NCBI RefSeq assembly: GCF_000385215.1
Contig: NZ_ARQK01000059.1
Span: 62,001 to 126,000, forward strand
DNA length: 64,000 bases
Source: Thioalkalivibrio thiocyanoxidans ARh2
GTDB taxonomy: Bacteria > Pseudomonadota > Gammaproteobacteria > Ectothiorhodospirales > Ectothiorhodospiraceae
Direction of reading: 5' to 3'
Shown: piece by piece, positions 1-64,000 of the stretch
How positions within the stretch are numbered: position 1 is the stretch's first letter
How the letters are laid out: the number at the start of each line of letters is the position of its first letter
Program-made: the position numbers and the translations under genes
Notes under the pieces: model-generated
What the model was told of the DNA's origin: nothing
What the model saw: the letters and a program-made list of their open reading frames with translations, nothing else
Database searches by the model: none

Positions 1-1229
1 GCCCGCTCGAGCTCCTCGATGAAGACCTTGTTTCCGGAGAAGCGGGAGGCTTGATCGGTCACGTAGATGATTTCGAAGCCGGTTGGGGCTACGTCGGTGT
101 TCTCGGATTCGAGGTGCTCGGGGTCTTCCAGTACTAGGCCGAGCGGGGCCTGAGTGGATTCGGCCTTACCGGGGCGGATCGCCTTGACGAAGAAGCCGTC
201 CGATTCGACGTTGTCGAGTTGGCGCCGTAGCCAATTGACGCGGGCGCTGGTCTTCTTTTTGTCCTTCGGTGCGTTGAGCCGCATGCTCGTGACGATCACG
301 CGCTTCTCCAGGTTCGCTTCCACGTGAAGCTCTGCCGCGGCGTGCGGGATGTCCAGTTCGCAACGCAATACGTGTTCGCATGCAAGGAGCTCGCAATCGC
401 TTTTCAGGCGGGCCTGCGGGTCGGTGCGGTGGTTTCGGCTCAGGCGCAGTTTGACGGCCTGGCCGAGTTTCCGTGAAAGAATCAGGCTCAGGTCGCGTTG
501 CTCCTGATGCCAGCTGGAAACCGTGTTTTCGACCTCTTCGGAGTTCTTGTTCAGCTTCGCGCCATTCTTGACCTTGGCGACGACGTCCTTCCATTCCCGG
601 TTCATGCTGTCGAAGCGGCTGACGCCGCTCGAGTCATGATTCAGATACCGGGTCACTTCCTCGAGGATAAAGCGCTGGTCGGGCGAGCTGATCTCGTCGG
701 CTTCCAGCAGGAGGGTGGCCTGGGTGAGGATGTACATCCAGGACCAGTGATACAGCTCGACATTGCGCGTCTGGTTCTTCGGCAGCTTGATCGGGTGGTG
801 GGTAGGCTGGGCGACAAACTGATTGGTGACGGTAATGACGGCGTCGATCTTGTTAGCGCGGGCCTGCTGGACGTAGGACTGGAGTTGTTCCTCGTCCACT
901 TCGGCATTACCGATCTTGGCTTCGATCAGGGCGGTCCAACGCTTCTTCCCGGTATCGAGGACCAGCAGGCCGTCGGGACGGTCGTTCTTTTTGGAGCTCG
1001 ATTTCGCGCTCTTCTCTTCCTTGAATGTGACTTCGGTCCAGGCGCCAAGCCTTGCACGGTTGCCGACGCGGACGCCCAGGGAGCCCAGCATGGATTGGCG
1101 GAGTTCGTAGATGCTTCGCATGGCCGCCAGGACGATGGAGGCCGCTCTTTGTTCTTTGTTGGAGTCGGCGGTGACGGGGATCAGCCGGGCAGGTTCGCCT
1201 GACTCGATGAACTCGGGTAGCTCGGCCAT
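1..1229 (-). CDS. PD-(D/E)XK-like nuclease-fold protein, 3' end beyond window
   Basis: An open frame starts at an ATG behind a strong AGGAGGAA ribosome site and runs without a stop for 409 codons to the left edge, so the C-terminus is missing. Residues 65-105 fit a PD-(D/E)XK core: Glu66, then PDG with Asp86, then a strand reading ALIEAK with Glu103 and Lys105, and a following helix rich in Gln/Glu. This fold is used by restriction and repair nucleases, but also by non-catalytic proteins. The rest is charged and unrecognised, with no signal peptide or membrane segment. It could be a defence or DNA-repair component or a stress-related hypothetical protein. The nuclease call rests on motif geometry only. 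The codon use looks less GC-extreme than in the neighbouring genes, and the protein is Lys/Asn-rich, which hints at a separate origin. Confidence 0.6.
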   Translation of the reverse strand, partial: MAELPEFIESGEPARLIPVTADSNKEQRAASIVLAAMRSIYELRQSMLGSLGVRVGNRARLGAWTEVTFKEEKSAKSSSKKNDRPDGLLVLDTGKKRWTALIEAKIGNAEVDEEQLQSYVQQARANKIDAVITVTNQFVAQPTHHPIKLPKNQTRNVELYHWSWMYILTQATLLLEADEISSPDQRFILEEVTRYLNHDSSGVSRFDSMNREWKDVVAKVKNGAKLNKNSEEVENTVSSWHQEQRDLSLILSRKLGQAVKLRLSRNHRTDPQARLKSDCELLACEHVLRCELDIPHAAAELHVEANLEKRVIVTSMRLNAPKDKKKTSARVNWLRRQLDNVESDGFFVKAIRPGKAESTQAPLGLVLEDPEHLESENTDVAPTGFEIIYVTDQASRFSGNKVFIEELER

Positions 1230-1677
1230 GGTTGGTTCCTCCTGGCTCTGGGCGAATCGGTTTCGCGGCATCCTTGCTTGCCAGCTTGTGGAAACCATAG
1301 CCTATATGTGGTTGAGCGTCGATCTCGCTAGTTGCGCTTTGCCAGCGGCCCGGTCAGAGGGATGTTTCGGTCCGAAGCGAGAGATAGAGATCGATTGTGG
1401 TGGCGGGGCTTTCGCGACGAGCGGGGTCCATTACGCGCAACTTTGGGAGGACCCCGGAAGGGAACTTCGGGGTCAAACCTTGCCCGTTGCGCAGCGGTTT
1501 CTCGCCTAGTGAAGCATTCCACCATGCCTGTGATGAGCGACCGGTTGAGCTCTTCCCCATCGCTTCCGGGGTCACCTTTGACCGCCTCGAGGACGGGGTC
1601 TAGCGTCCAAGGGAAGGGGCAGGAAACGGCCCGGCTAAATCCGATGCAACCTCGCGGAATCGCGAAGGAGGCTCACT
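1230..1677. other. Intergenic region between divergent genes
   Basis: This 448-bp stretch separates two divergently transcribed genes and should hold both promoters. It contains a hairpin at 1450-1474 (arms GACCCCG and CGGGGTC around an 11-nt loop) with no T run after it. A TATGGT-like -10 for the leftward gene lies near 1278-1283, but its -35 is weak. Short open frames here overlap each other on both strands, have no credible ribosome sites and resemble no family, so none is called as a gene. Confidence 0.4.
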
Positions 1678-1998
1678 ATGCGCAGCGTAGAAAACATGCC
1701 GGTGCTCGACTGGCAGGACGGCAAGAACGCCATGCGGGCGAAGTTCCAGGTGATGCATGAGGAACCGGTGGTGCTGAAGATGCCGGCCGACATGGACTGG
1801 TCGGTGAACGAGGGCGAATTCGGCTGCACGCTGGACGACGACGGTGTCCCGCGCGATTGCGAAGGCGGCAGCCTGCTGCATCGTCTGGCGGAGCTCAATG
1901 ACATGCCAGAGCTGGAGGACATCGCGAAGGCCTGCGCCTACTCCAGCTCCCGCGTGGATATCGACGCCGCGGGCTCCCGCATCATCGTGCACGACTGA
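1678..1998 (+). CDS. Small acidic hypothetical protein
   Basis: This 106-residue protein starts at an ATG with an AAGGAGG ribosome site six bases upstream, which supports real translation. It is acidic, especially in the second half, and has two cysteines near the middle (GCTL and DCEGG) and a third in ACAY. There is no signal peptide or membrane segment, so it is probably cytoplasmic. I do not recognise the family. An SRPBCC-fold gene starts 57 bases downstream on the same strand and may be co-transcribed. The ribosome site and codon bias make it a likely gene, but its function is unknown. Confidence 0.6.
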   Translation: MRSVENMPVLDWQDGKNAMRAKFQVMHEEPVVLKMPADMDWSVNEGEFGCTLDDDGVPRDCEGGSLLHRLAELNDMPELEDIAKACAYSSSRVDIDAAGSRIIVHD

Positions 1999-2055
1999 TT
2001 GGGCCTGCGCCGTCGGCCCGCCCGGCGGCGACCCTGCAACCTGGAGCGGTGGGCG

Positions 2056-2475
2056 ATGGCGGTGATCCACCACGATATGGAGATCGACGCTGCTCCGGAG
2101 GCGGTGTTCGATTTGATGGCCCGGGTGGAGGAGTTCGCCGCCTACAGCGAGGCCATCGACTCCATTACCTGCGTCGGGCCCGAGCGCTACCGCTGGTGTG
2201 TGCGGGTGGCCGGGGTTCCGCTAACCTTCGACGTGGAAGTGCTGGTCGCCGTCCCGCCGCGTCTGCTCGGCTGGCGCGCGCTGGCCGGGCTCTCCTGCGA
2301 GGGCTGCTACCGGCTGACTCCGATTGCGCGCGGCACGCATCTGCAACTGGCCGTGCGCTGCGGCGACGAGAATCCCCTGACCGATGGCCTGCTCGGCCTG
2401 GCGGCCCACCCGCTGCTGGACGCGCTGGGGGCGGAGGTAGTGCGCAACGCCTGGCCGCGCCTCCACGGGGCGTGA
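2056..2475 (+). CDS. SRPBCC (START-like) family protein
   Basis: This 139-residue protein has the layout of a single SRPBCC / polyketide-cyclase domain. It begins with a strand and a helix reading EIDAAPEAVFDLMARVEEF, followed by YSEAI and alternating strands that form the ligand cavity, and ends in a long C-terminal helix (HPLLDALGAEVVRNA). Such proteins bind hydrophobic ligands or act as lipid or quinone chaperones; the ligand cannot be read here. An in-frame TTG at 1999 would add 19 Arg-rich residues. The ATG is preferred because a GGAG lies about nine bases before it and the fold begins right after it. It is cytoplasmic and probably shares a transcript with the small gene upstream. Confidence 0.7.
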   Translation: MAVIHHDMEIDAAPEAVFDLMARVEEFAAYSEAIDSITCVGPERYRWCVRVAGVPLTFDVEVLVAVPPRLLGWRALAGLSCEGCYRLTPIARGTHLQLAVRCGDENPLTDGLLGLAAHPLLDALGAEVVRNAWPRLHGA

Positions 2476-2546
2476 TGCCTACGCCTCCGCGTGGAGCTCG
2501 CGGGATTCGTCGAGGGAGGCGAGGCCGACTATCCCCGACGGGCGGC

Positions 2547-2963
2547 TCACTCCACCGAGTAACCGAGCGCCACCAGGCCGGCCGCCAGAGAATCCGCCAG
2601 CATCGCGTGGCTTAGCAGGTGGTCGGCTGTGCCCGGGCTCCAGTCGTCACGCGCCGCGGCCAGGGCGTTCTCCCATTCGGCGATGTCGTAGTCGCCACGC
2701 CCCAGGCGGAATAGCGCCACCACCTGCTGCTGCTGATCGGGCTCCAGGTCGTCGATGGTGGAGCGAAACTCCTCGGTCGCCGTGTCGAACGACGGCGAGG
2801 GAGACTCCTCGTCCGGGTCTGGCGGGGTTTCCGCGCCGGAGGGGGCATCACGGTTGTCGCTGATGTCCGTGTACTCGCGGCCCTGGATGTCGCGCGCCAG
2901 CTCGATCAATCGCTGCACGGTATCCGGGTTCATATCGAGGAGCGGGCCGGATTCGTTGGTCAT
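2547..2963 (-). CDS. DUF3775 domain-containing protein
   Basis: This 138-residue protein has two parts. The N-terminal third (VQRLIELARDIQGRE) is followed by an acidic, proline-rich linker. The C-terminal domain contains LEPDQQQQVVALFRLGRGDYD and the alanine-rich HLLSHAMLADSLAAGL helix, which is the pattern of the DUF3775 family. The role of that family is unknown. It is cytoplasmic, with no signal or membrane segments. It lies 55 bases downstream of the HPF/cold-shock gene on the same strand and could be the last gene of that transcript. The family call is from recognition of the central motif and is fairly secure; the function is open. Confidence 0.75.
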   Translation of the reverse strand: MTNESGPLLDMNPDTVQRLIELARDIQGREYTDISDNRDAPSGAETPPDPDEESPSPSFDTATEEFRSTIDDLEPDQQQQVVALFRLGRGDYDIAEWENALAAARDDWSPGTADHLLSHAMLADSLAAGLVALGYSVE

Positions 2964-3018
2964 GGTGAAGGCCTCCGTTGGTTTGTTCGGGGCGTGGCCT
3001 GGACGGGCAGGGGGTGGG

Positions 3019-3645
3019 TCAGTCGCTACCGCGCCACTCCGGGGGCACGTCCTCGCGTTCGCGGGTCTGGTCGGTTTCGCGCTCGCCCGGCTTGTTCACC
3101 AGGCGCACCGTGCTGGCCTGCGGCCCTTCCTCGCCCATCGACGGCTCGAAGCGTACCTCGGTGCCCACCGCCAGGCGCGGAAAGTCGTGTCCGAGCACCG
3201 CATGTTCGTGAAAATAGAACTCGCGCCCGTCCGGCGTGCGCAGAAAGCCGTAGCCATCGTCCTTGAACACGCGCACCACCAGCCCCCGGTTCTCCTGATC
3301 CGCCGGCGCCAGGGTCGCGCGCGCGGTCTGGTGCACGGCCTTCGACAGGCGGCGCTCCATCGCGTCGAAGGCACGGTTGATCACCGGAAACAGATGGCTG
3401 GCCTGCTCCACCGTCACCGGCTCCTCGTGCACCACCAGCCGGCGGTTGCGCGGCAGGCGCACCTCGATGGTCACCTTGTAGGCGTTGCCCTTGTGCCGGT
3501 GGTGATGTGGCTGCGAGACGATCACGTGGCAGGAGACGATCTCGTCCGACATCCGCTCCAGCCGTGCCACGCGGTCGCGGATCAGTTCCTCGCTCCAGTC
3601 GGAGCGATCCACGTCGTGGTAGTTGAGTTCCAGGGGGATCTGCAT
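3019..3645 (-). CDS. HPF/RaiA-like ribosome-associated protein fused to a cold-shock domain
   Basis: The 208-residue protein joins two domains. Residues 1-105 match the beta-alpha-beta-beta-beta-alpha fold of HPF/RaiA, which binds the 30S decoding region and hibernates ribosomes; SQPHHHRHKGNAYKVTIEV is the central hairpin. Residues 121-185 are a cold-shock domain with the nucleic-acid motifs DDGYGFL (129-135) and EFYFHEH (142-148). The C-terminal tail is charged. The start is set by an AGGAGG ribosome site; an upstream in-frame ATG would add 41 unrelated Arg-rich residues. The gene lies 195 bp downstream of lon, and the HPF, Lon and Hsp20 genes together read as a stress or stationary-phase block. 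The fused cold-shock domain presumably adds RNA binding. Confidence 0.85.
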   Translation of the reverse strand: MQIPLELNYHDVDRSDWSEELIRDRVARLERMSDEIVSCHVIVSQPHHHRHKGNAYKVTIEVRLPRNRRLVVHEEPVTVEQASHLFPVINRAFDAMERRLSKAVHQTARATLAPADQENRGLVVRVFKDDGYGFLRTPDGREFYFHEHAVLGHDFPRLAVGTEVRFEPSMGEEGPQASTVRLVNKPGERETDQTREREDVPPEWRGSD

Positions 3646-3840
3646 GGTGCCTCCTCTGTCTTGCCGTGACCGTGTACCCGACGGGATCACGGCCGTGTCG
3701 TTGCTCGGCCAGTGCAGCGCGACGGCCGGACCCTGCCGAAGCCGGGCCTTGCGGCCGGTTCGGCGCATCAGGCGCTGCGCATGCGCGGCAGCCCGGTTCG
3801 TGGTCGACCACCCTCCTGCGCAGAAGTAGCCGGCCTGGGC

Positions 3841-6261
3841 TTATTCGGCGCTTCCCCTGGGGGTGTGCGAGTCGTTTCCCATCGGCGGCGCGAAGCGGTA
3901 GCCGCCTACCTCCTCCGTGGCCGCTTCCTGCGGCGGCGGCAGCAGTTCCGGGATCGCGGCCCGCAACGCGTCCTCGATGCGCTCGGCGAACAGGAACTCC
4001 ATCTCCTCGCGCACGGTATCCGGAAGGTCCTCCAGGTCCTGCTCGTTGTCGTGCGGCAGGATTACCCGGCGGAACCCGGCGCGCCGCGCGGCCAGCACCT
4101 TCTCCTTGATCCCGCCCACCGGCAGCACCAGCCCCGACAGCGTGATCTCGCCGGTCATCGCGGTGTCGCTGTGCACCGGGTGGCCGCTGTACAGCGAGGC
4201 CACCGCCGTTGCCATCGTCACCCCGGCGGAGGGGCCGTCCTTGGGGATGGCACCCGCCGGCACGTGGATGTGGATGCCACCCGGCGAGGGTCGGAACCCG
4301 AGCCGGCCGGCATGCGCCAGCGCCCAGTTCTGCGCCGCCTGTGCCGACTCCTTCATCACGTCGCCGAGCTGCCCGGTCAGGATCACCTTGCCCTCCTCGG
4401 GGATGCGGATTGCCTCGATATAGAGCACGTCGCCGCCGGTCGGCGTCCAGGCGAGGCCGGTGGCGACACCCGCTGGCAGATCCTTGCGTGCCTCCTCCGG
4501 GCGGAACCGCTCGCGCCCCAGCAGCTCGCCCAGCAGCTCCGGCTCGATGGTCGGTGGCACCTCGCCGGCCTCGGCGATGCGCAGGGCCAGCTTGCGCGCC
4601 AGCCGGCCGACCATCCGCTCCAGCTCGCGCACCCCGGCCTCGCGGGTATAGCGCGCGATCACCCGCAGCAGCGTCGCGTCCGGCACCTGGAACTGCTCCG
4701 TGCCCAGCCCGGCCTGGATGCGCTGGCGCTCGACGATGTAGCGCCGCGCGATCTCCAGCTTCTCCTCGTCGCTGTAGCCGGACAGGCGCACCACCTCCAT
4801 GCGGTCGCGCAGCGGCCCGGGGATGGTGTCCAGGGTGTTGGCGGTGGTGATGAACATCACCCGCGACAGGTCGAACGGCAGATCGAGGTAGTTGTCGCGA
4901 AACTCGGTGTTCTGCGCCGGATCGAGGACCTCCAGCAGGGCCGAGGCCGGATCGCCACGGAAGTCCTGGCCGACCTTGTCCACCTCGTCCAGCATCAGCA
5001 CCGGGTTGGCGCTGCCGGCCCGGCGCATGGCCTGGATGATGCGCCCCGGCATGGCGCCGACGTAGGTGCGCCGATGCCCGCGCAGTTCCGCCTCGTCGTG
5101 CAGCCCGCCCAGGCTCAGGCGCTCGAACTCGCGCCCCAGCGAGCGCGCGATCGATTTGCCCAGCGAGGTCTTGCCCACCCCCGGCGGGCCGACAAAGCAC
5201 AGGATCGGTGCGCGCGCCTCCGGGTTCAGGCGCAGCACCGCCAGATGCTCGAGGATGCGTTCCTTGATGTCGGCCAGGTCGTAGTGGTCCTCGTCCAGCA
5301 CGCGGCGGGCGCGGGCCACGTCCAGGTGGTCCTCGGTGCGCCGGGCCCACGGCAGTTCGAGGATCAGGTCCAGGCGGTTGCGGATCACCCCGTGCTCCGG
5401 CGAGGCCGCCGGCATGCCCTCCAGCCGCGTCAGCTCGCGCTCGGCCTCCTCGCGCACCGGCGCCGGCAGCTCCGCCGACTCCAGGCGCTCGCGCAGCTCT
5501 TCCACCTCCGAGGCGCCGGGGGCCTTCTCGCCCAGTTCCTTCTGGATTGCCTTGAGCTGCTGGCGCAGCAGGTACTCGCGCTGTTCGCGGCCCATCTCCA
5601 TCTTGGCCTCGCCGACGATCTGCCGGCGCAGCTTGCGCACCTCGTACTCGCGACGCATGTAGTCGAGCAGCAGGCGCATCGCCGCCTGTTGCTCGGAGGC
5701 CGCCAGCAGTTCCTGTGCCTGCGCGAGATCCAGCTCCAGCAATGTTGCCAGCAGGTACACCAGGTGCAACGGGTCCTCGACCTGGTCCAGCAGCACCGCC
5801 AGGTCGCGGGTGCCGAACTGCGAGTCCTCGGCGCGCAATTGCCGCGCCAGGCTCACCAGTTCGCGCTTCAGCGCCTCGGCCTCCGGCCCCGGCTCCAGCA
5901 CCACAGGCGTCGGGGTTACCCGCGCCATCAGGCAGTCGCCCTCGCGTTCGGTGCTTTCCAGGTGCACGCGCTCGATGCCCTCGACGATCACCTCCACCGT
6001 TTCCTCCGAGCGGATCAGGCGCTTGATCTCCCCGCGCGTGCCGATCGGGTGCAGATCGGCAAACCCCGGCTCCTCCACCTCGGGCTCGCGCTGGGCGACG
6101 ATCACCACCGACTTGTCGGCGCTCTCGGCCGCCTTTTCCAGCGCCGCGATCGAGCCCTTGCGCCCGGCCGAGTACGGCCCGGCGGTCATCGGGAACAGGA
6201 CCGAGTTGCGCAACGGCAGGACCGGGAGCAGCAGGGCATCCGGCTGAGTGGTCTCGCTCAT
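3841..6261 (-). CDS. lon: ATP-dependent endopeptidase Lon
   Basis: At 806 residues this is a full-length LonA. The order is an N-terminal substrate-binding domain (about 10-210), a coiled-coil stretch (220-285), an AAA+ module with Walker [10 protein letters not shown] (358-366) and Walker B LMLDEVDK, and a C-terminal protease domain with catalytic Ser678 in KDGPSAG and Lys721 in GIKEK. It degrades misfolded and regulatory proteins in the cytoplasm. Its start overlaps the hsp20 stop as ATGA, so the two are translationally coupled and the small chaperone may hand substrates to this protease. The short acidic, proline-rich tail after residue 775 is unusual. Proteobacteria often carry more than one Lon, so this may be a paralogue of the clpX-linked copy; that locus is not in view. 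Confidence 0.96.
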
Positions 6262-6629
6262 GGCTCCTCCTCGTTCAGCAGGATGTTCAGCAGCAGCATG
6301 CCGTGGCGCGCCTCACGCTCGATGCGGGCGGACTCCAGGTCCGCCGGCAGCTCGAAGGTGCGGCTGAACTCGCTGTAGGGAATTTCCAGACGCTGGCAGG
6401 CATGGCCCGCCCCGGGCGGTGAATCGCGGCGGCGACCGCGGACCACCAGAAAGCGTTCGTGCACTTGCACCCGCACTGCACCCGGGTCGACCCCCGCCAA
6501 CTCCAGCTTGATCAGCCAGCCGCGACGGTTGCGGTAGATATCCGCCGATGGGCGCCAGCGGCTGGGTCGGAGCTGTTCGGTGCGCGCCAGGACCAGGCGC
6601 CGGGTGAGACGGACAAGATCTGAATCCAT
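6258..6629 (-). CDS. Hsp20/alpha-crystallin family small heat-shock protein
   Basis: This 123-residue protein carries an alpha-crystallin domain: PSADIYRNRRGWLIKLELAG opens it, VHERFLVVRGRR is the central strand pair, and YSEFSRTFELPADL precedes the closing strands. The C-terminus [13 protein letters not shown] holds the strand normally ending in an IxI-type anchor, here as ILL. Small Hsps hold unfolded clients for later refolding or degradation. The start codon follows a GAGGAA site; an upstream in-frame ATG would add 26 Arg/Gly-rich residues with no homology to the fold. The stop overlaps the Lon start, giving a chaperone-protease pair. No clear sigma-32 promoter was found upstream, in contrast to the second hsp20 gene in this window. 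Confidence 0.88.
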   Translation of the reverse strand: MDSDLVRLTRRLVLARTEQLRPSRWRPSADIYRNRRGWLIKLELAGVDPGAVRVQVHERFLVVRGRRRDSPPGAGHACQRLEIPYSEFSRTFELPADLESARIEREARHGMLLLNILLNEEEP

Positions 6630-6949
6630 GTTTCCTCGACCGGTTGTACTGGTCGCCCCGCGTGCGCCAGGGTTGCACCGGACGCGGTTTTTCCGCCCGG
6701 CCGACATGCCCCGGCGTACGCCTCGGAGGCGTCCCGGATCCCCTGTATCCCGAGTCTAGACCACCCCCCGCGGTATCGATGGCGCCGCGCATCCAGATCA
6801 TGGCGGCTTCCTTGCCTGTGCATCTCGCGGGCAAGAATGCCCCGCCACGAGTAGGTACCCCGATGATCTAGGCTCCCAGGGAAAGGGCAGCGTGGATGCG
6901 CGGTGGATGGCGGCCGCGCGAACGGGTCGGGGGTGGGAGGGCAGCGCAG

Positions 6950-7993
6950 GTGGACGATTGCAGCATCGGCGAGAAGGTCGCGTTCCTGCGTCGGCCGGAG
7001 GCGTATCCGGCGGAGCGGCCGGCGCGGGTGGAGGTGATCGAGACGCACATGTCGTGGGTGTTCCTGACCGAACGGCATGTGTACAAGCTGAAGAAGCCGG
7101 TGCGCTATGCGTTTCTGGATTTCAGCACGCTGGCGGCGCGCGGGCGCGACTGCACGGCGGAGGTGCGGCTGAACCGGCGGCTGGCGCCGGATGTGTATCT
7201 GGGGGCGGTCCCGCTGAACAGGGATGCGTCCGGGCGCCTGAACCTGGACGGCGATGGCGACACCGTGGACTGGCTGGTACAGATGCGACGGCTTCCGGCG
7301 GAGCGCATGCTGGACCAGGTGGTCCGCGAAGGACGGCTGCAGGAGGTGGATCTGGAGCGGCTGGGGGCGCGTCTGGCGACGTTCTATGCGGGCTGCGAGC
7401 CGGTGGCGCTGACAGCGGAGGGTTATCGCCACCGGCTGCTGGAGACGGTGCGAGGCACCCTGGAGGCGCTGCTGGAGTCGGTGCCCGAGCAGGACCGCGC
7501 GCGCATCGAGCGCATCCTGCAGGCGCAGACGGCCTTGCTCAAGGAAGCCCCGGCGCTGTTCGACGCGCGCGTGGCACAGGGGCGCATCGTGGAGGGGCAC
7601 GGCGATCTGCGTCCGGAGCATGTGTGCCTGACACCGGAGCCGGTGGTGTTCGACTGTCTGGAGTTCAACCGCGAGTTGCGCACGCTGGATGCGGCGGACG
7701 AGCTGGCGTTCCTGGCGATGGAGTGCGAGCGGCTGGGAGCGCCGGAGGTGGGGCGGGTGCTGTTCCGGGTGTACGGCGAGCACAGCGGTGACTGGCCGGA
7801 GGCGCGGCTGCTGGCGTTCTACAAGTGCGGACAGGCCTGTGTGCGGGCCAAGCTCGCGCTGTGGCACATCTTCGAGCTGCCGCGGCGCGAGTGGGAGCCA
7901 TGGCGGGCGAAGGCCGCGGAGTACCTGGCGTTGGCGGACGGCTATATCGGCAGCGGGCAAGTGCCGCGGTTCAGTCCTCCTGCAGGTCCGTGA
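6950..7993 (+). CDS. Aminoglycoside-phosphotransferase-like (COG2187-type) kinase-fold protein
   Basis: The protein has features of the COG2187 family. The N-terminal part has THMSWVFLTERHVYKLKKPV, a nucleotide-binding strand pair with the conserved lysine, then FLDFSTL. The catalytic loop appears as EGHGDLRPEHVCL, and the metal-binding position follows in VFDCLEFN. Many family members carry a second P-loop kinase domain at the C-terminus; this 347-residue version lacks it. The substrate is unknown. GTG at 6950 is chosen because GGGAGG lies nine bases upstream and the family usually starts near this point; ATG at 6896 would add 18 Arg/Gly-rich residues. The 3' end overlaps the convergent PRPP synthetase gene by 23 bp. 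Confidence 0.75.
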   Translation: MDDCSIGEKVAFLRRPEAYPAERPARVEVIETHMSWVFLTERHVYKLKKPVRYAFLDFSTLAARGRDCTAEVRLNRRLAPDVYLGAVPLNRDASGRLNLDGDGDTVDWLVQMRRLPAERMLDQVVREGRLQEVDLERLGARLATFYAGCEPVALTAEGYRHRLLETVRGTLEALLESVPEQDRARIERILQAQTALLKEAPALFDARVAQGRIVEGHGDLRPEHVCLTPEPVVFDCLEFNRELRTLDAADELAFLAMECERLGAPEVGRVLFRVYGEHSGDWPEARLLAFYKCGQACVRAKLALWHIFELPRREWEPWRAKAAEYLALADGYIGSGQVPRFSPPAGP

Positions 7994-8966
7994 GCGACCC
8001 GCCTGCGTGCAGGCGGGTGATGGCCTGGGCGAACAGGGGCGCGGCGGAGACGATCTCCAGACGCTGGCCCAGCGCCTCGTGGTCGATCTTCGGCGGGAGG
8101 ATGGTGTCGGTGACCAGCACCCGCTCGAAGGCGTCGCTGGCGAGGTTTTCCTGCGCGCCGCGGGTGAATGCGCCATGCGCGGCCACCGCGAGCACGCGTC
8201 GGGCACCGGTCTCGCGGCAGGTGCGTGCGGCGTGCAGCAGGGTGCTGCCGGTGGCGATCAGGTCGTCCACCAGCACCACAGTGGCATCGCTCACGTCGCC
8301 GATCAGGCGGCCGAGGGTGAGCTTGCCGCCGGCGCGGGCCTTTTCGAAGAAGGCATCGCCCACCTCCCGACCGAGCTGATTGGCGAGGCGTTCGCGAAAA
8401 CGCACCGCGCGCTTCACCCCGCCCACATCGGGCGAGCAGACGACCACGCGGGTCTCCGGCTGCAGCTCGGGCGCGAGGTGCAGCGCAAACAGGCTGCGCA
8501 TCTCCAGGTGCTCGCGCGGGCAGCGAAAGGCGTTGTCGTAGGCGGCCGGGTTGTGCACCTCCAGTGCCATTACGCGGTCGGCGCCCATGGCCTCGATCAG
8601 CTGCGCGAGGTAGCGCATGGTGACCGGATCGCGCGGCTGGGTGCGGCGGTCCTTGCGTGCATAGCCGAGGTAGGGGAGCACCGCGGTGACGCGGCGCGCG
8701 CCGGAGTCGCGCACACAGGCGAGGAAGAACAGCAGCCGGCACAGGCGATCGTTGACGCTGCGCTCGGGGTCGGAGTGCAGCGCGTGCAGTACGTACACAT
8801 CCCGCTCGCGCACGCTCTCCAGCGGCCGCGCCTTGTGCTCGCCGTCCTCGAAGCCGCGTTCCTCGTGCTCCGCTAGCGGAAGGACCATGTGTTCGGCCAC
8901 ACGGCCACCGAATTCGCGCGATCCCTCCAGCGCGAACAGCATCGGATCGGATACGTTGCCGGGCAT
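7971..8966 (-). CDS. prs: Ribose-phosphate diphosphokinase (PRPP synthetase)
   Basis: It makes 5-phosphoribosyl-1-pyrophosphate from ribose 5-phosphate and ATP for nucleotide, histidine and NAD synthesis. The 331-residue protein shows the N-terminal phosphoribosyltransferase-like half with LPYLGYARKDRRTQPRDP (the flexible-loop/ATP region) and the C-terminal PRPP-binding loop VVLVDDLIATGSTL. The start follows GGAGGG at seven bases; an upstream ATG would add 29 residues. It ends convergently inside the neighbouring kinase-fold gene. The N-terminal 50 residues and the C-terminal segment are more divergent than in the usual ispE-linked Prs, so it may be a second, specialised copy. The chromosome's other prs is outside this window. 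Confidence 0.85.
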   Translation of the reverse strand: MPGNVSDPMLFALEGSREFGGRVAEHMVLPLAEHEERGFEDGEHKARPLESVRERDVYVLHALHSDPERSVNDRLCRLLFFLACVRDSGARRVTAVLPYLGYARKDRRTQPRDPVTMRYLAQLIEAMGADRVMALEVHNPAAYDNAFRCPREHLEMRSLFALHLAPELQPETRVVVCSPDVGGVKRAVRFRERLANQLGREVGDAFFEKARAGGKLTLGRLIGDVSDATVVLVDDLIATGSTLLHAARTCRETGARRVLAVAAHGAFTRGAQENLASDAFERVLVTDTILPPKIDHEALGQRLEIVSAAPLFAQAITRLHAGGSLTDLQED

Positions 8967-9077
8967 GTTCACGCCCTCCGTAAAGGTTTGCGGGGCTCTG
9001 ATCGGAGTGTAGATCGCGGCGTCCCGCGCCGCCCCGGTGCGCATGTGCTTCACTCAAGGGACGGGAGGTGCAGCGGC

Positions 9078-10190
9078 ATGAACGAGACCCACACCGTCCG
9101 GCTGATCCTGGCCGGGGACGTGATGACCGGGCGCGGCATCGACCAGATCCAGCCGACGCCCTCCGACCCCGAGCTCTACGAAGGCTACGTGCGCGATGCG
9201 CGCGACTACGTGGCGCTGGCCGAGCGCGCCAACGGCCCGGTGCCCCGCGCTGTGGAGCCGGGCTACATCTGGGGTGATGCCGTGCCTTTGCTGCAGGGCC
9301 CCGAGGCCGATCTGCGGATCATCAACCTGGAGACAGCGGTCACCACGTGCGACGAGCCGTGGCCCGACAAGGCCGTGCACTACCGCATGCACCCGGCCAA
9401 TATCGATTGCCTGCAGGTGGCCGCGCCGGACTGCTGCGTGCTGGCCAACAACCATGTGCTGGACTGGGGCCGCCCCGGGCTGGAGGAGACCCTGGACACC
9501 CTGCAGGAGGCCGGGCTGTGCGCTGTCGGGGCCGGGCACGATACCGACGGTGCGCAGGCGCCGGCGGTGCTCGCCTGTCCGCAGGGTGGGCGGGTGCTGG
9601 TGTTCGCGGCCGGTCATCGCAGCAGCGGGGTGCCGGGGGACTGGGCGGCGGATGCGGGGCGCTGTGGTGTGCACTACCTGCCCGACCTGTTGGATGCGAC
9701 CATCGACCGCCTCGGCAAGCAGATCGCCGCGGTGCGCCAGCCGGGCGACCAGGTGGTGCTGTCGATCCACTGGGGCAGCAACTGGGGCTATCCGATCTCG
9801 CAGGAGCAGACCGCGTTTGCGCGCGGGGTCATCGACCGTGCCGGGGTCGATCTGGTGCATGGACACTCGTCGCACCATCCGCGGGCGCTGGAAGTCCATC
9901 GCGGGCGGCTGATCCTGTACGGCTGCGGTGACCTGCTGAACGACTACGAGGGCATTGGCGGCCACGAGGCCTACCGCAGTGACCTGTCGCTTCTCTACAT
10001 CGCCACGCTACAGGACGGACGGCTCGCCGGCTTGCAGATGGTGCCGCTGCAGATCCGCCACCTGCGCCTGAACCATGCCGCGACTGACGACGCCCGCTGG
10101 CTGGCGGCCACCATGGACCGCGAGGCACGCCGCTTCGGCGGACGGGTATCCCTTGCCGAGGACAGCCGGTTGCATCTTTTCGTCAGTTAG
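9078..10190 (+). CDS. CapA family metallophosphatase-like protein
   Basis: The 370-residue protein matches the CapA / PGA_cap fold. It opens with LILAGDVMTGRGIDQ, carries INLETAVT and PDCCVLANNHVLDWG, and has HWGSNWG and HGHSSHHPRALEV near the C-terminus. These Asp, Asn and His residues are the metal-binding set of a calcineurin-like phosphoesterase. CapA of Bacillus acts in poly-gamma-glutamate export, but in proteobacteria the role is mostly unknown. There is no signal peptide, so this version looks cytoplasmic. The start is fixed by GGGAGGTG seven bases upstream. It is divergent from prs, and its stop overlaps the stop region of def by 8 bp. Confidence 0.85.
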   Translation: MNETHTVRLILAGDVMTGRGIDQIQPTPSDPELYEGYVRDARDYVALAERANGPVPRAVEPGYIWGDAVPLLQGPEADLRIINLETAVTTCDEPWPDKAVHYRMHPANIDCLQVAAPDCCVLANNHVLDWGRPGLEETLDTLQEAGLCAVGAGHDTDGAQAPAVLACPQGGRVLVFAAGHRSSGVPGDWAADAGRCGVHYLPDLLDATIDRLGKQIAAVRQPGDQVVLSIHWGSNWGYPISQEQTAFARGVIDRAGVDLVHGHSSHHPRALEVHRGRLILYGCGDLLNDYEGIGGHEAYRSDLSLLYIATLQDGRLAGLQMVPLQIRHLRLNHAATDDARWLAATMDREARRFGGRVSLAEDSRLHLFVS

Positions 10191-10719
10191 TCGCGTGGAA
10201 TTCGCGGTACTCGTCGAGGAAGGCGAGGCGGGTGGTGTCGGTGACGCGGTCGATGAACAGAGTGCCGTCGAGGTGGTCGATCTCGTGCTGGAACACGGTG
10301 GCGAGGAACCCTTCGGGTTCCAGATGGCGGGGCGTTCCGTCGGGTTCGTAGTAATCAACGGCGATGTGGCGCGGCCGGGCGACCTCGCCGCGCAGGCCGG
10401 GCACGGACAGGCAGCCTTCCCAGTAGCGTTGCGGGGTCGGGTCCAGCACGGTCACGGTCGGGTTGACGAGGACGAGGCGGCCGGTGGGTACGGCACCGGG
10501 GTAGCGGGTGTTGCCCGGCTGGATCTCGATCACGGCCACGCGTTGCGCCACGCCGATTTGCGCGGCGGCCAGGCCAAGCCCTTCGTTGGCATGCATGGTG
10601 TCGACCAGGTCATCAACCAGGGCGTACAGCTCGGGGCTGGCAAATTGCGAGTCGGGTACCGGGTCGCAGACGCGACGCAGGTCGGGGTGCCCCATGCGCA
10701 AAATACGGCGAACGCTCAT
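10183..10719 (-). CDS. def: Peptide deformylase
   Basis: It removes the N-formyl group from nascent proteins. All three family motifs are present in the 178 residues: motif I GLGLAAAQIG (47-56), motif II EGCLSVPG with metal ligand Cys103, and motif III QHEIDHLDG with His145, His149 and catalytic Glu146. It lacks the usual partner fmt nearby, so this is probably one of several deformylases. Its first ~25 codons and the 16 bases before the ATG are duplicated, in diverged and frameshifted form, at 11392-11471 on the far side of the toxin-antitoxin module. The upstream region was therefore rearranged. Confidence 0.93.
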   Translation of the reverse strand: MSVRRILRMGHPDLRRVCDPVPDSQFASPELYALVDDLVDTMHANEGLGLAAAQIGVAQRVAVIEIQPGNTRYPGAVPTGRLVLVNPTVTVLDPTPQRYWEGCLSVPGLRGEVARPRHIAVDYYEPDGTPRHLEPEGFLATVFQHEIDHLDGTLFIDRVTDTTRLAFLDEYREFHATN

Positions 10720-10774
10720 GGGAAGGATGATGCCACGATGCCGTATCTTCCGCCCTCGCGTCGGGATGCCAAAG

Positions 10775-10815
10775 TTGACATACCATATTTAGCATACATA
10801 CTCTATTTGGTATGT
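10775..10815 (+). promoter_or_regulatory. Promoter and palindromic operator of the toxin-antitoxin module
   Basis: TTGACA at 10775-10780 is a perfect -35. A -10 hexamer CATACT (10797-10802) follows at 16 bases. An 8-bp perfect inverted repeat, ACATACCA (10778-10785) and TGGTATGT (10808-10815), has its arms about 30 bp (three helical turns) apart, one overlapping the -35 and the other the toxin ATG. This is the layout expected for autorepression by the HTH antitoxin. The local sequence is AT-rich in a GC-rich genome. Binding by the antitoxin is inferred. Confidence 0.6.
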
Positions 10816-11093
10816 GGGATGTCTTTGAACACAAGAGGGTAGAAAAGAACCTGGCGGCCGCGCCTGCTGAAGTTCAGAAGCGGTACGAGAAGTGGAAGGA
10901 CATCGTCACCATCTCCGGTCCGCAGGGGTTGCGGCATATTCGGGGCTTCAACGACGAAGCCTTGTCCGGTAAGTGGAAAGGCTTCCGATCGTCGCGACTG
11001 AATATCCAGTACCGCGTTATTTACCGGGTGGAGAAGGACAAGGTGCTCGTAGAAGTCGAGAAGATAACTCCCCACGATTACGGGAGGGCGTGA
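10812..11093 (+). CDS. HigB/RelE-ParE family toxin of a type II toxin-antitoxin system
   Basis: The 93-residue protein is of RelE/ParE fold: an N-terminal helix pair (RVEKNLAAAPAEVQKRYEKW), then LRHIRGFNDEALSGKWKGFRSSRLN, then a strand QYRVIYRVEKDKVLVEVEKI. Basic residues in the central strands would form the mRNA-cutting site. The toxin precedes the antitoxin, as in HigBA. The ATG lies within the putative operator, only about 10 bases after the predicted -10, with no Shine-Dalgarno sequence, so the toxin mRNA may be leaderless or nearly so. The cassette sits in a rearranged def / tRNA-Phe interval and is likely acquired. Confidence 0.88.
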   Translation: MWDVFEHKRVEKNLAAAPAEVQKRYEKWKDIVTISGPQGLRHIRGFNDEALSGKWKGFRSSRLNIQYRVIYRVEKDKVLVEVEKITPHDYGRA

Positions 11094-11094
11094 C

Positions 11095-11355
11095 ATGAGT
11101 GATTATCGCAAGGCAGACAGGAGGGTCGAGGTTTCGGTTGGCGAATCGGTCCGGATCCTGCGTGAGCTTCAGGAAATGAGCCAGAACGATCTGGCGAATG
11201 CCTCCGGGATCCCCCAGTCGACCATTTCGGCCATTGAGAATGACCGCGTACGACTCGGTGTTGATCGTGCCAAGGTCCTGGCAAGGGCATTGCGCTGCCA
11301 CCCCGCCGTACTCGTATTCCCGGGCTGGGATGTCGAGCATGAGTCGGCCGCATAG
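11095..11355 (+). CDS. XRE-family helix-turn-helix antitoxin
   Basis: The 86-residue protein contains a complete Cro/C1-type HTH: VGESVRILRELQEMSQNDLA, then ASGIPQSTISAIENDR as the recognition helix region, then VLARALRC. It should bind and neutralise the upstream RelE-like toxin and repress the shared promoter. It starts one base after the toxin stop, with GGAGGGCG inside the toxin 3' end as ribosome site, so the two are co-translated. The C-terminal tail VLVFPGWDVEHESAA probably contacts the toxin. Its 3' end overlaps, on the other strand, what remains of an old def coding region. Confidence 0.88.
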   Translation: MSDYRKADRRVEVSVGESVRILRELQEMSQNDLANASGIPQSTISAIENDRVRLGVDRAKVLARALRCHPAVLVFPGWDVEHESAA

Positions 11356-11454
11356 CCATCAAGCCATTCGGGGACACTCAAAGTCGGATCAGGTACCAGG
11401 CCGAAGGCACGACGCACGTCGGGGGTCCACGCGCAGGATACGGCGAACGCTCAT
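11356..11454 (-). pseudogene. Frameshifted N-terminal remnant of a second peptide deformylase gene
   Basis: The segment 11392-11471 is an imperfect direct copy of 10655-10736, which is the first codons of def plus 16 bases upstream. Both begin MSVRRILR. A 2-nt deletion after codon 8 shifts the remnant into another frame, where it continues PDVRRAFGLVPD, aligning with PDLRRVCDPVPD of the intact gene. Many differences fall in third codon positions, so this is a diverged homologue rather than a fresh target duplication. The remainder was replaced by, or lies antisense within, the antitoxin gene. It sits between the toxin-antitoxin module and tRNA-Phe. Confidence 0.7.
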
Positions 11455-11482
11455 GGGAAGGATGGTGCCACAGGAGAGATAA

Positions 11483-11558
11483 TGGTGGCCGGGGACGGAA
11501 TCGAACCGCCGACACGGGGATTTTCAATCCCCTGCTCTACCGACTGAGCTACCCGGCC
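11483..11558 (-). tRNA. tRNA-Phe (anticodon GAA)
   Basis: The minus strand folds into a full cloverleaf of 76 nt including an encoded CCA end. The acceptor stem is GGCCGGG/CCCGGCC, the anticodon loop is TTGAAAA within a GGGGA/TCCCC stem, and the T-arm carries GGTTCGATTCC. The anticodon GAA reads phenylalanine codons. It adjoins the def remnant and the acquired toxin-antitoxin module. Confidence 0.96.
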
Positions 11559-11650
11559 ATTTTTCGGAGGGATTCGCCCTTTGGGCGAAGGGCGGTATTA
11601 AAGCGGTCCGGGGCGTCCACGTCAAGCAAACGCGGCCGAACCGCCCGGAA

Positions 11651-11926
11651 TCAGGACTGGTTCGGGTCGACGAAGCCTTCTGGCTTTTCCGAGCCATCTC
11701 CGAACAGGAATTTTTCCATTTCCTCTTCGAGGAACTTGCGCGCCTTGGGATCGACCGGGGTGAGGCGGTATTCGTTGATCAGCATGGTCTGGTGCGCCAG
11801 CCAGGCATTCCAGGCTTCCTTGGAGACGTTCAGGTAGATCTTCTTGCCCATCTCGCCCGGGTAGGGCGGGTAGTCGAGGCCCTCGGCCTCCTGGCCGAGT
11901 TTCACGCAGTTAACGGTTCGTGCCAT
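11651..11926 (-). CDS. yggX: Oxidative damage protection / Fe(II)-trafficking protein YggX
   Basis: The 91-residue protein has the family start [24 protein letters not shown], the single conserved cysteine Cys7, and the signature [17 protein letters not shown] and [10 protein letters not shown]. YggX protects Fe-S clusters from oxidants and influences iron movement in the cytoplasm. It begins inside the 3' end of mutY (17-bp overlap), as in the conserved mutY-yggX pair of enterobacteria. Pairing with an Fe-S glycosylase fits a shared oxidative-damage role. Length and sequence are typical, and no oddities were seen. Confidence 0.96.
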
Positions 11927-12965
11927 TGCCGGAATCCTTGTGGTCGTGCAGATAACGCTGGATGGGGGCCGGGATGCCGACCGCCCGCGATGTGCCGGGT
12001 TTATACCAAATCGACCTGTCGCCTTCCATGATCCCACACGCGTTCGGCGGGAGCCGGTAGCAGTGGATGCGCAGATCGAGGTGGTAGTGGCTGAAGGTGT
12101 GGCGCAGCCCGTTGGTGTCGTGGGCCTCGGCCTGCGGCCACTGGCTGCGCACCCACTGGTCCAGTTCGGGCGCCTCGGCGGCCTCGGGGAGGCTGTACAG
12201 CCCGCCCCAGATGCCCTGTGCCTCGCGTTGCACGAGCAGGCTGCCTTGTACGGTTTGCAGGTGGGCGGCGTGGCGGATGCGCGTGGGGAGGTCCTTGCGC
12301 GGGCGCGGCGCGGGCAGCTCCCCGGTCCGGTCTTGCGCCAGAGCCTGGCAGTCGCCGGCCACGGGGCATTGCGGGCAGTCGGGGCGGGTACGCGTACACA
12401 GCAGGGCGCCCAGGTCCATGATGGCCTGGGTGTAGTCCGCGCAGCGGGTAGTCGGGGTGCGGGCTTCGGCCTCGGCCCACAGCTCGCCCTGCACGGCCGG
12501 GCTGCCGGGCCAGCCATCGATGGCCGCGTGGCGGGCGAGCACGCGCTTGGCATTGCCGTCCAGGATGGGCTCGGGGCGGTCATGGGCCTGGGCGATGATC
12601 GCGGCCGCCGTGGAGCGGCCGATGCCGGGGAGCTGTTCCAGGGCCTCGCGCGTGTCCGGGAAGCCCCCGCCATGCTCGCTCACGATGTACCGGGCTGCGC
12701 GATGCAGGTTGCGGGCGCGGGCGTAGTAGCCCAGGCCCGACCACAGATGCAGGACCGCGTCCTGCTCGGCGGCCGCGAGTGATTCGACGTCGGGGAAGTG
12801 CTCGATGAAGCGCTGGAAGTACGGGATCACCGTCTCCACGCGTGTTTGCTGCAGCATGATTTCGGAGACCCAGACGCGATAGGGCGTGCGCGGGTGCTGC
12901 CAGGGGAGGTCGCTGCGCCCGTGCCGGTCGAACCAGCCGAGCAGGCGTTCGGCGAAGGGTGTCAT
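11910..12965 (-). CDS. mutY: A/G-specific adenine glycosylase MutY
   Basis: It removes adenine mispaired with 8-oxoguanine in base-excision repair. The 351 residues show [11 protein letters not shown] with the catalytic Glu, the helix-hairpin-helix [12 protein letters not shown] followed by the catalytic Asp in ILDGNAKRV, and the Fe-S cluster loop with cysteines spaced C-x6-C-x2-C-x5-C near residues 205-221. A C-terminal Nudix-like 8-oxoG recognition domain ([11 protein letters not shown]) follows. The start MTPFAERLL fits the family; an upstream ATG would add 60 Ala/Arg-rich residues. It is translationally linked to yggX. Confidence 0.95.
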
Positions 12966-12995
12966 CGCGCTCAGTGTTTCCCTCAGGTAGAAACG

Positions 12996-13024
12996 AAGCG
13001 GCCGACCCCGGGGGCCGGCCGCTT
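12996..13024 (-). terminator. Hairpin between asmA and mutY
   Basis: A perfect 9-bp stem, AAGCGGCCG/CGGCCGCTT, with an 11-nt GC-rich loop lies 23 bases after the asmA stop. On the minus strand it is followed by CGTTTCT rather than a long T run, so it is probably a weak or partial terminator separating asmA from mutY. Confidence 0.5.
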
Positions 13025-13047
13025 GAGTGCCAGGGCTGCCGGCACGA

Positions 13048-15282
13048 TTACCGCAGGCGCTCGCGCAGGCCGCGCTCCAGCTCGCGGCGCAGGTCGCGTT
13101 CGCCGGACTCTTCGGCCTCGTCTTCGGCGTCGTCGCTGCGGCCACCGTCGAGGCGCTGCATCAGGCTGTCGCGCAGGCGATCACCTTCTTCCCGGAGGCG
13201 TTCGCGTGCGTCGTCCTCGAAGCGCTCGCGCAGGATGTCTTCCAGGTCGAGCCGGAAGCTCGGGTCGCCGAAGGTGCCCGTGATGCGGATCGGCAGGCGG
13301 ATGCCGCGCAGGTCGTCCAGCGGCCGCCCGCCCTGGCCTTCAATGGTGTCGACCAGGGTGGTGTTCAACAGGTAGTCGAGGGTGTCGTCCGTCAGATCGG
13401 CCTGGCCCTCGCCGTGTATGCGCATGAGCGGGGAATTGGCCTCGAGATCGTCGTTGTGCACGACGCCATCACGAATGTCGAAGGTGGCGGTGAGGTCGCT
13501 GAAGTCGGTCTGGTTGGGTTCGTCTTCTTCCAGACGCTCGCCGCGCAGCCGCGCCTCTGCGCGGCGGATTACCTGGGCGACATTGATGCCACGCACCGCA
13601 CCATCGGAGAACGCCATGGAGCCGGAGCCGTTCAGGGCACTACGCAAGGCATTGACGGTGTTGCCGCGGGTGGCGATATCCAGTTCCAGATCCCCGATGC
13701 CCATCAGACGTGCTTCGTCCCCCTGCATGTCCTCCAGCAGTGCACCGATGTCCAGTTCGCCCAAGTCCGCCGCAAGTTCGTAGCGCGGCGTATCCTCGCG
13801 CACGTCGACGCGCAGGCGGCTGGTCAGCTGGCCCTCGTAGGCTTGTGCCTCCAGTGGGTCGATGCGCCAGTCGCCTTCGTTGGCGCGGATCTCGAGCTGG
13901 ATGTTGCGCATCACCATGCCCAGGGCGTTCAGACGTTCCAGCGCCATTTCGCCGCGGACATCGATGCCGCGCAGCAGCTCGACCGGGAGTTCGATGGCGA
14001 TGTCGTCATCGTCATCGTCGTCGCGCTCGCCATTGGCGGGGGCGCCTTCGGTGCGCGCCCGTTCGACTTCGGGGGGCAGGTATCGGTCAAGGTTGAACTC
14101 GTTTCCGCTCAGGTTGAAGTCGAACAGCGGGCGTTCGCCACTGGTATCCAGGCGGGCATCGCCGACCAGCCGTGTGTCATCGATGGTTACCAGGAACGGA
14201 CTCAGCTCCAGAGACGTCAGGCTGCCGTTGGCCGACAGGTCCAGCGCCACGCGCTTCAAGGCATCCGGATCACTCGTTTTCGGCGGTTCGAGACCGAGGT
14301 CTTCCATGAGGGACGGCAGCGAAAACGTGTTGCTGCGAAGTTCGCTGCGAACGGCCAGGTCTTCGGCCGCATCCAGGCCAGTCAGCTCGGCGAAGCCCGT
14401 TAGCCGCATGTCGCCCAGGCCCACCGTCACACGCTCGAAGCGCATGCTCGCCTGATCGGCCACTTCGAGCGCGACGTCGGTTTCCAGCGAGACCCCGATG
14501 GGGCGTGGCAAGCCGGCTCCCTCCACACCGAAGGTCGCGTTCAGGCGGCGAATCGAATAGCGGTTGCTCAGAAGGTCCACGTTCAGCAGGCCTTCCAGGT
14601 CCATCGCGAACTCCACCGGCTCCGGTAGGTCACCGCCCTCGGCGTTGACGACGGCCTCCATTTCCAGAGGGGTTTCCACGCCGGGGCGGAAGCGACCGAC
14701 CTCCAGGCGGAACGGATCCAGCGTGGCCTGGAGCCCGGTCATGCGGTCGTCCCAGTTGACCCGTGTGTTGGTCAGGGTCACGCCGGCGATGCCGATGCGC
14801 TCCATCGCAAGGCGGGACTCGGTGGCGGTGCGTTCCTCGCCGTTGTTGGCTCCGACGGCCTCGTCGCGGGCCTCCTCGGCGCGCTCGGTGAGGTCGTCCC
14901 AGTTGGTGCGCCCGTCTTCGTCGCGCGCCAGGTTCAGGCGTACGCCGTCACCCTCGATGTGCCGGACGTCCAGTTCGCGGCGCAGCAGCGGCATCACCGC
15001 CACGGAGACATCGACGACATCCAGCTCGGCGAACGGGTCGTCGCCAAAGCCCTCGGCATTGCCGAAGCGAACCTCTTCCAGACGCAGGCCGAGGTTGGGG
15101 AAGAAGGTCAGGCCGATCGGGCCTTCCAGGGTCAGTTCGCGGCCGGTGGCGTCGCGGACTTCGGCCTCGATGCGTTCCTTGTAGTCGTTGGCGTCGAAGG
15201 TCGCGACCAGATAGATCGCGACAATCACGACCAGCAGCAACAGGATCGCGATCAGGGCCAGCAGGCGCTTGATCCATTTCAT
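13048..15282 (-). CDS. AsmA family protein
   Basis: The 744-residue protein begins with a single membrane anchor (about residues 5-30, [20 protein letters not shown]). The AsmA N-terminal domain follows ([33 protein letters not shown]), then a long repetitive beta-rich region, and the AsmA_2 C-terminal domain with [10 protein letters not shown] and [12 protein letters not shown]. AsmA-type proteins are bridge-like lipid transport or outer-membrane biogenesis proteins in the periplasm. The protein is strongly acidic, including a run of Asp near residue 460, which fits a salt-adapted host. Its ATG overlaps the moaC stop as ATGA. The tail after the C-terminal domain is highly charged and Arg/Glu-rich. 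Confidence 0.88.
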
Positions 15283-15770
15283 TGGGGGTCTCCTTGCGTC
15301 GTGTCCGCCCGCCAGGTGCCGCTGCGGCCGCCGCGCTTCTCCAGCAGGCGCACGCCATCGATCACCATGCCGCGGTCCACGGCCTTGCACATGTCATACA
15401 CCGTCAGCAGTGCGGTGGAGACCGCGGTCAGGGCCTCCATCTCCACGCCGGTCTTGGCGTGGACCTCGCAGGTCGCCTGCACGCGGACGGCGGTAGTCTC
15501 GATATCCAGTTCCAGGGCCACCCGCGTCAGGCCGATCGGATGGCACAGCGGGATCAGGTCGCCGGTACGTTTTGCACCCATGATACCCGCGACGCGGGCG
15601 ATCCCCAGAACATCCCCCTTGGCATGGCGGCCTTCGCGGATACGCTGGAGGGTTTCCGGCTGCATGTGTATGCGGCCCTCGGCGATCGCTACCCGGTGGG
15701 TGACCGACTTGCCGCCGACGTCGACCATGTGCGCATGGCCTTCCGCATCGAAGTGAGTGAAGTCGTTCAT
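15279..15770 (-). CDS. moaC: Cyclic pyranopterin monophosphate synthase MoaC
   Basis: MoaC converts the MoaA product to cyclic pyranopterin monophosphate, the first stable molybdopterin precursor. The 163 residues carry the family pattern: [13 protein letters not shown] at the start, [10 protein letters not shown] in the active site, and [17 protein letters not shown] with the catalytic lysine and glutamates. The start MNDFTHFD matches family usage. It is divergent from moaD-moaE across 45 bp, so molybdenum cofactor genes flank a shared promoter region. Translation of asmA is coupled to its stop. moaA and moaB are not in the window. Confidence 0.96.
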
Positions 15771-15776
15771 CGTAGC

Positions 15777-15782
15777 TATAAT
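15777..15782 (+). promoter_or_regulatory. Likely -10 element for moaD-moaE
   Basis: A perfect TATAAT sits 34 bases before the moaD ATG in the short gap between moaC and moaD. The -35 region upstream is poor and falls inside moaC. On the opposite strand the same AT-rich patch reads ATTATAGC just before the moaC ATG and may serve that gene too. Confidence 0.4.
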
Positions 15783-15815
15783 GCTTGACTTGAACCCGTG
15801 ATGACAGGGGCCCGC

Positions 15816-16049
15816 ATGACCGTAACTGTTCACTACTTTGCACGCCTGCGCGAGGAACTGGGTCGCGCCGACGAAACAGCCGAGCTGCCCACCGAATCGA
15901 TCTCGGTGGGGGATCTCTGGCGGCACCTGCATGGCGACGCCCCGCCGGAACGCCTGATGGTGGCGGTCAACCAGGAGCAGGCTGCACTGGATACGGTTGT
16001 GCGCGATGGTGACGAGGTCGCCTATTTCCCGCCGGTGACCGGGGGCTGA
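15816..16049 (+). CDS. moaD: Molybdopterin synthase sulfur carrier subunit MoaD
   Basis: This small ubiquitin-fold protein delivers sulfur, as a C-terminal thiocarboxylate, to MoaE. It begins [16 protein letters not shown], a typical first beta-hairpin, and ends [10 protein letters not shown] with the obligatory Gly-Gly terminus. An in-frame ATG 18 bases earlier is possible, but the AGGGG site and family length favour this one (77 residues). moaE starts one base after its stop, forming the two-subunit synthase operon. Confidence 0.94.
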
Positions 16050-16050
16050 G

Positions 16051-16488
16051 GTGGCCGTCGAGCTCTACAGCGAAGACTTCGACCCCTGGGCGCTGGTGGC
16101 CCGTGCCGAGCGGGATATCCCGGCCGAGGCGCGCGGGGCGGCCAGCGTGTTTGTCGGGCGCATGCGCGACTTCAACGAAGACGACACTGTGACTGGGCTG
16201 TTCCTGGAGCACTATCCCGGCATGACCGAGCGCGAACTGGAGCGCATCGTCGCCGAGGCCGAGTCGCGCTGGCCGCTGCTGGGCTGTCTGATCGCGCATC
16301 GTGTAGGGGACGTGCGGCCCGGCGATGCCCTGGTGCTGGTGGCCACCTGGTCCGCGCACCGGATCGCCGCGCGCGATGCCTGCTCCGACATCCTGGAGCG
16401 CCTCAAGCACGAGGCCCCGTTCTGGAAGCGCGAACGCCTCGCCGACGGCAGCGACCGCTGGGTCGAGAAGAACACCCCCGGCTTCTGA
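16051..16488 (+). CDS. moaE: Molybdopterin synthase catalytic subunit MoaE
   Basis: MoaE forms the dithiolene of molybdopterin using sulfur from MoaD. The 145 residues show [26 protein letters not shown], the [16 protein letters not shown] stretch, and the active-site [10 protein letters not shown] with the conserved lysines. It starts with GTG one base after the moaD stop; the ribosome site is GGGGG within the moaD end. The C-terminus WVEKNTPGF is typical. REP-like palindromes follow in the gap before degQ. Confidence 0.95.
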
Positions 16489-16527
16489 TCCTTTCCTTCT
16501 CCCCCAGGCGCTTGTCTGCCAGGCCCG

Positions 16528-16628
16528 GTCATCCCGGCCGCAGCGAAGCGGAGAGCCGGGATCTCCTGCGCAAGGCTGACAACAGGCCCCGAGATCCCGG
16601 ATAACCGCTGCGCGGTTTCCGGGATGAC
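16528..16628. repeat. Bipartite REP-like inverted repeat
   Basis: Two palindromic units face each other. The left unit reads GTCATCCCGG, then CCGGGATCTC; the right unit reads GAGATCCCGG, then CCGGGATGAC, so the outer ends are exact inverted copies. Each unit can also fold alone (CCCGG/CCGGG). The pattern GTCAT-n-GCGAAGC-n-GATCTC resembles repeated extragenic palindromes of proteobacteria. It lies downstream of moaE, facing the degQ 3' end. Confidence 0.7.
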
Positions 16629-16658
16629 GACATTGGGGCTGCGCGGTGGAAGACCCCC

Positions 16659-16683
16659 TGTGGGAGCCTGCTTGCAGGCGAAG
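16659..16683. repeat. Pseudomonad-type REP-like palindrome
   Basis: TGTGGGAGCCTGCTTGCAGG followed by CGAAG has the head and stem (GCCTGC/GCAGGC) of the widespread GTGGGAGC-type REP element. It lies between the bipartite repeat and the degQ stop. Confidence 0.55.
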
Positions 16684-16718
16684 CCCCTGCCAAAGCCGGA
16701 AGGGGAGACAGGTCGGTA

Positions 16719-18071
<1,353 letters not shown>

Positions 18072-18093
18072 GCGCGCTCCTTGTGTCCGTGAA

Positions 18094-19008
18094 CTACGGC
18101 GTCAGCCCCGCGCGCGGCGCAAACGAGGACTGTTCCGCCATCTTGCGGTACCAGTCGCCGGCCTCGTCCTCGGGCGGGGCCTGGATCATCAGCTTCAGAT
18201 ACAGGTCGCCGGGCGGCTTGCCCGGCAGGCCCTTGCCCTTCAGGCGCATCTGCTTGCCGGACTGCGAACCCGGTGGGATCTTCAGATTGACCCAGCCGTG
18301 CGGCGTGGGGACCTCTATGGTGGCACCCAGTGCGGCCTCCCAGGGGGTGATCGGGATATCGCGGTAGAGGTCGCGGCCGTCGACACGGTAGCGGCTGTCG
18401 GGCTTGATGCGGATCTCCAGCAGCAGGTCGCCGGCGCCGCCGGTCCCCACACCCGGGTCGCCCTGGCCGCGCACGCGCAGGCGCGAGCCGTCCTTGGCGC
18501 CGGCCGGGATGCGCACGCGCTGCACGCGCCCGTCGGCGTCGTTCACGGAGATCTCGGTGCCTTTCAGCGCCTGATCGAGCGTGATCTCGACTCGGCCTTC
18601 GCGGTCGGCACCGCGCATGTTGAAGCCGCCCGTGCCGCGGCGACGGCCCGCGCCGCCCATCCCGGCACCGCCGAAGATGGACTCGAAGAAGTCCGAGAAG
18701 CCGCCGAAATCGGCCCCGCCTCCCGCACCGGCCCCACGGTGCTGGGTCCAGCCGTCCCATCCGGGCGGTGGACGAAAGTCCTGCCCCTGGCGCCAGTTGG
18801 AACCGAGCTGATCGTAGGCCTTGCGCTTTTCCGGGTCGCCGAGGGCCTCGTAGGCCTCGTTGACCTCCTTGATGCGCGTCTCGGCGTCCGGGTCCTTGCT
18901 GACGTCCGGATGGTACTTGCGTGCCAGCTTGCGGTACGCCTTCTTGATGGCGTCCTGGCTGGCGTCGCGGCTGACGCCGAGGATCTTGTAGTAGTCCTTG
19001 TATTCCAT
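18094..19008 (-). CDS. cbpA: DnaJ-type co-chaperone, CbpA-like
   Basis: The 304 residues contain a J-domain ([20 protein letters not shown] onward, with HPD at 33-35), a Gly/Phe-rich linker ([16 protein letters not shown]), and two C-terminal substrate-binding beta domains, beginning at [18 protein letters not shown] and at [20 protein letters not shown]. There is no zinc-finger CxxCxGxG repeat, which separates CbpA from DnaJ. It stimulates DnaK. It lies directly upstream of degQ and downstream of an hsp20 gene with its own terminator. No GrpE, DnaK or CbpM gene is nearby. Confidence 0.92.
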
Positions 19009-19167
19009 TGCACTCCCAGAGTTGCCTCTGTCCGAACCCCGGGGAACACCCGGATCCCTCCGTGGGTTATCGGCCCGTGGCCGACCCTTCCCATCATAGC
19101 CGGGATCCGGCTGTCACCCGTGCATCGGTCTTGTGAATCGCCTCGCATGCATCCTTTGGTGACTTCC

Positions 19168-19205
19168 AAAAAACGGGGCGCCGCCCGCTCGCGCCGGCAG
19201 CGCCC
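19168..19205 (-). terminator. Rho-independent terminator of the hsp20 gene
   Basis: On the minus strand a 10-bp stem, GGGCGCTGCC/GGCGGCGCCC (one G-U pair), closes a 10-nt loop and is followed by CGTTTTTTGG. It lies about 46 bases after the hsp20 stop and is the best intrinsic terminator in the window. It should separate hsp20 from cbpA. Confidence 0.85.
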
Positions 19206-19250
19206 GAATCGTCCGCAGCCACAGCGGTCGCGGACGGGTTTGGTGCCGGA

Positions 19251-19682
19251 TCAGCTGGCGATCTCGATCCGCCGCGGCTGCACGCGTGCCTGTTTCGGGA
19301 TGCGAACCTCCAGCACCCCGTTCTCGGAGCGTGCGGAGATGTTTTCGGCATCGGCGGTATCCGGCAGCGAGAAGCGGCGGAAGAAGGTGCCGCGCACCCG
19401 CTCGATCCGCTTGTAGCCGTTTTGTTCCTCTTCGCTTTCGTGCCTGCGCTCGCCACGCAGGGTCAGCACGCCGTTCTCCATGTTGAGTTCGATGTCCTTC
19501 GGGTCCACGCCGGGGATGTCGGCGTGCAGTACGTAGGCATCGTTCTCTTCGCGGATATCCACGGCCGGCGCCCAGTCCGAAGTCGCGGCGGAGTCCTCCG
19601 TGCCGGACAGCTCCGGCATGCGGCCGAGTTCGCGCGACAGCTGACCCAGCAGGCTCCACGGTTCGTAACGCATCATTGTCAT
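19251..19682 (-). CDS. Hsp20/alpha-crystallin family protein (class A-like)
   Basis: The 143-residue protein is a canonical small heat-shock protein. It has the N-terminal arm MTMMRYEPWSLLGQLSREL, then WAPAVDIREENDAYVLHADI, PGVDPKDIELNMENGVLTLR, the loop GERRHESEEEQNGYKRIER with FRRFSLPD, and SENGVLEVRIPK with the terminal anchor. It forms oligomers that hold unfolded proteins. A near-perfect sigma-32 promoter lies upstream and a strong terminator downstream, so it is a single-gene heat-shock unit. AGGAGGG eight bases before the first ATG sets the start. It differs clearly from the Lon-coupled Hsp20 at 6.3-6.6 kb. Confidence 0.95.
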   Translation of the reverse strand: MTMMRYEPWSLLGQLSRELGRMPELSGTEDSAATSDWAPAVDIREENDAYVLHADIPGVDPKDIELNMENGVLTLRGERRHESEEEQNGYKRIERVRGTFFRRFSLPDTADAENISARSENGVLEVRIPKQARVQPRRIEIAS

Positions 19683-19727
19683 GGCCTTGCCCTCCTCTTG
19701 CGGGTGTCAACTCTGACTCATGCATGG

Positions 19728-19755
19728 AGATAGGGGTCCCAGAGGGAATTTCAAG
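19728..19755 (-). promoter_or_regulatory. Sigma-32 (RpoH) heat-shock promoter
   Basis: On the minus strand CTTGAAA (19749-19755) is an exact sigma-32 -35. After 12 bases comes CCCCTATCT (19728-19736), close to the consensus CCCCATnT -10. The expected transcript start is about 40 bases before the hsp20 ATG. Confidence 0.8.
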
Positions 19756-19781
19756 GGGGCTGTGGGCGTTTCGGCGGACGT

Positions 19782-20009
19782 TTATGAGTGCTCCAGCCGA
19801 CGGAAGTCCAGCAGGCGATGCTGGTTATCGGTGACCAGCTCGAACACGCCATAGACGCCGCGCTGGTCCAGGTGCTGGCGCAGCAGTCGGGCGGGAAACT
19901 GCACGCTGATCCCGCCCTCCGACTTGGCGTAGACGACCGCCGCGCGCCCGGTGTAGTAGTCCTCCATCTCGTGGCGCGAGATGGCCAGGCGTACGCGGTA
20001 GCGATGCAT
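19782..20009 (-). CDS. DUF2835 family protein
   Basis: This 75-residue protein has the DUF2835 pattern: RYRVRLAISRHEMEDYYTGR at the start, then VVYAKSEGGISVQFPARLLR, and FELVTDNQHRLLDFRRLE at the end. The family is small, cytoplasmic and of unknown function. It lies 9 bp after yicC on the same strand and is probably co-transcribed with it. No cysteines or membrane segments are present. Confidence 0.85.
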   Translation of the reverse strand: MHRYRVRLAISRHEMEDYYTGRAAVVYAKSEGGISVQFPARLLRQHLDQRGVYGVFELVTDNQHRLLDFRRLEHS

Positions 20010-20018
20010 CGACCCGGT

Positions 20019-20882
20019 CTATTCCAGGTTCTGGACCTGTTCGCGCATCTGCTCGACCAGGACCTTCATCTCGACCGTGGCGCGGGTGATCTCCAGATCA
20101 TGCGACTTGGAGGCGAGGGTGTTGGTCTCGCGGTTGAACTCCTGCATCAGGAAATCCAGGCGCCGGCCGCTGGGGCCACTGTTGCCCAGGATTTCGCGCA
20201 CCGCCTTTACGTGGCCGTCGATGCGGTCCAGCTCCTCGGCGATATCGAGGCGCTGTGCCAGCAGCGCGACCTCCTGTTCCAGTCGCTTCGGGTCCAGGCT
20301 CAGGTCCAGCTCGTTGATGCGGGCCAGGGTGCGGTCGCGCTGCTCGGCCAGCATCGGGTCTCTACGCTGCCGAATGAACGCAACCTGTTCGGCCACGGCC
20401 TCAAGGCGTTCGCGCAGGCCACTGACCAGTTCCTGGCCTTCGGCTTCGCGCATCGCGACCAGGGCGTCGATCGCGGTGTCGAGTCCAGCAAGAATGGGGG
20501 TGGCAAGGTCGTCGGCGTCGACCTTGGTCGCCTCCAGCACACCGGGCCAGGCCAGGATGTCCAGCGGCGATACGCTGGCATCGTGTTTCATCATGTCGGC
20601 GATGGACTCGGTCGCCTCGATCAGCGACTGCACGCGTTCTGCGTCGTACGCCTCAGGCGAGCCCCGCGACTGGCCGCGATCGCGCAGCGCCACATCGACC
20701 TTGCCGCGAGCGAGCCGCTTCTTGAGGCGGTTGCGCACCTCGGGCTCCAGCGCCCTCAGGGCCTCCGGCAGGTGGATGCGCAACTCGAGATAACGGTGGT
20801 TGACGCTCTTCAGCTCCCAGTCGTAAACCCCCTGGTCCAGCGTCATTGGCTGCCGGGCAAAGCCGGTCATGCTCGCGATCAT
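20019..20882 (-). CDS. yicC: YicC/YloC family endoribonuclease
   Basis: The 287-residue protein begins MIASMTGFARQ, the family hallmark, and contains WELKSVNHRYLELRIHLPEAL and the C-terminal signature GRRLDFLMQEFNRETNTLASKS. YicC-type proteins are metal-dependent endoribonucleases acting in mRNA turnover. The chosen ATG has an AGGGGA site; an upstream ATG would add 12 residues. Divergence from rph, an exoribonuclease gene, repeats a common gammaproteobacterial arrangement and groups two RNA-processing enzymes around one promoter region. Confidence 0.94.
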   Translation of the reverse strand: MIASMTGFARQPMTLDQGVYDWELKSVNHRYLELRIHLPEALRALEPEVRNRLKKRLARGKVDVALRDRGQSRGSPEAYDAERVQSLIEATESIADMMKHDASVSPLDILAWPGVLEATKVDADDLATPILAGLDTAIDALVAMREAEGQELVSGLRERLEAVAEQVAFIRQRRDPMLAEQRDRTLARINELDLSLDPKRLEQEVALLAQRLDIAEELDRIDGHVKAVREILGNSGPSGRRLDFLMQEFNRETNTLASKSHDLEITRATVEMKVLVEQMREQVQNLE

Positions 20883-21010
20883 AAAGTCCCCTGTTGATAG
20901 CCCTGCGCGTGGTAGCAACCCCGTGCGCGTGTGACTCGCCGGAGGCCTCGGCCACTGCGTGCCCCCGTTCGCTCGCGGGCGCGCTCATGTGAGAGCCTCC
21001 CTGTCTCCCG

Positions 21011-21016
21011 TATACT
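21011..21016 (+). promoter_or_regulatory. Possible -10 element for rph
   Basis: TATACT lies 32 bases before the rph start in the 165-bp gap between yicC and rph. No good -35 is placed at 16-18 bases, so the call is tentative. Confidence 0.35.
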
Positions 21017-21047
21017 GCGCGCCTCTCCAATCTACCAAGGATCAAGC

Positions 21048-21767
21048 ATGCGACCCAGTGGCCGACAAGCCGACGAGATGCGCCCGGTGCGTTTTACCCG
21101 CCATTTCACCCGGCACGCGGAGGGTTCCGTGCTGGTGGAGTTCGGCGACACCCGGGTGCTGTGCAACGCGACCATCGAGTCGCGCGTGCCGCCGTGGCTG
21201 AAGAACAAGGGCCGCGGCTGGGTGACGGCGGAGTACAGCATGCTGCCCCGCTCGACGCATGACCGCATGGCGCGCGAGGCCGCGCGCGGCAAGCTGGGTG
21301 GTCGCACCATGGAGATCCAGCGCCTGATCGGCCGCTCCCTGCGCGCCGTGGTCGACCTCGAGGCCCTGGGCGAGCGCCAGATCATCGTCGACTGCGACGT
21401 GATCCAGGCCGACGGCGGGACGCGTACGGCCTCGATCAGCGGTGCCTATGTCGCCCTGCGCGACGCGATCCGCAAGGCGCGCGAACAGGGCATGATCCGC
21501 AAGGATCCGCTGCACGGGCATCTGGCGGCGATCTCGGTGGGCATCTTCAACGGCACGCCGGTACTCGACCTGGATTACGACGAGGATTCCCAGGCCGAGA
21601 CCGACCTGAACCTGGTGATGAACGAGGCCGGCGGCGTGATCGAGATTCAGGGGACGGCCGAGGGGCATGCCTTCCGGCGTGACGAGCTGAACCAGATGCT
21701 GGATCTCGGCGAGAAGGGCATCCAGCAGATCGTCGAGGCCCAGCGGGCGGCGCTGGCCGAGGGCTGA
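21048..21767 (+). CDS. rph: Ribonuclease PH
   Basis: It is a phosphate-dependent 3'-5' exoribonuclease that trims tRNA 3' ends. The 239 residues carry the family start [35 protein letters not shown], the phosphate-site [18 protein letters not shown], and [19 protein letters not shown]. Length is standard and the reading frame is intact (E. coli K-12 is known for a frameshift here; this copy has none). It leads an operon rph-rdgB-hemW-CPXCG-rof with gaps of 3 and 21 bases, then overlaps. An AAGGA site precedes the ATG. Confidence 0.96.
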
Positions 21768-21770
21768 GCC

Positions 21771-22382
21771 ATGGACCCGTCCCGTCGCGTCGTCCTCGCC
21801 ACCGGCAACCCCGGCAAGCTGCGCGAGATCCGGGCCCTACTGGGGCCTCTCGGGCTGGCAATCGAGCCGCAGTCGGAGCATGCGGTGCCCGAGGCCGACG
21901 AGACCGGGCTGACCTTTGTCGAAAACGCGATCCTCAAGGCGCGCAACGCCGCGCAGCATACCGGCCTGCCCGCGATCGCCGATGACTCCGGTCTGGAGGT
22001 CGATGCCCTGCGCGGCCGGCCGGGTATCTACTCCGCCCGTTATGCAGGGCCGGAGGCGGACGACGCGGCGAACAACGCCAGGCTGCTGGAGGCGCTGGCG
22101 GGCGTCCCCGAGGCGCAGCGAACCGCACGTTTTCGCGCGGTGGTCGTGTTTCTGGAGCATGCCGAGGACCCCTCGCCGCTGATCGCCGAAGGGGTCTGGG
22201 CGGGGCGTATCGTCGAGCAGCCCAGCGGTGCTGGCGGCTTTGGCTACGACCCGCTGTTCTTCGTGCCGGAGGAGGGCTGCACCTCGGCCGAACTGCCCCC
22301 GGAGACGAAGAATCGCCTGAGCCATCGCGGCCAGGCGCTGGCCAAACTGGTGGCACAACTGCGGGAACGTGCCGATCACTGA
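21771..22382 (+). CDS. rdgB: XTP/dITP diphosphatase (RdgB/HAM1)
   Basis: It hydrolyses non-canonical purine triphosphates (dITP, XTP) to monophosphates, keeping them out of DNA. The 203 residues show [14 protein letters not shown], the active-site [36 protein letters not shown] and the C-terminal GGFGYDPLF and [11 protein letters not shown]. It starts 3 bp after rph. Position and sequence are those of the conserved rph-rdgB-hemW run. Confidence 0.96.
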
Positions 22383-22403
22383 GCCGGCGCCTATGCTCGC
22401 GTC

Positions 22404-23609
22404 ATGAGCGCATCCGTGACCCCGCTGCCCCTGGCTTTGTATGTCCACCTGCCCTGGTGCGTGCGCAAGTGCCCGTACTGCGACTTCAATTCCCACGAGC
22501 CGCGAGGCGAGGCCCCGTTCGACGCGTATGTCGAGGCGCTGATGCGCGACCTCGAGTCGCAGCTGCCGGATGTCTGGGGGCGGCGCGTGGACAGCGTGTT
22601 CATCGGCGGCGGGACCCCCAGTCTGTTCCCGCCCGAGGCAATGGCGGACCTGCTCTCCGGTCTGCGTGCGCGGCTGCCCCTGCGCCCGGATGCCGAGATC
22701 ACGCTGGAGGCCAACCCCGGCACCGTAGATCGCGCGTACTTCCGTGGCTACCGCGAGGCCGGGGTCAATCGGCTGTCGCTGGGCATCCAGAGCTTCGACG
22801 ACGCCATGCTCGAGCGCCTGGGGCGTATCCACGGCGGGGCCGAGGCCCATGCCGCGGTCGAGCATGCCCGCGGCGCCGGGTTCGACAATATCAACCTGGA
22901 TCTGATGTTCGGCCTGCCGCAGCAGTCTGTCGAGGCTGGGCTGGCCGATCTCCAGGCCGCAATCGATCAGGAACCCGAGCACATCTCCTGGTATCAGCTG
23001 ACCCTGGAGCCCAACACCTATTTCGCCGTCCGGCCCCCGGTGCTTCCGCCGGATTCCACGATCGAGGAATTGTTCACACAAGGGCAATGTGTGCTGGCTG
23101 CGGCTGGCTATACTCGATACGAGGTTTCCGCGTATGCCACGAGAGGGCGGGAATGTCGGCACAACCGAAATTACTGGACGTTCGGCGATTATCTCGGCAT
23201 CGGGGCCGGGGCCCACGGCAAGCTGACGCTGCCGTCCGACGGGCGGGTCCTGCGACGGGTCAAGCCGCGCCAGCCCGCCGCCTACCTGGAGACGCCCGAT
23301 CGGCACCGGGACCAGCCAGTTCCGGCCGCCGAGCTGCCGTTCGAGTTCATGTTGAACGCATTGCGTCTGGTAGAGGGGGTGCCCGCGCATCGGTTCGAGG
23401 AGCGCAGCGGGCTTGCCTTGAGTGCGCTGGAGCCCGCTCTGGGTGTGCTGCGGGCGGAGGGGCTCCTGGTCGCGGATACGCAGCGATTGCAGGCGACCGA
23501 GCGCGGTCTGGCACTGTTGAATGAGATTCTGGAGCACTTTTTGCCGGAGGATGCGGCGGGTGCGGTAGCCGGTGTCCGGGTGCTTGCGGGTCCGGGGGAG
23601 GTGCGGTGA
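22404..23609 (+). CDS. hemW: Radical SAM heme chaperone HemW
   Basis: The 401 residues contain the radical SAM cluster motif CVRKCPYCDF (C-x3-C-x2-C) near residue 20, with the extra C-terminal cysteine-like phenylalanine position of HemW rather than the HemN form. They also contain GGGTPSLF, LEANPGTVD, RLSLGIQSFDD and the HemW-specific HNRNYW. HemW binds heme and delivers it to respiratory enzymes; it is not an active coproporphyrinogen dehydrogenase. It follows rdgB and its stop overlaps the next start (TGATG). Confidence 0.95.
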   Translation: MSASVTPLPLALYVHLPWCVRKCPYCDFNSHEPRGEAPFDAYVEALMRDLESQLPDVWGRRVDSVFIGGGTPSLFPPEAMADLLSGLRARLPLRPDAEITLEANPGTVDRAYFRGYREAGVNRLSLGIQSFDDAMLERLGRIHGGAEAHAAVEHARGAGFDNINLDLMFGLPQQSVEAGLADLQAAIDQEPEHISWYQLTLEPNTYFAVRPPVLPPDSTIEELFTQGQCVLAAAGYTRYEVSAYATRGRECRHNRNYWTFGDYLGIGAGAHGKLTLPSDGRVLRRVKPRQPAAYLETPDRHRDQPVPAAELPFEFMLNALRLVEGVPAHRFEERSGLALSALEPALGVLRAEGLLVADTQRLQATERGLALLNEILEHFLPEDAAGAVAGVRVLAGPGEVR

Positions 23610-23803
23610 TGCGACCGGTCGAGTTTGTCGGGTTTATCTGCCCCTGGTGTGGCGAGCCGGGCGAGACTACCGTGGAAATGGTCAGTACGGACCGGGAATG
23701 GGTCGAGGACTGCGGGGTGTGCTGTGCGCCGATCGTCTTTCGGCGTGTTGAGAGCCCGGATGCAGAGATTCCGCAGGTAGAGGCCATACGGGAGGGTGAA
23801 TGA
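23609..23803 (+). CDS. CPXCG motif-containing cysteine-rich protein
   Basis: This 64-residue protein has two cysteine pairs, CPWCG near residue 11 and CGVCC near residue 36, the layout of a small zinc ribbon in the CPXCG family. Function is unknown. An in-frame GTG one codon upstream is possible, but the ATG overlapping the hemW stop is favoured. It ends in an ATGA overlap with rof, so hemW, this gene and rof are translated as one unit. Confidence 0.85.
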   Translation: MRPVEFVGFICPWCGEPGETTVEMVSTDREWVEDCGVCCAPIVFRRVESPDAEIPQVEAIREGE

Positions 23804-24048
23804 GCCTGACCCCGCCGTACAAACCGATTGCCTGCGAGCGCTATTCCGAGCTGGAACTCGCGATCCTGCGCGGGCACCACCTGCGTACCCACTGGCGCCG
23901 GGGCGAGATGGACCGGATAGCGGTGGTGCGGCCGCTGGACCTGCGCACGCGGCGCGGGGCCGAGTACCTGATCCTGCGCGATGCCGCGGGCCGGCGGCAG
24001 TGGTGGCGGCTGGACCGGCTGGTCAGCTTCGAACCGGTGCCCGGCTGA
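23800..24048 (+). CDS. rof: Rho-binding antiterminator Rof
   Basis: The 82-residue protein matches the Rof (YaeO) family. It begins with YKPIACERYSELELAILRGH, the Rof helix region, then strands RTHWRRGEMDRIAVVRPLDL, RGAEYLILRD and RQWWRLDRLVSFEPV. Rof binds Rho and blocks its RNA loading, reducing termination. Here the gene ends 93 bp from the 3' end of rho on the opposite strand, so regulator and target are convergent neighbours. It is the last gene of the rph operon. Family assignment rests on the start motif and strand order. Confidence 0.82.
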   Translation: MSLTPPYKPIACERYSELELAILRGHHLRTHWRRGEMDRIAVVRPLDLRTRRGAEYLILRDAAGRRQWWRLDRLVSFEPVPG

Positions 24049-24081
24049 TACGCCGTCCTTGCGTGGCGGGCGTCTGGCTTG

Positions 24082-24116
24082 CTCCTGGAGATCGCTTCGC
24101 TGGCGCTCGCGATGAC
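24082..24116 (-). repeat. REP-like palindrome between rof and rho
   Basis: On the minus strand the unit reads GTCATCGCGAGCGCCAGCGA then AGCGATCTCCAGGAG, the same GTCAT-GCGAG-AGCGAAGC-ATCTCC theme as the copies at 16.5 and 31.4 kb. It fills most of the gap between two convergent genes, where such elements often sit. Confidence 0.6.
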
Positions 24117-24141
24117 GGGAAGGGGCGGGGGCCGTTTCCCG

Positions 24142-25401
<1,260 letters not shown>

Positions 25402-25575
25402 TCGTGGGGTGCTGTTTTCAACGTGGATGATCGGCGACCGGGGATGGCCGCTCGGCTTGCCTTGGATTGAATATCGGGGGCAGGTAGCGGTCTGGCGACC
25501 GCCTGAACTGAACTGATGGTAAGCGACGTGCCCGCCTGGGGCAAGGCCTGAAACAGTTTTTTGGTGCTTGTTTGT

Positions 25576-25604
25576 GCCCCGGGCCGTTCGGGCTGGCCCG
25601 GGGC
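25576..25604 (-). terminator. Strong hairpin between trxA and rho
   Basis: A perfect 10-bp stem, GCCCCGGGCC/GGCCCGGGGC, with a 9-nt loop starts 8 bases after the trxA stop. No T run follows directly (ACAAACAAGC), so it is at best an atypical terminator. It may instead protect the trxA mRNA 3' end. The remaining ~170 bases form the rho leader. Confidence 0.55.
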
Positions 25605-25612
25605 GTACCGGA

Positions 25613-25939
25613 TCAGAGGTGCTGGTCCAGGAATGCGGTCAGCTGCGACTTGGACAGCGCACCGACCTTGGTGGCTTCGACGTCGCCATTCTTGAACAGC
25701 ATCAGCGTCGGGATCCCGCGAATGCCGTATTTCGGCGGCGTGGACGGGTTCTCGTCGATGTTCAGCTTGGCGACCTTGACCTTGCCGGCGTATTCTTCGG
25801 CGATTTCATCCAGAATGGGGGCGATCATCTTGCAGGGCCCGCACCATTCGGCCCAGTAGTCCACCAGGACTGGCTGATCTGCCTTCAGGACGTCTTCGTC
25901 GAAACCGGCGTCCGACGTGTACACAATTTTGTCGCTCAC
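25613..25939 (-). CDS. trxA: Thioredoxin
   Basis: This is the classic 108-residue thioredoxin with active site [13 protein letters not shown], Asp26-equivalent in VLVDYWAEW, and cis-Pro in [11 protein letters not shown]. It reduces cytoplasmic disulfides with electrons from thioredoxin reductase. The rhlB | trxA-rho divergent arrangement is the standard gammaproteobacterial order. The start [10 protein letters not shown] fits the family. Confidence 0.97.
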
Positions 25940-26044
25940 TCCGAGCCCTCATCACTTGGGTTGGGGGAACAGCCTGCAACGCCGGCTGTACGGCCCTTAC
26001 TATCGACGATCATCGCCAGACAGTTCAAGTAACAGAGGATTCAC

Positions 26045-27373
26045 ATGACCGATCCCGCGCAGGAAACGCCCCGCTTCGACCAGCTTGATCTGCCCGAGGC
26101 CGTGCAGGCGGGCATCCGCGCCACCGGTTTCGAGACCTGCACACCGATTCAGGCGCTGACCCTGCCGATTGCGCTGGCCGGGCGGGATGTTGCCGGGCAG
26201 GCGCAGACCGGCACGGGCAAGACGGCGGCCTTTCTGATCGCCACCTTCAACCGCCTGCTGCGTCAGGCCCCCGCGCCGAATCGCCGGGCGACCGATGTGC
26301 GCGCCCTGATCGTGGCCCCGACCCGCGAGCTCGCGATCCAGATCCACAAGGATGCCGAGATGCTCGGGCGCGAAACCGGACTCAAGCTGGCGCTGGCCTA
26401 CGGCGGAACCGGCTACGACACCCAGCGCGAGCAGCTGGAGGCTGGCGCCGACATCCTGATCGGCACGCCGGGCCGGATCATCGACTACTTCAAGCAGAAG
26501 GTGTTCGGGCTCAAGCACACCGAGGTGGTGGTACTGGACGAGGCCGATCGCATGTTCGATCTCGGCTTCATCAAGGACGTGCGTTTCCTGATGCGTCGCT
26601 GCGCCCCGGCCAGCGAGCGGCTGTCCATGCTGTTCTCGGCCACGCTGTCGCTGCGCGTGATGGAGCTGGCCTACGAGCACATGAACAACCCGGAAAAGGT
26701 CCAGGTCGAGGCCGAGACCCTGACCGCGGATCGCGTGCGCCAGGTGATCTACTACCCGGCGAACGAGGAGAAGATCCCGCTGCTGCTGGGCCTGGCGCGC
26801 GACCTCGAGCCGGAGCGGGCCATCGTGTTCGTGAACACCAAGCATGGTGCCGAGAAGGTCTGCGACTGGCTGAACGCGAACGGGCAGAAGGCCGCGCTGC
26901 TCTCCGGCGATGTGCCGCAGAAAAAGCGCTCGAGCCTGCTGGAGCGCTTCACCGCGGGCGAGTACACCTTCCTCGTGGCGACCGACGTCGCGGCGCGCGG
27001 GTTGCACATTCCCGCCGTGACCCATGTGTTCAACTTTGATCTGCCGCAGTCGGGCGAGGACTACGTGCACCGCATCGGGCGCACGGCGCGAGCCGGGGCC
27101 GAGGGTGATGCCATCAGTTTCGGCTGCGAGGACTCCGCGTTCTACCTGCCGGATATCGAGTCCTATCTCGGCGAACGCATCCCCACCGAGAGCGTGGCCC
27201 CGGAGGCCCTGTTCAGCGACCCGGTGCGCCCCAAGCCGCGCCCGCGCAAGCCCCGCGACGACCGGCGCGGCGGCGGTCGCGGGGGCAGCGGGCGCGGTGA
27301 TGCGCGCGGGTCGGGCGGCGGCCACCGTCATCGCGGCGGAAGCGGCAAGCCAAGGGGCCCCGGCGGCGCCTGA
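26045..27373 (+). CDS. rhlB: ATP-dependent RNA helicase RhlB
   Basis: The 442 residues hold all DEAD-box motifs: the Q motif [65 protein letters not shown] and [10 protein letters not shown]. The extension from about residue 395 is Arg/Gly-rich (RGG-like), as in RhlB, and binds RNA and RNase E. Position opposite trxA-rho supports rhlB rather than rhlE. It unwinds RNA for the degradosome. It is followed closely by tRNA-Thr on the other strand. Confidence 0.93.
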
Positions 27374-27410
27374 GGGCCGGGCCGGCCGATGCAGCGGGAA
27401 ACAGGGGAAA

Positions 27411-27486
27411 TGGTGCCGACGGCAGGAGTCGAACCTGCGACCTATCGATTACGAATCGATTGCTCTACCAACTGAGCTACGTCGGC
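27411..27486 (-). tRNA. tRNA-Thr (anticodon CGT)
   Basis: A complete 76-nt cloverleaf with encoded CCA: acceptor GCCGACG/CGTCGGC, D-arm with AGCTCAGTTGGTAGAGC, anticodon loop TTCGTAA in an ATCGA/TCGAT stem, and T-loop GGTTCGACTCC. Anticodon CGT reads ACG. Its 3' end is 37 bases from the convergent rhlB stop. Confidence 0.96.
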
Positions 27487-27567
27487 GAAGCGCGCCATAA
27501 TAGCGGGGGTGGGGCTCGACAACAATCCCGCGCGGCTTTGAGTGCGGTTGGCGACGCGGGGGATGGA

Positions 27568-28005
27568 TCAGACCTTGCGGCTGCTGACCCGGATGATCAC
27601 GTCTACGCCCAGCAGTTCCTTGCCCGTCGGCAGCGCAGGCAGGTGCGAGATATCGACCCGCGCAGGGTCGACGTCTTCCAGCTCGCCGGTATCGGTGTGG
27701 AACAGGTGGTGGTGCGGGTTCAGGTTGGAGTCGTAGAACAGCTTGGTCGGGTCGACCACGACCTCGCGCACCAGCCCCTTTTCCGCGAACAGCTTGAGCG
27801 TGTTGTAGACCGTGGCCTTGGAGACGCGCGACGAATGCTGCACCAGGCGACCGAGGATCTGTTCGGCACTCAGGTGCTGGTGGCGCGCGAACATGACCCG
27901 CGCGATCTCCACGCGCTGCTCGGTCGGCGAGATCGCGTGTTTGCGCAGCAGGGCGCGTGCGTCGTCGACGTCCAGCAGATTCGGATTGTCAGATGTAGCA
28001 GACAT
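27568..28005 (-). CDS. Fur-family transcriptional regulator lacking cysteines (Irr-like)
   Basis: The 145-residue protein has the Fur winged helix (TEQRVEIARVMFARHQHLSA, then VSKATVYNTLKLFAEKGLV) and the dimerisation domain with NPHHHLFHTDTGELEDVD. There is no cysteine anywhere, so the CxxC structural zinc sites of Fur, Zur and PerR are absent. That state is characteristic of Irr-type and other atypical members; Irr senses heme or iron in alphaproteobacteria. The ligand here is unknown. The gene stands alone between tRNA-Thr and tRNA-Gly. It is clearly different from the cysteine-bearing Zur at 50.4-50.9 kb. Confidence 0.85.
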   Translation of the reverse strand: MSATSDNPNLLDVDDARALLRKHAISPTEQRVEIARVMFARHQHLSAEQILGRLVQHSSRVSKATVYNTLKLFAEKGLVREVVVDPTKLFYDSNLNPHHHLFHTDTGELEDVDPARVDISHLPALPTGKELLGVDVIIRVSSRKV

Positions 28006-28090
28006 ATTCCGGACAATATAACAGCCGCTGGATCACGTCCAGATCACGTCAGTCCGATGGGGGGTCCGGAGGCGCAAGCCTCTGATAGAA

Positions 28091-28164
28091 TGGAGCGGGT
28101 GATGGGAATCGAACCCACATTAAGAGCTTGGGAAGCTCCCGTTCTACCATTGAACTACACCCGC
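28091..28164 (-). tRNA. tRNA-Gly (anticodon CCC)
   Basis: This 74-nt cloverleaf has encoded CCA. The acceptor is GCGGGTG paired with CACCCGC, the anticodon loop is TTCCCAA, and the T-arm is GGGTTCGATTCCC. The anticodon CCC reads GGG codons only, useful in this GC-rich genome. It lies just upstream of and opposite to thiS. Confidence 0.95.
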
Positions 28165-28230
28165 TTGAGTCGGCGATTGTAGGCCTTGCCGGCCTCCGGC
28201 TCAACGGCAAACGATCCTGACTAGGTAACG

Positions 28231-28437
28231 ATGCAGATCCAGTTGAACGGCGAACCCTTCGAACTCCCCGATGATGGCGAGGCAACCCTGGCGGCGCTGA
28301 TCGAGGCGCGTGGCCTGGGCGGTCGCCGGCTGGCGGTGGAGGTGAACGAGGAACTGGTGCCGCGCAGCGAGCACGCCGCACATCCGTTGCGCTCCGGCGA
28401 TCGCGTGGAAATCGTGCAGGCGATCGGGGGCGGGTAG
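28231..28437 (+). CDS. thiS: Sulfur carrier protein ThiS
   Basis: The 68-residue ubiquitin-fold protein starts [15 protein letters not shown] and ends [10 protein letters not shown]. The terminal Gly-Gly becomes the thiocarboxylate that gives sulfur to the thiazole ring. thiG follows after 59 bp, giving the usual thiS-thiG pair. No TPP riboswitch is visible upstream; only 66 bases separate it from tRNA-Gly. Confidence 0.95.
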
Positions 28438-28496
28438 GCGCACAAGACTCTCCTGTCCGTACCCCATCCGCAATTACTTTCAACGAAGGAATCACC

Positions 28497-29303
28497 ATGA
28501 CCGAATCGGCCGCCGCGTCTGCCGACGACCTCTTCCGCGTGGGCACACGCGAGTTCACCTCCCGCCTGCTGGTGGGTACCGGCAAGTACCGCGATCTTGA
28601 CCAGACCCGTGATGCCATCGAGGCCAGCGGGGCGGAGATCGTCACGGTCGCGATCCGCCGCACCAACATCGGCCAGAACCCGGACGAGCCCAACCTGCTG
28701 GACGTGATCTCGCCGGAGCGCTACACGCTGCTGCCGAACACAGCCGGCTGCTTCACCGCCGATGACGCGATCCGTACCTGCCGTCTGGCGCGCGAGCTGC
28801 TGGACGGCCACAACCTGGTGAAGCTGGAGGTCCTGGGCGACGAGAAGACCCTGTACCCGGACGCGTTCGAGACCGTGAAGGCCGCGGAGATCCTGGTGGC
28901 CGAGGGCTTTGACGTGATGGTCTACACGACGGACGACCCGCTGCTGGCCCGGCGGCTGGAGGACATCGGCTGCCAGGCGATCATGCCGCTGGCCGCCCCG
29001 ATCGGCTCCGGGCTGGGCATCCAGAACCGCTACAACATCCGCGAGATCGTCGAAAACGCCCAGGTGCCGGTGCTGGTCGATGCCGGCGTCGGTACGGCCT
29101 CGGATGCCTCGATCGCGATGGAGCTGGGCTGCGACGGGGTGCTGATGAATACCGCCATCGCGGCCGCCGACGACCCGGTGATGATGGCCTCGGCCATGCG
29201 CCACGCGATCATCGCCGGGCGCCAGGCCTATCGCGCCGGGCGCATGGCGCCGCGCCGCTACGCCTCGGCCTCCTCGCCACAGACCGGCCTGTTCTTCAGC
29301 TGA
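28497..29303 (+). CDS. thiG: Thiazole synthase ThiG
   Basis: This enzyme forms the thiamine thiazole phosphate from 1-deoxy-D-xylulose 5-phosphate, ThiS-thiocarboxylate and dehydroglycine. The 268-residue TIM barrel shows [21 protein letters not shown], the catalytic lysine in [10 protein letters not shown], and the phosphate-binding APIGSGLGI and [11 protein letters not shown]. The N-terminal 15 residues are an Ala-rich extension. trmB begins 2 bases after its stop. Confidence 0.97.
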
Positions 29304-29305
29304 GC

Positions 29306-30034
29306 ATGAGTGAGTCTGCCGATTCGACTTCCGGCGACAAGCCGTTCTACCGCCGTATCCGCAGTTTCGTGCGCCGCGAGGGGCGGCTGACGGCGGGGCA
29401 GCAGCGCGCCCTGGACGAGCTGTTGCCCCGCTTCGGGCTCGCACTGCCGGAGCCCGCGGCACCGCTGGACCTGGCGGCCGTCTTCGGTCGCGAGGCGCCA
29501 GTCACGCTGGAGATCGGTTTTGGTGACGGCGAGAGCCTGGCCGAGCAGGCCGCACAGAACCCGGAGCGCGATTACATCGGCACCGAGGTCCATCGCCCGG
29601 GGGTGGGTCACCTGCTGCGCGAGGTGGAACGGCGCGGCCTGACCAATGTGCGCGTCTCCGACCACGATGCCGTGGAACTGCTGGAGCACTACATCGCGCC
29701 GGGCGCCCTGGACGGGATGCAGGTGTATTTCCCCGACCCCTGGCACAAGAAGCGCCACCACAAGCGCCGCCTGATCCAGCCGCCGTTTGTGCGCCTGCTG
29801 GCCTCGCGCATGCGCCCGGGCGGGCGGCTGCATCTGGCCACCGACTGGGCCGAGTACGCCGAACACATGATGGCGGTAATGGAGGAATGCGCACCGTGGT
29901 TCGAGCCGGATGGTCCGGTGCCGGCCCCGGGGCGGCCGCCGGAGCGCCCGGTGACCAAGTTCGAACGGCGCGGCGAGCGGCGCGGCCACGCGGTAGCGGA
30001 TCTGCTCTACCGGCGCACGGACGCCGAGGCCTGA
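29306..30034 (+). CDS. trmB: tRNA (guanine-N7)-methyltransferase TrmB
   Basis: It methylates G46 in the tRNA variable loop. The 242-residue Rossmann-type enzyme has the SAM site LEIGFGDGESLAEQA, GTEVHRPGVGHLL, and the signature VYFPDPWHKKRHHKRRL. The C-terminal KFERRGERRGH is typical. It is the third gene of thiS-thiG-trmB, with a tight junction that implies co-expression. The N-terminal 60 residues include a basic RNA-binding stretch (RIRSFVRREGRLT). Confidence 0.96.
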   Translation: MSESADSTSGDKPFYRRIRSFVRREGRLTAGQQRALDELLPRFGLALPEPAAPLDLAAVFGREAPVTLEIGFGDGESLAEQAAQNPERDYIGTEVHRPGVGHLLREVERRGLTNVRVSDHDAVELLEHYIAPGALDGMQVYFPDPWHKKRHHKRRLIQPPFVRLLASRMRPGGRLHLATDWAEYAEHMMAVMEECAPWFEPDGPVPAPGRPPERPVTKFERRGERRGHAVADLLYRRTDAEA

Positions 30035-30059
30035 CAGGTTCAGGGCCTCCCCGGGCGGC

Positions 30060-31400
30060 TCAGGCCTCGTCCATCCACCAGGCGCTGACCGCGCCGGCCA
30101 GGCTCATCAGCGCGAGCACAAAGATCGCGGCCTCCGTGCCCGCGAGCTGCGCCAGCAGCCCGAACAGCCCGCCCACGAGCAGCAGTGCCCCGATCACGGT
30201 ATTGCTGACGGCGGTGAACGCGGCGCGGGTCTTCTCGGTGGCCATGTCGACCAGATAGGTCTTGCGCCCCAGCCGCACGCCGGCATGGCTGACCCCCAGC
30301 AGGAAGAACAGCACGGCATAGATCACCCCGCCCGGCACCAGCGCCGAGCCGGTATCCACCGGCGCGAACCAGACACTCAGCGCAACCAGGATGCCGAGCC
30401 CCGCGGCCAGAAGGCCCGAAAGGATCAGTACCCAGCGAGAGGAGCGATCGGACAGGCGCCCCCAGACCGGGGCGCTGACCGCCGAGGCCAGCCCGCTGGC
30501 CAGGATCAGCAGCCCCAGCGTGCCCAGATCCCCCGAGGTCGCATCCTCCGCCAGCAGGACGTAGAACGGCAGGGCCAGGGCCGTGCTCATCAGCAGTGCG
30601 CGGGTGAACACGAAATGCCCGAACGCGCGGTCGGTCCACAGCAGGCGCACCGAGGACAGGGCCTGGGTGATTGCATTGCCGCCGCCCTCGGTCGAGCCCG
30701 GTGCCTCGCGCAGGCGGGTGAAGGTCGCGGCCGCCACCCACCAGGCCCCGGCGGAGGCAGCCAGCAGGGCGACGAATACGCCAATACCGGCATCCTCGAG
30801 GTTCGCCAGGGTCAGATAGACCCCCAGCCCCAGCGTGAAGAAACCGGCCAGCGAGGCGGCATAGCCCATCACCGTGCCGCGGCGCTGCTTGGCAATCGTC
30901 TTGCCGAGCACGTCCTTCGAGGCCACCGAATTGATCCCGCGCGCCAGCGCGAACACGGTCAGCAGCCCGAGGATTGCCCAGCCCGCGGCTGTGCCCTCCA
31001 GGGTCAGGGCGACGATCGCCATCCCGGCAACCGCCAGGCCCGAGAGCACCGAGCCCAGGATCCAGAACCCCTTGCGGATGGCGCGGCGGCGAATGGAGGC
31101 GGCGACGAACAGCTGCGGGAGCAGCGAGCCGGATTCGCGGATCGGGACCAGGAAGCCGGCAAACGCGGCCGGGGCACCCAGTGCCCCCAGCAGCCAGGCC
31201 AGCACCAGCCGTGCCGAGGCCAGCTCGTCGCCGATCTTGCTCAGCGTGTTGGAGATCAGGTGGACGAAGAAGTTGACCGGCTGCGCGCGGCAGGCATCCT
31301 CCGGGATGTCCTTGCAGACGCGCGCGTCCTCCTCCCCGGCGATGGTCTCGTACAGGTGCAGGATCGGACGCGGCAGCTTTTCCGAATCGGTCTCGGCCAT
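30060..31400 (-). CDS. MFS transporter
   Basis: The 446-residue protein has about 12 hydrophobic segments from residue 60 onward and the MFS loop motif GRLSDRSSRWV between mid-protein helices. The first 55 residues are hydrophilic, including an unusual cysteine-containing stretch (DARVCKDIPEDACR) before the first helix. It belongs to a divergent MFS group; the substrate cannot be inferred. It is convergent with trmB, and a REP-like repeat lies between its start and the metA stop. It probably acts in the inner membrane. Confidence 0.8.
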   Translation of the reverse strand: MAETDSEKLPRPILHLYETIAGEEDARVCKDIPEDACRAQPVNFFVHLISNTLSKIGDELASARLVLAWLLGALGAPAAFAGFLVPIRESGSLLPQLFVAASIRRRAIRKGFWILGSVLSGLAVAGMAIVALTLEGTAAGWAILGLLTVFALARGINSVASKDVLGKTIAKQRRGTVMGYAASLAGFFTLGLGVYLTLANLEDAGIGVFVALLAASAGAWWVAAATFTRLREAPGSTEGGGNAITQALSSVRLLWTDRAFGHFVFTRALLMSTALALPFYVLLAEDATSGDLGTLGLLILASGLASAVSAPVWGRLSDRSSRWVLILSGLLAAGLGILVALSVWFAPVDTGSALVPGGVIYAVLFFLLGVSHAGVRLGRKTYLVDMATEKTRAAFTAVSNTVIGALLLVGGLFGLLAQLAGTEAAIFVLALMSLAGAVSAWWMDEA

Positions 31401-31424
31401 GGGTACCTTTGGTTGCCAAGGAGG

Positions 31425-31475
31425 CTCCTCGCGCTGTCACTGCGAGGAGCGAAACGACGAAGCAATCAATTCTCG
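31425..31475 (+). repeat. REP-like element GTCAC-TGCGAGGAGCGAA type
   Basis: The unit reads GTCACTGCGAGGAGCGAAAC then GACGAAGCAATC, the widespread proteobacterial GTCATTGCGAGGAGCGAAGC-type repeat. It also forms a hairpin from CTCCTCGC (31425-31432) and GCGAGGAG (31442-31449). It sits between the MFS gene and metA. Confidence 0.65.
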
Positions 31476-31532
31476 AAGCAACCGGCCCCTGCTCTGCCGC
31501 GTCGCATCCGCGAAATGAGGGAGCGGACGGGG

Positions 31533-32603
31533 TTAGCGCCGGCCGGCGAGCGGGTCGTTCGGGTCGACGCTGTCGCGAAACGGCTTGCGCCGGTCGAGGT
31601 TCGTCAGCTGGTAGACGTTCCCCAGCCAGTTGTTCATTACCGCCAGCGCCGTGTCGTGCCAGGTGTTGTCCAGGCGGTCGAGCAGCAGTGCCTCCGGCAG
31701 TGCCGGGATCTCGGTGCAGTGCTCGACGGCGGCCTCCACGTGTTCGCGGTGCTCGTCGAGGATCGCGGCGGCCTGCGGCAGCAGGTAGTTTTCCGGCAGC
31801 GGCGGATAGGTCTCGCGCTCGCCCTGGATGTAGCGCACGACCTCGCGCTTGTACTCCTTGAGCAGGCTGATCGAGTCGTACTCCGGGTGCCCCTGGAAAA
31901 AGACCATGCGGAAACCATCCGGCGACGCGCCCAGGTGAATGCCGGCGTCCTCGCTCTCGACCAGTACGCGCAGCCCGTGGCGCTCGAACTGCTCGCGCGA
32001 GACATCGTTGTAGCGCGAGTGCGGCACGTCGAAACGCGTGTTCACGCCGGTGACCAGCGGGTGGCCGCGGTCCACCACGCGGTGCGGGAACACGCCCCAC
32101 AGCTTCTCGCCCATGTGGCGGCGATGCTCGCCATAGCGCGCCTGCAGCACGGCGTGGGTGGCGAGGCAGGAGCACAGCGTGGAGGTCACGTTGTCCCAGG
32201 CCCAGTCGACGACCTCCGCCAGCGGCTCCCAGAACGGCTCCAGCGCCAGATCGGGCTGGGTCACGTTGGCCCCGGTGATGATCAGCGCGTCGAGGCCCTC
32301 CTTCTTCAGGTCCTCGAAGTCCTCGTAGTAGTGCTTGATGTGATCGCGCCCCTTCGGTCCGCGCTTGAGCTGCGGCAGGGTGAAGGGGTGGATGTAGAAC
32401 TGCGCGATCTGGTTGCTCTCGCCGATCAGGCGGAAGAACTGGCGCTCGGTGGCCGCCAGGGCGGCGTCCGGCATCATGTTCAGCAGCCCGATATGCAGTG
32501 CGCGGATCTCCTGCTGCTGGGCGAAGTCGCTGGGCAGTACGGTCTCGCCTTCGCTCTTCAGGCGGGCGAAGGTAGGCAGGTCGGAGTGGGCAACGAGTGG
32601 CAT
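31533..32603 (-). CDS. metA: Homoserine O-succinyltransferase-family enzyme (MetA-type)
   Basis: It activates the hydroxyl of L-homoserine with an acyl-CoA in methionine synthesis. The 356-residue glutaminase-like fold includes IGLLNMMPDAALAATERQF, the nucleophile region NVTSTLCSCLATHAV with likely catalytic Cys146, and FFQGHPEYDSIS with the His-x-Glu pair of the triad. The Cys-region differs from the HICWGAQ of E. coli. Acyl donor (acetyl or succinyl) cannot be decided from sequence here. Its first base is the last base of the upstream ATPase gene, so the two are tightly coupled. Confidence 0.9.
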   Translation of the reverse strand: MPLVAHSDLPTFARLKSEGETVLPSDFAQQQEIRALHIGLLNMMPDAALAATERQFFRLIGESNQIAQFYIHPFTLPQLKRGPKGRDHIKHYYEDFEDLKKEGLDALIITGANVTQPDLALEPFWEPLAEVVDWAWDNVTSTLCSCLATHAVLQARYGEHRRHMGEKLWGVFPHRVVDRGHPLVTGVNTRFDVPHSRYNDVSREQFERHGLRVLVESEDAGIHLGASPDGFRMVFFQGHPEYDSISLLKEYKREVVRYIQGERETYPPLPENYLLPQAAAILDEHREHVEAAVEHCTEIPALPEALLLDRLDNTWHDTALAVMNNWLGNVYQLTNLDRRKPFRDSVDPNDPLAGRR

Positions 32604-33454
32604 TACAGTCGCGCCTCCCGTTCCAGGGCCATGCAGACCAGGTCATCGAAGTCCGTGGCGTTGCGGACCTGTGCCAGCTCCGTGGTGCTGATGGTGTAGC
32701 CGTGCGCCTCGGCGATCGCCTCGTAGCGCGGCAGACGCGCGCGGAACAGGCGCGAGAACACCCAGCGCACAAAGGCGTCCGGGTCGATCTGGGCGACATA
32801 GTCCAGCCCCTCGTCGCGCATGTACTCGGCCAGCTGCTGGTCGAGGAAGGCCTCGCGGTAGTACAGCGGCTTCGGGTCGCGTTCCGCGCGCTCGATCAGC
32901 TGGCGCTCGTCCTCGTCGGTCGCCTTGATGTAGAGGATCAGCGTGTGCTCGGCGAGGGTCTCCAGCACGCCGGGGCTGTCCAGCTCGCAGACCGAGCCCC
33001 CGGCATCGTTGACGAAGTGCGGATACCCGAACAGCGTCTGCGACTTGTGGATGAAATCCGGCACGTCGAGCATCGCCTGCACCTCGGCCTCGTGGTGCAG
33101 GTTCTGGCGGCGCTTGAACTCGGTCAGCGGCAGCCCGCCCAGCTCCGGGTTGCCGAGCTTGCCGAGGAAGCTCGCGACCGGGTGCAGGTTGTCCACCGTG
33201 ATGTTGTTGATGATCTGGATCGAGTCCGAGCGCAGCAGGTCGCGCAGAAACGGCACGGCCATGGCCTGCGCCTTGATGTTGTCCAGGATCGGCTCGCTCA
33301 GGTAGCGCGTGCCAATGCGGTAGTCGCCCGAGTAGTGGAACCACTCCTCGCGCCGGAGCATGTTGGACAGGCGTGTCTTGCCGACACCGGACATCCCCAG
33401 CAGGGTGATCCGGCGGTGGTCGAGCTGGCGGTATTCTTCGGGCGAAAGGCGCAT
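32603..33454 (-). CDS. P-loop ATPase coupled to metA
   Basis: This 283-residue protein has a Walker A motif, LLGMSGVGKTRLSNML, at about residues 18-33. A conserved DNLHPVASFLGKLGNPELGG and a second conserved block, DFIHKSQTLFGYPHFVNDAGGSVCELD, follow. The latter resembles a kinase lid/base-recognition segment. TLILYIKATDEDERQLIER suggests a GTPase-like or deoxynucleoside-kinase-like core. I do not know a function. It shares one base with metA, which implies a joint role in methionine or sulfur metabolism, but that is inference. There are no membrane segments. Confidence 0.7.
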   Translation of the reverse strand: MRLSPEEYRQLDHRRITLLGMSGVGKTRLSNMLRREEWFHYSGDYRIGTRYLSEPILDNIKAQAMAVPFLRDLLRSDSIQIINNITVDNLHPVASFLGKLGNPELGGLPLTEFKRRQNLHHEAEVQAMLDVPDFIHKSQTLFGYPHFVNDAGGSVCELDSPGVLETLAEHTLILYIKATDEDERQLIERAERDPKPLYYREAFLDQQLAEYMRDEGLDYVAQIDPDAFVRWVFSRLFRARLPRYEAIAEAHGYTISTTELAQVRNATDFDDLVCMALEREARL

Positions 33455-33467
33455 GTCCGGGTTTCGG

Positions 33468-33614
33468 TTAACGTCGCAGGATGAACAGGATACCGGCGAT
33501 CACGGCCAGGCCGCTGATCACATAGTGGTCGTACTGAAACTGCAGCCCCAGCAGGCCGCGCAGGCCGAACAGGATCAGCCACGCGCCCAGCAGAATGTTT
33601 CCAAGCATGCGCAT
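33468..33614 (-). CDS. 48-residue two-helix membrane peptide
   Basis: An AAGGAG site ten bases upstream supports the ATG. The peptide has two hydrophobic helices, NILLGAWLILFGLRGLL and YVISGLAVIAGILFIL, joined by a short polar loop GLQFQYDHY. Small membrane proteins like this are common just upstream of cytoplasmic ATPases but carry no assigned role. It is 13 bp from the ATPase gene and may lead the metA operon. The MITE-like element begins 35 bases upstream and may lie between it and its original promoter. Confidence 0.6.
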   Translation of the reverse strand: MRMLGNILLGAWLILFGLRGLLGLQFQYDHYVISGLAVIAGILFILRR

Positions 33615-33648
33615 CCCTGCGGATCTCCTTCTTGATCGACGTGAATGT

Positions 33649-33936
33649 CTAGGGAGACGCTGATTTAATCGCGCGTCCGCGCTCGAGTCGCTTTTGCGTG
33701 CGAACAAGGCGCGGTGACTGCCGTGCAGTCATTCTGCACAAGGGAACCGCAACGCCGTTCCCGCGCAAAAGCGGCCGAGCCCCTGCTTTCAATGGCTTGT
33801 GGGGTTGGTGCCCCCTGTTCCCCGATCCTGCGTTGCGCCGCTTGCGGGTAGAACCACTACCCGCTGCACGACGCGCCTTGTCTCGAAAAACAGGGGGCAC
33901 CAACGCGGACGTGCGATTAAATCAGCGTCTCCCTAG
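33649..33936. mobile_element. MITE-like fold-back element with 33-bp terminal inverted repeats
   Basis: The ends are a 33-bp inverted repeat with one mismatch: CTAGGGAGACGCTGATTTAA at 33649-33668, continuing to 33681, and its complement at 33904-33936. CTAG at both outer ends may be a 4-bp target duplication, as IS5-group elements make. Inside are further paired arms: ACAAGGCGCG (33704-33713) with CGCGCCTTGT (33872-33881), GCTTTTGCG (33690-33698) with CGCAAAAGC (33764-33772), and a perfect 16-bp pair GTTGGTGCCCCCTGTT (33804-33819) with 33889-33904. No transposase frame is present. It is likely a non-autonomous transposable element, moved in trans if at all. Confidence 0.75.
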
Positions 33937-34496
33937 CGGATGAGTTGGCTTAGCTCGCGAAACTGCGGGTCGGCCGCGTCGCGCAGCCATTCGAACAGCA
34001 CCGATTCGTGGTTCGTGATGATGGCGCCGGCTGCACGCAGGCGCTCCAGCCCGTTGCGCTTGCGTGCGACGTCGCGCGAGCATACGCCGTCCTCGACGAC
34101 GAATACGGTCACGCCGGCGTCCAGCAGTTCCAGCGCCGTCTGCGTGACACAGATGTGGGTCTCGGCGCCGGTCAGGATGATCTGGTCGCCGCCGGTCAGG
34201 CGCGCGTGCAGGTCGTCCTCCGCACAGCAGGAGAAGGCCGTCTTGTCGGTCAGCGTGCCGTGTCCATCCAGTGCCTGCTGCAGGCTCGCGGCGACCTCGC
34301 CCAGCCCCTTCGGATACTGGCGCGAGACCTCGATCGGGATGCCCAGCTTGCGCGCGGCTTCGATCAGGCGTGCGGTGTGGCGTTCCACCGCCTCGCGTTC
34401 GCTGTCCGGCATTGCGGCCAGCAGCCGCTCCTGCAGGTCAATCAGGACCAGGCGGGAACGGGCTCGGTCGCAGCGGGCGCGCGGATCGGCCGTCAT
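33933..34496 (-). CDS. Isochorismatase-family cysteine hydrolase
   Basis: The 187-residue Rossmann-like hydrolase shows the triad of the family: Asp in LVLIDLQERLL, Lys in LTDKTAFSC, and Cys in GAETHICVTQTALELL. Members hydrolyse nicotinamide, ureidoacrylate, isochorismate or similar amides; the substrate here is unknown. It begins inside tolC (ATGA overlap), so it is the distal gene of that transcript. Its TAG stop is exactly the TAG of the CTAG at the right end of the MITE-like element, meaning the insertion landed on the stop codon without changing the protein. Confidence 0.85.
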   Translation of the reverse strand: MTADPRARCDRARSRLVLIDLQERLLAAMPDSEREAVERHTARLIEAARKLGIPIEVSRQYPKGLGEVAASLQQALDGHGTLTDKTAFSCCAEDDLHARLTGGDQIILTGAETHICVTQTALELLDAGVTVFVVEDGVCSRDVARKRNGLERLRAAGAIITNHESVLFEWLRDAADPQFRELSQLIR

Positions 34497-35845
34497 TGCT
34501 CCAGCAGCTGGTCAATCGATTCCAGGTCCGCGACGCTCAGGCGGCCGGCCGCACGCTGCAGGCGCAGGGAGTCGGCGAGAAAGCCGTAGCGGGCCTCGGC
34601 GTAATCGCGCTCGGCACGGAAGACCTCGCGCAGCGCCAGCAGCACGTCGACCTGGGTGCGCGTACCGACCTCGAATCCGGCCTCGGCCGACTCGAACGCG
34701 GCCTGGGTGGAGATCAGTGCCTGCTCCAGCGCACGCACGCGGGAGCTGTTCGCGATCACCGACAGGTAGGCGTTGCGGGTGTCCTGGGTGGTGCGGCGTT
34801 CAACGAGCGACTGGCCTTCCTGGGCGGCCTGGAAGTCCTCGCGCGCCTGCCGGGTCAGTGCGCTCACGCGCCCGCCGGTGTAGAACGGCATCTCGAGACG
34901 CACGCCGACCTGGGCTTCCGTGCCTTCGTTGAACAGCGGGCCCACGCCCTGCGCACCAGCACCGCCGTCATCGATGCCGTGGAAGCGGGTCTCGCTGACC
35001 GACGCGTTCAGGTTCAGTCGCGGGTGACCCTCGGCGCGCTGGCGCTGGATCTGCTCGCGGGCGGTCTCGGTCGTCAGGCGCTGGGCGGCCAGCTCCAGGT
35101 TGTTTTCGAGTGCGATGTCCACCCATGCCTGGGGATCGGCCGGCTCCGGCGGGGTCAGTTCCGCATCCTCGCGCAGCACGTCGAGCTCGTCCCAGTAGGT
35201 GTTGGTGATGACCGCCAGCTGCTCGCGCGCCACGTCCAGCTGGTTTTCGGCGGCGATGCGCTCGGCCTCGGCGATGTCGCGCTGGGCCTGGGCCTCTTTC
35301 ACGTCGGTGCTGGCGATCAGGCCCACCTCGAAGCGGCGTTCGGTCTGCTCCAGCTGGCGCTCGATGGCCTCGAGCTCCGCCTCGCGAAAGGCCAGCGTCT
35401 CCTGTGCAACCAGCACATCGAAGTAGGCCTCGGAGACGCGCAGGATGAGGTCCTGGCGGGCCGCATCCAGCTCCGCCTCCGCGCGGGCGATCTCGAGGTC
35501 GGCCTGGGTCAGTTCAATGAAATTGCGCCGGTCGTAGAGGCTCTGCATCAGCGACACGCCAAAGCTGGTCTGACGCCCGTCGAAGCTGGGCTGGTCGCGG
35601 TAGTCGTTGTAGAAGGCGCCGGCCTCGGCGTCGCCGGTGATCTGGGGCAGGAACGCGGAGCGTGCGATCGGACGGTTCTCGAGCACGCTGCGATACTCGG
35701 CCTTGGCCGCGCGCAGCTCGGCGTCTTCCGTGGCGGCGCGTTCGTAGACCTCGAGGAGGCTGGCGGCCGAGGCGGGATTTGCCACCAGCAGGGCAATGCC
35801 GGCGGCGGCCAGCGTGGAAGAGATGCGTTTGACGGACCAGTTCAT
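34493..35845 (-). CDS. tolC: TolC family outer-membrane efflux protein
   Basis: The 450-residue protein has a signal peptide (1-27, ending NPASA), then the TolC repeat structure of two halves: LLEVYERAATEDAELRAAKA opens the first and WVDIALENNLELAAQRL the second. Long coiled-coil helices rich in Glu/Gln/Ala alternate with short beta segments such as SFGVSLMQSLYDRR and VGVRLEMPFYTGGRV. It forms the outer-membrane duct for type I secretion and RND pumps. Its stop overlaps the isochorismatase-family gene, and the PCMT-like gene lies 119 bp upstream, a neighbour often seen next to tolC. Confidence 0.93.
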   Translation of the reverse strand: MNWSVKRISSTLAAAGIALLVANPASAASLLEVYERAATEDAELRAAKAEYRSVLENRPIARSAFLPQITGDAEAGAFYNDYRDQPSFDGRQTSFGVSLMQSLYDRRNFIELTQADLEIARAEAELDAARQDLILRVSEAYFDVLVAQETLAFREAELEAIERQLEQTERRFEVGLIASTDVKEAQAQRDIAEAERIAAENQLDVAREQLAVITNTYWDELDVLREDAELTPPEPADPQAWVDIALENNLELAAQRLTTETAREQIQRQRAEGHPRLNLNASVSETRFHGIDDGGAGAQGVGPLFNEGTEAQVGVRLEMPFYTGGRVSALTRQAREDFQAAQEGQSLVERRTTQDTRNAYLSVIANSSRVRALEQALISTQAAFESAEAGFEVGTRTQVDVLLALREVFRAERDYAEARYGFLADSLRLQRAAGRLSVADLESIDQLLEQ

Positions 35846-35964
35846 CGGCGCGGCTTCCTGAACGGACGGGAAAGCCCCATCGTAGGGAAACGCCGCGCAA
35901 TGTGCACGCGGATCCGTGTTTCCCGGATGGGAGCCCCGGCATGCGAGCTGCCGGGGACGGGGCG

Positions 35965-36621
35965 TCAGAATTCGAACGCGGGCTTCGGCTCGAACCCGAC
36001 CAGCGGCTCCACGCGGGTCTCGAACAGGACGTCGTGGCGGACGCTGTCCTCGGTGGTGCGGGTGATCAGGTTGGCATGCATGATCGGGCCGTCCCCGGTG
36101 ATCACGAACAACCGGCCGCCCAGGGTCAGGTAGCGCTCGAGGAAGTCGTTGTATTCCGTCATCGCGCCGGTCACCACGATCACGTCATAGCGCTCGCGCG
36201 GCGGAGCCCACTCGGTCGTCACCGTGGCGGTGCGCAGGCTGGTGTTGTCCAGGCCGAGATCCACCAGCGTGTTGCGCGCCTTCAAGCGCAGTTCGTCGAC
36301 GCGCTCGATGGAGTCGACATGTGCGGCCAGGCGCGCCAGGCAGGCGGTGACATAGCCGGAGCCGGTGCCGATCTCCAGTGCCGTCTCGGTCGGCTGCGCG
36401 CCGGCGGCCTGCAGCAGCCTTCCGATCACGACGGGTGGCAGGGTGTGCGCGCCATGGCCCAGCGGGATCTCGGAGTCCGCGTACGCCAGGGCCTTGTAGG
36501 CGTCCGGCATGAAGCGTTCGCGCGGGAGCGTTTCCATCACGTCCAGCACGCGCATGTCCAGCACCTCCCAGGGGCGGACCTGCTGTTCGACCATGTTCAT
36601 CCGGGCCTTGGCGAAATCCAT
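35965..36621 (-). CDS. Protein-L-isoaspartate O-methyltransferase-like protein
   Basis: The 218 residues begin MDFAKARMNMVEQQVRPWEV, the hallmark of the tolC-linked PCMT group, and contain the SAM-binding ALEIGTGSGYVTACLA and IERVDEL. The active-site region GHGAHTLPPVVIGRLL is close to the PCMT pattern, but the usual threonine-serine repair motif is altered, so true isoaspartate repair is uncertain. The start is chosen from a GAGGA site; an upstream ATG would read through REP-like sequence. It is cytoplasmic and lies upstream of tolC on the same strand. Confidence 0.85.
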   Translation of the reverse strand: MDFAKARMNMVEQQVRPWEVLDMRVLDVMETLPRERFMPDAYKALAYADSEIPLGHGAHTLPPVVIGRLLQAAGAQPTETALEIGTGSGYVTACLARLAAHVDSIERVDELRLKARNTLVDLGLDNTSLRTATVTTEWAPPRERYDVIVVTGAMTEYNDFLERYLTLGGRLFVITGDGPIMHANLITRTTEDSVRHDVLFETRVEPLVGFEPKPAFEF

Positions 36622-36686
36622 CGCGGTGTCCTCGAGTACGTCAATAGCGGCGAAAGAGTACGTTCGCGCGCGCAAGCAAGCAAGTT

Positions 36687-36847
36687 GTAGGAGGCCAGCC
36701 CTCTGGCCGATTGAATCTGGCCAACACTCCAATCGCAGAGGAGACTCGACCCCTGCGGGGTGCGGGGACAGAACCGGTGCCTAAACCAAGCCTCTGGCCG
36801 AATGGGGCCTGATCAACTTCCTATCGGCCAGAGGGCTGGCCTCCTAC
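36687..36847. repeat. 161-bp element bounded by a perfect 25-bp inverted repeat
   Basis: GTAGGAGGCCAGCCCTCTGG, continuing to 36711, is repeated exactly in inverted orientation at 36823-36847. Each arm is itself palindromic (GGCCAG/CTGGCC), like GTAGGAG-type REP units. A partial extra copy CCTCTGGCCGAAT lies inside at 36791-36803. The right arm contains the cca stop codon. It fills the gap between cca and the PCMT-like gene. Confidence 0.75.
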
Positions 36848-38076
36848 GGGTTCGGGGCGGTGCGCAGGGTATCTTCGATTGCCTGGATACGTGCGCGCTC
36901 CAGGGCCTCGCCGAGGGCCTTGCCCTTGTGCCCCTCGGCCATCAGGGCCTGTACGTCGACTCCCTGCGCGGCCGCCACGGCGCGGCGCACCGCATCGGCC
37001 TGGGGATAGGGCTTCTCCTCCCAGCCAGTGCGGCCGCGAAAATCCGCCTCCACCGCGAGCAGGAAGGGCTCGACATTCTCCGGTCGGCGCAGGGCACCCA
37101 GTCCGTCCACCAGCTTCATGACCGTCTTCGGGCGCAGGTCGAAGACCCGGTGCACCAGTCCGTGGTAGCGCGCGACCCGTATGGCCAGATCGCGGTAGCG
37201 GTTGGGGATGCGCAGGCGTTCGGCCAGGGCGCGGATCAGCAGGACCCCGCGTTCTTCGTGCCCGTGGTGGCTGGGCAGGATCCCGGGGTCGGTATTGCCC
37301 TTGCCGAGGTCGTGCACCAGCGCGGCGAAGCGAACCTCCGGGGACTCGGACAGGCGGGTTGCCTGGTCCAGCACCTTCAGGGTGTGCACGCCGGTATCGA
37401 TCTCGGGATGATAGCGCGCCGGCTGCGGGACGCCGAACAGGCATTCGATCTCGGGGAACAGGCGGGCCAGTGCCCCGGCGTCGCGCAGGACTTCGACAAA
37501 ACGGCGCGGGGCCGGGCTCTTCAGAGCCTTTTCGCACTCGGCCCAGACGCGCTCCGGCACCAGTGCGTCGACCTCGCCGGAGGTGACCAGCTCGCGCATC
37601 AGGTCCAGCGTGTCGTCGGCGACCCGAAAGCCCCAGGGGTCCAGCTGCGCGGCAAAGCGGGCCACACGCAGCAGCCGTACCGGGTCCTCGGCGAAGGCGG
37701 GCGAGACGTGGCGCAGAACGCGCGCCTCAAGGTCGGCCTGTCCGTTGTAGGGGTCGATCAGATGGCCGTCGGCGTCCTCCGCCATCGCATTGATGGTGAG
37801 GTCGCGACGTTCGAGGTCGGCCTCCAGCGAGACCTCGGGCGAGGCGTTGAGCTGGAAGCCGTGGTAGCCACGCGCGGTTTTGCGCTCGGTGCGCGCCAGC
37901 GCATATTCCTCGTGCGTCTCGGGGTGCAGAAAGACCGGGAAGTCGCGCCCCACCGGGCGGAAGCCGGCGGCCTCCATGGCCTCGGGCGTGGAGCCCACCA
38001 CCACGTAGTCGCGTTCGTGCACCGGGCGCCCCAGCAGCCGGTCGCGCACCGCGCCCCCGACGAGATAGATGTGCAT
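36844..38076 (-). CDS. cca: Multifunctional CCA-adding enzyme
   Basis: It adds or repairs the CCA end of tRNAs. The 410 residues show the class II nucleotidyltransferase start [16 protein letters not shown], the catalytic metal region HERDYVVVG, the B motif [10 protein letters not shown] with the DPYNGQ stretch, and an HD domain HDLGKG near residue 255, as in the E. coli-type multifunctional enzyme. Its stop codon TAG lies inside the REP-like inverted repeat. It is 24 bp after the NAD(P)-binding gene on the same strand. Confidence 0.96.
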
Positions 38077-38100
38077 GGCGCCGCGCGGCCGCGCCAGGCG

Positions 38101-39063
38101 CTAGCCGCGGTCGACCTCGCGCGTGTGGGTGCGCAGGGCCTGCTTGCGTGCCTCGAGGCCGCCACCGAGGTATTCCGGAGCGATCGACTCGAGCCGTGTC
38201 GGGCAGGGCAGGCGCGAGCCGCCTTCACAGACGCTGTCGATGGTCAACGAGGCGAAATTGTCGCGTGACAGCGGCTTGCCGGGCACGAACTCGAACACGC
38301 TCGCCTGCAGTTTGCCGGCCCAGTCGGGCAGCGCCATGATTGGGCGCCGGTGGCCGATCAGCTGGCCGACATAGCGGACCAGCTCTTGCAGGGTATAGGT
38401 CTGCGGGCCGCACAGCTCGAAGCCCTCGCCGAAGGTCTCGGGATCCTCCAGTGCGTCGACGAAATGCTCGGCGACATCGCCCACGTAGACGGGCGCGAAC
38501 TTCGCATTCGCGCGCGCCAGCGGCATGACCGGCGAGATCTTCAGCAGGGTGGCGAAGCGGTTCAGGAGGGAGTCATCGCGCCCGAAGATCACCGATGGGC
38601 GAAAAACCGTGACCGGGAAGGCGTCGCAGGCGAACACTAGTTGTTCCGCCTCGCCCTTGGTGCGCAGATACTGGCTGGGCGGGTTCTCCATGTCGGCATT
38701 AAGCGCGCTCATCTGCAGGAAACGACGGACCCCGCAGGACTCGGCGGCCGCCAGGGCTTTTTGCGTCAGTTCCACGTGCGCGGCGCGAAAGCCCGAGCCA
38801 TCGCGGCCGCGTTCGTTGAGGATCCCGATCAGGTTGATGACCGCATCCTGGCCCGCGAAGAAGCGCTCCAGCGTGGCCGGGTCGTGGGGGCTGCCCTCGA
38901 TCAGATCAACCTCCGGATTTACCAGCAGGTCGCGGTGGCGGTGGGGGCGCCGCGACAGCACGCGCACGCGGATACCGCGATCGACCAGGCGGCGGATGAT
39001 CTGATGGCCGACAAAGCCGGTGCCGCCGAGCAGGCAGACAGAGCGAATCGAATCAATCGACAT
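38101..39063 (-). CDS. Complex I NDUFA9-type NAD(P)-binding protein
   Basis: The 320-residue extended SDR-like protein has the nucleotide loop CLLGGTGFVGHQIIRRL, then DAVINLIGILNE, FLQMSALNAD, the YLRTKGEAEQ motif with the Tyr-x3-Lys pair, and VFRPSVIFGRDDSLLNRF. This matches the NDUFA9 subgroup that in bacteria is linked to quinone or NADH dehydrogenase function, without a settled reaction. It is upstream of cca. No signal or membrane segments are seen. Confidence 0.88.
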   Translation of the reverse strand: MSIDSIRSVCLLGGTGFVGHQIIRRLVDRGIRVRVLSRRPHRHRDLLVNPEVDLIEGSPHDPATLERFFAGQDAVINLIGILNERGRDGSGFRAAHVELTQKALAAAESCGVRRFLQMSALNADMENPPSQYLRTKGEAEQLVFACDAFPVTVFRPSVIFGRDDSLLNRFATLLKISPVMPLARANAKFAPVYVGDVAEHFVDALEDPETFGEGFELCGPQTYTLQELVRYVGQLIGHRRPIMALPDWAGKLQASVFEFVPGKPLSRDNFASLTIDSVCEGGSRLPCPTRLESIAPEYLGGGLEARKQALRTHTREVDRG

Positions 39064-39157
39064 GGTCCCAAGGTCCTTCCGAAAGCCGGTGGGGGTGGTC
39101 TTATACTCGGGTGACTGTCAATCTTCAAACCGGGTTCCGTAACTCCGAGGCCTCGAT

Positions 39158-40525
39158 ATGACCGACCTGACCGCGATCAATCCCGCCACCGGCGAAACCC
39201 TGGCACGGTATCCGCGCATGGCTCCCGAGGCGCTGGAGGCTGCGTTGGCGCGGGCGGCCAGCGCCCAGCAGGACTGGGCGGCGCATCCCTCGACGGTTCG
39301 CGCCCAGTGCCTGCGCGATCTGGCCACCGTGCTGCGCGATCAGCGCGAGGCGCTGGCGCGCACCGCCACGCAGGAGATGGGCAAGCGCCTTGTCGAGGCG
39401 CGCGCCGAGGTCGACAAGTGCGCAATCGCCTGTGAGTACTATGCCGACCGCGGACCGGACTTTCTCCAGGACACCATGATCGCCTCCGACGCGAGCCGCT
39501 CGTTTGTCGCCTGGCAGCCGCTGGGTGCCATCCTGCTGGTCATGCCCTGGAACTTCCCGTACTGGCAGGTCTTTCGCCAGGCGCTCCCGGCGACGCTGGC
39601 CGGCAATACCGTCGTGCTCAAGCATGCCTCCAATGTCCCGGGTTGCGCCGAACACCTGGAGCGCGTGTTTACCGAGGCCGGCCTGCCGGAAGGCGTGTTC
39701 CAGAACCTGCCGGTCGGGTCGGACGCGGTAGAGGGCATTATTGCCGACGCCCGCGTGCAGGGCGTGAGTCTGACGGGATCGGAAAGGGCCGGGCGCGCGG
39801 TGGGCGCTGCTGCCGGCAAGGCGCTCAAGACCTCGGTGCTGGAACTGGGCGGTTCCGACGCCTTTATAGTGCTGGGGGACGCGGACCTCGACTATACCGT
39901 CGAACAGGCGGTGCGCGGGCGCTTCCAGAATAACGGTGAGACCTGTATTGCCGCCAAGCGCTTTATCGTCGAAGAGGGCGTGGCCGACGCCTTCGTCGAA
40001 CGCTTCCGCAGGGCTATCGAGGCACTGGTGGTCGGCGACCCGATGGCCGAGGAGACCAATGTCGGACCACTCGCGCGCGCGGATCTGCGCGACGAGTTGC
40101 ACGACCAGGTTCGGCGGAGTCTGGATGCGGGGGCCGAGTGTGTGACCGGGGGTGCGATCCTGGATGGCCCTGGTTACTACTATGCCCCCACCCTGCTGGA
40201 CCGCGTCGAGCCGGGCATGGCGGCGTTCGATGAAGAGACCTTCGGCCCCGTTGCCGCCGTCACCCGCGCCCGCAACGCCGACGAGGCGGTGCGCCTGGCC
40301 AACCGCTCCCGTTTCGGCCTGGGTGGCAGCATCTGGACTGGCAACTGGGTGCGCGGCGAGGCCCTGGCGCGGCGCCTGGAATGCGGCTTCGCCGCCGTCA
40401 ACGGTATCGTCAAGAGCGATCCCCGGCTGCCCTTCGGCGGCATCAAGGACTCCGGCTACGGCCGCGAGCTCTCCGAGCTCGGCATCCGCGAGTTCCAGAA
40501 TGCCAAGACGATCTGGGTGAGCTGA
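39158..40525 (+). CDS. NAD(P)-dependent succinate-semialdehyde dehydrogenase-type enzyme
   Basis: The 455-residue aldehyde dehydrogenase shows MPWNFPYWQVFRQALPATLA, the NAD site SLTGSERAGRAVG, the general base in LELGGSD and the nucleophile in NNGETCIAAKR. FGGIKDSGYGRELSELGIREF closes the C-terminus. Sequence features such as the short length and SDAFIVL fit the class of succinate-semialdehyde dehydrogenases used in GABA or alternative TCA routes. Substrate is inferred from family only. The gene is divergent from the NDUFA9-type gene over 94 bp and stands alone. Confidence 0.9.
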   Translation: MTDLTAINPATGETLARYPRMAPEALEAALARAASAQQDWAAHPSTVRAQCLRDLATVLRDQREALARTATQEMGKRLVEARAEVDKCAIACEYYADRGPDFLQDTMIASDASRSFVAWQPLGAILLVMPWNFPYWQVFRQALPATLAGNTVVLKHASNVPGCAEHLERVFTEAGLPEGVFQNLPVGSDAVEGIIADARVQGVSLTGSERAGRAVGAAAGKALKTSVLELGGSDAFIVLGDADLDYTVEQAVRGRFQNNGETCIAAKRFIVEEGVADAFVERFRRAIEALVVGDPMAEETNVGPLARADLRDELHDQVRRSLDAGAECVTGGAILDGPGYYYAPTLLDRVEPGMAAFDEETFGPVAAVTRARNADEAVRLANRSRFGLGGSIWTGNWVRGEALARRLECGFAAVNGIVKSDPRLPFGGIKDSGYGRELSELGIREFQNAKTIWVS

Positions 40526-40639
40526 TCCGGGTCTTGCGGCGGCACGAGATCCTGTTCCCGTCGGGGCAGGCAGGGATTCAGGGGGGCTCGTGAGCGGTAG
40601 GCGCTGGCTGGGCTTTCCCGGTGCAGGAGGGGCGGGGCT

Positions 40640-42754
40640 TCAAAGCGCGGGCTCGTCCTCGCTCTCCATCATCACACGGTTGCGACCGGTGTTCTTTGCG
40701 CGGTAAAGGGCCTGATCCGCTCGAGTCATCACGCTGGCCGGCGAATCCCCTGCACGAAAGGCAGTGACCCCGAGGCTGATGGTGGCGGGACCCGCCGGCG
40801 GGAAGCGTTCGTCTTCAACTACACGGCGCAGGCGCTCGGCGATATCGAAACCCTCCTGCAGGCCGGTTTCCGGCAGCAGGACCACGAACTCCTCGCCGCC
40901 CCAGCGCCCCAGGATGTCGGAATCCCGCAGCTCTCTGGAAACCCGAGCCGTTACACCCAGCAGGACGCGGTCGCCGACCTCATGCCCGTATGTATCGTTG
41001 ACCGCCTTGAAATGATCCAGGTCGAACATCACGAGTGTGGTGGGGGCACCGTAGCGTTGATGGTGGGCCAGGGCCCGTTTCAGTTCGGCGTCCAGGCGCT
41101 GGCGGTTGGCCGCGCCGGTCAGGTGGTCGGTCGACGCCTTCTGCCGAAGGGCGGCCTCCAGCCGCTTGCGCTCGGTGATGTCGATGCCGACCCCCAGCAG
41201 ATACAGTTCGCCATCCAGCTCGACCCGGAAGCCATTGAAAAGATAAGGCGTCGTGGTGCCCCGGGTGATCAGCCGGCTCTCGATCTGCGAGTAGCCTCTT
41301 GTGAAGACTTCCTCGATCGCGCGAGCCGTCGCTTGCCGGTCTTCTTCCGCCAGAATCTCCAGCGCATTCAGCCCATCCAGCTCTGTGCCAGTACGGCCTG
41401 TCACGGTCATCATCCGGTCGTTCCAGCGCACCAGGCGGCCTTGCGAATCCAGCTGATAGAAGACCCCGGGGAGGCTTTTCAGGATCGAGTCCGATAGCGT
41501 CTTTTCCCGGCGCAGGCGGTCTTCCAGGGCGCGTCTCTCCGTGATGTCCCGGAAAATGGTCGAGGTCTGCAGCGTTTTTCCGGTCTCCTCGTCGCGCTGG
41601 ACGATGATGGCCTGGGATACCGGCACCTCCTGGCCGCAGGCATCGAAGAGCGCGGTCTCCCCTTCCCAGAAACCCGTCTGGCGGGCGCAGGGCAGCCCTT
41701 CCTCCACGACCTTCCTGGCCGCCCAGTCGGGATGTACATGCCGTACCGTCTCCTCGACGCTCAGCGTCTGGAGGGGGAGCCCGGAACGATCCCGGTCGTC
41801 TCCGGCCCTCGCGAGGGCCCGCCCCGCAACCTCGGGCAGGCCGAAGAACTGGCGCGCGGCGGCGTTCATGAAGAGCATGGCGCCCTCTCCGTCGTGCATG
41901 GTCACCACGTCCTGTGTGTGTTCCAGTATCGCGGCCATCCGGCGCAGGTTGTCTTCAAGCTCCCTTTGCTCGGTGATGTCCTGGAGGGCTGCGATCATGC
42001 GTGCCGGTTTGCCATCACTGTCAGACTCGACCTGGCCGCGATGGCGCAGGGCGCGCATGCGGCCGTCGGGGTCCAGGAGGCGGTGGTCCACATGCAGATG
42101 ACCTGTGTCGAGAGCGTGGTCAATCGCCGTCCGAACCTTTTTTCGATCGTCGGGGTGGACCGTGCGCATAAAGGATTCCAGCGTGCCGTCCGGGCGGCTC
42201 GGGTCCATGTTCAGGATGCGACAGGCCTCGTCGGACCAGTGGATCTCCCCGGTGCGCAGGTCAGCTGTCCAGCCGCCCAGGCGCGCGATTCGGTGCGCCT
42301 CGGCCAGTTCCTTTTCCCGCCGCTGAAGAATCGCTTCGGTTTCCCTGCGTGCGCTGATGTCGCGCACCGAAACCAGTATCTCCGGGCCGCCGTCCAGGTC
42401 CAGGCGGCTCAGGAGAACCTCGGTGAGAAACTCGGTCCCGTCCCACCTGCGGTGGACCCATTCAAAAAGGGCCTTGCCCCGATGCAGGGCCTGGTCGATA
42501 CAGGCGATGGCGGCCTGTTCGCTGGGGCGGCCATCGGGCTGGCAGGCCGGCGACAAGTCAGTGATGCGGAGTGTGGTGAGCGTCGCTTTGTCGGGCACCC
42601 CGAACAGATCCAGGGCGGCCGGATTGCCGTCCCGCACACGATCGCCCTCGAGAAACAGGATCGCATCCCGTGATTGCTCGAACGCCGCGCGGTAACGGTC
42701 CAGATCGCTGGGCGCGCCGGGCCGTCCATGTCTGCGTTTGTCCGCCATGGCCAT
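40640..42754 (-). CDS. Diguanylate cyclase with four PAS domains
   Basis: The 704-residue protein reads as PAS domains at about 19-137, 150-270, 272-405 and 412-530, each ending in a DISARRE or DITERR-type linker, followed by a GGDEF domain (535-700) with the active GGEEF signature. RDSD five residues before it is an intact inhibitory I-site. It should make cyclic di-GMP, subject to product inhibition. There is no signal peptide or transmembrane helix, so the sensors face the cytoplasm; a second ATG two codons in is equally possible. No EAL domain is present. It stands alone, so its output is not evident from context. Confidence 0.94.
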   Translation of the reverse strand: MAMADKRRHGRPGAPSDLDRYRAAFEQSRDAILFLEGDRVRDGNPAALDLFGVPDKATLTTLRITDLSPACQPDGRPSEQAAIACIDQALHRGKALFEWVHRRWDGTEFLTEVLLSRLDLDGGPEILVSVRDISARRETEAILQRREKELAEAHRIARLGGWTADLRTGEIHWSDEACRILNMDPSRPDGTLESFMRTVHPDDRKKVRTAIDHALDTGHLHVDHRLLDPDGRMRALRHRGQVESDSDGKPARMIAALQDITEQRELEDNLRRMAAILEHTQDVVTMHDGEGAMLFMNAAARQFFGLPEVAGRALARAGDDRDRSGLPLQTLSVEETVRHVHPDWAARKVVEEGLPCARQTGFWEGETALFDACGQEVPVSQAIIVQRDEETGKTLQTSTIFRDITERRALEDRLRREKTLSDSILKSLPGVFYQLDSQGRLVRWNDRMMTVTGRTGTELDGLNALEILAEEDRQATARAIEEVFTRGYSQIESRLITRGTTTPYLFNGFRVELDGELYLLGVGIDITERKRLEAALRQKASTDHLTGAANRQRLDAELKRALAHHQRYGAPTTLVMFDLDHFKAVNDTYGHEVGDRVLLGVTARVSRELRDSDILGRWGGEEFVVLLPETGLQEGFDIAERLRRVVEDERFPPAGPATISLGVTAFRAGDSPASVMTRADQALYRAKNTGRNRVMMESEDEPAL

Positions 42755-43104
42755 GATCTGTTCCGGCCTGACTTTTCGTCAGCCGCCCCCCCTGTCTGTG
42801 CCGCGCCCGGTTCCCGTGTGTTTGCTGCTCCCCTGCGTTCAAGTGTAGCGAGTGGGTCCAGCAAGATGCCAATGGTGATCCGCAGCGCCCCAGCCTTTCC
42901 GCAAGCGCAAGGGTCTCGGGTCTCAGGGGACGGTGTCTTCCTCGCGCCCCGAAACTGAGGTCCCGCGAAATCTTCCGGTTGAGCAGAAACGGCAGGCTGA
43001 TGGACGAGACGCGCGGCCTCCTGGTCGCATGATCCCTTCCGGCAAGGCCCCCGAGCGTTTTCGCTCGAACCGGCGTTGGCTCGGGCGGTCACTGAAGCCT
43101 GGTT
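42755..43104. other. Intergenic region upstream of the diguanylate cyclase gene
   Basis: This 350-bp stretch lies between the HIRAN gene's stop and the diguanylate cyclase start, both read leftward, and should hold the promoter of the latter. A small hairpin CGAGCG/CGCTCG with a TTTT loop occurs near 43055. No conserved cyclic di-GMP riboswitch core or convincing reading frame was found. Confidence 0.4.
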
Positions 43105-43512
43105 TCAGGCGCCGCGGGCGGGGCGCATGCGGTACAGGCCCAGTTCCAGTTGCTTGCGGCTGCTGACACTGTCGCGCTTGGCGATGATGCGGGCGATCAG
43201 GGGTTCGTCGCGGTCGAGGAGGTCGGCGGCGAGCTGGTTCTGCTCGCGTGGCAGGTAGCCGAGCTGGTGGTCGACCCAGTCGATGGCGACAGCCTTGTCG
43301 TCGTGCGGGTTCAGGCGTTCCCGACGCAGGGTCAGGGCCTGGCCGCGCTTCAGGGCGTTCCACAGCTTCGGGGCGTCGTGGTGGCGGAAGCCGGCCAGCG
43401 GGATGGTCTGCAGCAGTTCCTCGGTGGTGGCGGTGGCGCTGTAGCGCCCGCGCTTGGCGTAGTAGCCGCGCAGGGTGGGGATCGGACGGGCCTGCTGGAT
43501 CTTGTTCGGCAT
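43105..43512 (-). CDS. HIRAN domain-containing protein
   Basis: The 135-residue protein has a HIRAN domain at about residues 35-115: IPLAGFRHHDAPKLWNALKR opens it, RERLNPHDDKAVAIDWVDHQ follows with the conserved NPHD, and LGYLPREQNQLAADLLD completes the pattern. HIRAN domains bind 3' DNA ends or damaged-DNA features in helicases such as HLTF, but stand-alone bacterial versions have no assigned role. A GGGAG site supports the start. It lies downstream of the ATP-grasp gene, separated by a hairpin. Confidence 0.88.
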   Translation of the reverse strand: MPNKIQQARPIPTLRGYYAKRGRYSATATTEELLQTIPLAGFRHHDAPKLWNALKRGQALTLRRERLNPHDDKAVAIDWVDHQLGYLPREQNQLAADLLDRDEPLIARIIAKRDSVSSRKQLELGLYRMRPARGA

Positions 43513-43560
43513 CTTGGACTCCCTATCTTGTCTGGATCCGGGGTCCGTTGTAGCACCTGG

Positions 43561-43583
43561 GGTGGCTCACAGAATGAGCCACC
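43561..43583. repeat. 9-bp perfect hairpin between ATP-grasp and HIRAN genes
   Basis: GGTGGCTCA and TGAGCCACC close a 5-nt loop. No T run follows on either strand. It may be a weak terminator or mRNA stabiliser after the ATP-grasp gene. Confidence 0.45.
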
Positions 43584-43603
43584 GGACCCGATGGTGCTCT
43601 CGC

Positions 43604-44770
43604 TCAGGCAGGTCTGGGTGGGCTCTTGGCAGTCGGGTTGGCCTTGACCCTGCTGCCGCGCGGCTTCTGCGGGCGGCTCCTGGCCGCCGGGCGCCAGAGA
43701 TCCTCCCAGCCAAGGCCGGTGAAACAGGGACCCATGGCGGCCTCGGCGAAGGTAATGGCCGGCAATCGTGCATTCCACTCGAGGAGGCGAACCTCGCCTT
43801 GGCGGCTGATGGCGACATCCCAGCCGATGCAGCCGACATGGGGGATCCGGTTGTGGAGTTTCTCCACGACCGAGACGGCCTCGCGGAAGGCGGGGGCCTC
43901 GAGACCCGCGAACTTGATGCCGGAGACGGGGTGGCGCTCTGTCTCGGTCCAGTCGGGGAGATAGCCGAAGGGGCCCAGGCGCCCGGTCTCGACCGAGACG
44001 GGGATGTACAGTTCTTCCAGCTCCCCGGTGGCACGATTCAGAGGAATACAGAAATCGGCCGCCTGCGGAGCGTGCTGGTTGGGATCGATGCCCGTGCGCA
44101 GGAATGCGGCGCGGGCGCGAGCCTGGCCATCGGGATGCAGTACGGTGGTGATGCGCAGGGTGGTCACAAACCCGGGGGCAATCTGGTCGAACAGTTCATG
44201 TTGGACCACGAACTCCTGCAGGGTGCCGTCGGGCAGCGTCCGCAGACGTTCACGGTCCAGTGAGCGGGCGTCCAGTAACATCACCCCGCTGCTTTCGCGG
44301 CCTCCGTCGGGTTTGAACACGACACGATTGGAATGGCGGAACAGCGTGCGCTCCCAGGCGTCGTCCGGGATCGGGCGAAAAGACGGAGACATCAGCCGAC
44401 CGTTCATCACGTGGGCGCGATCGGGAAAGTGCGGGCTGCGAAAGAGATGGCGCGACAGCGATCGGATGCTGGATATTTCGCCCGCCTTGCGGTTGATGCT
44501 TGGCAGTACCACTTGGCTGTAGTAGTTCCCGGGAATCCAGCCCTCGCGGAATTCTCCCGCCACGGTCGCGTATACCTGAAGCCAGTCGGCATAGCCGCTC
44601 CAGCCGAGCACTTCGGTTGCGTATTCTCGCGTCTGGCGGCGGATGGAGCCGGGCAGGCGCCCTTTTTTTTGTTCGATTGGTCGCAGCAGCTTTGTCGCTT
44701 CTTTGCGATGCACCCGGTAGAGCCGATAGCGGCCATATCGATTCTTCAGTGACCGATAGGTGCGCAACAT
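43604..44770 (-). CDS. Sugar-transfer-associated ATP-grasp protein
   Basis: The 388 residues contain an ATP-grasp core: FRHSNRVVFKPDGGRESSGV as the ATP-lid, VVQHELFDQIAPG, RITTVLH, and the metal-binding IGWDVAISRQGEVRLLEWNARLP. It matches the family of ATP-grasp proteins found near polysaccharide and sugar-transfer genes; the ligated substrates are unknown. The first 100 residues are basic and Tyr-rich. An eight-base A tract (44663-44670) encodes the QKK near residue 35 and could slip. Base composition is lower in GC than the neighbours, suggesting transfer. The C-terminal 25 residues are Lys/Arg/Pro-rich. Confidence 0.82.
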   Translation of the reverse strand: MLRTYRSLKNRYGRYRLYRVHRKEATKLLRPIEQKKGRLPGSIRRQTREYATEVLGWSGYADWLQVYATVAGEFREGWIPGNYYSQVVLPSINRKAGEISSIRSLSRHLFRSPHFPDRAHVMNGRLMSPSFRPIPDDAWERTLFRHSNRVVFKPDGGRESSGVMLLDARSLDRERLRTLPDGTLQEFVVQHELFDQIAPGFVTTLRITTVLHPDGQARARAAFLRTGIDPNQHAPQAADFCIPLNRATGELEELYIPVSVETGRLGPFGYLPDWTETERHPVSGIKFAGLEAPAFREAVSVVEKLHNRIPHVGCIGWDVAISRQGEVRLLEWNARLPAITFAEAAMGPCFTGLGWEDLWRPAARSRPQKPRGSRVKANPTAKSPPRPA

Positions 44771-44959
44771 CCCAGGATTCCTTCGCCTTTGTTATTAGAC
44801 GCTTTCCATGTGTGTCCCGGATGCTAGGGCGCGTGGTGGCGGGCGAGAAGCCGAGGGGTGAATCGAGGTTCACAAAACTCCTGTGCGGCTCACGGGTGTA
44901 TGCCGGTTTTGTGACATTACAAGTGCGCCGCAGGCCTGCTGGTTGCGAAACGCGGGTCC

Positions 44960-45919
44960 TTACGGGTACTGACGGGCCGCTTCCCTGAGGGCCTTGGCGA
45001 CGCGCGTGCGCAGGTTGTCGGGCGCAAGCACCTCGACGCCCGGTCCGTGACGAAGGATCTCCTGGATCAGCTCGGTGGGGTCGGCGTAGGGGACTCGCAG
45101 GTGGTAGGCCTCGCCCTCGTATTCGCCGATCTGGTCCGGATGCCAGGTCTCGTCGGCGACCCAGCGCGCGTGTTCCGGGGTGAAGCGCAGCTCGGCCCAT
45201 TCCTGTGCCGGGCCGGTGAAGATGCCGAAGGCCGAGCCGATGTGGGCATCCAGCGTAGTCTCGTCGAGGTCGCGGTAGGTGCCGTCTGCCGGGGTTGTCG
45301 AACGGATGCGTTCCAGCGCAAAGGTGCGCAGGTCCTGTGCCTGCTCGCACCAGGCGATCAGGTACCAGTTGTCGCGGTAGTAGAGCAGGCGCTGTGGATG
45401 CACGACGCGGCGGGTTGCGGTGTCGCGGGCGCGGCCGTGGTACTCGATCGCGATTGGCTGTTCGTCCAGCGTGGCGGCGGCCACGGCCTGAAAGCCCTCG
45501 CTCCGCCCACCCCGCTGCGCCAGCGGCTGGATGCGGATGCGACGACGCACAGCGTCCGGCTGGTGCCCGCCGCTGGCGAGCAGCTCGCGGATACGATCCT
45601 TCAGTGGACCCAGAGTGGGTGCCAGCAGACCCGGCTGCACGTCCTCCAGCAGCTGCTCCATGGTCAGAAGTGCCAGCAACTCGGACTCGTTGAACCACAG
45701 CCCGGGCAGTTCGAAGGCCGGGGCGTCCTGTCCGTATCGGTAGCCGTTGGCCTGCGGGTCGTATTCGATCGGCGCCTGCATGAAATCGCGCATGTACTCG
45801 ATGTCGCGCTTGATCGTGGCGCGCGAGACCTCGAGCCGTTCCATCAGGTCCGCCAGCGACGGCGGACGCCGGGCCTGCAGCAGGCGGTGCAGATGAAAGA
45901 TGCGTTCGGCGCGGTTCAT
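44960..45919 (-). CDS. HTH-WYL transcriptional regulator
   Basis: The 319-residue protein starts with a winged helix (RIFHLHRLLQARRPPSLADL, then VSRATIKRDIEYMRDFM) and continues with a WYL domain containing the NWYLIAWCEQAQDLRTFALE ligand core. The WCX C-terminal extension ends in a helix, RVAKALREAARQY. WYL regulators sense small ligands or single-stranded nucleic acid, often in DNA damage or defence contexts. Here it is the last gene after znuB, separated by 94 bp with a large inverted repeat. Whether it is part of the zinc operon or independent is not clear. The start follows the family and drops 18 residues of an upstream frame. Confidence 0.88.
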   Translation of the reverse strand: MNRAERIFHLHRLLQARRPPSLADLMERLEVSRATIKRDIEYMRDFMQAPIEYDPQANGYRYGQDAPAFELPGLWFNESELLALLTMEQLLEDVQPGLLAPTLGPLKDRIRELLASGGHQPDAVRRRIRIQPLAQRGGRSEGFQAVAAATLDEQPIAIEYHGRARDTATRRVVHPQRLLYYRDNWYLIAWCEQAQDLRTFALERIRSTTPADGTYRDLDETTLDAHIGSAFGIFTGPAQEWAELRFTPEHARWVADETWHPDQIGEYEGEAYHLRVPYADPTELIQEILRHGPGVEVLAPDNLRTRVAKALREAARQYP

Positions 45920-45961
45920 GTCCGCGACGCTAGCGGCCGGCGGCCCCCGCTGCAACTGGGC

Positions 45962-46017
45962 GTGATCTCTCAACAGGCTGCCCCGGCCTCCCTGAGGACA
46001 ACCTGTTGGGAGATCAC
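45962..46017. promoter_or_regulatory. 16-bp inverted repeat at the znuB stop
   Basis: GTGATCTCTCAACAGG (45962-45977) and CCTGTTGGGAGATCAC (46002-46017) pair with one mismatch around a 24-nt loop. The right arm includes the znuB stop codon; the left arm lies about 43 bases before the WYL regulator start. It could be an operator for the WYL protein or an mRNA structure that separates znuB from the regulator gene. Confidence 0.55.
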
Positions 46018-46787
46018 ACCCAGGCGCGCACCCCCAGGCGGGCCAGCAGGGCCAGGCCCGTATGTACCAGCACGAGCACAGGGGCGAAGGGCTGGTCCAG
46101 CGGCAGGCTCAGCGCCCATGCGATCAGGAACCCGGCGAGGGCGATGGCCAGCGCCCACAGGAGCAGGCTGCGCAGGTTGTGTGCGAGATGGGCGGCACCC
46201 CAGGCGGGCAGGAGCAGGGTCGCCAGTGCCGCCGGAAGGCCCAGCACCATGCTGCCGAGCACGATCGCGGCGACCAGCCAGGCGATCTCGACGAGCCGGA
46301 GCCAGGGTGCGGGGGGCGGCGCGGCGGAGACGTCGGGGGCGATCTGGGCGTACAGCCAGACCCTCCGAAGCCCGGGCCACAGGATGAGGCTGGCGACACC
46401 CAGGATGGCCACGGCCCAGAGCTCGGCCGGACCGGTGAAGTACAGCTGGCCCTCGGCCCAGGCGGCCGCGGCCAGGCTGGCCTGCGAGAAATTGGCAGCC
46501 AGCAGGGTAACGGCGGCCAGCCCCGCCAGGAACACGGCCAGGGGGAGTCGCTCGCGATCTGCACTGCGTTGCAGCAACGCCATAACCCCGGCACCCAGGA
46601 GCAGGGCCACTGCCAGCACGGGCCAGTGCAGCACGGATGCGAGCACGCCGCCCGCGGCGGCCCACTGCCCCAGCGCCAGCGCCTGCCAGACCGACCCGCG
46701 CAGGAACAGTCCGGCACCGGCCAGCGCCAGCACGCCGGTCACCAGCAGCCCGGCCACGAACGGGACCAGCAGCAGATCACCGGTCAT
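46014..46787 (-). CDS. znuB: Zinc ABC transporter permease ZnuB
   Basis: The 257-residue ABC-3 permease has about eight hydrophobic helices, including FVAGLLVTGVLALAGAGLFL at the start and VLGLPAALATLLLPAWGAAH near the middle-end, the latter matching the conserved ABC-3 loop. It moves zinc across the inner membrane with ZnuC and ZnuA. It overlaps znuC by 11 bp. The helices are strongly Ala/Leu-biased and short, making it a compact, diverged member. Zinc rather than manganese specificity is inferred from the Zur box at the head of the cluster. Confidence 0.88.
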   Translation of the reverse strand: MTGDLLLVPFVAGLLVTGVLALAGAGLFLRGSVWQALALGQWAAAGGVLASVLHWPVLAVALLLGAGVMALLQRSADRERLPLAVFLAGLAAVTLLAANFSQASLAAAAWAEGQLYFTGPAELWAVAILGVASLILWPGLRRVWLYAQIAPDVSAAPPPAPWLRLVEIAWLVAAIVLGSMVLGLPAALATLLLPAWGAAHLAHNLRSLLLWALAIALAGFLIAWALSLPLDQPFAPVLVLVHTGLALLARLGVRAWV

Positions 46788-47379
46788 GGAGGTACTCCGC
46801 CAGTGGGTGATCCTGCACGCCAGCGGCCCTCAGGAAGTCATCGTCGTGGCTTGTCATCAGCAGTGTGGATTCACCGGGCAGGGCGGCGATCAGTTCGATG
46901 GCATCGTGGCGGACCTCGGCATCGAGGTGATTGGCGGGCTCGTCCAGCAGGATCAGCCGCCTCGCCGGGCCGAGTCCCTTGCAGTTGGTCAGGGCGGCGG
47001 CCAGACGCAGCAATTGCCATTGCCCTCCACTCAAGCGGTCCAGGCGCTGGTCCATCAGGGCGCGAATGCGCGACTGTTCGGGTGTCTGCGCGCCCATGGC
47101 CCGGAACCAGTCATGCCCGGACAGCGGCCAGGGCTGGCGGCGCGGGTGATTCTGCGCGAGCAGGCTGGTGCGGGTCTCGGGGGCAAGCTCCAGTTGGCCG
47201 CCATGAACCCGGGCCTGGCCGGTGACGGCTTTCAGCAGCAGAGACTTGCCAATCCCGTTGGGGCCGGTCAGGGCCCAGCGCGCGCCCGCGGGGACCTCCA
47301 GAGACAGAGGGCCGAGAACCGGGCGCTCGAACCCGAGGCAGGCGGAGCGGGCGCGCAGGATGGTGTTGGCAGAAGACAT
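46777..47379 (-). CDS. znuC: Zinc ABC transporter ATP-binding protein ZnuC
   Basis: It is the ATPase of the zinc importer. The 200 residues show Walker A GPNGIGKSLLLKAVTG, the ABC signature RLSGGQWQLLRLAAAL, Walker B RRLILLDEPANHLD and the switch histidine in LMTSHDDDF. At 200 residues it is shorter than the ~250 of E. coli ZnuC and lacks the C-terminal extension. The start follows the AAAGGG site and sits 32 bp after znuA. Confidence 0.9.
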   Translation of the reverse strand: MSSANTILRARSACLGFERPVLGPLSLEVPAGARWALTGPNGIGKSLLLKAVTGQARVHGGQLELAPETRTSLLAQNHPRRQPWPLSGHDWFRAMGAQTPEQSRIRALMDQRLDRLSGGQWQLLRLAAALTNCKGLGPARRLILLDEPANHLDAEVRHDAIELIAALPGESTLLMTSHDDDFLRAAGVQDHPLAEYLHDR

Positions 47380-47411
47380 GGAGACCCTTTGCGGTGCTGG
47401 TTTGACGGACG

Positions 47412-48338
47412 TCAGCGCTGCGACAGGGCCTCGGCCCAGGTGGTCATCAGTTCCAGATAGCCCTCCAGCGCCTTTTCGTCCGGCGGGTCGAGGCGGACGG
47501 CATGAGTCGGCCAGCCGAGGTGGCGTTCCAGGAACTCCGCGCCCCGTTCGGGCTGGAAGACCGCATACAGCACGGCTCCGTCGGTGCCTTCCAGGTCGCC
47601 GACCAGGCTGCGCAGGTGGCGTGCGGTGGGCGGGATCCCCGGGGCCGGCTCCAGATAGCCGACGATCTCGACCGGCAGCCACTCCTCCAGATAGTCGAGG
47701 TCCTCGTGGTAGACCACGATGCGTTGGTCTGGCTCCACACGCTCGGCCAGCTTCTCGGCGTGTTCACGCAGACGTTCGGCGGCCGCCTCGGCGCGTTCCA
47801 TGAAGGCCTCGGCGTGATCGGGGCGCAGCTCGCCCATGCGTTCGCCCAGCGCGAGCCCGATCTCGGCCATGCGCAGGGGGTCGGCATTGAAATGCGGGTT
47901 GCCCTCCTCGTGCACGTGGCCCATGTTCGGGCCGTCCTTGGTGATGGAGCGGCGCAGTTCGACCTTGTCGGCTGCGCGGAAGTGGCCGGGCTGCCCCGAA
48001 TTGATTGCACGGTTGCGGGCGCCGCGCTGGGCGGCGGGCAGCCAGCCTTCCTCGAGGCCGGCCCCCATTTCCAGCAGCAGGTCGGCCCGGCGCAGGGCAG
48101 CCATGAAGCTTGGGCGGGCGTCCAGGTAATGTGCGTCGCGATCCGGCGGCGCGAGCACGCGGACCTCGGCCTCGTCGCCCCCGATCTCGCGGGCCAGGGC
48201 ACCGAGGCTGGATGTGGTGGCCACGATGTTCAGTCCGGCGGCCGCCTGCGCGGGTAGCAGGATGAAGGTGAGTGCGGCCACCGAGGCCACGGCGGCGAGT
48301 GTCCGGGTGATACGGGTGCGAGTCTTGCTAAAGGACAT
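47412..48338 (-). CDS. znuA: Zinc ABC transporter substrate-binding protein ZnuA
   Basis: The 308-residue cluster A-I binding protein has a signal peptide (residues 1-35, ending LLPAQAAA), then IVATTSSLGALAREIGGDEA, the first metal histidine in DRDAHYLDARPSF, a second in GHVHEEGNPHFNADP, and a third in VVYHEDLDYL. The His-rich loop is much shorter than in E. coli ZnuA, reduced to GHVHEEGNPH. It captures Zn(II) in the periplasm and passes it to ZnuB. It is the first ABC gene after the porin-like gene, 84 bp downstream of it. Confidence 0.9.
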   Translation of the reverse strand: MSFSKTRTRITRTLAAVASVAALTFILLPAQAAAGLNIVATTSSLGALAREIGGDEAEVRVLAPPDRDAHYLDARPSFMAALRRADLLLEMGAGLEEGWLPAAQRGARNRAINSGQPGHFRAADKVELRRSITKDGPNMGHVHEEGNPHFNADPLRMAEIGLALGERMGELRPDHAEAFMERAEAAAERLREHAEKLAERVEPDQRIVVYHEDLDYLEEWLPVEIVGYLEPAPGIPPTARHLRSLVGDLEGTDGAVLYAVFQPERGAEFLERHLGWPTHAVRLDPPDEKALEGYLELMTTWAEALSQR

Positions 48339-48422
48339 GCGGGACTCCTGGTGATATCGGGGTACTAGATGGGGCCGGCAGGGTGTTGAAGGTCCTGCCA
48401 GCCCTGAACAAGGCAAGGGTGA

Positions 48423-49748
48423 TCAGAAGCGGTGGGCACCGTGGGCACCGAGGGCCACGTTCAGCTGCAGCATGAATTCCAGCCCGCGGTCGCGATCACC
48501 GTCCTCGTCGACGAAGTCGTTCTGCGACAGCTGCGCGCGCAGGAATACCGGCTCCACCGGGCGGAAGGTGATCTGGGCGGAATGACGATAGCTGGTGCCG
48601 AACGAGGGCTCCGCGAAGTTGCGCTCGCTGCCTTCGTTGGTGGGCAGGCCGCGATTGGTCAGGCCCAGGGCCTCGGAGCGCAGCCCGGCCTCCCAGCGCG
48701 GGGCGAAGCCGTAGACGCCCTGGATATACAGGCCGTCCTGGCGCGCCTTGCCGCTACCCTGGGCGTTGCCGGCGATGGTGGTCTGGTCCTCTCGGCGCTG
48801 ATAGTCGACATCGATTTCGCGATAGAAATACTCGCCCTGCAGCCGCCAGTCGCCGTGGCCGTAGGCGCGCCCCGAGCTGTACTTGTAGACGGCGTCCAGA
48901 CCGGCGAACCAGGCATCGCCATCCCATTCCTCCAGGCCGGAACCGTGTTCGGTCTCTTCCTGCCAGGTGCGGGCGTAGCCGCCGGAGATACCGAACTGCG
49001 CGGCGTGGTCCGGGCCCAGATCGGGGCCGAATTTGGCGAAGGCGGTGACCAGGCGCGGCCCGGATACGTCGGAGAACGAGGAGCCGATTTCGTCCCCGGC
49101 GTTGGTGGTGTGCGAGCCGCCCGAGCCCTGATAGGGGATGAAGCTGTTGTCGCCCTGGAGGAGCTCCACCCCGAGTTTGGTGTAGGTCGCGGTCGGGGCG
49201 AGCCAGGTGGCCTGAACGCCGGTTTCCTGCAGGCCGTGGTCGCCGAACAGGTATTCGTTGACCAGCGGGCGGTCGACGAAATCCCAGTCGTGGCCGTGGC
49301 GGCTGTTGATGTAGCCGATGTCCGACAGGAATTTGCCCGCCTTGACCTGGAAGCCGCCCGGCAGGGCCCGGGTGGTCAGGTAGGCCTCTTCGACGTCGAG
49401 GTGGTCCTCGTCGAACCCGAGCATCAGGAACCCGTCGAACAGGTCGCCGAGATTGGCTTCGAAGGCCAGCTCGTTGTGTCCGAGGTTGAAGCCATCGTCG
49501 AAGCCGCCGTGGTCATGGCCATCGCCGTGTCCATGGTCATGGCCGTCATCGAAGCCGGCCGGTTCGCTGATCCCGTGCGACAACTCGTTGTAGTAGATCC
49601 CTTCCAGGATCAGCGAGATGTCCAGCCCCCAGTTACGGTCTCCCGCGCGGGTCTCCCACTGCTGGGCGGTGGCGCTGGCCGGCACGGCGAGCGCCAGGGC
49701 GGTCAGTCCGCCCAGGGCCGGGCGGAACAGGTTCGTGTGATTCGGCAT
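48423..49748 (-). CDS. Zinc-linked outer-membrane beta-barrel protein with His-rich loop
   Basis: The 441-residue protein has a signal peptide (1-28, ending ASATA), and its sequence alternates polar and hydrophobic residues typical of a beta-barrel, ending in ...HGAHRF with the C-terminal Phe required for BAM insertion. Residues 68-81 form a His/Asp/Gly loop (DDGHDHGHGDGHDHGG) that should bind zinc at the cell surface or in the pore. It has no TonB plug or TonB box, so it looks like a porin. Leading the znu run, and with a Zur box 78-96 bases upstream, it is probably made only under zinc starvation. Homologues of this type occur before znu genes in other proteobacteria. Confidence 0.8.
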   Translation of the reverse strand: MPNHTNLFRPALGGLTALALAVPASATAQQWETRAGDRNWGLDISLILEGIYYNELSHGISEPAGFDDGHDHGHGDGHDHGGFDDGFNLGHNELAFEANLGDLFDGFLMLGFDEDHLDVEEAYLTTRALPGGFQVKAGKFLSDIGYINSRHGHDWDFVDRPLVNEYLFGDHGLQETGVQATWLAPTATYTKLGVELLQGDNSFIPYQGSGGSHTTNAGDEIGSSFSDVSGPRLVTAFAKFGPDLGPDHAAQFGISGGYARTWQEETEHGSGLEEWDGDAWFAGLDAVYKYSSGRAYGHGDWRLQGEYFYREIDVDYQRREDQTTIAGNAQGSGKARQDGLYIQGVYGFAPRWEAGLRSEALGLTNRGLPTNEGSERNFAEPSFGTSYRHSAQITFRPVEPVFLRAQLSQNDFVDEDGDRDRGLEFMLQLNVALGAHGAHRF

Positions 49749-49825
49749 GACGGGCTCCCAGAAACGAGCAGGCGCGCCGGGATTATTGGCGCGCCTGGAT
49801 TGTTATATCGTTACGTTCTGGTGGG

Positions 49826-49844
49826 AATGTTATGAGATAACATT
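49826..49844 (-). promoter_or_regulatory. Zur box
   Basis: AATGTTAT-GAG-ATAACATT is a perfect 8-bp palindrome with a 3-bp centre. It is very close to the gammaproteobacterial Zur consensus GAAATGTTATAnTATAACATTTC. It lies in the 144-bp gap upstream of the porin-znuACB cluster, about 78 bases before the porin ATG. A second, weaker TGTTAT copy is at 49801-49806. Confidence 0.85.
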
Positions 49845-49892
49845 TTACCGCACAACCCCGGCACAGCTGCCCTGTGGCGCCAGGCAGGCCTT

Positions 49893-50399
49893 CTAGGGTT
49901 TCTCGGGGATCCCGGCGCTTGCCAGCGCTTCGGCCCAGGCCTCGAGCTTGGCCTCGAAGCTCCAGCGGGCGTTGGCCGGACTGGTCGATGGCAGGCGCAG
50001 GGCCTTGACGCCCAGTGCCTGGGTCTCGTGCAGACGACGTGCGCTCTCCGCGCCGTTGTGCAGGACGAGGCGCAGCCCCGGCGCCTCCCGTGTCAGCTGC
50101 GCGAGATCGTTGGGTGAGGCGGCACGGATGGCGCTGTCCAGGCTGCCCTCGCGCTGGCAGGCACCGTAGACATCCCACAGGCCGATACGGTGTGCGAGCA
50201 GGCGCCGGATTCGTTCGGGGTATTCAAGGTCGGGGAAGGGCTCGCCGAGGATGGCGGCCATGATCGGCCAGAACTGGTTGCGCGGGTTCGCGTAGTACGC
50301 CTGGGCCTGGAGGGAGGCCACGCCGGGGAAGCTGCCCAGCACCACCGCACGGGTACGGGTGTCCAGGACCGGGGGAAACGCCTGGAGGGTGGCGGGCAC
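49893..50399 (-). CDS. DNA-deoxyinosine (hypoxanthine) glycosylase, UDG family 6-type
   Basis: The 168-residue protein belongs to the uracil-DNA-glycosylase superfamily. VVLGSFPGVASLQAQAYYAN is the family-6 motif I, NQFWPIMAAILG follows, and LRLPSTSPANARWS near the C-terminus is motif II. This group excises hypoxanthine (deaminated adenine) from DNA. It starts 5 bp after zur and is in the same transcript. It has no evident relation to zinc except shared position. Confidence 0.88.
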   Translation of the reverse strand: MPATLQAFPPVLDTRTRAVVLGSFPGVASLQAQAYYANPRNQFWPIMAAILGEPFPDLEYPERIRRLLAHRIGLWDVYGACQREGSLDSAIRAASPNDLAQLTREAPGLRLVLHNGAESARRLHETQALGVKALRLPSTSPANARWSFEAKLEAWAEALASAGIPEKP

Positions 50400-50404
50400 G
50401 GCAG

Positions 50405-50875
50405 TCAGGCGTTACGGCAGTCCGCGCAGTGCCCGTGCAGCTCGACCATGCGCGAGTCGATGGCAAAGCCCTGGGCAGTGGCCTGGGCCTCGAGCGCCTG
50501 GGTGGCCGGCTCCGGTGTGTGGAACTCGGTGATCTGGCCGCAGCCGTCGCAGATCATCAGCGCCGACTCGTGGCGCTCCCCCGGGTGAGAGCAGGCGACG
50601 AAGCCGTTCAGGCTCTCGATACGGTGGATCAGGCCCTGTTCCAGCAGGAAGGCCAGGGTCCGGTAGACCGTTGGCGGCTTGATGCTGTGGTCGTCGGAGG
50701 ACAGCGCATGGATCAGGTCGTAGGCCTTGATCACGCCGTCGGTGCGCAGGATCTGTTCGAGGATGCGGCGACGCTGTTCGGTGAGCCGGGCCCCGCGTCG
50801 GGCGCAGACGCGCTCGGCGTCCGCCAGTGCCTGCTCGATATCCGCCGGACTGTGGGAATGCGCTGTCGAGGTCAT
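50405..50875 (-). CDS. zur: Zinc uptake regulator Zur
   Basis: The 156-residue Fur-family repressor has the winged helix (LTEQRRRILEQILRTDGVIK, KPPTVYRTLAFLLEQGLIHR) and the Zur-specific zinc sites: CDGCG in ALMICDGCGQITEFH and the C-terminal CADC. It also has the HPGERHE pattern. With zinc bound it should repress the porin-znu genes through the palindrome 560 bp downstream. It is co-transcribed with the hypoxanthine glycosylase gene. An AGG-type site precedes the ATG. Confidence 0.92.
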   Translation of the reverse strand: MTSTAHSHSPADIEQALADAERVCARRGARLTEQRRRILEQILRTDGVIKAYDLIHALSSDDHSIKPPTVYRTLAFLLEQGLIHRIESLNGFVACSHPGERHESALMICDGCGQITEFHTPEPATQALEAQATAQGFAIDSRMVELHGHCADCRNA

Positions 50876-50938
50876 GGGACCTAGGATAGCGGAAAGTGGC
50901 TCGGGCCTCTCGGCGCTGGTCGAGAAGCCCCCATCTCG

Positions 50939-51994
50939 TTAGCGCAGCTCGACCCCTGTTGAATCCGCGCCTTGTGCAGTCGGAGTGGCCGAAGCGGCAT
51001 CCGCAGGCGCCGCTTCCGTTGCTTCGTGACGCGCGAAGACCTCGGCGGCCCAGCGCGCGCGCTGCTCGGGGGGCTCGGTGCCGTCGCGCCCGACCAGGTG
51101 CGCGTCCACCGCGAGCAGCCGGCTCTCCAGCCCCTCGCCGTTGGCGATCTGGATCGCGAGTCCGGGGCGCGCGTTGAGTTCGAGGATCAGGGGGCCGCGC
51201 TCCTGGTCGATCACCACGTCCACGCCCAGATAGCCCAGCTTGCTCAGTTCGTAACAGCCCGACGCCAGTTGCATCAGGTCATCCCAGCCGGGGATTTCCA
51301 GGCCGACAATCGAGTGTTCGGTGTCGGGGTGTTCCCAAATGGGCCGGTTGTGCTGCACGCCGCCGATGGTCTTGCCGGAAGCCAGGTCGATCCCGGTGCC
51401 GACCGCACCCTGGTGCAGGTTGGCCTTGCCATCGGAGTCCTGGGTGGGCAGGCGCATCATGGCCATGACCGGGTACCCCCGGTAGACGACGGTGCGGATG
51501 TCGGGCACGCCACGATAGGTGATCTGATCGAAGGCCGAGGAGAACCGGACCCGCTGTTCGATCATCGCGACGTCTGGACGTCCGCCCAGGCTGTACATCC
51601 CCGAGAGGATGTTGGAGCAGTGGTCGTGCAGCTCGCTCATCTCCATCGTGCGGCCGCTGGCGCGCCGCAGCCGATCCCCGCGCCAGCCAGTGATGACCAG
51701 GATGCCGTCGCCGGCGGCCCCATGCGCCGGCTTGATCACGAAGCCGCCGGGGTAGGCGCGCAGCAGACGGTCGAGCTTGCGAATCTCGTGATGCGAACGG
51801 ACGACGCCGTAGAGTTCGGGCACCGACAGGCCGGCGTCCAGGGCAAGGCGCTTGGTCTCCAGCTTGTCGTCCACCCGCGGGTAGAAGCGCCGGTGGTTGT
51901 ACTGGGCGATGAAGCGCGCATTGCGCGCGTTCATTCCCACAATGCCCTGCGCGCGCAGGGTCCGCGGGAGTACGAAGCGTGGCAGCCAGCCCAT
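50939..51994 (-). CDS. Alpha-L-glutamate ligase-like ATP-grasp protein
   Basis: The 351-residue protein is a RimK-related ATP-grasp ligase. It has NHRRFYPRVDDKLETKRLAL, the ATP lid GGFVIKPAHGAAGDGILVI, RVRFSSAFDQITYRGVPDIR, and the metal-binding YLGVDVVIDQERGPLILELN with ARPGL. The acceptor is unknown; relatives may add glutamate to a protein or peptide. It starts 1 bp after the inactive transglutaminase gene, third of a three-gene operon. The chosen start skips 18 residues of an upstream frame. The C-terminal 40 residues are Ala-rich and poorly ordered. Confidence 0.88.
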   Translation of the reverse strand: MGWLPRFVLPRTLRAQGIVGMNARNARFIAQYNHRRFYPRVDDKLETKRLALDAGLSVPELYGVVRSHHEIRKLDRLLRAYPGGFVIKPAHGAAGDGILVITGWRGDRLRRASGRTMEMSELHDHCSNILSGMYSLGGRPDVAMIEQRVRFSSAFDQITYRGVPDIRTVVYRGYPVMAMMRLPTQDSDGKANLHQGAVGTGIDLASGKTIGGVQHNRPIWEHPDTEHSIVGLEIPGWDDLMQLASGCYELSKLGYLGVDVVIDQERGPLILELNARPGLAIQIANGEGLESRLLAVDAHLVGRDGTEPPEQRARWAAEVFARHEATEAAPADAASATPTAQGADSTGVELR

Positions 51995-51995
51995 G

Positions 51996-53546
51996 CTAGC
52001 GATCCTCCGAGCGTTTGGAGGGCTGCATGGCCTCCTGCATGCGGCCAAAGCGGAACAGCTCGCTCAGGCGATAGCCTGTATAGCGCCCGAGCAGCAGGGT
52101 CATCGCCAGCAGCACCAGCAGCAGTTCGGGGAATACGAACAGCAGGTGTTCCAGGTGGCGATTGGCCATCAGGCCATAGGCGGCCGCGGCCACGGCCAGG
52201 CTGCCGATGCCCTGGGTAATCGCGTCCGATGGCCCGTGTTCTTCCCAGACCACGGACATGCGCTCGATCGTCATGGCCAGGATGACCATCGGGAACAGCG
52301 ATAGCGCGAGCGCCCGTTCGAACCCCAGTTGGTGCGAAAGGATGCTGATCCCGAGCATCAGCATGATGACCACGCTGACTACTGCGGCCAGTCGCGGCAC
52401 GAGCAGTAATCGCAGGTGCTCGAGGTAGAAGCGTACGGCCAGGCCGAGTGACACGATCAGGGTAAACAGGATGATCCCGGCCAGCAGTTGTGTCTCGCGA
52501 AAGGACAGCGCGATCAGTACCGGCATGAACGTGCCGAATGTCTGGACGCCGATCACGTTGCGGAGGAACACGATGATCATGGCCCCCAGGGGGACCATGA
52601 GCAGTACGCGGTAGGTGTTCTGGGTCCCCAGCGGGAGATTCAGGGTGGAGAACTCCATCAGCTGGGCGTTGACGGTCTCGCCGAATCGCTGGGCGGTGGT
52701 CAGTGCGTCCTGTACGCCACGCGAGACGGCGAAGCGGACCTCGGCGTCGCGTCCGTTGGAGACCTCCAGCAGGGGCGCGGAACCATGGGCCCAGACGACT
52801 ACGTCGTCCGGATATTCGATCTCGCCCGACAGCGGATGGATGGGCACCCAGCGCCGTGTGTTGTGGACCTCGATCCAGGTTTCCGGGCGTACGTCGCGGC
52901 GCCCATCGCGCAGGTGCAGCGTGGTGACAGTGCGCGCGGGAATACGGGCTGTTGCCAGAAGTTCAATCAAGGTCTCGGTACGTTTCACGCGGTCGCCGCC
53001 GTCATCGGCGAATACCGCGGCGTTGGACGCGGGCGCGGCGTGGGCGAGGTCATTGACCAGCACCGAGGCGAAGGTCTGAATGTCCGAGGAACGGCCGCGG
53101 ACATCCTCGATCAGCGCATCGGCCGCGGAGCGGTAGGGCTCGGTCCACTCCGGGGCTGCGACGGGGCCGGGATACTCGGCATCCGAGCGATCATCGCCAT
53201 CGCGGTAGAGGGTCGCGCGGTAGTACAGCACCTGTTCCCCCCGCGGCTGGCGTATGGTCCATTGCGCAATCCGGTCATCCTGGGCGCGCAGCGTGTTCAG
53301 GCCATACCCGCGCGAGACAAAGTTTTCGTCCAGCGTGGCGAAATTGGGCAAGCGGTCGGGGATGCGGAGCTGCACGTTGGCGGCACCGCCTGTTGGTTGA
53401 TAGCGGACACGTGCCTCGACCTGCCAGGTCTCGGCCGATGCCCCGGGCATCACGGGCATGTCCAGGGCGATGACCTTGTAGGCGAAGATCCCGAGCCCGA
53501 TCGTACTCAGCAGAACGATCAGGATCGGAAGATGAAATCGTCTCAC
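51996..53546 (-). CDS. Inactive transglutaminase fused to a 7TM membrane domain
   Basis: The 516-residue protein starts with one membrane anchor (PILIVLLSTIGLGIFAYKVI), then a periplasmic transglutaminase-like domain (about 30-290) in which the catalytic Cys is missing at RTETLIELLATARIPARTVT while WIEVHNTRRWVPIHPLSGE remains. Seven predicted helices follow from residue 315. This is the inactive-transglutaminase / 7TM family that travels with RimK-like ligases and retropepsin-like proteases. It overlaps the protease gene by 4 bp and precedes the ligase by 1 bp. Its role is unknown, perhaps as a substrate-presenting scaffold. Confidence 0.9.
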   Translation of the reverse strand: MRRFHLPILIVLLSTIGLGIFAYKVIALDMPVMPGASAETWQVEARVRYQPTGGAANVQLRIPDRLPNFATLDENFVSRGYGLNTLRAQDDRIAQWTIRQPRGEQVLYYRATLYRDGDDRSDAEYPGPVAAPEWTEPYRSAADALIEDVRGRSSDIQTFASVLVNDLAHAAPASNAAVFADDGGDRVKRTETLIELLATARIPARTVTTLHLRDGRRDVRPETWIEVHNTRRWVPIHPLSGEIEYPDDVVVWAHGSAPLLEVSNGRDAEVRFAVSRGVQDALTTAQRFGETVNAQLMEFSTLNLPLGTQNTYRVLLMVPLGAMIIVFLRNVIGVQTFGTFMPVLIALSFRETQLLAGIILFTLIVSLGLAVRFYLEHLRLLLVPRLAAVVSVVIMLMLGISILSHQLGFERALALSLFPMVILAMTIERMSVVWEEHGPSDAITQGIGSLAVAAAAYGLMANRHLEHLLFVFPELLLVLLAMTLLLGRYTGYRLSELFRFGRMQEAMQPSKRSEDR

Positions 53547-54091
53547 GAATTGTCGTCTCCGCAGTCGGGCCGATGCGTATGCTCGGCCCCGGAGTCGACC
53601 AGAATATGCCCGGCGAGGTGCGTGCGACCAATGAGGGCCTGATACGTGAGGTTGCTGCGGTCAATGAGGGTCGTGTCGGCCTTGATGCGTTGATCACCGA
53701 TGCAGAATTCCATCGCGATGACCGGACGCTCCTGGCTGTCGCCGCTGTGCTGGCGGATGCGGACGCTGCGCTCGATCGGCCGCTCCAGTGTGATGTAGGC
53801 GTCTTCGTCATCGGGGTCGACGACGTCAAAGCGGATCCAGTCCTCGCCGTCGCGCTCGAATTTCTCCTTGTTGAGCGCGTTCAGCGATGACGAGGTTGCA
53901 CCGGTATCCAGCCGTGCCTCCAGCACGATCCCCTCGTCCACGATTTCGACATCTTCCACGGTACCCAGGATGGCCAGCGAGGACGGATCGTCCTTGGCCT
54001 GTACGGGGGGCAAGCCGAGGGCGAGGCCGAGCAGCATTCCCCCGAGGGCGGTTTTCGTTAAGCTGGACCAAAGGGTCGGGCGCATGGACAC
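53543..54091 (-). CDS. Retropepsin-like aspartic protease (RimK-associated, COG4067-type)
   Basis: The 182 residues have a signal peptide (residues 1-32, ending LPPVQA), the DTG active-site motif in VLEARLDTGATSSSLNAL, and the C-terminal hydrophobic-hydrophobic-Gly flap partner ALIGRTHL. One DTG per chain means a dimer is needed, as in retroviral proteases. It was once annotated as an ATP-dependent zinc protease. It leads the protease / inactive transglutaminase / glutamate-ligase operon and probably cleaves a periplasmic target. Similar three-gene sets in Pseudomonas have been linked to osmotic stress (recalled, not checked). Confidence 0.88.
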   Translation of the reverse strand: MSMRPTLWSSLTKTALGGMLLGLALGLPPVQAKDDPSSLAILGTVEDVEIVDEGIVLEARLDTGATSSSLNALNKEKFERDGEDWIRFDVVDPDDEDAYITLERPIERSVRIRQHSGDSQERPVIAMEFCIGDQRIKADTTLIDRSNLTYQALIGRTHLAGHILVDSGAEHTHRPDCGDDNS

Positions 54092-54189
54092 GTGGCCTCC
54101 TCAGATGTGGGGTCAAAAATAGATTCAGTCTATCCCAATGGCGCCATTGACCCGTGTTAGACAGTTCACAAACCTTCCCGGGAGGCGCG

Positions 54190-56550
<2,361 letters not shown>

Positions 56551-56553
56551 GAC

Positions 56554-57378
56554 ATGGCGGATCCGCGGTGCCCGCAGGTGTATCTGGTGTCCGACGGGAC
56601 CGGGATTACCGCGGAGACGCTGGCGCGTTCGCTGTTCACCCAGTTCCCGGACCTGGACCCGGCCTGGCATCGGCTGCCATTCGTGCAGACCCCGGGTCGG
56701 CTGTCCAGCGTGTTCGCGCGGATCGGGGCCGGGCCGCAGCCGGCGGTGGTCGTGGCCACCCTGGCCAATGCCGACCTGCGCCAGGATCTGCGCCACAGCC
56801 CCGTCCCGGTCATCGACGTGTTCGGGGAGCAGGTCGGGCGGCTGGAGGAGGTGCTCGGGGTCACCGCCCAGCCGGTATCCGGGCGGGCCCACGGCATGGG
56901 GGACGTGACGCGCTACGATCGCCGTATCGAGGCCCTGAACTACACGCTGTCGCATGACGACGGCCTGTCCACCCAGGATCTTTCCGTGGCCGATGTGGTG
57001 CTGCTGGGTGCGTCGCGTTCGGGCAAGACGCCCACCAGCCTCTACCTGGCAATGAACTACGGCCTGTTCGCGGCCAACTACCCGCTGGTGCCGGAGGACC
57101 TGGGTCAGGACGACACTCCGCATATGCCGCGCAGCCTGCGGGGCCTGGGCGGGCGCCTGGTCGGGCTGACCATCACCCCCCAGCGGCTGTCCCAGATCCG
57201 CGAGGGCCGCCGTCCCGGGAGCCAGTACGCAAGCCTCGGCCAGTGCCGCGCGGAATGTGCCGCGATCCAGGAATTTCTGGAGATCTGGAACATCCCTCAC
57301 CTGGACGTTACCGAGCTCTCCATTGAAGAGATCGCGACCCAGGTGCGCGATACCCTGGACCGGATTCGAGGTACCTGA
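56554..57378 (+). CDS. ppsR: Phosphoenolpyruvate synthase regulatory protein (PSRP)
   Basis: It is a bifunctional kinase/pyrophosphorylase that switches PpsA off and on by ADP-dependent phosphorylation of the active-site region. The 274 residues match the DUF299 family: VYLVSDGTGITAETLARSL, the P-loop-like LGASRSGKTPTSLYLA, and the nearby NYPLVPEDL. In E. coli the two genes are divergent; here they are an operon with a 3-bp gap, which fixes their stoichiometry at the transcript level. Confidence 0.94.
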   Translation: MADPRCPQVYLVSDGTGITAETLARSLFTQFPDLDPAWHRLPFVQTPGRLSSVFARIGAGPQPAVVVATLANADLRQDLRHSPVPVIDVFGEQVGRLEEVLGVTAQPVSGRAHGMGDVTRYDRRIEALNYTLSHDDGLSTQDLSVADVVLLGASRSGKTPTSLYLAMNYGLFAANYPLVPEDLGQDDTPHMPRSLRGLGGRLVGLTITPQRLSQIREGRRPGSQYASLGQCRAECAAIQEFLEIWNIPHLDVTELSIEEIATQVRDTLDRIRGT

Positions 57379-57484
57379 CCGGGTGCCCGAGAACACTTGA
57401 CTCAATCTGCGTCTGTCTTGGCATCCCGCCGGGCATGCCCGAGAATGTCGCCGACTTCCCGTCGAACTGCCGCAAGGAGCCCGC

Positions 57485-58048
57485 ATGACTGCCGCCGGAC
57501 CCGGACAAGAGATTGCCATCTTCCTGATCAGCGTCATCTTCGGGATCTACATCATCCTGTTGATCCTGCGTACGATCTTCGGGCTGGTGCGGGCGGAATA
57601 CCACAACCCGATCTCGCAGACGATCGTGATGCTGACCGACCCGCCGCTAAGAATCCTGCGGCGGGTGATCCCTTCGGTCGGGCGGTTCGATCTGGCCGCG
57701 ATCGTGCTGATTATCGTGCTCAAGTGCATCGAACTCTGGCTGCGTGCCGCGATTCTCGGGGCGGATGTGGGGCTGGGCGTGATCTTCTACGTCGCCATCC
57801 GCGAGGTGCTGACCACCGTGATCTGGGTATTCATGATCGCCCTGATCATCGAGGTCGTGATGAGCTGGATCCAGGCGGGTGGTGGAGGCGGGGGACATAA
57901 CCCCATCCTGCGCCTGGCCGCCGACGTCAATCGGCCCATCCTTGGTCCTCTGCGCCGGACGCTGCCGCAGGCCGGCGCAATTGATTTTTCCCCGATGGTT
58001 GCACTGGTGGGTTTGTACATCCTGCTGATTCTGGTGCGCTCTTTCTGA
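57485..58048 (+). CDS. YggT family membrane protein
   Basis: The 187-residue protein contains two YggT repeats: residues 10-70 (IILLILRTIFGLVR, NPISQTIVMLTDPPLRILRR) and 105-187 (ALIIEVVMSWIQ, NPILRLAADVNRPILGPLRR). Both show the N-P-I ... P-x-R signature between helices. YggT proteins are inner-membrane proteins of unknown function, linked to osmotic shock tolerance or division. An AAGGAG site precedes the ATG. It stands 106 bp downstream of ppsR and may be a separate unit. Confidence 0.92.
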   Translation: MTAAGPGQEIAIFLISVIFGIYIILLILRTIFGLVRAEYHNPISQTIVMLTDPPLRILRRVIPSVGRFDLAAIVLIIVLKCIELWLRAAILGADVGLGVIFYVAIREVLTTVIWVFMIALIIEVVMSWIQAGGGGGGHNPILRLAADVNRPILGPLRRTLPQAGAIDFSPMVALVGLYILLILVRSF

Positions 58049-58191
58049 TCCAGATCAACCGGGCCCGGAAACCCTCTTCTTTTGCCGGTTTCATCTGCAC
58101 GAAAAGGCGCTAGACTCGAGGACAGGGGGTGGTGTCAGCCTCATGCCGGCGGCACCGCCCTCGCCTACCCTGAACGGCAGAGGAGTTAGCC

Positions 58192-58644
58192 ATGGCAAGA
58201 GTGCATCGGGTCATCACCGGCTTCATCGTCGCTTTGGCGGCGGTTGCCCTCGGCAGCTCGATGGCGTCCGCCAGCGAGGCGGAATTCGACAACTACGTGG
58301 TGTACTACAACGTCATCAACACGACCTTCCTTTCCCCCGAGGTCGCTCAGGCCTACGACGTGCGCCGCAGCGCCAACCGCGCGATGGTCAACGTGACCGT
58401 AATGGAGCGCACCAATGACGGCCTGAAGGCTGTGTCCGCGGATCTCAGTGGTACCGCGACCAACATGCAAGACCAGATGCGCAGTCTGCGCTTCCGGGAA
58501 GTCCAGGATGGCGACGCCATCTATCAGCTTTCCGAGGTGACCGTTCGCCGCGGCGAGACGCTCGAGTTCGAGCTCGAGGTAACGCCGGAAGGCAGCGAGC
58601 GGGCCCTGCCCATCAGCTTCAGCCGCGAGTTCTTCGCCGACTGA
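58192..58644 (+). CDS. DUF4426 secreted protein
   Basis: The 150-residue protein has a signal peptide (residues 1-28, ending SMASA). The DUF4426 core runs YNVINTTFLSPEVAQAYDVRRSANRAMVNVTV, followed by a beta-rich half ending FSREFFAD. The family is periplasmic, of unknown role, and often follows yggT, as here. A TAGACT about 75 bases upstream may serve as a promoter element, but the -35 is unclear. A bidirectional terminator follows. Confidence 0.85.
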   Translation: MARVHRVITGFIVALAAVALGSSMASASEAEFDNYVVYYNVINTTFLSPEVAQAYDVRRSANRAMVNVTVMERTNDGLKAVSADLSGTATNMQDQMRSLRFREVQDGDAIYQLSEVTVRRGETLEFELEVTPEGSERALPISFSREFFAD

Positions 58645-58656
58645 GGTCCATTCGTA

Positions 58657-58676
58657 CCCCCGCCGGGAGGCGGGGG
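58657..58676. terminator. Terminator between convergent DUF4426 and TauE/SafE genes
   Basis: A perfect 8-bp stem CCCCCGCC/GGCGGGGG with a GGGA loop lies in the 32-bp gap between two convergent stops. On the plus strand TTACAT follows; on the minus strand a short GGTACGAA. It probably works in both directions, mainly through stem strength. Confidence 0.65.
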
Positions 58677-59348
58677 TTACATCGTCAGCCGCAGCAGCAT
58701 CCACCCGCCGTAGAGCAGGATCGTGGCCCCGGCCAGGGCGCGAACCCAGCGCTGTTGCACGAATGCGGCCATGCGCGCCGCGAAGACCCCCATCAGCAAC
58801 AGATTCGGCAGCGTGCCCAGGGCGAAGGCCGCCATCAGCAGGGCGCCCTCGGTGGCCCCTCCGGCGCTGAGCGACCAGGCCAGCACGCTGTAGACCAGCC
58901 CGCAGGGCAGCCAGCCCCAGAGCCCGCCCACCAGCAGTGCCTGTCCGGCATGCCGCACTGGCAGAAACCGCCGACCGAGGGGTTCGATGCGACGCCACAC
59001 CACACCACCCGCCTGCTCCAGACGCGCCAGGACCGGCCACCAGCCACCGATGTACAGTCCCAACAGGACCAGGAAGACTGCGGCAATCCCCTGCAGGATT
59101 GCCTGCCCGGCCGGCAGGCCGCCCAGCAGGGTGGCCCCCAGCCAGCCGGCCAGGGCGCCGGCGATCACGTAGCTGCCCATGCGCCCCAGGTTGTAGGCCA
59201 GGAGCAGGTCGAATCCCGGACCCCGGCGACCGTGCCCGAGCGAGATCGCGCCCACGATGCCACCGCACATCCCGAGGCAGTGAACGCCCCCCAGGATGCC
59301 CACAGCAAGGGCGGCGAGTAGTGTGCCCGGGTCGCCCATTACCGCCAC
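58677..59348 (-). CDS. TauE/SafE (DsbD_2-like) membrane protein
   Basis: The 223-residue protein has six or seven hydrophobic helices and the family motifs GGVHCLGMCGGIVGAISLG near the start and GLWGWLPCGLVYSVLAW later, each with a conserved cysteine or two. These Cys pairs are typical of the copper- or thiol-linked SafE/DsbD_2 group often found with cytochrome oxidase assembly genes. Sulfite export is the generic family label only. It sits 6 bp after the TerB gene on the same strand. Confidence 0.85.
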   Translation of the reverse strand: MAVMGDPGTLLAALAVGILGGVHCLGMCGGIVGAISLGHGRRGPGFDLLLAYNLGRMGSYVIAGALAGWLGATLLGGLPAGQAILQGIAAVFLVLLGLYIGGWWPVLARLEQAGGVVWRRIEPLGRRFLPVRHAGQALLVGGLWGWLPCGLVYSVLAWSLSAGGATEGALLMAAFALGTLPNLLLMGVFAARMAAFVQQRWVRALAGATILLYGGWMLLRLTM

Positions 59349-59354
59349 CCTCCA

Positions 59355-59828
59355 TCAGTCCGGATCGGCAGCATCGCCCAGGACCTCGTGCTTGGTGCGG
59401 ATGAATGTCGAATGCGGGACGTACAGGAGATCGGCCAGGTGCCGGATCACGGCCTCCTGGCGCTTGTGCAGGTCCTGGTTGGCCCACGCGGCGCGCCACA
59501 GTGCGCGCATGATGTCGGCTTTCTGGTTGGCGTCGAAGGCCGCGTTGACCTCGCGGGCCATCGGGTGGATGGATACGAGTTCGTCGCTCTTTTCGCGGGC
59601 GATCTCGAGCAGGCCATCGGCGGTATCCGCATCCAGTTCAAACAGCTCGATCAGGCTGGCGCGCACGGAGTCGAGTTCGACCTCGTGCAGTTCGAAGTCG
59701 GCGCGGCAGACCTCCATGATGAGCGCGGCGGCCGCGCGCTGCAGGCGCTGTTCGTCGTCGCCGGATTCGGTGTCGCTCAGATCCGTGCGCATCAGGCGCT
59801 GCCAGTGGCGGCGCAGCTCGTCGATCAT
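59355..59828 (-). CDS. TerB family tellurite-resistance-like protein
   Basis: The 157-residue helical protein matches TerB: LQRAAAALIMEVCRADFELH, DADTADGLLEIAREKSDEL, and KADIMRALWRAAWANQDLHKR. Two acidic clusters may bind metal. TerB is a cytoplasmic or membrane-associated stress protein; here it lies outside a ter cluster, as a stand-alone homologue, so tellurite resistance is not implied. It is divergent from the QueC-like gene and upstream of the TauE/SafE gene. Confidence 0.85.
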   Translation of the reverse strand: MIDELRRHWQRLMRTDLSDTESGDDEQRLQRAAAALIMEVCRADFELHEVELDSVRASLIELFELDADTADGLLEIAREKSDELVSIHPMAREVNAAFDANQKADIMRALWRAAWANQDLHKRQEAVIRHLADLLYVPHSTFIRTKHEVLGDAADPD

Positions 59829-59872
59829 CAGGGTTCCTTTCTGCGGGCGTGTGCTTTGCGTATGGTGCCCGA

Positions 59873-60526
59873 ATGGGCGCCACGGACAAGTACACGGGTG
59901 AATCGTCCCCGGATCTGCTCCTGCTGTCCGGGGGTATCGAGAGCAGCGCCCTGCTGGTGCAGCGGCATGTGCAGGGCCGACCGCTGCGCGGCATGTGGGT
60001 GGATTACGGCCAGCGCAATGCCGAGCGCGAGCGGGCTGCGATCCGCGCCCTGGGCGCGGACTATGGGGTCGAGCCCGTCGAGATGGATCTGCGCGCGCTG
60101 CGCCAGGCGTTTGCCAAACGCTCGGAGTGGGTCGCGCATGTGCCGCTGCCGCAGCGCAACCTGCTGGTACTGGCCCTGGCGGTCAATCTCGCGGAGCACC
60201 AGGGGGCGGGGCGCATCCTGCTCGCCCTCAATCGCGAGGACCAGGGGCATGGCCCGGGGTCGCGCCCGTCCTTTATCGGGCATCTCGCGGCGCTGGCGGA
60301 CGAGCTGGTGCCGGGGCTGGCGATCGAGGCCCCGCTGATCGCGCAGTCCAAGGCCGAGATCATCCGCAGCACCGATCCGTTGGGGATCGACTGGTCCCGC
60401 ACCTGGAGCTGCCTTCTGGCACAATCGCTTCACTGCGGGCGCTGCCCGCAGTGCCAGGCGCGCCGCGCAGCCTTTGCCGCGGCGGGCGTGCCCGATCCGA
60501 CTGACTATCGCGAACCGCCCCGATGA
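59873..60526 (+). CDS. QueC-like PP-loop enzyme (7-cyano-7-deazaguanine synthase family)
   Basis: The 217 residues have the PP-loop LLLSGGIESSALLV, where Glu replaces the usual Asp of SGGxDS, then VDYGQRNAERERAA, PLPQRNLLVLALAVN, and a C-terminal zinc-type set C-x8-C-x2-C-x2-C in WSCLLAQSLHCGRCPQCQ. QueC makes preQ0 for queuosine. The shorter length, the Glu substitution and the lack of queD or queE neighbours leave room for another adenylation-dependent role. The ATG follows a weak site; a start 24 bases earlier is possible. Its stop overlaps the next gene as ATGA. Confidence 0.75.
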   Translation: MGATDKYTGESSPDLLLLSGGIESSALLVQRHVQGRPLRGMWVDYGQRNAERERAAIRALGADYGVEPVEMDLRALRQAFAKRSEWVAHVPLPQRNLLVLALAVNLAEHQGAGRILLALNREDQGHGPGSRPSFIGHLAALADELVPGLAIEAPLIAQSKAEIIRSTDPLGIDWSRTWSCLLAQSLHCGRCPQCQARRAAFAAAGVPDPTDYREPPR

Positions 60527-60762
60527 CCGAACCCGCCCTTCCCAAGCATGTGATCGAGCGCCTGGAGATCGCCATTCTCACGGGCGAGACCCTGCAGCTG
60601 AACTGGGCCGAGCCCGACTCCAGTCAGGCCTGGTGGGGCAAGGTGACCCCGCGCGAGGTGCGCGAGGCGGACGGGTATCACTGGCTGGACGGCGAGTGCG
60701 AGGGGCGTGACGTACGGATCCGCCTGGATCTGATCCGCAACCTGCCGACCCCGGTCAAGTAG
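60523..60762 (+). CDS. Rof-like small protein (possible Rho-binding)
   Basis: The 79-residue protein reads HVIERLEIAILTGETLQLNW, then GKVTPREVREADGYHWLDGE and DVRIRLDLIRNLPTPV. This order and spacing resemble Rof: the E/RLE(L)AILxG helix, the middle strands and the final RLDxIxxL. It is translationally coupled to the QueC-like gene. If a real Rof paralogue, it is the second in the window, after the one next to rho. It could also be an unrelated SH3-like protein. The last 8 bp overlap the convergent yrfG gene. Confidence 0.5.
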   Translation: MTEPALPKHVIERLEIAILTGETLQLNWAEPDSSQAWWGKVTPREVREADGYHWLDGECEGRDVRIRLDLIRNLPTPVK

Positions 60763-61438
60763 CGGGGCGTTGCCCGCCCGGCAGCCCGGGTAGCAGATCG
60801 GCCAGTGATTCCAGCAGCAGGAAATCCCGCGAGTCCATCGGCTCCCCGCGTTCGTCCGGGTAGCGCATGCCGCGCAGCTCGGTCAGCCCCTGCCGGGCTG
60901 CGCTGGCCAGGGCCAGCAGGTTGTCGTCGACCAGCAGGGTGCGGGCCGGATCGTAGGGAGCGACACGCTGGAGGCGCTCCCAGAAATCGGTGTCTTCCTT
61001 CGCGCACTCGAGATCGTGCGCGGAGACGATCGTGTCCAGGTGGTCCCCGATTCGCGTGAGCTGGTGCTTGAAGTTGTAGACCTTCGGATGGGCGTTGGTC
61101 ACCAGGACACGCCGGCGGCCGGCGCGGGAGAGCGTGTCCAGCAACGCCTCGGCATGCGGCTTGATCGTGACGTGGTGCGCCAGTTCACGCTTCAGTCCCA
61201 GTACGTCCAGGCCGGTGAACCGGGTCCAGTGGTCCACGCAGTACCATTCGAGCTTGCCGCGCACGCGCTGCATCTCGTCTTCCAGACGCCGGCGGGCGCA
61301 TTCCGGGTCATCCGGCTGGCAGCGGATGTACTCGGCAGGGATCAGCTCGCGCCAGAAGCGGTTGTCGAAGTGCAGATCCAGCAGTGTGCCGTCCATGTCG
61401 AACAGCACCGTATCGATGCGCGACCAGTCGACATGCAC
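60755..61438 (-). CDS. yrfG: GMP/IMP nucleotidase YrfG (HAD family)
   Basis: The 227-residue HAD phosphatase has motif I DTVLFDMDGTLLDLHFDNRF, motif II VLVTNAHP, the lysine in LECAKEDTDF, and motif IV TLLVDDNLLAL. It dephosphorylates GMP and IMP. A GTG start (VHVDWSRID) with AGGA eight bases upstream matches the length and N-terminus of E. coli YrfG; an upstream ATG would add 58 residues. It is divergent from the secreted-protein gene, and with nudE and cysQ forms a nucleotide-salvage neighbourhood also seen in enterobacteria. Confidence 0.88.
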   Translation of the reverse strand: MHVDWSRIDTVLFDMDGTLLDLHFDNRFWRELIPAEYIRCQPDDPECARRRLEDEMQRVRGKLEWYCVDHWTRFTGLDVLGLKRELAHHVTIKPHAEALLDTLSRAGRRRVLVTNAHPKVYNFKHQLTRIGDHLDTIVSAHDLECAKEDTDFWERLQRVAPYDPARTLLVDDNLLALASAARQGLTELRGMRYPDERGEPMDSRDFLLLESLADLLPGLPGGQRPAT

Positions 61439-61518
61439 CGAAGATTCCTGCGGATTCGGATTTTTTTCGGGGTTTTTGGGGTCCACAGCGAACGGAACCT
61501 CAAAGGAGGTGAATTGCG

Positions 61519-62241
61519 ATGGCTTCCATAGTACCTGATTCCCGTATGGCCCCCGGTCCCCTGCTTCTGGCGCTGGTCTCCCTGGCGCTGTTGCCGCTCT
61601 CGGCGCAGGCAATGGACCCGGACGACCCCGATTACGATCCGCTCGAGGATGACAGCCTGTGGGGCGATACGGTATCGCCGGACGATACCCAGACGACCAG
61701 TCCGGAAATCAAGTTTTTGACCGAGGAGCCGGAGCAGGTGCCTCATCATCATCAGAATCAGATCACGCTGAGCCAGTCTTCGCTCGAGGACGGCTGGGTC
61801 GAGTTGCGCCAGTGCCACAACGACATCGCACCGATCCGGCGCATGGTCATTGCCTACAACGAACAGCGAATCGAGGACCTTCAGGTCGAATCCACCACCA
61901 ACATCGATCAGGCCGAGGCGCGGGGCGACCGTGTCGATCTGCGCGGTGTACACAAGGACTCCGAAGTCTGTGTCACTGCGCGCATGCGCGTGATCGAGCA
62001 CGAGGGTGATGGTGTCTACAAGATGGAGAACGGGCCTTTCGTGCGACGTTTCCTCGACGGCTACTTCCCCATGCGGGTCACCATAGCCGTAAACTGGGGG
62101 GATCTGGACCTGCGTCTGGAAGATACCGAGCCCGAGGCCCAGGAGGGTTTCGAGGTCGTCGAGTCCGACCATGGCATCATCCTGGACACCCTGTTCGAGG
62201 GCGAGCTGAGAACCCAGGTACGCCTGCGCAACGCTGAATGA
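61519..62241 (+). CDS. Secreted acidic protein of unknown function
   Basis: The 240-residue protein has a signal peptide (about residues 10-31, ending PLSAQA), then an acidic stretch (DPDDPDYDPLEDD), an HHH at about 76-78, and a predicted beta-rich domain with two cysteines (LRQCHNDIAP and DSEVCVTAR) that may form a disulfide. DGYFPMRVTIAVNWGDLDLR near the C-terminus is a clear strand pair. I do not recognise the family. An AAAGGAGGTG site supports the start. nudE follows 7 bp downstream and is probably in the same transcript. Confidence 0.7.
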   Translation: MASIVPDSRMAPGPLLLALVSLALLPLSAQAMDPDDPDYDPLEDDSLWGDTVSPDDTQTTSPEIKFLTEEPEQVPHHHQNQITLSQSSLEDGWVELRQCHNDIAPIRRMVIAYNEQRIEDLQVESTTNIDQAEARGDRVDLRGVHKDSEVCVTARMRVIEHEGDGVYKMENGPFVRRFLDGYFPMRVTIAVNWGDLDLRLEDTEPEAQEGFEVVESDHGIILDTLFEGELRTQVRLRNAE

Positions 62242-62248
62242 ACTGCCG

Positions 62249-62794
62249 ATGAGCCGACACAAACCGGATGTCCAGGGCCGCCGCACGGTGGCCCGCAGTC
62301 GGCTGTTCGAGGTCGAGGAGCTGGACCTCGAGTTCAGCAACGGGGCGCGCACCTGCTTCGAGCGCCTGATCAGCCGGGGTAACGGCGCGGTCATCGTCGC
62401 CCCGGTTCAGCCGGATCGCACCGTGCTGCTCATCCGCGAATACGCGGCGGGCACCCACCGCTACGAGCTCGGTCTGCCCAAGGGCCGGATCGAGGCCCGC
62501 GAGGACATCCTGGTGGCCGCGAACCGCGAGATCATGGAGGAGGTCGGGTATGGCGGTCACCGCCTGACCCATCTCGGCGCGCTGACCGTCGCGCCCGGTT
62601 ACATGTCCCACGAGACCCACCTGATTGTGGCGGAGGAGCTCTACCCCCAGCGTGCGGAGGGTGACGAGCCGGAAGCCATCGAAGTGGTCCCCTGGTCGCT
62701 CGACCGGCTGGGCGAGCTGGTCGCCCGCGAGGATTGCACCGAGGCGCGCTCCATCGCGGCGCTCTACATGGTGCGTGATTTTCTCGACGCCTGA
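62249..62794 (+). CDS. nudE: ADP compounds hydrolase NudE
   Basis: The 181-residue Nudix hydrolase has the Nudix box starting at GLPKGRIEAREDILVAAN and ending REIMEEVGYGG, preceded by LLIREYAAGTHRYEL and followed by VAPGYMSHETH. NudE cleaves ADP-ribose, NADH and Ap3A. The nudE-cysQ-yrfG grouping is the same as in E. coli and supports the call. It starts 7 bp after the secreted protein gene. Confidence 0.93.
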   Translation: MSRHKPDVQGRRTVARSRLFEVEELDLEFSNGARTCFERLISRGNGAVIVAPVQPDRTVLLIREYAAGTHRYELGLPKGRIEAREDILVAANREIMEEVGYGGHRLTHLGALTVAPGYMSHETHLIVAEELYPQRAEGDEPEAIEVVPWSLDRLGELVAREDCTEARSIAALYMVRDFLDA

Positions 62795-62851
62795 GCCGGG
62801 TTCTGCCAAGGTACGCGCATCCGGTACCAGTAGAACCACAAGGACGCCCCG

Positions 62852-63685
62852 ATGAACGAACCGCCCAGGGATGCGGCCCTGACCGCCCTGATGCAGGAAG
62901 TGGGTGGCCTGGCCGAGGATGCCGGCCACGCCATTCTCGAGATCTACGAGACCCGCTTTGCGGTCACCGAAAAGGACGACCGCTCCCCGCTGACGGAGGC
63001 CGACCTGGCCGCGCATCGCGTGATTGCACAGGGCCTGCGCGACATTGCGCCGGAGTGGCCCGTCCTGTCCGAAGAGGGGCAGGATGTCCCGTTCGAGCGC
63101 CGCAAGCAGTGGCGGACCTACTGGCTGATTGACCCCCTCGACGGTACCCGCGAGTTCGTCAAGCGCACGGGCGAGTTCACGGTGAACATTGCCCTGATCC
63201 ATGACCACGAGCCGCTGATGGGTGTGGTCTGGAGCCCGGTCCTGCAGCGTCTTTATGCGGGGCACGCGGGTGGTGGCGCCATCCGGCGCGATGGCATGGA
63301 GGCCCCGCGCACCATCGAGGTGGCGCGCGACCGTATCGACAGCGAACGGCCGCTGGTGGCCGGCAGCCGTTCGCACGGGGCCGAGCGACTCAAGGCTGTC
63401 CTGGAACGCCTGGGGCCGCACGAGCTGGTGAGCCTGGGCAGTTCGATGAAGCTCTGCATGGTGGCCGAGGGGGCCGCGGACATTTATCCGCGGCTGGGGC
63501 CGACCAGCGAGTGGGATACCGCCGCCGCGCACGCGGTCGTGAGGGCCGCGGGCGGGCATGTGACGGATCTCCATGGGCAGGAGCTTCGCTACAACACGAA
63601 GGAGAGCATGCTCAACCCCGAGTTTCTGGTCTGCGCTCGTGACCCGGCGCGCTGGCTGCGCCGCCTCGGCCTCCCCGACGACTAG
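62852..63685 (+). CDS. cysQ: 3'(2'),5'-bisphosphate nucleotidase CysQ
   Basis: It hydrolyses 3'-phosphoadenosine 5'-phosphate, the by-product of sulfate activation, to AMP. The 277-residue inositol-monophosphatase-type enzyme has DRSPLTEADLAAH, the metal-binding PVLSEEGQD, the DPLDGTREF motif and WDTAAAHAVVRAAGG. It is positioned after nudE with a 57-bp gap. In a sulfur-oxidising host it would also clear PAP formed in assimilation. Confidence 0.95.
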   Translation: MNEPPRDAALTALMQEVGGLAEDAGHAILEIYETRFAVTEKDDRSPLTEADLAAHRVIAQGLRDIAPEWPVLSEEGQDVPFERRKQWRTYWLIDPLDGTREFVKRTGEFTVNIALIHDHEPLMGVVWSPVLQRLYAGHAGGGAIRRDGMEAPRTIEVARDRIDSERPLVAGSRSHGAERLKAVLERLGPHELVSLGSSMKLCMVAEGAADIYPRLGPTSEWDTAAAHAVVRAAGGHVTDLHGQELRYNTKESMLNPEFLVCARDPARWLRRLGLPDD

Positions 63686-64000
63686 CCTTCTCCCGCGCGC
63701 CAGCTAGCGGGCCTTGATGTGCCCTGGTTGGCCCTCAACGTCGTTGAGGCTGGGCCTGGTTCGGCATCTGGAGTTTACGTGCCTTCGGTCCACCGCCTGC
63801 CAAGCGCTGTTTCGGCAGCGCGCCCCGAGTTACTTCTTTGCTCGTGCAAAGAAGTAACCAAGAAACACGCCCGGGATTCGCCCAGAACCTTGCTCCGGAC
63901 GCGCCAGGCCGGAGGCGCTGAAACTCGCTGCGCTCAGACAGTCAGCGCCTTCTCCTGGCCTGTCACGCCCTCCACAAGGGGCTCATATCGGGAGGGTAGG
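63686..64000. other. Non-coding right end with a repeat-like hairpin
   Basis: The last 315 bases hold no gene I can support. A perfect 13-bp hairpin, GTTACTTCTTTGC (63829-63841) and GCAAAGAAGTAAC (63846-63858) with a TCGT loop, followed by CAAGAAA, is the pattern of a repeat scattered through many proteobacterial genomes. It is followed by further GC-rich sequence with REP-like GGCGCTGAAACTCGCTGCGC. It could be the edge of a repeated or accessory element that continues beyond the window. Confidence 0.5.

Follow-up and report, generated by a model that had tools for sequence, protein, structure and literature searches.

A toxin-antitoxin gene pair of Thioalkalivibrio thiocyanoxidans ARh2 lies between an intact peptide deformylase gene, def2, and the gene for tRNA-Phe, and a broken copy of the 5' end of def2 separates the pair from the tRNA gene. 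How did the pair come to lie there, and why is the 5' end of a deformylase gene present on both sides of it? The DNA analyzed, hereafter the window, is a stretch of 64,000 nucleotides (assembly GCF_000385215.1, contig NZ_ARQK01000059.1, positions 62,001 to 126,000). It was compared with other Thioalkalivibrio genomes, which are designated by G numbers; G000 is the genome of the window. The features of the locus are collected in Table 1.

Table 1. Features of the def2/tRNA-Phe locus, in window coordinates
Feature	Position	Strand	Basis
SRPBCC (Polyketide_cyc2) gene, neighbor of def2 in the presumed ancestral order	2056-2472	+	PF10604, 49.8 bits; 93% to the G040 neighbor
def2 3' stub with intergenic stretch behind the SRPBCC gene	about 2466-2525	-	sequence comparison
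7.7-kb block: Lon, Hsp20, unassigned ORF, PRPP synthetase, PGA_cap	2526-10182	.	
def2, intact second (accessory) peptide deformylase gene, 178 aa	10183-10719	-	Pfam PF01327 Pep_deformylase, 162.4 bits
Intact repeat copy: def2 nt 1-65 and 17 nt upstream	10655-10736	-	sequence comparison
def2 leader/module junction	10731-10745	.	sequence comparison; TGCCAC at 10731-10736
Candidate sigma-70-like promoter of the module (TTGACA, 16, CATACT)	10775-10802	+	consensus match only
RelE-superfamily toxin, 93 aa	10812-11093	+	NCBIfam TIGR02385, 32.9 bits (cut-off 27.9)
HTH antitoxin (HTH_3), 86 aa	11095-11355	+	PF01381, 52 bits (cut-off 23)
def2 5' stub (about nt 1-76, 2-nt deletion) and 17 nt upstream	about 11379-11471	-	sequence comparison
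Spacer adjoining tRNA-Phe, same sequence as in G040/G041	11472-11482	-	
Intact tRNA-Phe(gaa), 3' end towards the module	11483-11558	-	ARAGORN

A direct repeat and a def2 stub flank the module

The imperfect direct repeat reported around the module by the first-pass annotation was recovered at the same place. Positions 10655-10736 and 11392-11471 align over 82 gapped columns at 82.9% identity (blastn E 1.6e-18, searched against a small set of loci) and contain an ungapped core of 45 nt at 91% (10692-10736 and 11427-11471). The 655 bp between the repeats hold the gene pair and its upstream region. The distal copy carries the 2-nt deletion described for it; it is the frameshifted remnant of a def 5' end and lies next to tRNA-Phe. 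The span given for the repeat holds, and the def homology of the stub reaches slightly deeper, to about 11379.

Mismatches between the stub and the resident gene had been described as falling mainly at third codon positions. The counts are 5, 6, and 7 at positions 1, 2, and 3, respectively, a spread that is expected of a stub no longer coding. They are sparse near the ATG, with 2 in nt 1-24 and 16 in nt 25-78. We agree with the earlier view that the repeat is not a recent target duplication; a target-site duplication is rejected in view of the divergence of the two copies.

The toxin-antitoxin pair

The toxin scores above the cut-off of the RelE/StbE model, which amounts to a curated assignment to the RelE superfamily. 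Its predicted structure (pLDDT 80.9, pTM 0.67) gave 19 matches in the PDB at E <= 0.001, comprising YoeB, YafQ, RelE-family and H. pylori toxins and one HigB. The antitoxin gene starts one base past the toxin stop codon on the same strand, and the two form a putative operon. A TTGACA with an AT-rich stretch, similar to the candidate promoter, is found upstream of many homologous toxins. Gene order (toxin first), families, and predicted fold are those of RelE/HigB-type toxins with an HTH antitoxin. In contrast to those systems, the pair is known here from sequence and predicted fold, and the toxin reaches only 19.4 bits against the Pfam HigB-like model (cut-off 27); the antitoxin scores 21 bits against the NCBIfam HigA model (cut-off 47.7), so that the pair is not HigBA proper. 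By analogy with its families the pair probably works as an ordinary toxin-antitoxin module, in which the RelE-type toxin would be kept in check by the HTH antitoxin, itself the repressor of their common promoter.

A close antitoxin (at least 94%) is present in 6 of 30 genomes of the genus (G000, G001, G002, G004, G005, and G011), and three others give weak matches of 35-39%. The module-bearing loci include, by name, those of Thioalkalivibrio sp. ALJ3, AKL19, ALE31, ALJ21, and ALMg11 (n = 5). The antitoxin is intact in all six module-bearing genomes. The toxin is intact in four (G000, G005, G004, and G011) and broken in the other two, the front part being missing in G001 and the gene being split by a 168-bp insert in G002. 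This insert (L074, about 1193-1360) has inverted repeats and is MITE-like in look. Between G000 and G011 the codon differences are 23 synonymous and 9 non-synonymous in the toxin and 15 synonymous and 2 non-synonymous in the antitoxin, a synonymous excess that would fit a gene pair maintained by selection. At the G005 locus (L062, 1090-1140), a 51-bp fragment (86%) of the 3' end of a second, diverged antitoxin lies to the left of def2.

def2 is a second deformylase gene

The deformylase gene beside the module had been taken for an essential-type gene. It is a second def; the canonical def of this genome lies elsewhere (G000:C56), is 43% identical to def2, and is followed by a frame taken by eye for fmt. 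The protein encoded by def2 has the motifs GLGLAAAQ, EGCLS, and QHEIDHLDG. That the def next to the module is a second copy is easily misread, and it means that linkage to an essential gene is not a likely reason for the persistence of the module. def2 is present at an identity of at least 89% in 10 of 25 genomes of the genus (that of the window included), and also in G040 and G041. None was found beside tRNA-Phe in G009, G022, and G042, of which G022 retains a short 5' trace.

Accessory peptide deformylases on mobile DNA have been described (PMC12690207). To judge from the part of that paper available, they resemble def2 in being second def genes that accompany a canonical copy and vary between species; def2, unlike those cases, is chromosomal and adjoins tRNA-Phe. 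At the position of E. coli residue 97, counted from motif II and unaligned, the canonical def (L002, 1501-1956) has Tyr and def2 has Arg. In the portion of PMC12690207 at hand, V. cholerae Def2 has Tyr97 and the arrangement of Def1 and Def2 is the opposite.

The locus in related genomes

In G024, G040, and G041 the site is free of the module and the order is SRPBCC - def2 - 28 bp - tRNA-Phe - yggX - mutY, the 28 bp separating the def2 ATG from the tRNA gene. All six close antitoxins sit between def2 and tRNA-Phe, and the junction of antitoxin and stub is common to all six genomes, which belong to two clades (in G011 it has an 8-nt insertion). In G002 and G011 the duplicated segment is longer than in the window. 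It spans def2, leader, and spacer and runs into tRNA-Phe (112 and 116 columns, respectively, at 78%), and the def2-side copy ends in a tRNA-Phe 3' fragment of 26 nt in G002 and 28 nt in G011. The 3' end of the tRNA gene is thus repeated at both ends of the module in these two genomes; this repeat is absent in the window. The sequence TGCCAC occurs in the def2 leader and again 5' of the module in G002 and G001; in G000 and G005 the two stretches are joined. The copy upstream of the module is TGTCAC in G011 and TGCCGC in G004.

More complex arrangements were found in three genomes. From left to right, G004 has a def 3' stub, a YefM-like antitoxin, def2, AbiEii (135.9 bits), a def 5' stub, the module, and a second def 5' stub, beyond which lie 49 nt of tRNA-Phe, a phage-integrase element (integrase 55.3 bits, Pfam), and the intact tRNA-Phe. 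The stack of def stubs, YefM-like, AbiEii, and RelE/HTH genes occupies L069 1513-5872, and the integrase element 5872-12654. A comparable element, again flanked by the 49-nt tRNA-Phe repeat, is present in G021, with an integrase frame judged by eye to be near-identical. In G007, def2 is preceded by a 3' stub and followed, after about 4 kb, by a tRNA fragment of 23 nt, a def 5' stub of 52 nt, and a YefM-like gene, with the intact tRNA gene at the far end. This gene is called YefM-like because it is nearly identical to the G004 ORF, itself a match to PhdYeFM; an ORF at the G007 locus is presumably YoeB from its look. The locus beside def2 and tRNA-Phe therefore gathers incoming DNA repeatedly, with AbiEii, YefM-like, and integrase genes at the same place in relatives, and def2 is whole in the genomes in which this has happened (G002, G004, G007, G011, and G021).

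The left side of def2

A stub of the 3' end of def2, which the first-pass annotation had missed, lies behind the SRPBCC gene; with it, both ends of def are represented by stubs outside the intact gene. The 7.7-kb block between this stub and def2 was not seen beside def2 in the 11 other def2-bearing loci read. Its PGA_cap protein has no match in 10 of the 14 other genomes read at the locus and partial matches of 34-36% in G007, G009, G024, and G042; the best other matches among 30 genomes are at 54% (G015) and 50% (G010). A single event for both sides of def2 is ruled out, since G001 has the module with SRPBCC directly at def2. Two events are needed, and the left block of the window is separate. 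The stub and block on this side are the mirror image of what is found with the module at the other end of def2.

Origin of the two copies of the def2 5' end

Eleven sites around the def 5' end discriminate G040/G041 from G024. The stub shared by G000, G001, and G005 is of the G040/G041 type at each of the five sites spanning nt 19 to -22; deeper into def, one site is of the G040/G041 type, three are of the G024 type, and two are neither. The intact copy of the window is of the G024 type at 8 of the eleven sites (among them 19, -11, and -18, of which -18 falls directly at the junction with the module), of the G040/G041 type at one (12), and neither at two. From these site patterns both copies look like hybrids, as would be left by a crossover inside the def 5' end.

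Sites -18 and -22 serve as a marker of the species clade, where clade A comprises G040, G041, and the stubs of G000, G001, and G005, and clade B comprises G024, G022, and the stubs of G002, G011, and G004. The tRNA-side copies that adjoin tRNA-Phe follow the species clade in 10/10 cases. The def2-side intact copies of G002, G011, and G021 read clade A at these sites even though the genomes belong to clade B, which for G002 and G011 fits an incoming origin. In G021 (L085) the copy stands beside the 49-nt tRNA-Phe fragment, where a clade-A spacer is unexpected for plain integrase insertion; this counts against the clade marker.

Within def2, the window differs from G024 at 1 position in nt 1-72 and at 21 in nt 73-180 (Fisher p 1.2e-4, for a break chosen after the alignment was viewed). 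The same contrast against G040 gives 6 and 20 differences (p 0.082) and is not significant. With the spacer left out, identity of the stub across the repeat is 84.1% to the resident gene, 85.4% to G040, and 86.6% to the intact G005 copy. The stub is thus not closest to the resident gene, which would have told against the first-pass reading, but the margins are small on a stub so short and decayed, and tests of its origin are weak.

Probable exchange between species

Trees of rpoB with its flanks and of the yggX-moaC flank group G000, G001, G005, G040, and G041 (SH-aLRT 100). The comparison of def with the species tree that had been proposed as a check revealed a conflict: def2 rejects monophyly of the window's clade (p-AU 2.9e-6, for a clade set by the other trees, which were viewed together with the first def2 tree), and G001 pairs with G004. 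Between the window's clade and G002, G004, G011, G021, and G024, the mean difference at 4-fold sites is 0.24 for def2, 0.43 for mutY, 0.29 for rpoB, and 0.14 for SRPBCC, the last value excluding G005 and G011, which are without SRPBCC at this locus. On these sequence comparisons, def2 and its left neighbor were probably exchanged between clades. In the module, G000 and G004 differ at 9 of 85 4-fold sites; the corresponding value for rpoB is 0.27 (binomial 1.8e-4). A difference so far under that of rpoB suggests that the module too was probably exchanged between clades. At another pair of genomes, G007 and G013, the 4-fold difference is 0.41 for rpoB and 0.14 for mutY, which suggests recombination at one locus.

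The near identity of the stub and antitoxin in three species defines the unit that moved. The stubs of G000 and G001 agree at all 91 nt compared, that of G005 is nearly the same, and the antitoxins of these genomes differ at 0, 2, and 2 of 47 4-fold sites. At the 4-fold rate of rpoB (12-14% among the three), zero stub differences in 91 sites would have a chance of 3e-6 under a rough model. The def2 bodies, in contrast, differ at 15-26% of 4-fold sites. Recent joint travel of a whole def and the module is therefore not supported; the mobile unit was the module, the stub, and at most the first part of def2. As all carriers share one junction of antitoxin and stub, the fusion arose once. The same junction in six genomes of two clades speaks against the reading of the stub as simply the old gene of this lineage.

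A proposed mechanism and its alternatives

The best explanation in our view, to which we give an even chance, is that the islet was inserted by a crossover in a docking segment and was later moved by its flanking homology. The docking segment would measure ~135 bp, extending from the first ~80 nt of def2 through the leader (17 nt) and the spacer (11 nt) to the final 26-28 nt of tRNA-Phe. Incoming DNA would have borne its own copy of this segment together with the toxin-antitoxin pair, and one crossover would have produced two copies, on the left a whole def2 ending in a tRNA-Phe fragment and on the right a def2 5' stub that continues into the intact tRNA-Phe. G002 and G011 show this full two-copy state. 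In the lineage of the window the tRNA fragment would have been lost by deletion between two TGCCAC repeats; the leader TGCCAC of the window and G005 is joined to the sequence that follows the module-side TGCCAC of G002, which is the mark of a short-repeat deletion. The block of def2 5' end, module, and stub would then have passed between species via homologous recombination in the flanking copies, and the 7.7-kb block at the def2 3' end would represent a separate event. The crossovers may have been made by RecA or by a tyrosine recombinase in trans.

Insertion is favored by the occurrence of empty, full, and tRNA-scarred sites, by the one shared junction and the hybrid copies, and by the use of tRNA-Phe as an attachment site by the elements of G004 and G021. 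A crossover with a module-bearing segment that runs from the def2 5' end to the tRNA gene leaves each copy complete on its outside and cut where the shared segment ends. Against insertion stand the window itself, which has no tRNA fragment and for which a loss has to be assumed, the exceptions to the clade marker on the def2 side (G002, G011, and G021), the break at nt 72 that loses significance against G040, and the variation of the upstream TGCCAC in G011 and G004. The order of tRNA fragment and stub in G007 needs an extra step. Stubs also occur at the def2 3' end (G000, G004, and G007) with no tRNA involved, so tRNA docking cannot explain everything. The islet has no recombinase gene and no circular form of it was seen; an integrase of its own, such as an integrative element at tRNA-Phe would have, was not found between the repeats of the window.

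The history put forward in the first-pass annotation was one of replacement. In such an event, incoming DNA with a def 5' end and the module would have joined through homology within def2 at one end and by illegitimate recombination at the other, the old 5' end being left as the stub. Homology-facilitated illegitimate recombination is the subject of PMC3240628, in the part of it that we saw. We regard this history as possible but rather unlikely. Part of it stands: G040 and G041 (and G024) lack the module at a site with the short def2-tRNA spacing, the tRNA-proximal stub sites match G040/G041, and def2 is mosaic and conflicts with the species tree. It would also account for the stubs from either end of def that lie apart from the intact gene in G000, G004, and G007, and for the two successive 5' stubs between def2 and the tRNA gene in G004, as serial replacement leaves them. 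G004 and G007 have several stubs, derived from both ends of def, and for them such serial replacement is a good rival. What it does not predict is the tRNA-Phe 3' scar of G002 and G011. Replacement yields a stub but no tRNA fragment beside def2, hence our preference for insertion. One junction of antitoxin and stub in two clades is likewise at odds with it, unless a single event then spread. A relic of the CIME kind, in which a tyrosine recombinase in trans put the islet at the tRNA-Phe 3' end so that the 26-28-nt repeat represents attL and attR and the def stub was captured earlier, seems improbable to us. tRNA 3' repeats are indeed found in G002 and G011, in G007 (23 nt), and around the elements of G004 and G021 (49 nt), PMC5704250, in its accessible part, describes how decayed elements accrete at a single att site, and the def2-side copy of G021 departs from its own clade. 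The repeat, however, reaches far past the tRNA core into def2, the core lengths are unlike the 49 nt of the integrase elements, and the spacer on the tRNA side, expected to stem from the element, agrees with the species clade in every case. Least likely is that resident def2-tRNA DNA was duplicated in tandem on the spot and acquired the module between its two copies afterwards. The direct repeats do end in def2 and tRNA-Phe as it would have them, but the short module-free loci of G024, G040, and G041 contain no duplicate, the two copies match different genomes, and the one junction in two clades again speaks against it.

Returning to insertion by docking, a broader version is conceivable in which def2 serves as a docking gene. 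Islets without a recombinase would carry copies of its ends and of the tRNA 3' end, enter there, and leave the gene whole, and RelE/HTH, AbiEii, and YefM-like genes would pile up as a layered record with the oldest stub nearest the tRNA gene. We hold this generalization to be doubtful.

Relation to known systems

Integrative elements are known that give their target gene a new 5' or 3' end, as SXT does at prfC and e14 at icd. There, as here, the target gene stays whole and a displaced stub lies at the far side. Unlike SXT and e14, the islet has no integrase, and both ends of def2 are affected. tRNA-gene hotspots with accreted, decayed elements of the CIME type (PMC5704250, as far as its available text goes) are alike in the repeated use of the tRNA-Phe 3' end, in the presence of full and partial tRNA copies, and in the stacking of an integrase element on older cargo, as in G004. 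They are unlike the present locus in that here the duplication extends into a protein gene, def2, and the islet is without a recombinase. Literature searches on toxin-antitoxin with def or peptide deformylase, tRNA-Phe, or Thioalkalivibrio returned nothing on this locus among the matches listed, as judged from the parts of the sources that were displayed, which does not prove that it is undescribed.

The locus belongs to a known kind of insertion hotspot, here with a toxin-antitoxin islet that adjoins a tRNA gene and an accessory def. What is unusual is how well intermediates survive and that it is a part of def2 which has been duplicated. Since a single genus contains empty, full, and half-decayed sites, the locus illustrates how a gene pair without transposase or integrase can settle and spread between species via flanking homology.

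Homologs outside the locus

Of 46 homologous loci, 44 were examined, the two weakest (L207 and L208) being left out. A def is present in the same locus as the antitoxin in 5 of the 44, all of them Thioalkalivibrio (flanks of up to 4 kb, many contigs being shorter). Searches of plasmids with the antitoxin and toxin were empty at E 1e-5, and viral contigs, when scanned, yielded no relative. A present integron cassette was rejected, as attC was found behind the pair in 0/5 Thioalkalivibrio loci. An attC-like site lies behind the antitoxin in 4 of 39 other homologous loci, compared with 4 of 1760 random segments, by a pattern that was written after these sites had been seen. These sites, in other bacteria (L173, L179, L194, and L204), suggest that the family also travels as integron cassettes.
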